Assembly (NCBI GenBank): GCA_002780065.1 | Contig: PEWQ01000197.1 | Span: 1-8,113, forward strand | DNA from: Candidatus Hydrogenedentes bacterium CG07_land_8_20_14_0_80_42_17 | GTDB taxonomy: Bacteria; UBA8481 | DNA: 8,113 nucleotides | Reading direction: 5' to 3' | In this document: positions 1 to 8,113 of the stretch, in pieces | Layout of the letters: each line of letters starts with the position of its first letter | Position numbering within the stretch: position 1 is the first letter of the stretch | Made by a program: the position numbers and the translations under genes | The notes under the pieces: generated by a model | The model's database searches: none | What the model was told of the DNA's origin: nothing | What the model saw: the letters and a program-made list of their open reading frames with translations, nothing else

Positions 1-1
1 G

Positions 2-3000
2 GTCGACGCAACTGATACAAACGATACGACTCCGACGTTTACGTGGTCCGGCGACGCCGACACATACACTATTCAAGTCTCGCCCGATCCGTCGTTTGCT
101 CTGTATTATGATTCGAGAACTGCTGCATCACCATATACACCATCGACTTATTACAAAGCAGATACTTATTACTGGCGAGTCCGAGCAAGAGACCGAGCAG
201 GAAACAGTCTATATGCTTCTTCGCGGATTCTTTATATTGACACATCAGTCACGGTCACGTTATCGAGCCCGTCTGCTGATACTGTGACGAACGACTCGAC
301 TCCGACCTTCACATGGTTCGGCGATGCTGATACGTATCGGTTTGAGATTTCAACTTCGCCGCTATTCACTTCTATTTACGATTCAAAAGTGACCTTATCT
401 GCCTCTTACACACCGTCAGGATATTTGAGCGATACATATTACTGGCACGTCGTGGCGATGGATGCTGTCGGCAATACAGAGACCTCAGCTTCGAGGATGA
501 TACGAATTGTAACTGGATTAACTCTTGCACTTACATCTCCATCCGATTCGTTCTTTACGAAGATAAATCCGACATTTATTTGGAGCACAACAGGGGAGAC
601 GAGCAGGATACAAATTGCTAAGAACTCATCTTTCACAAGTGTTTTCGATTCGTCGACAACGAATCTTAAGTCGTATGCTCCGCTGATATCGTTTACGCAT
701 GATACTTATTGGTGGCGAGTAATTTCTTGGGATGCCGCCGGCAACATTGACACTACTTCATCAAGAATTATCTATTTCGATACGGCTATATCGGTTTCGT
801 TGACTTCTCCGACTGATGGAATTAGAACGAACGATACGACTCCGACATTTGTTTGGAGTGGAGACGCTGATACTTACAAGATTCAAATCTCGAAGAGCTC
901 GAATTTTGATTCGATATTCGACAGCACCGTGACTTCATTGCTGAATTACACTCCGTCAGGATATTCACAGGATACATATTACTTCAGAGTCATTGCTGAG
1001 GACCGCGCCGGAAATATAGATACAACTTTTGTAAGATCAATTACGATCGATACTCAAATATCTGTGACGCTTGTTTCTCCGTCTAACTTACAGAGAACCA
1101 ACGATGTGACGCCGTCATTTACATGGTCGGGGGATGGAGATACATATCAAATTCAAATTTCGACTTCGCCGATATTTGCCGCTATTTTCGAGAGCGCGGT
1201 TTTATCAGCAACTTCGTTTACAACAATAACTTCATACTCGGCAGATACATATTACTGGCGCGTTATCGTCAGAGATGCGGCAGGAAATATCGATACAACT
1301 TCTACCCGCTCTTTCGTTGTCGATACAGATATTCTTCTTCTTTTGCCGGAAGAGTCGCGAATAACGAATGAAACTGTAATTCAATTTATATGGAGCGGAA
1401 CTGGAGACACTTATCGTTTTGAAATATCAAAGGATTCTGCATTTGCGACGATTTTCGATTCCTCTTCGGATTCGTCCGCAACTACGTTTACGTCCTCTTT
1501 CTCTTATGGAGCCGGAACTTATTATTGGAGGATTATCGCTAGAGATAATGCAGGAAACACCGAGACAAGTGACTTCAGAATTCTGACGATTGATACTATT
1601 GTGTCCGTTTCGCTTGTTTCACCGCTCAATCTTTCAGACACAAACGATACGACTCCGACATTTATTTGGTCAGGCGATGCTGACACTTACATAATTCAAG
1701 TTTCGCTCTTGCCTGCGTTCACTGTTATTTTTGATTCTGCTCAAACTTCCTCTCAAACTTATACTTCATCGAAGATTTATCCTCAAGATACATATTACTG
1801 GAGAGTTATTGCTCGAGATGTTGCAGGGAATATCGACACCACTTCTTCATGGAGTTTTGTAATTGATACCTTTGTTTCGGTAACGCTGACTTCACCCATC
1901 GACGTCTTTGCTACGAACGATACAACTCCGACGTTTACGTGGAGCGGCGATGCGATCACATATCGAATTGAGATAGCTTACAACGATCTGACCTTCGCAA
2001 CAATTTATGACAGCTCGTCAGGTGCGATTACCTCTTACACCTCAAATTCGAAACCGCTCTTTGCAGGACCGTATTACTGGCGCGTGACAGGAACTGATTC
2101 TCTCGGCAATAATTATGCTCCGGCTTCGAGATTCATATTTATCGATACTGAAGTTCGTGCCACGCTTAGCTCTCCTGCAAACGATACTACTGTGACAACG
2201 AATCAGCCTACTTTTGCCGTGACAGGTGATGCCGATACATACATCTACCAGATATCGACGTCGCCGACATTTGCATCAATATTCGATTCGAGTGTTAAGA
2301 CGAGCCAGAACTATACTCCCGCATTTAGTTATCCGTCGGATACATATTACTGGAGAGTTATTGGCGAGGACATGGCAGGCAATATTGTCACTTCTGATTC
2401 ATGGAGAATTTTCGTTACCTCTACATGCTCGGCAACTTTGACGTCACCGACCGACGGGCTCTACACTACCGATACAACGCCTTCATTTGTATGGAGCGGT
2501 ACTGCCGATACATATACCTTCCAGATATCGTCTTCGCCTGTTTTCGCTCTGATATTTGATTCGAATGTGAGCAATGGACTGACTTATACTCCTTCAAATT
2601 ATTCTGCTGGAATTTATTATTGGCGTGTCGTTGCAACTGACTCTACGGGCAACAGCTTTGTCACTTCTTCGAGAATAATTCGAATCGATACCGGAGTCAC
2701 CGTTGTCTTGACGAGCCCTGCTGATGGACTAATTACGAATGACAGCCGCCCGACATTTGTGTGGTCCGGCGATGCCGATACTTACACATTGCAAATATCA
2801 AAGTCTGCATCTTTTGCTTCAATACTTATTTCAGTCGATACTGCCGCGTCAAGTCATAAACTTATTTCAGCGCTTTCGGCTGATACTTATTATTGGCGCG
2901 TTATCGGCCTCGATCTCGCTGGAAATATCGAAACGACCTCGTCTCACTACTTGATTATCGATACAGGTGTGCTCGTCACTTTAATTTTGCCGGCGGATGG

Positions 3001-3238
3001 AACTCGATCTAACGATACCACTCCGACATTCACATGGAGCGGAAATGCCGACACGTATTCTATTCAGGTCGCGCGCGATTCTGCGTTCGCTATGATCACC
3101 GACAGCGCTGTCACATCGAGCCTGACCTACACTGCGCCGGGCTATTCTGTCGATACGTATTACTGGCGCGTTGCCGGTTACGATCTTGCCGGAAATTACG
3201 ATACTGCGTCTTATCGCACTCTTTATATCGATACGGGG
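2..3238 (+). repeat. Twelve in-frame tandem repeats, 89-93 codons each
   Basis: The conserved Trp codon of the TFxWSG strand recurs at 44, 314, 581, 854, 1124, 1391, 1667, 1940, (2219), 2492, 2762 and 3035, giving periods of 267-279 nt. In the unit at 2219 the Trp is replaced by Val (GTG) while GDADTY is kept. Parts of the repeats are nearly identical in DNA: GATACATATTACTGG recurs in several units, and ACGAACGATACGACTCCGAC-like blocks recur near the starts of units 1, 4, 7 and 8. Other parts have diverged, so the array looks old rather than freshly amplified. The first unit is cut by the window edge, so the array may be longer. Confidence 0.92.
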
Positions 3239-4369
3239 AGTGTGCCGGACAGCACTCCTTCTTATGCTATTGTTTACGTCAATGGTAAAGAGACTGTCAC
3301 TGTCAAGGGGACTCGGATATCTCTGGTTTCAGGTTATTGTGATACTTATTCGCAGGTTCTTTTTGAATTTTCGCCGGCGTCTGCGAACTCGTGGACGACT
3401 TGTACTCCGGTTTCAGGCAGTTCCAATCCGGATACTGTCGGCGCGTTCTGGAGCATGCAGTGGGATATTTCAGGACTGGCTTACGGCAGTTATGATGTCA
3501 GAGCGGTCGCGACTTTAACTTCGGGCGATGTTGATTCTACACCTTCGAGAATCACTTTGACGAATGATACAGTGAATGTTGTTTTTGAAGAGTGGCTCGA
3601 TACTTCGACGGGCGCCGGAATTCAGAGAAGGCTGATTTACATGAATGAGACCTCGACTGTGATGCTTTACGACGGCACTGTGATTACGATTCCTCCGGGA
3701 ATTATTTCCGGAACGGACAGCGTTTGGATACGAGTTAGTGCGTTCAACGGCGCTCCGCCGAGTTCGCCGGCTCCGGCAGACGGGCTTCTTATTCAAACAG
3801 GAAGCGGTGGAAGTTATCACCGCATTGAGTTTGAAAACGGAACTACGCAGTTCGAAAGAACTGTCATTCTTACATTCCCGTATTCGGAGCAGGGAATAAC
3901 ATCCGAGACTGATCTTGCGATTTACTATTATGATATTCCGACTTCTTCATGGATGAAGTTGGATAGTTGCGTTGTGAATGCGAATCAGAATTATGTCACC
4001 GCTTACGTGACTCACTTCACCGACTTTGCGGTATTCGCAGGCGTCGCGTCGAATAATCTTACGAATGTTTATGTCTATCCGAATCCATTTGTGCCGTACG
4101 ACAACGATGCGAATAACGGTCAGCCGTTTGTGCGCGGAATTGACGGAACAGGAATTATCTTCAAGAACGTCACAACTAATGTTGACATCGATATCTACAC
4201 GATAGCCGGCAGAAAAGTTTCGGCGATTCGAGCGATTAACACCGGCGGCAAGGTTCAATGGGACGCGAGAAATGATGATGGCCAAGAGGTTGCATCCGGC
4301 GCATACTTCGCGATTGTTCGGTCTCCTTCAGGCGAGCGCGCAGTTGTTAAGTTTGTGGTGATAAGATGA
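2..4369 (+). CDS. Giant secreted tandem Ig/FN3-like repeat protein with C-terminal FlgD-like sorting domain (5' partial)
   Basis: The frame is open from the first codon at position 2 to the TGA at 4367-4369, giving 1455 visible residues; the true start and any signal peptide lie upstream. The GTG at 284 is an internal Val codon inside repeat 2, not a start. Domain order in visible residues: twelve Ig/FN3-like repeats of about 90 residues (1-1079), each with a TPTFxWSGDADTY-like strand, a DTYYWRVxAxDxAGN core and an IDT linker; a divergent Ig-like domain with two Cys (about 1080-1188); a ZU5/GAIN-like domain with GTVITIPPGI and ending VTHFTDFAVFAG (about 1190-1345); and a C-terminal sorting-type domain with YPNPF (1359-1363). 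The repeats are rich in Ser/Thr/Asp and almost free of Cys. Family knowledge points to an extracellular adhesin, S-layer-like or filament protein; the binding partner is unknown. The stop overlaps the next gene's start, implying translational coupling to the PorV-like barrel. Confidence 0.9.
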   Translation, partial: VDATDTNDTTPTFTWSGDADTYTIQVSPDPSFALYYDSRTAASPYTPSTYYKADTYYWRVRARDRAGNSLYASSRILYIDTSVTVTLSSPSADTVTNDSTPTFTWFGDADTYRFEISTSPLFTSIYDSKVTLSASYTPSGYLSDTYYWHVVAMDAVGNTETSASRMIRIVTGLTLALTSPSDSFFTKINPTFIWSTTGETSRIQIAKNSSFTSVFDSSTTNLKSYAPLISFTHDTYWWRVISWDAAGNIDTTSSRIIYFDTAISVSLTSPTDGIRTNDTTPTFVWSGDADTYKIQISKSSNFDSIFDSTVTSLLNYTPSGYSQDTYYFRVIAEDRAGNIDTTFVRSITIDTQISVTLVSPSNLQRTNDVTPSFTWSGDGDTYQIQISTSPIFAAIFESAVLSATSFTTITSYSADTYYWRVIVRDAAGNIDTTSTRSFVVDTDILLLLPEESRITNETVIQFIWSGTGDTYRFEISKDSAFATIFDSSSDSSATTFTSSFSYGAGTYYWRIIARDNAGNTETSDFRILTIDTIVSVSLVSPLNLSDTNDTTPTFIWSGDADTYIIQVSLLPAFTVIFDSAQTSSQTYTSSKIYPQDTYYWRVIARDVAGNIDTTSSWSFVIDTFVSVTLTSPIDVFATNDTTPTFTWSGDAITYRIEIAYNDLTFATIYDSSSGAITSYTSNSKPLFAGPYYWRVTGTDSLGNNYAPASRFIFIDTEVRATLSSPANDTTVTTNQPTFAVTGDADTYIYQISTSPTFASIFDSSVKTSQNYTPAFSYPSDTYYWRVIGEDMAGNIVTSDSWRIFVTSTCSATLTSPTDGLYTTDTTPSFVWSGTADTYTFQISSSPVFALIFDSNVSNGLTYTPSNYSAGIYYWRVVATDSTGNSFVTSSRIIRIDTGVTVVLTSPADGLITNDSRPTFVWSGDADTYTLQISKSASFASILISVDTAASSHKLISALSADTYYWRVIGLDLAGNIETTSSHYLIIDTGVLVTLILPADGTRSNDTTPTFTWSGNADTYSIQVARDSAFAMITDSAVTSSLTYTAPGYSVDTYYWRVAGYDLAGNYDTASYRTLYIDTGSVPDSTPSYAIVYVNGKETVTVKGTRISLVSGYCDTYSQVLFEFSPASANSWTTCTPVSGSSNPDTVGAFWSMQWDISGLAYGSYDVRAVATLTSGDVDSTPSRITLTNDTVNVVFEEWLDTSTGAGIQRRLIYMNETSTVMLYDGTVITIPPGIISGTDSVWIRVSAFNGAPPSSPAPADGLLIQTGSGGSYHRIEFENGTTQFERTVILTFPYSEQGITSETDLAIYYYDIPTSSWMKLDSCVVNANQNYVTAYVTHFTDFAVFAGVASNNLTNVYVYPNPFVPYDNDANNGQPFVRGIDGTGIIFKNVTTNVDIDIYTIAGRKVSAIRAINTGGKVQWDARNDDGQEVASGAYFAIVRSPSGERAVVKFVVIR
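4058..4366 (+). other. C-terminal FlgD-like / type IX-like sorting domain of the giant protein
   Basis: About the last 100 residues begin with NVYVYPNPF, continue through a β-rich stretch (VDIDIYTIAGRKV, then WDARNDDGQEVASGAYFAIV) and end in VVKFVVIR. The YPNPF opening, the GRKV turn, the W(D/N)xxxxxGxxVxSGxYF block and a basic last residue after a hydrophobic strand are the hallmarks of FlgD-Ig-like and T9SS type A C-terminal domains. In Bacteroidetes such domains direct passage through the type IX outer-membrane machinery and are usually cleaved. Whether this organism has a full type IX system cannot be seen here. Confidence 0.8.
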
Positions 4370-5730
4370 GACTGCTCACTAATCACAAATCACTAATCAC
4401 TTTCTTGGCTCTATTCTTCTCGCTTCCTCTCTCCGCAGAATCCGGTAGCGGAGCAGGCTCTACGGGCGCAACGTTTCTTGAAATCGGAGTAGGAGCTCGC
4501 AACGCCGCAATGGGCGAGGCTGGCTCTGCATGGGCTGACGATGTGTATGGATTCTATTTCAACCCGGCTGGAGTTTCGAGAGCGTCTCGAAAAGAATTTG
4601 GACTCGTGCATAATAATCTCTTTCAGGATGTGAGCTACAATTATTTTGGTTACCTTCATCCTTTGGAAAATGTCGGAACTGTTGGAGCTAGCGTGACTTA
4701 TGTGGATCTCGGAACTGCGCGCCGCACTACGATTGCGTCGGCCGCAACGAACTCTTATCTCGATGATTTTTCTTCGCACGATATCGCGTTGGCTTTGCAT
4801 TATGCTCGGCCCGTAAGATCGTTTCTCGACCTTGGCGCAACTCTGAGATTCATTAATGAAAAACTCGACAATAAATCGGCAAGTGCTGTTGCGGTCGACT
4901 TTGGAGCTATTTGGCGGCCGCCGGTGACTGGACTTTCTCTTGGCGTTTCGCTCTCGAATTTGGGTTCTTCTCTGCGCTTTGTGCGGGAGAATGACGAACT
5001 GCCTTTGACGGTTCGAGTCGGAGCGGGATACAAGTCGCCGAATCGAATTTGGGGTCTTGCCGGAGATATGGTATGGGTGAAGAGACAGGATATTGAGGGG
5101 CACTTCGGAGGAGAAGTGTGGGTTTGGCCCGAGCATCTTGCGCTTCGCGGAGGATTCAATACCGGCAACGACGCAGGAAGCGGAGCCACTGCTGGAGCCG
5201 GATTCAGGTGGGACGATATTTCTGTCGACTATGCTTATACTCCGTTTGGAGACCTTGGAGATGCTCATCAGGTTTCTCTGACTTATCAGTTCGGTGAGCC
5301 GAGAAGTTTGCCGGGCGGAACTGTAAAACCAACTTCGACTTTATCGACCGCTTCTGACTACAACAGGGTAGAACCGCCCCTAAGCCCGCTTGCGGGCAGT
5401 TCTCTAAGACCGCTCGTTTATGTTTTTCCGTTTGCATATAGAAGTGGAGAACCTGACGGCGAGTGGATTGGTGAAGCCATGCCCGAGATTTTCTATCACA
5501 AGTGGAGAAGGCAAGGCATTGTCGCAAATTCGATTCGAGATGCGCGCATAACTGTGGAAGGAAACTATTGGATTGTCGGAAACACTTTAATTGTAAATGC
5601 AACTTTGAAGGATGAGGGCTGGCCGGCAAAAACTTTTCAGTGGCGCGGCGACGTGTCCAAGCCGTTTCTGCTCTTCGATGCTGTTGCAGAGAGTGTTTCG
5701 AGAGAACTATCTTTGCGATTAAAGATTTAG
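4366..5730 (+). CDS. PorV/PorQ-family outer-membrane β-barrel with C-terminal TolB/FlgO-like domain
   Basis: The 454-residue product starts at the ATG in the ATGA overlap with the upstream stop. Residues 1-24 form a signal peptide: a short basic n-region, the hydrophobic run LITFLALFFSL and a likely cut after PLSA. Residues 33-70 carry the PorV/PorQ (UPF0164-like) hallmark GATFLEIGVGARNAAMGEAG, followed by AWADDVYGFYFNPAGV. Alternating amphipathic strands run to the barrel end HQVSLTYQFG at about 310. Known PorV binds C-terminal-domain cargo leaving the type IX translocon and hands it to the attachment complex; PorQ-like relatives are less clear. Most family members end near here, but this one continues through a Pro/Ser-rich linker (311-348) into a compact domain at 349-452. 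No strong Shine-Dalgarno is visible (only GTGGTG), which fits translational coupling. The stop codon TAG lies inside the outer arm of a long palindrome. Family assignment is firm; PorV rather than PorQ function is not decided. Confidence 0.85.
   Translation: MRLLTNHKSLITFLALFFSLPLSAESGSGAGSTGATFLEIGVGARNAAMGEAGSAWADDVYGFYFNPAGVSRASRKEFGLVHNNLFQDVSYNYFGYLHPLENVGTVGASVTYVDLGTARRTTIASAATNSYLDDFSSHDIALALHYARPVRSFLDLGATLRFINEKLDNKSASAVAVDFGAIWRPPVTGLSLGVSLSNLGSSLRFVRENDELPLTVRVGAGYKSPNRIWGLAGDMVWVKRQDIEGHFGGEVWVWPEHLALRGGFNTGNDAGSGATAGAGFRWDDISVDYAYTPFGDLGDAHQVSLTYQFGEPRSLPGGTVKPTSTLSTASDYNRVEPPLSPLAGSSLRPLVYVFPFAYRSGEPDGEWIGEAMPEIFYHKWRRQGIVANSIRDARITVEGNYWIVGNTLIVNATLKDEGWPAKTFQWRGDVSKPFLLFDAVAESVSRELSLRLKI
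4376..4400 (+). repeat. 11-bp direct repeat in the signal-peptide coding start
   Basis: TCACTAATCAC occurs at 4376-4386 and again at 4390-4400, separated by AAA. The two copies are read in different frames because the 14-nt period is not a multiple of three. They encode the n-region and first hydrophobic residues of the PorV-like signal peptide (LTNHKSLIT). Confidence 0.7.
5370..5403. repeat. Nested palindrome within the PorV-like linker coding region
   Basis: The outer arms AGAACCGCCC (5370-5379) and GGGCAGTTCT (5394-5403) are complementary except for one C/A pair. An overlapping inner hairpin GCCCGC-TT-GCGGGC lies at 5384-5397. The element is much richer in G+C than the surrounding gene. 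It encodes residues 335-346, exactly the linker between barrel and TolB-like domain, and keeps the frame. It could be a small in-frame palindromic insertion or a local RNA hairpin. Confidence 0.6.
5410..5727 (+). other. TolB-N/FlgO-like domain at the C-terminus of the PorV-like protein
   Basis: Residues 349-452 open with PLVYVFPFAYRSGEPDGEWI, then GEAMPEIFYHKWRRQGIV, matching in order the 'VLPF..SGDPE..ylgdgl.e.l...L.....' start of the TolB-N-like/FlgO-like fold. The next block, ITVEGNYWIVGNTLIVNATL, then KDEG, fits the family's 'yvleGsvrr.gd.lrv.aqLvD' hairpin. The end, FLLFDAVAESVSREL, fits the final 'diF.lqdeiA.sva..L' helix. It is shorter than usual between these blocks. In known proteins the fold occurs in periplasmic or outer-membrane-associated factors and as a sensor attached to cyclases or regulators. 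Here it would sit on the periplasmic side of the barrel (inference from pattern reading only). Confidence 0.55.
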
Positions 5731-5777
5731 GGGGACACAATACCTAATTCGCCGAATTAGGTATTGTGTCCCTCTAA
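5727..5777. repeat. 51-nt near-perfect palindrome between convergent operons
   Basis: The core arms GGGACACAATACCTAATTCG (5732-5751) and its exact reverse complement (5753-5772) flank a single C at 5752. Beyond them the complementarity continues to 5727 and 5777 with only one G/T mismatch (5731/5773), giving arms of about 25. The TAG stop of the PorV-like gene (5728-5730) lies in the left arm. Neither side carries a T-tract, so it is not a textbook intrinsic terminator, although a hairpin this strong between convergent genes could still end transcription both ways. Size and symmetry also fit a REP-like or MITE-like mobile palindrome; I recall GGGGACACAATAC-type palindromes near REP-associated transposases, but cannot verify this here. 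Confidence 0.85.
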
Positions 5778-5837
5778 TTGGAATAGATTAAGCCTTTTCT
5801 TAACTCATCAAGGTGGGCAAGTAAAGGAGCCGGTTCA
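5778..5837. other. Short convergent intergenic spacer, no recognised element
   Basis: These 60 nt lie between the palindrome and the tatA stop. I see no open frame with family features, no T-tract-backed hairpin and no promoter-like pair. Together with the palindrome they make up the only sizeable non-coding stretch in the window. Confidence 0.6.
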
Positions 5838-6101
5838 TCAAACTGTTTTGTCTTTATTTTCTTCGCTGTTTCCAACTTTTTCTTTCTTTTCTTCGATAAT
5901 CCCTAATTTCTCCCTGACCTCCTGTTTTATCTCTTCAGGAGGCTCCTGTTCTAAAGCTTCCTTTAAATCCATACTCGCTTTTTTAAAAGCGCCAACCGCC
6001 TTGCCAATCTGACGGCCGATATCAGGGAGCCTCTTAGGCCCGAAAACAATAAGCGCGACAATAAAAATTAGAATTAATTCCGGCATCCCTATATTAAACA
6101 T
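5838..6101 (-). CDS. tatA: Twin-arginine translocase subunit TatA/E family
   Basis: The 87-residue product starts at the ATG at 6101-6099. It has the classic order: a short periplasmic start (MFNIGMPEL), one short membrane helix (ILIFIVALIVF), the FGP hinge, the amphipathic helix KRLPDIGRQIGKAVGAFKKA, and a charged Lys/Glu-rich tail. TatA oligomers form the size-adaptable pore that moves folded proteins with twin-arginine signals across the inner membrane. An in-frame start at 6149 would add 16 residues and overlap hypA by 44 nt. I prefer 6101 because it follows the hypA stop by 4 nt, has GGAG 10 nt upstream, and fits the family's usual N-terminus. As last gene of a hydrogenase operon it probably helps export the enzyme, whose small subunit normally carries the Tat signal. 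TatB is less likely given the short tail and the FGPKRLPDIGR sequence. Confidence 0.9.
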   Translation of the reverse strand: MFNIGMPELILIFIVALIVFGPKRLPDIGRQIGKAVGAFKKASMDLKEALEQEPPEEIKQEVREKLGIIEEKKEKVGNSEENKDKTV

Positions 6102-6105
6102 TTTT

Positions 6106-6342
6106 CTACTGCTCCACTTCCAGTTCCAAAACCCGTGATTCCAACTCATCGCTATTGCGTATCTTTAAAACAGCTCCTTCTGCCACTGTCCCTTGGGAAA
6201 CCATTGTAAATGCACTGGTAAAAGTCGCGGCAGTTGTATGCCCATCGTCAGCAAGTTCCACCGTGATACTTTTAATCTTTTTACCGGCTGCTCTTCCTAA
6301 AGAAATGTTTAAAACTTCTTTGGCAATACCAACTTCATGCAT
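6106..6342 (-). CDS. hypA: HypA-like nickel chaperone lacking the zinc-binding domain
   Basis: The 78-residue product starts MHEVGIAKEVL, keeping the His2 (and Glu3) that bind nickel in HypA. The nickel domain follows: a helix, KKIKSITVEL, the FTSAFTMVSQGTVAEGAVLKI block matching HypA 'l.faF..v..Gt.aegA.L.I', and a last strand LESRVLELEVEQ matching 'GdeL.v..iEv'. Usual HypA is about 113-118 residues and carries two CxxC zinc motifs between these last two parts. Here that segment is absent, there is no Cys at all, and the flanking strands are joined by a short turn (NSDE). HypA passes nickel to the hydrogenase large subunit with HypB. The start lies 2 nt after the protease stop, with GGAAAG 7 nt upstream. 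The ends match on both sides of the gap, so this looks like a clean domain loss rather than decay. It may be nickel-binding but unable to sense or bind zinc, or have a specialised role for this enzyme. Confidence 0.82.
   Translation of the reverse strand: MHEVGIAKEVLNISLGRAAGKKIKSITVELADDGHTTAATFTSAFTMVSQGTVAEGAVLKIRNSDELESRVLELEVEQ
6112..6115 (-). promoter_or_regulatory. Ribosome binding site for tatA (decides the start)
   Basis: GGAG on the minus strand lies 10 nt before the ATG at 6101, within the last codons of hypA. It supports the shorter tatA start over the in-frame start at 6149. Confidence 0.5.
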
Positions 6343-6344
6343 AA

Positions 6345-6791
6345 TTAGTCTTTCCGGATTTCTTCTATCACCAATTTACTTAATTTAGGCAAAATTTTTT
6401 CTATCTCTTCTGATAATTCCATCCCCCATTCCATAACTTTAGGTTGTACCCCGAATATGACAATTGGAGGCACAGTCCCCAGTTTCTGCATAAGCTGAAA
6501 TATATCTTTCAGAGTAATATCATGAAGTGAAGTTTTGGGAAAGGAATCGGTGGAGAAATCATCAGGGGTAAACTTATAGATGTCGCCGGGTTTGCCTTCG
6601 GCTCTTATTGCATCTACAATCACGACCTTCTCTGCGCCCAGAATATGAGGCATCAGGTCAAAGCCGCCGGTGGCACCGTCGATTAATTCCACATTGCCGG
6701 GTAATGGCTGATTCTTAAGATATTCTATAAGATGAACCCCTATGCCTTCGTCCTTCAAGAGAAGATTTCCGCAGCCGATAATTTTCTTCAT
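6345..6791 (-). CDS. [NiFe] hydrogenase maturation endopeptidase (M52; HyaD/HybD/HycI type)
   Basis: The 148-residue length is typical of the M52 family. The N-terminal GCGN, then KDEGIGVH, matches the family G(I/C)GN...DEG start. The three residues that align with the nickel ligands of E. coli HybD (Glu16, Asp62, His93) appear as Glu15, Asp60 (in VIVDAIRA) and His90 (in TSLHDITL). The enzyme cuts the C-terminal tail off the large subunit once nickel is in place, which locks the active site. The neighbouring large subunit carries such a tail, so this is its likely dedicated protease. The ATG lies 9 nt after the large-subunit stop, with only a weak Shine-Dalgarno (GGTG), suggesting coupled translation. 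The closest named type cannot be decided by eye. Confidence 0.93.
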   Translation of the reverse strand: MKKIIGCGNLLLKDEGIGVHLIEYLKNQPLPGNVELIDGATGGFDLMPHILGAEKVVIVDAIRAEGKPGDIYKFTPDDFSTDSFPKTSLHDITLKDIFQLMQKLGTVPPIVIFGVQPKVMEWGMELSEEIEKILPKLSKLVIEEIRKD

Positions 6792-6800
6792 AGAAAATGA

Positions 6801-8113
6801 TTACACCACGCGGAATTTCTTCATTTCTCCGTTGGGTTTAATCAAATGCACGGCGCAGGCAAGACACGGATCAAAAGAACGAATAATCCTGACAATCTCA
6901 AAGGGATTGTCCGGATCAACAATAGGAGTCCCTACCAGCGCCTCTTCTATCGGGCCGCGTACACCTTTATCATCGCGCGGACATGCGTTCCAGGTTGTAG
7001 GAACTACTGCCTGATAATTCTCAATCTTTTTGCCGGAAATCTTAATCCAGTGGCCTAAAGCACCTCGGGCAGCTTCGGTCAAACCCATTCCTTCGCCGGA
7101 TTCAGGCACTGCACATTCTGCCCAAACGGGTTCTCCGGGTTTTAACTGCAGGAGCCATTCTTCCATCGCATCGGCAATTTTCTTTGTTTCCAGGGCTCTT
7201 GCTGCATGGCGGTCAATCACCGATATTCCCTGGCGATAATCATCGTTCACCCACATCCTGGCCAATGGTCCGACTTCATAAGGTTTGCCGTCATAACGCG
7301 GGGCCTTTAACCAGCTGTAAGCTTCTGGTTTTTCAGGTTCAGGCTCTGTAGCACCGCTGGCGGGATTCTTTCCTGAGGTACTATCTTTATACCAGGAAAA
7401 TTTAACATCCTCGGTAATTTTCCTGGGATCCATAGTGAGAATTCTTTTTTCAGTATACCTTCCAGCTTTCAATAACTTTGTCTTTCCTGCGGAATCCAAG
7501 GGAAATACACCATAAGCAAGAAGATTTTTGTATCCTACGCCTATGGTCTTGTAATCATCATATACCTCGGCTACTGCCAGGACATCCGGGATATACATAT
7601 CATTGATAAACGCCTGCAATTCGCGCAGGCGCCACAAAAAAGATGCAATTTTATCCACGCTGGGCTGCACGGTAACTCCGCCGGGAGTCATAGCCACTTG
7701 ATGAGGCATTTTTCCACCAAATATGGCGCCCATCTCATGGGCTTTCATACGCATATGAAGGGCCTGCAAATAATGACTCACGCAGACGTCATTGATTTTC
7801 TTAGGCAGGCGATAATCTCCTTTATATCTGGGAATAAACGGCGCTACATCCGGGCCAACAACATAATCCAAGGCGGCCAGATGATAAAAATGCAGGATAT
7901 GCGATTGAATGATATTCGAACCCAATATCAGGTTGCGGATAATCCTGCCGTTATCCGGGGTAATGACTTTAAAAGCATCGTCCAGACATAGAGAAGAAGC
8001 GGTAGCATGTCCGATAGGACAGACGCCGCAGATTCTCTGCGTGATGTGCTGGGCATCACGGGGGTCCCTTCCTTTTAAAATAACTTCAATACCTCTCCAA
8101 AGAGTCCCTGAAC
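6801..8113 (-). CDS. [NiFe] hydrogenase large subunit, group 1-like (5' partial)
   Basis: The frame stays open to the window edge, giving 436 visible residues; the TTG at 7925 is an internal Leu. The N-terminal part GTLWRGIEVILKGRDPRDAQ leads into the L1 motif RICGVCPIGH (Cys28 and Cys31, visible numbering). The C-terminal L2 motif is SFDPCLACAVH (Cys416 and Cys419). These four Cys ligate the Ni-Fe(CN)2CO centre. The Arg of the EAxRGALGHW motif is kept (Arg349), although the usual Pro before it is Ala. Group 1 traits include GGKMPHQ, the YSWLKAPRYDGKPYEVGPLAR block and a tail after the L2 His (14 residues, LIKPNGEMKKFRVV) of the kind the adjacent protease removes. Roughly 35-40 N-terminal residues are missing. 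The reconstructed length of about 475 is short for periplasmic uptake enzymes (about 550-600). The small subunit should lie upstream, beyond 8113. With tatA in the operon, an exported, H2-oxidising enzyme is the likeliest role. Confidence 0.95.
   Translation of the reverse strand, partial: SGTLWRGIEVILKGRDPRDAQHITQRICGVCPIGHATASSLCLDDAFKVITPDNGRIIRNLILGSNIIQSHILHFYHLAALDYVVGPDVAPFIPRYKGDYRLPKKINDVCVSHYLQALHMRMKAHEMGAIFGGKMPHQVAMTPGGVTVQPSVDKIASFLWRLRELQAFINDMYIPDVLAVAEVYDDYKTIGVGYKNLLAYGVFPLDSAGKTKLLKAGRYTEKRILTMDPRKITEDVKFSWYKDSTSGKNPASGATEPEPEKPEAYSWLKAPRYDGKPYEVGPLARMWVNDDYRQGISVIDRHAARALETKKIADAMEEWLLQLKPGEPVWAECAVPESGEGMGLTEAARGALGHWIKISGKKIENYQAVVPTTWNACPRDDKGVRGPIEEALVGTPIVDPDNPFEIVRIIRSFDPCLACAVHLIKPNGEMKKFRVV

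Follow-up and report, generated by a model that had tools for sequence, protein, structure and literature searches.

The analysed window is the complete contig C169 (PEWQ01000197.1; 8113 bp) of a bin of 2.39 Mb (87% complete, 0.7% contamination). Its minus strand carries, in this order, genes for a [NiFe] hydrogenase large subunit, a hydrogenase maturation protease, a short HypA homologue (hereafter mini-HypA) and a TatA, with intergenic gaps of 9, 2 and 4 bp (Table 1). The tight hydrogenase operon proposed in a preliminary description of this DNA is borne out: Pfam profiles confirm the large subunit, the protease and tatA, and the mini-HypA gene starts 2 bp past the protease stop and itself stops 4 bp before the tatA start. 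The large subunit, with an NF033181 score of 647 bits (cut-off 600), lacks its N-terminus, where the contig end cuts the gene, and its C-terminus reads DPCLACAVH-LIKPNGEMKKFRVV, that is, an extension of 14 residues after DPCLACAVH. In this family, the C-terminal extension of the large subunit is cleaved by the maturation protease after nickel insertion. Between the operon and a convergent porV-like gene, at a change in composition, lies a perfect inverted repeat that was found neither in the other fetched loci nor in viral contigs. Positions 1-5730 encode, on the plus strand, a protein of 1455 aa or more built of repeated 'DTYYWRV...AGN' units and then a PorV-family protein, which suggests a putative type IX secretion cargo and its partner.

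Table 1. Features of the hydrogenase region of the window.
Feature	Coordinates	Strand	Details
Perfect inverted repeat	5732..5772	.	20-bp arms, 1-bp spacer: GGGACACAATACCTAATTCG-C-CGAATTAGGTATTGTGTCCC
TatA/E-type twin-arginine translocase subunit	5838..6101	-	87 aa from ATG at 6101; PF02416 65.1 bits
Mini-HypA	6106..6342	-	78 aa, MHE start, nickel domain and last beta-strand, no zinc domain, no Cys
Met1-His2-Glu3 codons	6334..6342	-	MHE motif, nickel-binding in HypA (PMC5557546)
Hydrogenase maturation protease, HycI/HupD family	6345..6791	-	148 aa; PF01750 92.7 bits; TIGR00072 141 bits
[NiFe] hydrogenase large subunit	6801..8111	-	436 aa; PF00374 468.7 bits

The mini-HypA reading frame translates as MHEVGIAKEVLNISLGRAAGKKIKSITVELADDGHTTAATFTSAFTMVSQGTVAEGAVLKIRNSDELESRVLELEVEQ and ends in a TAG stop. 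The Pfam HypA profile PF01155 matches it with 35.2 bits (E 1.4e-8, cut-off 28.9) over profile positions 1-66 of 112; with the NCBI equivalog TIGR00100 it scores 27.9 bits, under the cut-off of 88.1, and six other zinc-less HypAs ('minis', see below) also stay beneath that value, at 32-66 bits. A search of the PDB with a profile built from the minis returned HypA structures only (3a43 at 9.5e-14; 6g81 and 2kdx at 1.1e-8); weak phmmer matches of the single sequence to lectins were dismissed as meaningless. When the protein is aligned with full-length HypAs, the stretch missing from it is that of the CxxC...CxxC module, after which the last strand aligns again. The AlphaFold2 model, for which nine full-length HypA relatives served as input, has a pLDDT of 86 and the order helix-strand-helix-strand-strand (alpha-beta-alpha-beta-beta); VIA-align places 78/78 of its residues on residues 1..135 of Thermococcus kodakarensis HypA 3a43 at 1.5 Å (Z 13.7), with Z 12.4 for Helicobacter pylori HypA and 7.5 for the top unrelated folds. 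Because the alignment behind the model already held HypAs, we take the fold match as support rather than independent proof. As modelled, the protein is a nickel domain plus last strand from which the zinc domain has been cut out, and this reading holds. The profile score, the structural fit and the lack of any CxxC remnant agree with the preliminary description, which had called the protein a Cys-free HypA whose zinc domain is cleanly absent and had proposed the overlay on a known HypA.

In the 220 bp that follow the gene, none of the reading frames holds a paired CxxC that could be a remnant of the zinc domain, and this applies to the window gene as to all of the 28 minis known to us in total. 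Given this, and given the position of the tatA start just past the stop, no frameshift conceals the remainder of a HypA here, and we reject the idea of a pseudogene or frameshifted gene. The MHE at residues 1-3 is invariant across the minis (28/28), F45 is conserved in 96% and the strand-1 Gly in 82% of them, and the AEGA-x-L motif and the last-strand Glu occur at frequencies similar to those in full-length HypA. The window protein keeps MHE and an AEGAVLKI core and has Ala31 in place of the conserved strand-1 Gly. Asp40 was considered as a nickel ligand and discarded: its column in the HMM alignment is unconserved in the minis and in the T. kodakarensis protein. Since a check for the zinc site came out negative, we file the window protein apart from canonical HypA, as a zinc-less variant in the HypA superfamily.

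The 28 distinct zinc-less HypAs come from 27 genomes, and HypA lengths are bimodal, with 78-98 aa for the minis (n=28) vs 110-137 aa for full-length proteins (n=67) and none between. Of 386 genomes surveyed throughout the domain, 184 had HypA, and 18 of these 184, belonging to 15 families and including the window's own genome, had a zinc-less HypA once weak-scoring HypAs had been re-read; the 18 are a lower bound, as in genomes with a strong full-length match the count covers second copies only up to E 1e-6. The 'HypA' matches in G086 and G226 were set aside for their rubrerythrin-like appearance, judged by eye. A full-length HypA was not found in 26 of the 27 mini-bearing genomes, the window genome being the sole carrier of both forms; most of these genomes are fragmented bins, so that 'only copy' means only copy found. 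The same pattern, a mini and no full-length HypA, is seen in G142, a single 2.27-Mb contig, and in G160, which is 100% complete. The view of the mini as a paralogue, suggested in the preliminary description, fits the window bin as assembled, but minis are not usually an extra copy.

With the large subunit as query, G284 (98% complete) was found, where a small subunit, a large subunit and a protease are followed by an 85-aa Cys-free HypA, the only HypA found in that genome, and by HypF, HypC, HypD and HypE. In the phylum of G284, 11 of 19 genomes carry minis of 80-98 aa, each the sole HypA found, and two others carry full-length HypA. As for close relatives of the window mini, a scan of genome contigs yielded full-length HypAs only, and 98 relatives gave a single weak match, again to a full-length HypA. 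A second zinc-less HypA of G367, at L169 (G367:C28, 6496-6753), is a divergent protein of 85 aa encoded away from hydrogenase genes. With this recurrence in view, HypA can probably do without the zinc module that descriptions of the family assign to every member.

Hydrogenase or hyp genes adjoin 24 of the 28 minis, the exceptions being those of G207, G262 and G402 and the second G367 copy. The neighbour is HypF, with or without C, D and E, in G284, G147, G392, G129, G039, G184 and G157 (protease-mini-HypF in G284, mini-HypF-C-D-E in G147), HypB in G379, G386-389, G125, G160 and G299 (protease-mini-HypB in G379 and G387; mini-HypB adjoining a group-1 hydrogenase in G160 and G299), and HypC in G171. 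Group-3-like hydrogenases accompany the mini in G142, G238, G279, G367, G157, G390, G391 and G401, the first five with the order hydrogenase-protease-mini; hydrogenase groups were assigned here by similarity to reference sequences, without a formal classifier. In the mini operons of G390, G391, G367, G142, G279 and G238, a HypC domain is fused to a HydE-like radical-SAM enzyme, and a HydG-like enzyme is encoded in those of G390, G391 (545 bits vs a cut-off of 312) and G401 (loci L108, L109 and L111 for G390, G391 and G401; L165, L166, L168 and L171 for G367, G142, G279 and G238). None of these seven genomes yielded a HypD, and their group-3-like operons possibly combine an [FeFe]-style supply of CO and CN with a [NiFe] enzyme.

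The preliminary description had further proposed to look for a tie of zinc-less HypAs to hydrogenase-tatA operons, and as a general link this is not supported. In G209, which has the nearest relative found of the window's hydrogenase (large subunit 64% identical), protease, tatA, small and large subunit form one cluster (G209:C15, L046) without a mini-HypA, and a full-length HypA is encoded elsewhere; no other mini has tatA among the neighbours inspected. We accordingly rejected tatA as a part of the system. It recurs, instead, with the window's type of hydrogenase.

HypB was missing from 11 of the 17 mini-only genomes of the survey vs 35 of the 167 genomes with full-length HypA (Fisher p 0.0003), as counted with TIGR00073 at E <= 1e-40 in the 386 genomes, a count outside which the archaeal-type ATPase HypB falls. 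When the losses of HypB and of the zinc module are mapped on the HypA tree, only three independent pairs are well supported, and there is no significance. We regard a tie between the two losses as a lead, not demonstrably beyond phylogeny. In the systems described so far, HypA gains its nanomolar nickel site through HypB in the NTP-bound state (PMC12134894), and a HypA that lacks both the zinc domain and HypB would thus need a different working mode. Among the 35 genomes with full-length HypA and no TIGR00073 HypB, G070, G090 and G359 carry a divergent HypA of about 120 aa; in these 35, either HypB-free nickel insertion would be common or another NTPase would substitute.

We consider it likely that the mini is a pared-down chaperone which uses MHE to load nickel into the adjacent [NiFe] large subunit and does without a zinc module. 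Under this model, the N-terminal Met1-His2-Glu3 site, for which nickel binding is established in HypA (PMC5557546), would bind Ni(II), and the alpha/beta nickel domain would dock on the still immature large subunit, whose gene is the second one upstream. Nickel would presumably be handed over once the Fe(CN)2CO group has been installed, and the neighbouring protease would afterwards cut the C-terminal extension. The zinc finger, a sensor of nickel and pH in the HypAs studied, would be dispensed with, nickel capture would probably be constitutive and unsensed, and HypB might not be needed, so that the chaperone would act independently of both zinc and HypB. H. pylori HypA has a zinc site that is sensitive to pH and nickel, and changes of the Cys residues of this site to Ala or Asp leave hydrogenase activity at about 9-60% of wild type (PMC5557546, PMC7055735); a zinc-less HypA must therefore dispense with the switch or compensate for it. 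The operon makes it plausible that the window mini works for its one enzyme, as the preliminary description predicted. Counted against the mini as chaperone are Ala31 and the long branch of the protein in the HypA tree, which are compatible with relaxed constraint.

The bin of the window also encodes a full-length HypA (117 aa, four Cys) that adjoins HypB on contig C124, an answer, as far as HypA and HypB are concerned, to a check proposed in the preliminary description. This protein groups with the full-length HypA of the same-order genome G001 (support 100/95), a placement that fits a native copy. In the same tree, computed on 80 shared columns, the window mini is a long branch among full-length HypAs, without supported neighbours; the best tree has nine changes between the forms, of which the starred branches force three, and a single clade of minis is neither established nor rejected (AU p 0.27) on this short alignment. 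With full-length HypA and HypB in the bin, the working nickel donor may be a protein other than the window mini, and two alternative readings build on this. It could be a decaying paralogue, the shortened remnant of a full-length HypA made redundant by the HypA-HypB pair on C124, and the long branch and the loss of a strand-1 Gly that is 82-97% conserved elsewhere would agree with that; however, the deletion takes exactly the zinc module and spares the last strand, the frame is open and fits closely between its neighbours, the MHE, the AEGAVLKI core and the fold are kept, and the same architecture is the only HypA found in 26 other genomes, so that we regard decay as improbable. Somewhat less remote, although still unlikely in our judgement, is a role as partner rather than donor, in which the mini would be a docking or specificity factor on the large subunit (compare the HypA/HybF and HypC/HybG paralogues), with nickel supplied by full-length HypA-HypB. 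The presence of both forms in the bin and the hydrogenase specificity conferred by HypA paralogues in multi-hydrogenase bacteria (PMC12134894) speak for it, but MHE is invariant in the minis, and elsewhere no full-length partner of the mini was found.

A third reading concerns the contig rather than the protein. The tetranucleotide composition of positions 5838-8113 correlates with the genome mean at r 0.60, with all of 30 equal-length controls at 0.76 or above, and with the left half of the contig at r 0.23; as an outlier in composition, the hydrogenase operon may have arrived by transfer, been assigned to the wrong bin or been joined wrongly, in the last case through a chimeric junction in or close to the inverted repeat, which sits at the composition boundary. 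Moreover, no large-subunit match at E <= 1e-60 was found in G001, the only same-order genome sampled. If the contig were chimeric or mis-binned, the coexistence of mini and full-length HypA in one cell would be an artefact, although the mini itself would be real. However, recent horizontal transfer produces an identical signal, the left half is itself atypical owing to its repetitive gene, and GC is similar across the contig. On balance, we hold a chimeric or mis-binned contig to be a serious possibility, albeit not the favoured one, and it is compatible with the explanation of the protein as a minimal chaperone.

Taken together, about one in ten of the sampled HypA-bearing bacterial genomes has a zinc-less HypA, mostly as the sole copy found. 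From this recurrence, the nickel domain would seem to be the minimal unit, with the zinc module as an accessory to it. On a broader proposal, which we advance tentatively, zinc-less HypA would be a widespread second form of nickel insertion: a chaperone of one domain would mature [NiFe] hydrogenases without a zinc switch and, in many lineages, without any HypB NTPase. In some it would be paired with a hybrid route (no HypD, a HypC joined to a HydE-like radical-SAM enzyme and, in some genomes, an adjacent HydG), and it could be the missing HypA of acetogenic clostridia. A review states a zinc site for all HypA proteins (PMC7055735), and a full-text literature search, mostly outside subscription journals, returned no paper on zinc-less HypA, which is weak evidence of novelty. 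The lack of the zinc site explains how motif-based annotation (TIGR00100, CxxC) can overlook the HypA of bacteria that have hydrogenases, and the minis offer a small natural test of the purpose of the zinc site and of HypB.

Among known systems, the window protein resembles HypA/HybF (PF01155; 3a43, 5aun, 6g81, 2kdx) in its MHE, its alpha-beta-alpha-beta-beta nickel domain with the last strand, and its operon with hydrogenase and protease genes, and differs in the lack of the CxxC...CxxC module and of any Cys, with 78 aa vs 110-137. With the HypA of Escherichia coli and H. pylori, which works with the HypB GTPase, it would share the expected insertion of nickel into the large subunit before protease cleavage; in contrast to these proteins, the mini is without zinc-dependent sensing, and a majority of the mini-only survey genomes yielded no HypB. 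In the Clostridium autoethanogenum and C. ljungdahlii group, HypCDEF are reported to be present, with no HypA or HypB recognisable by known motifs (PMC9431212). G284, G147 and G157 similarly have HypCDEF without canonical HypA and HypB, and, by analogy, a mini-HypA could explain the absent HypA of the clostridial acetogens.
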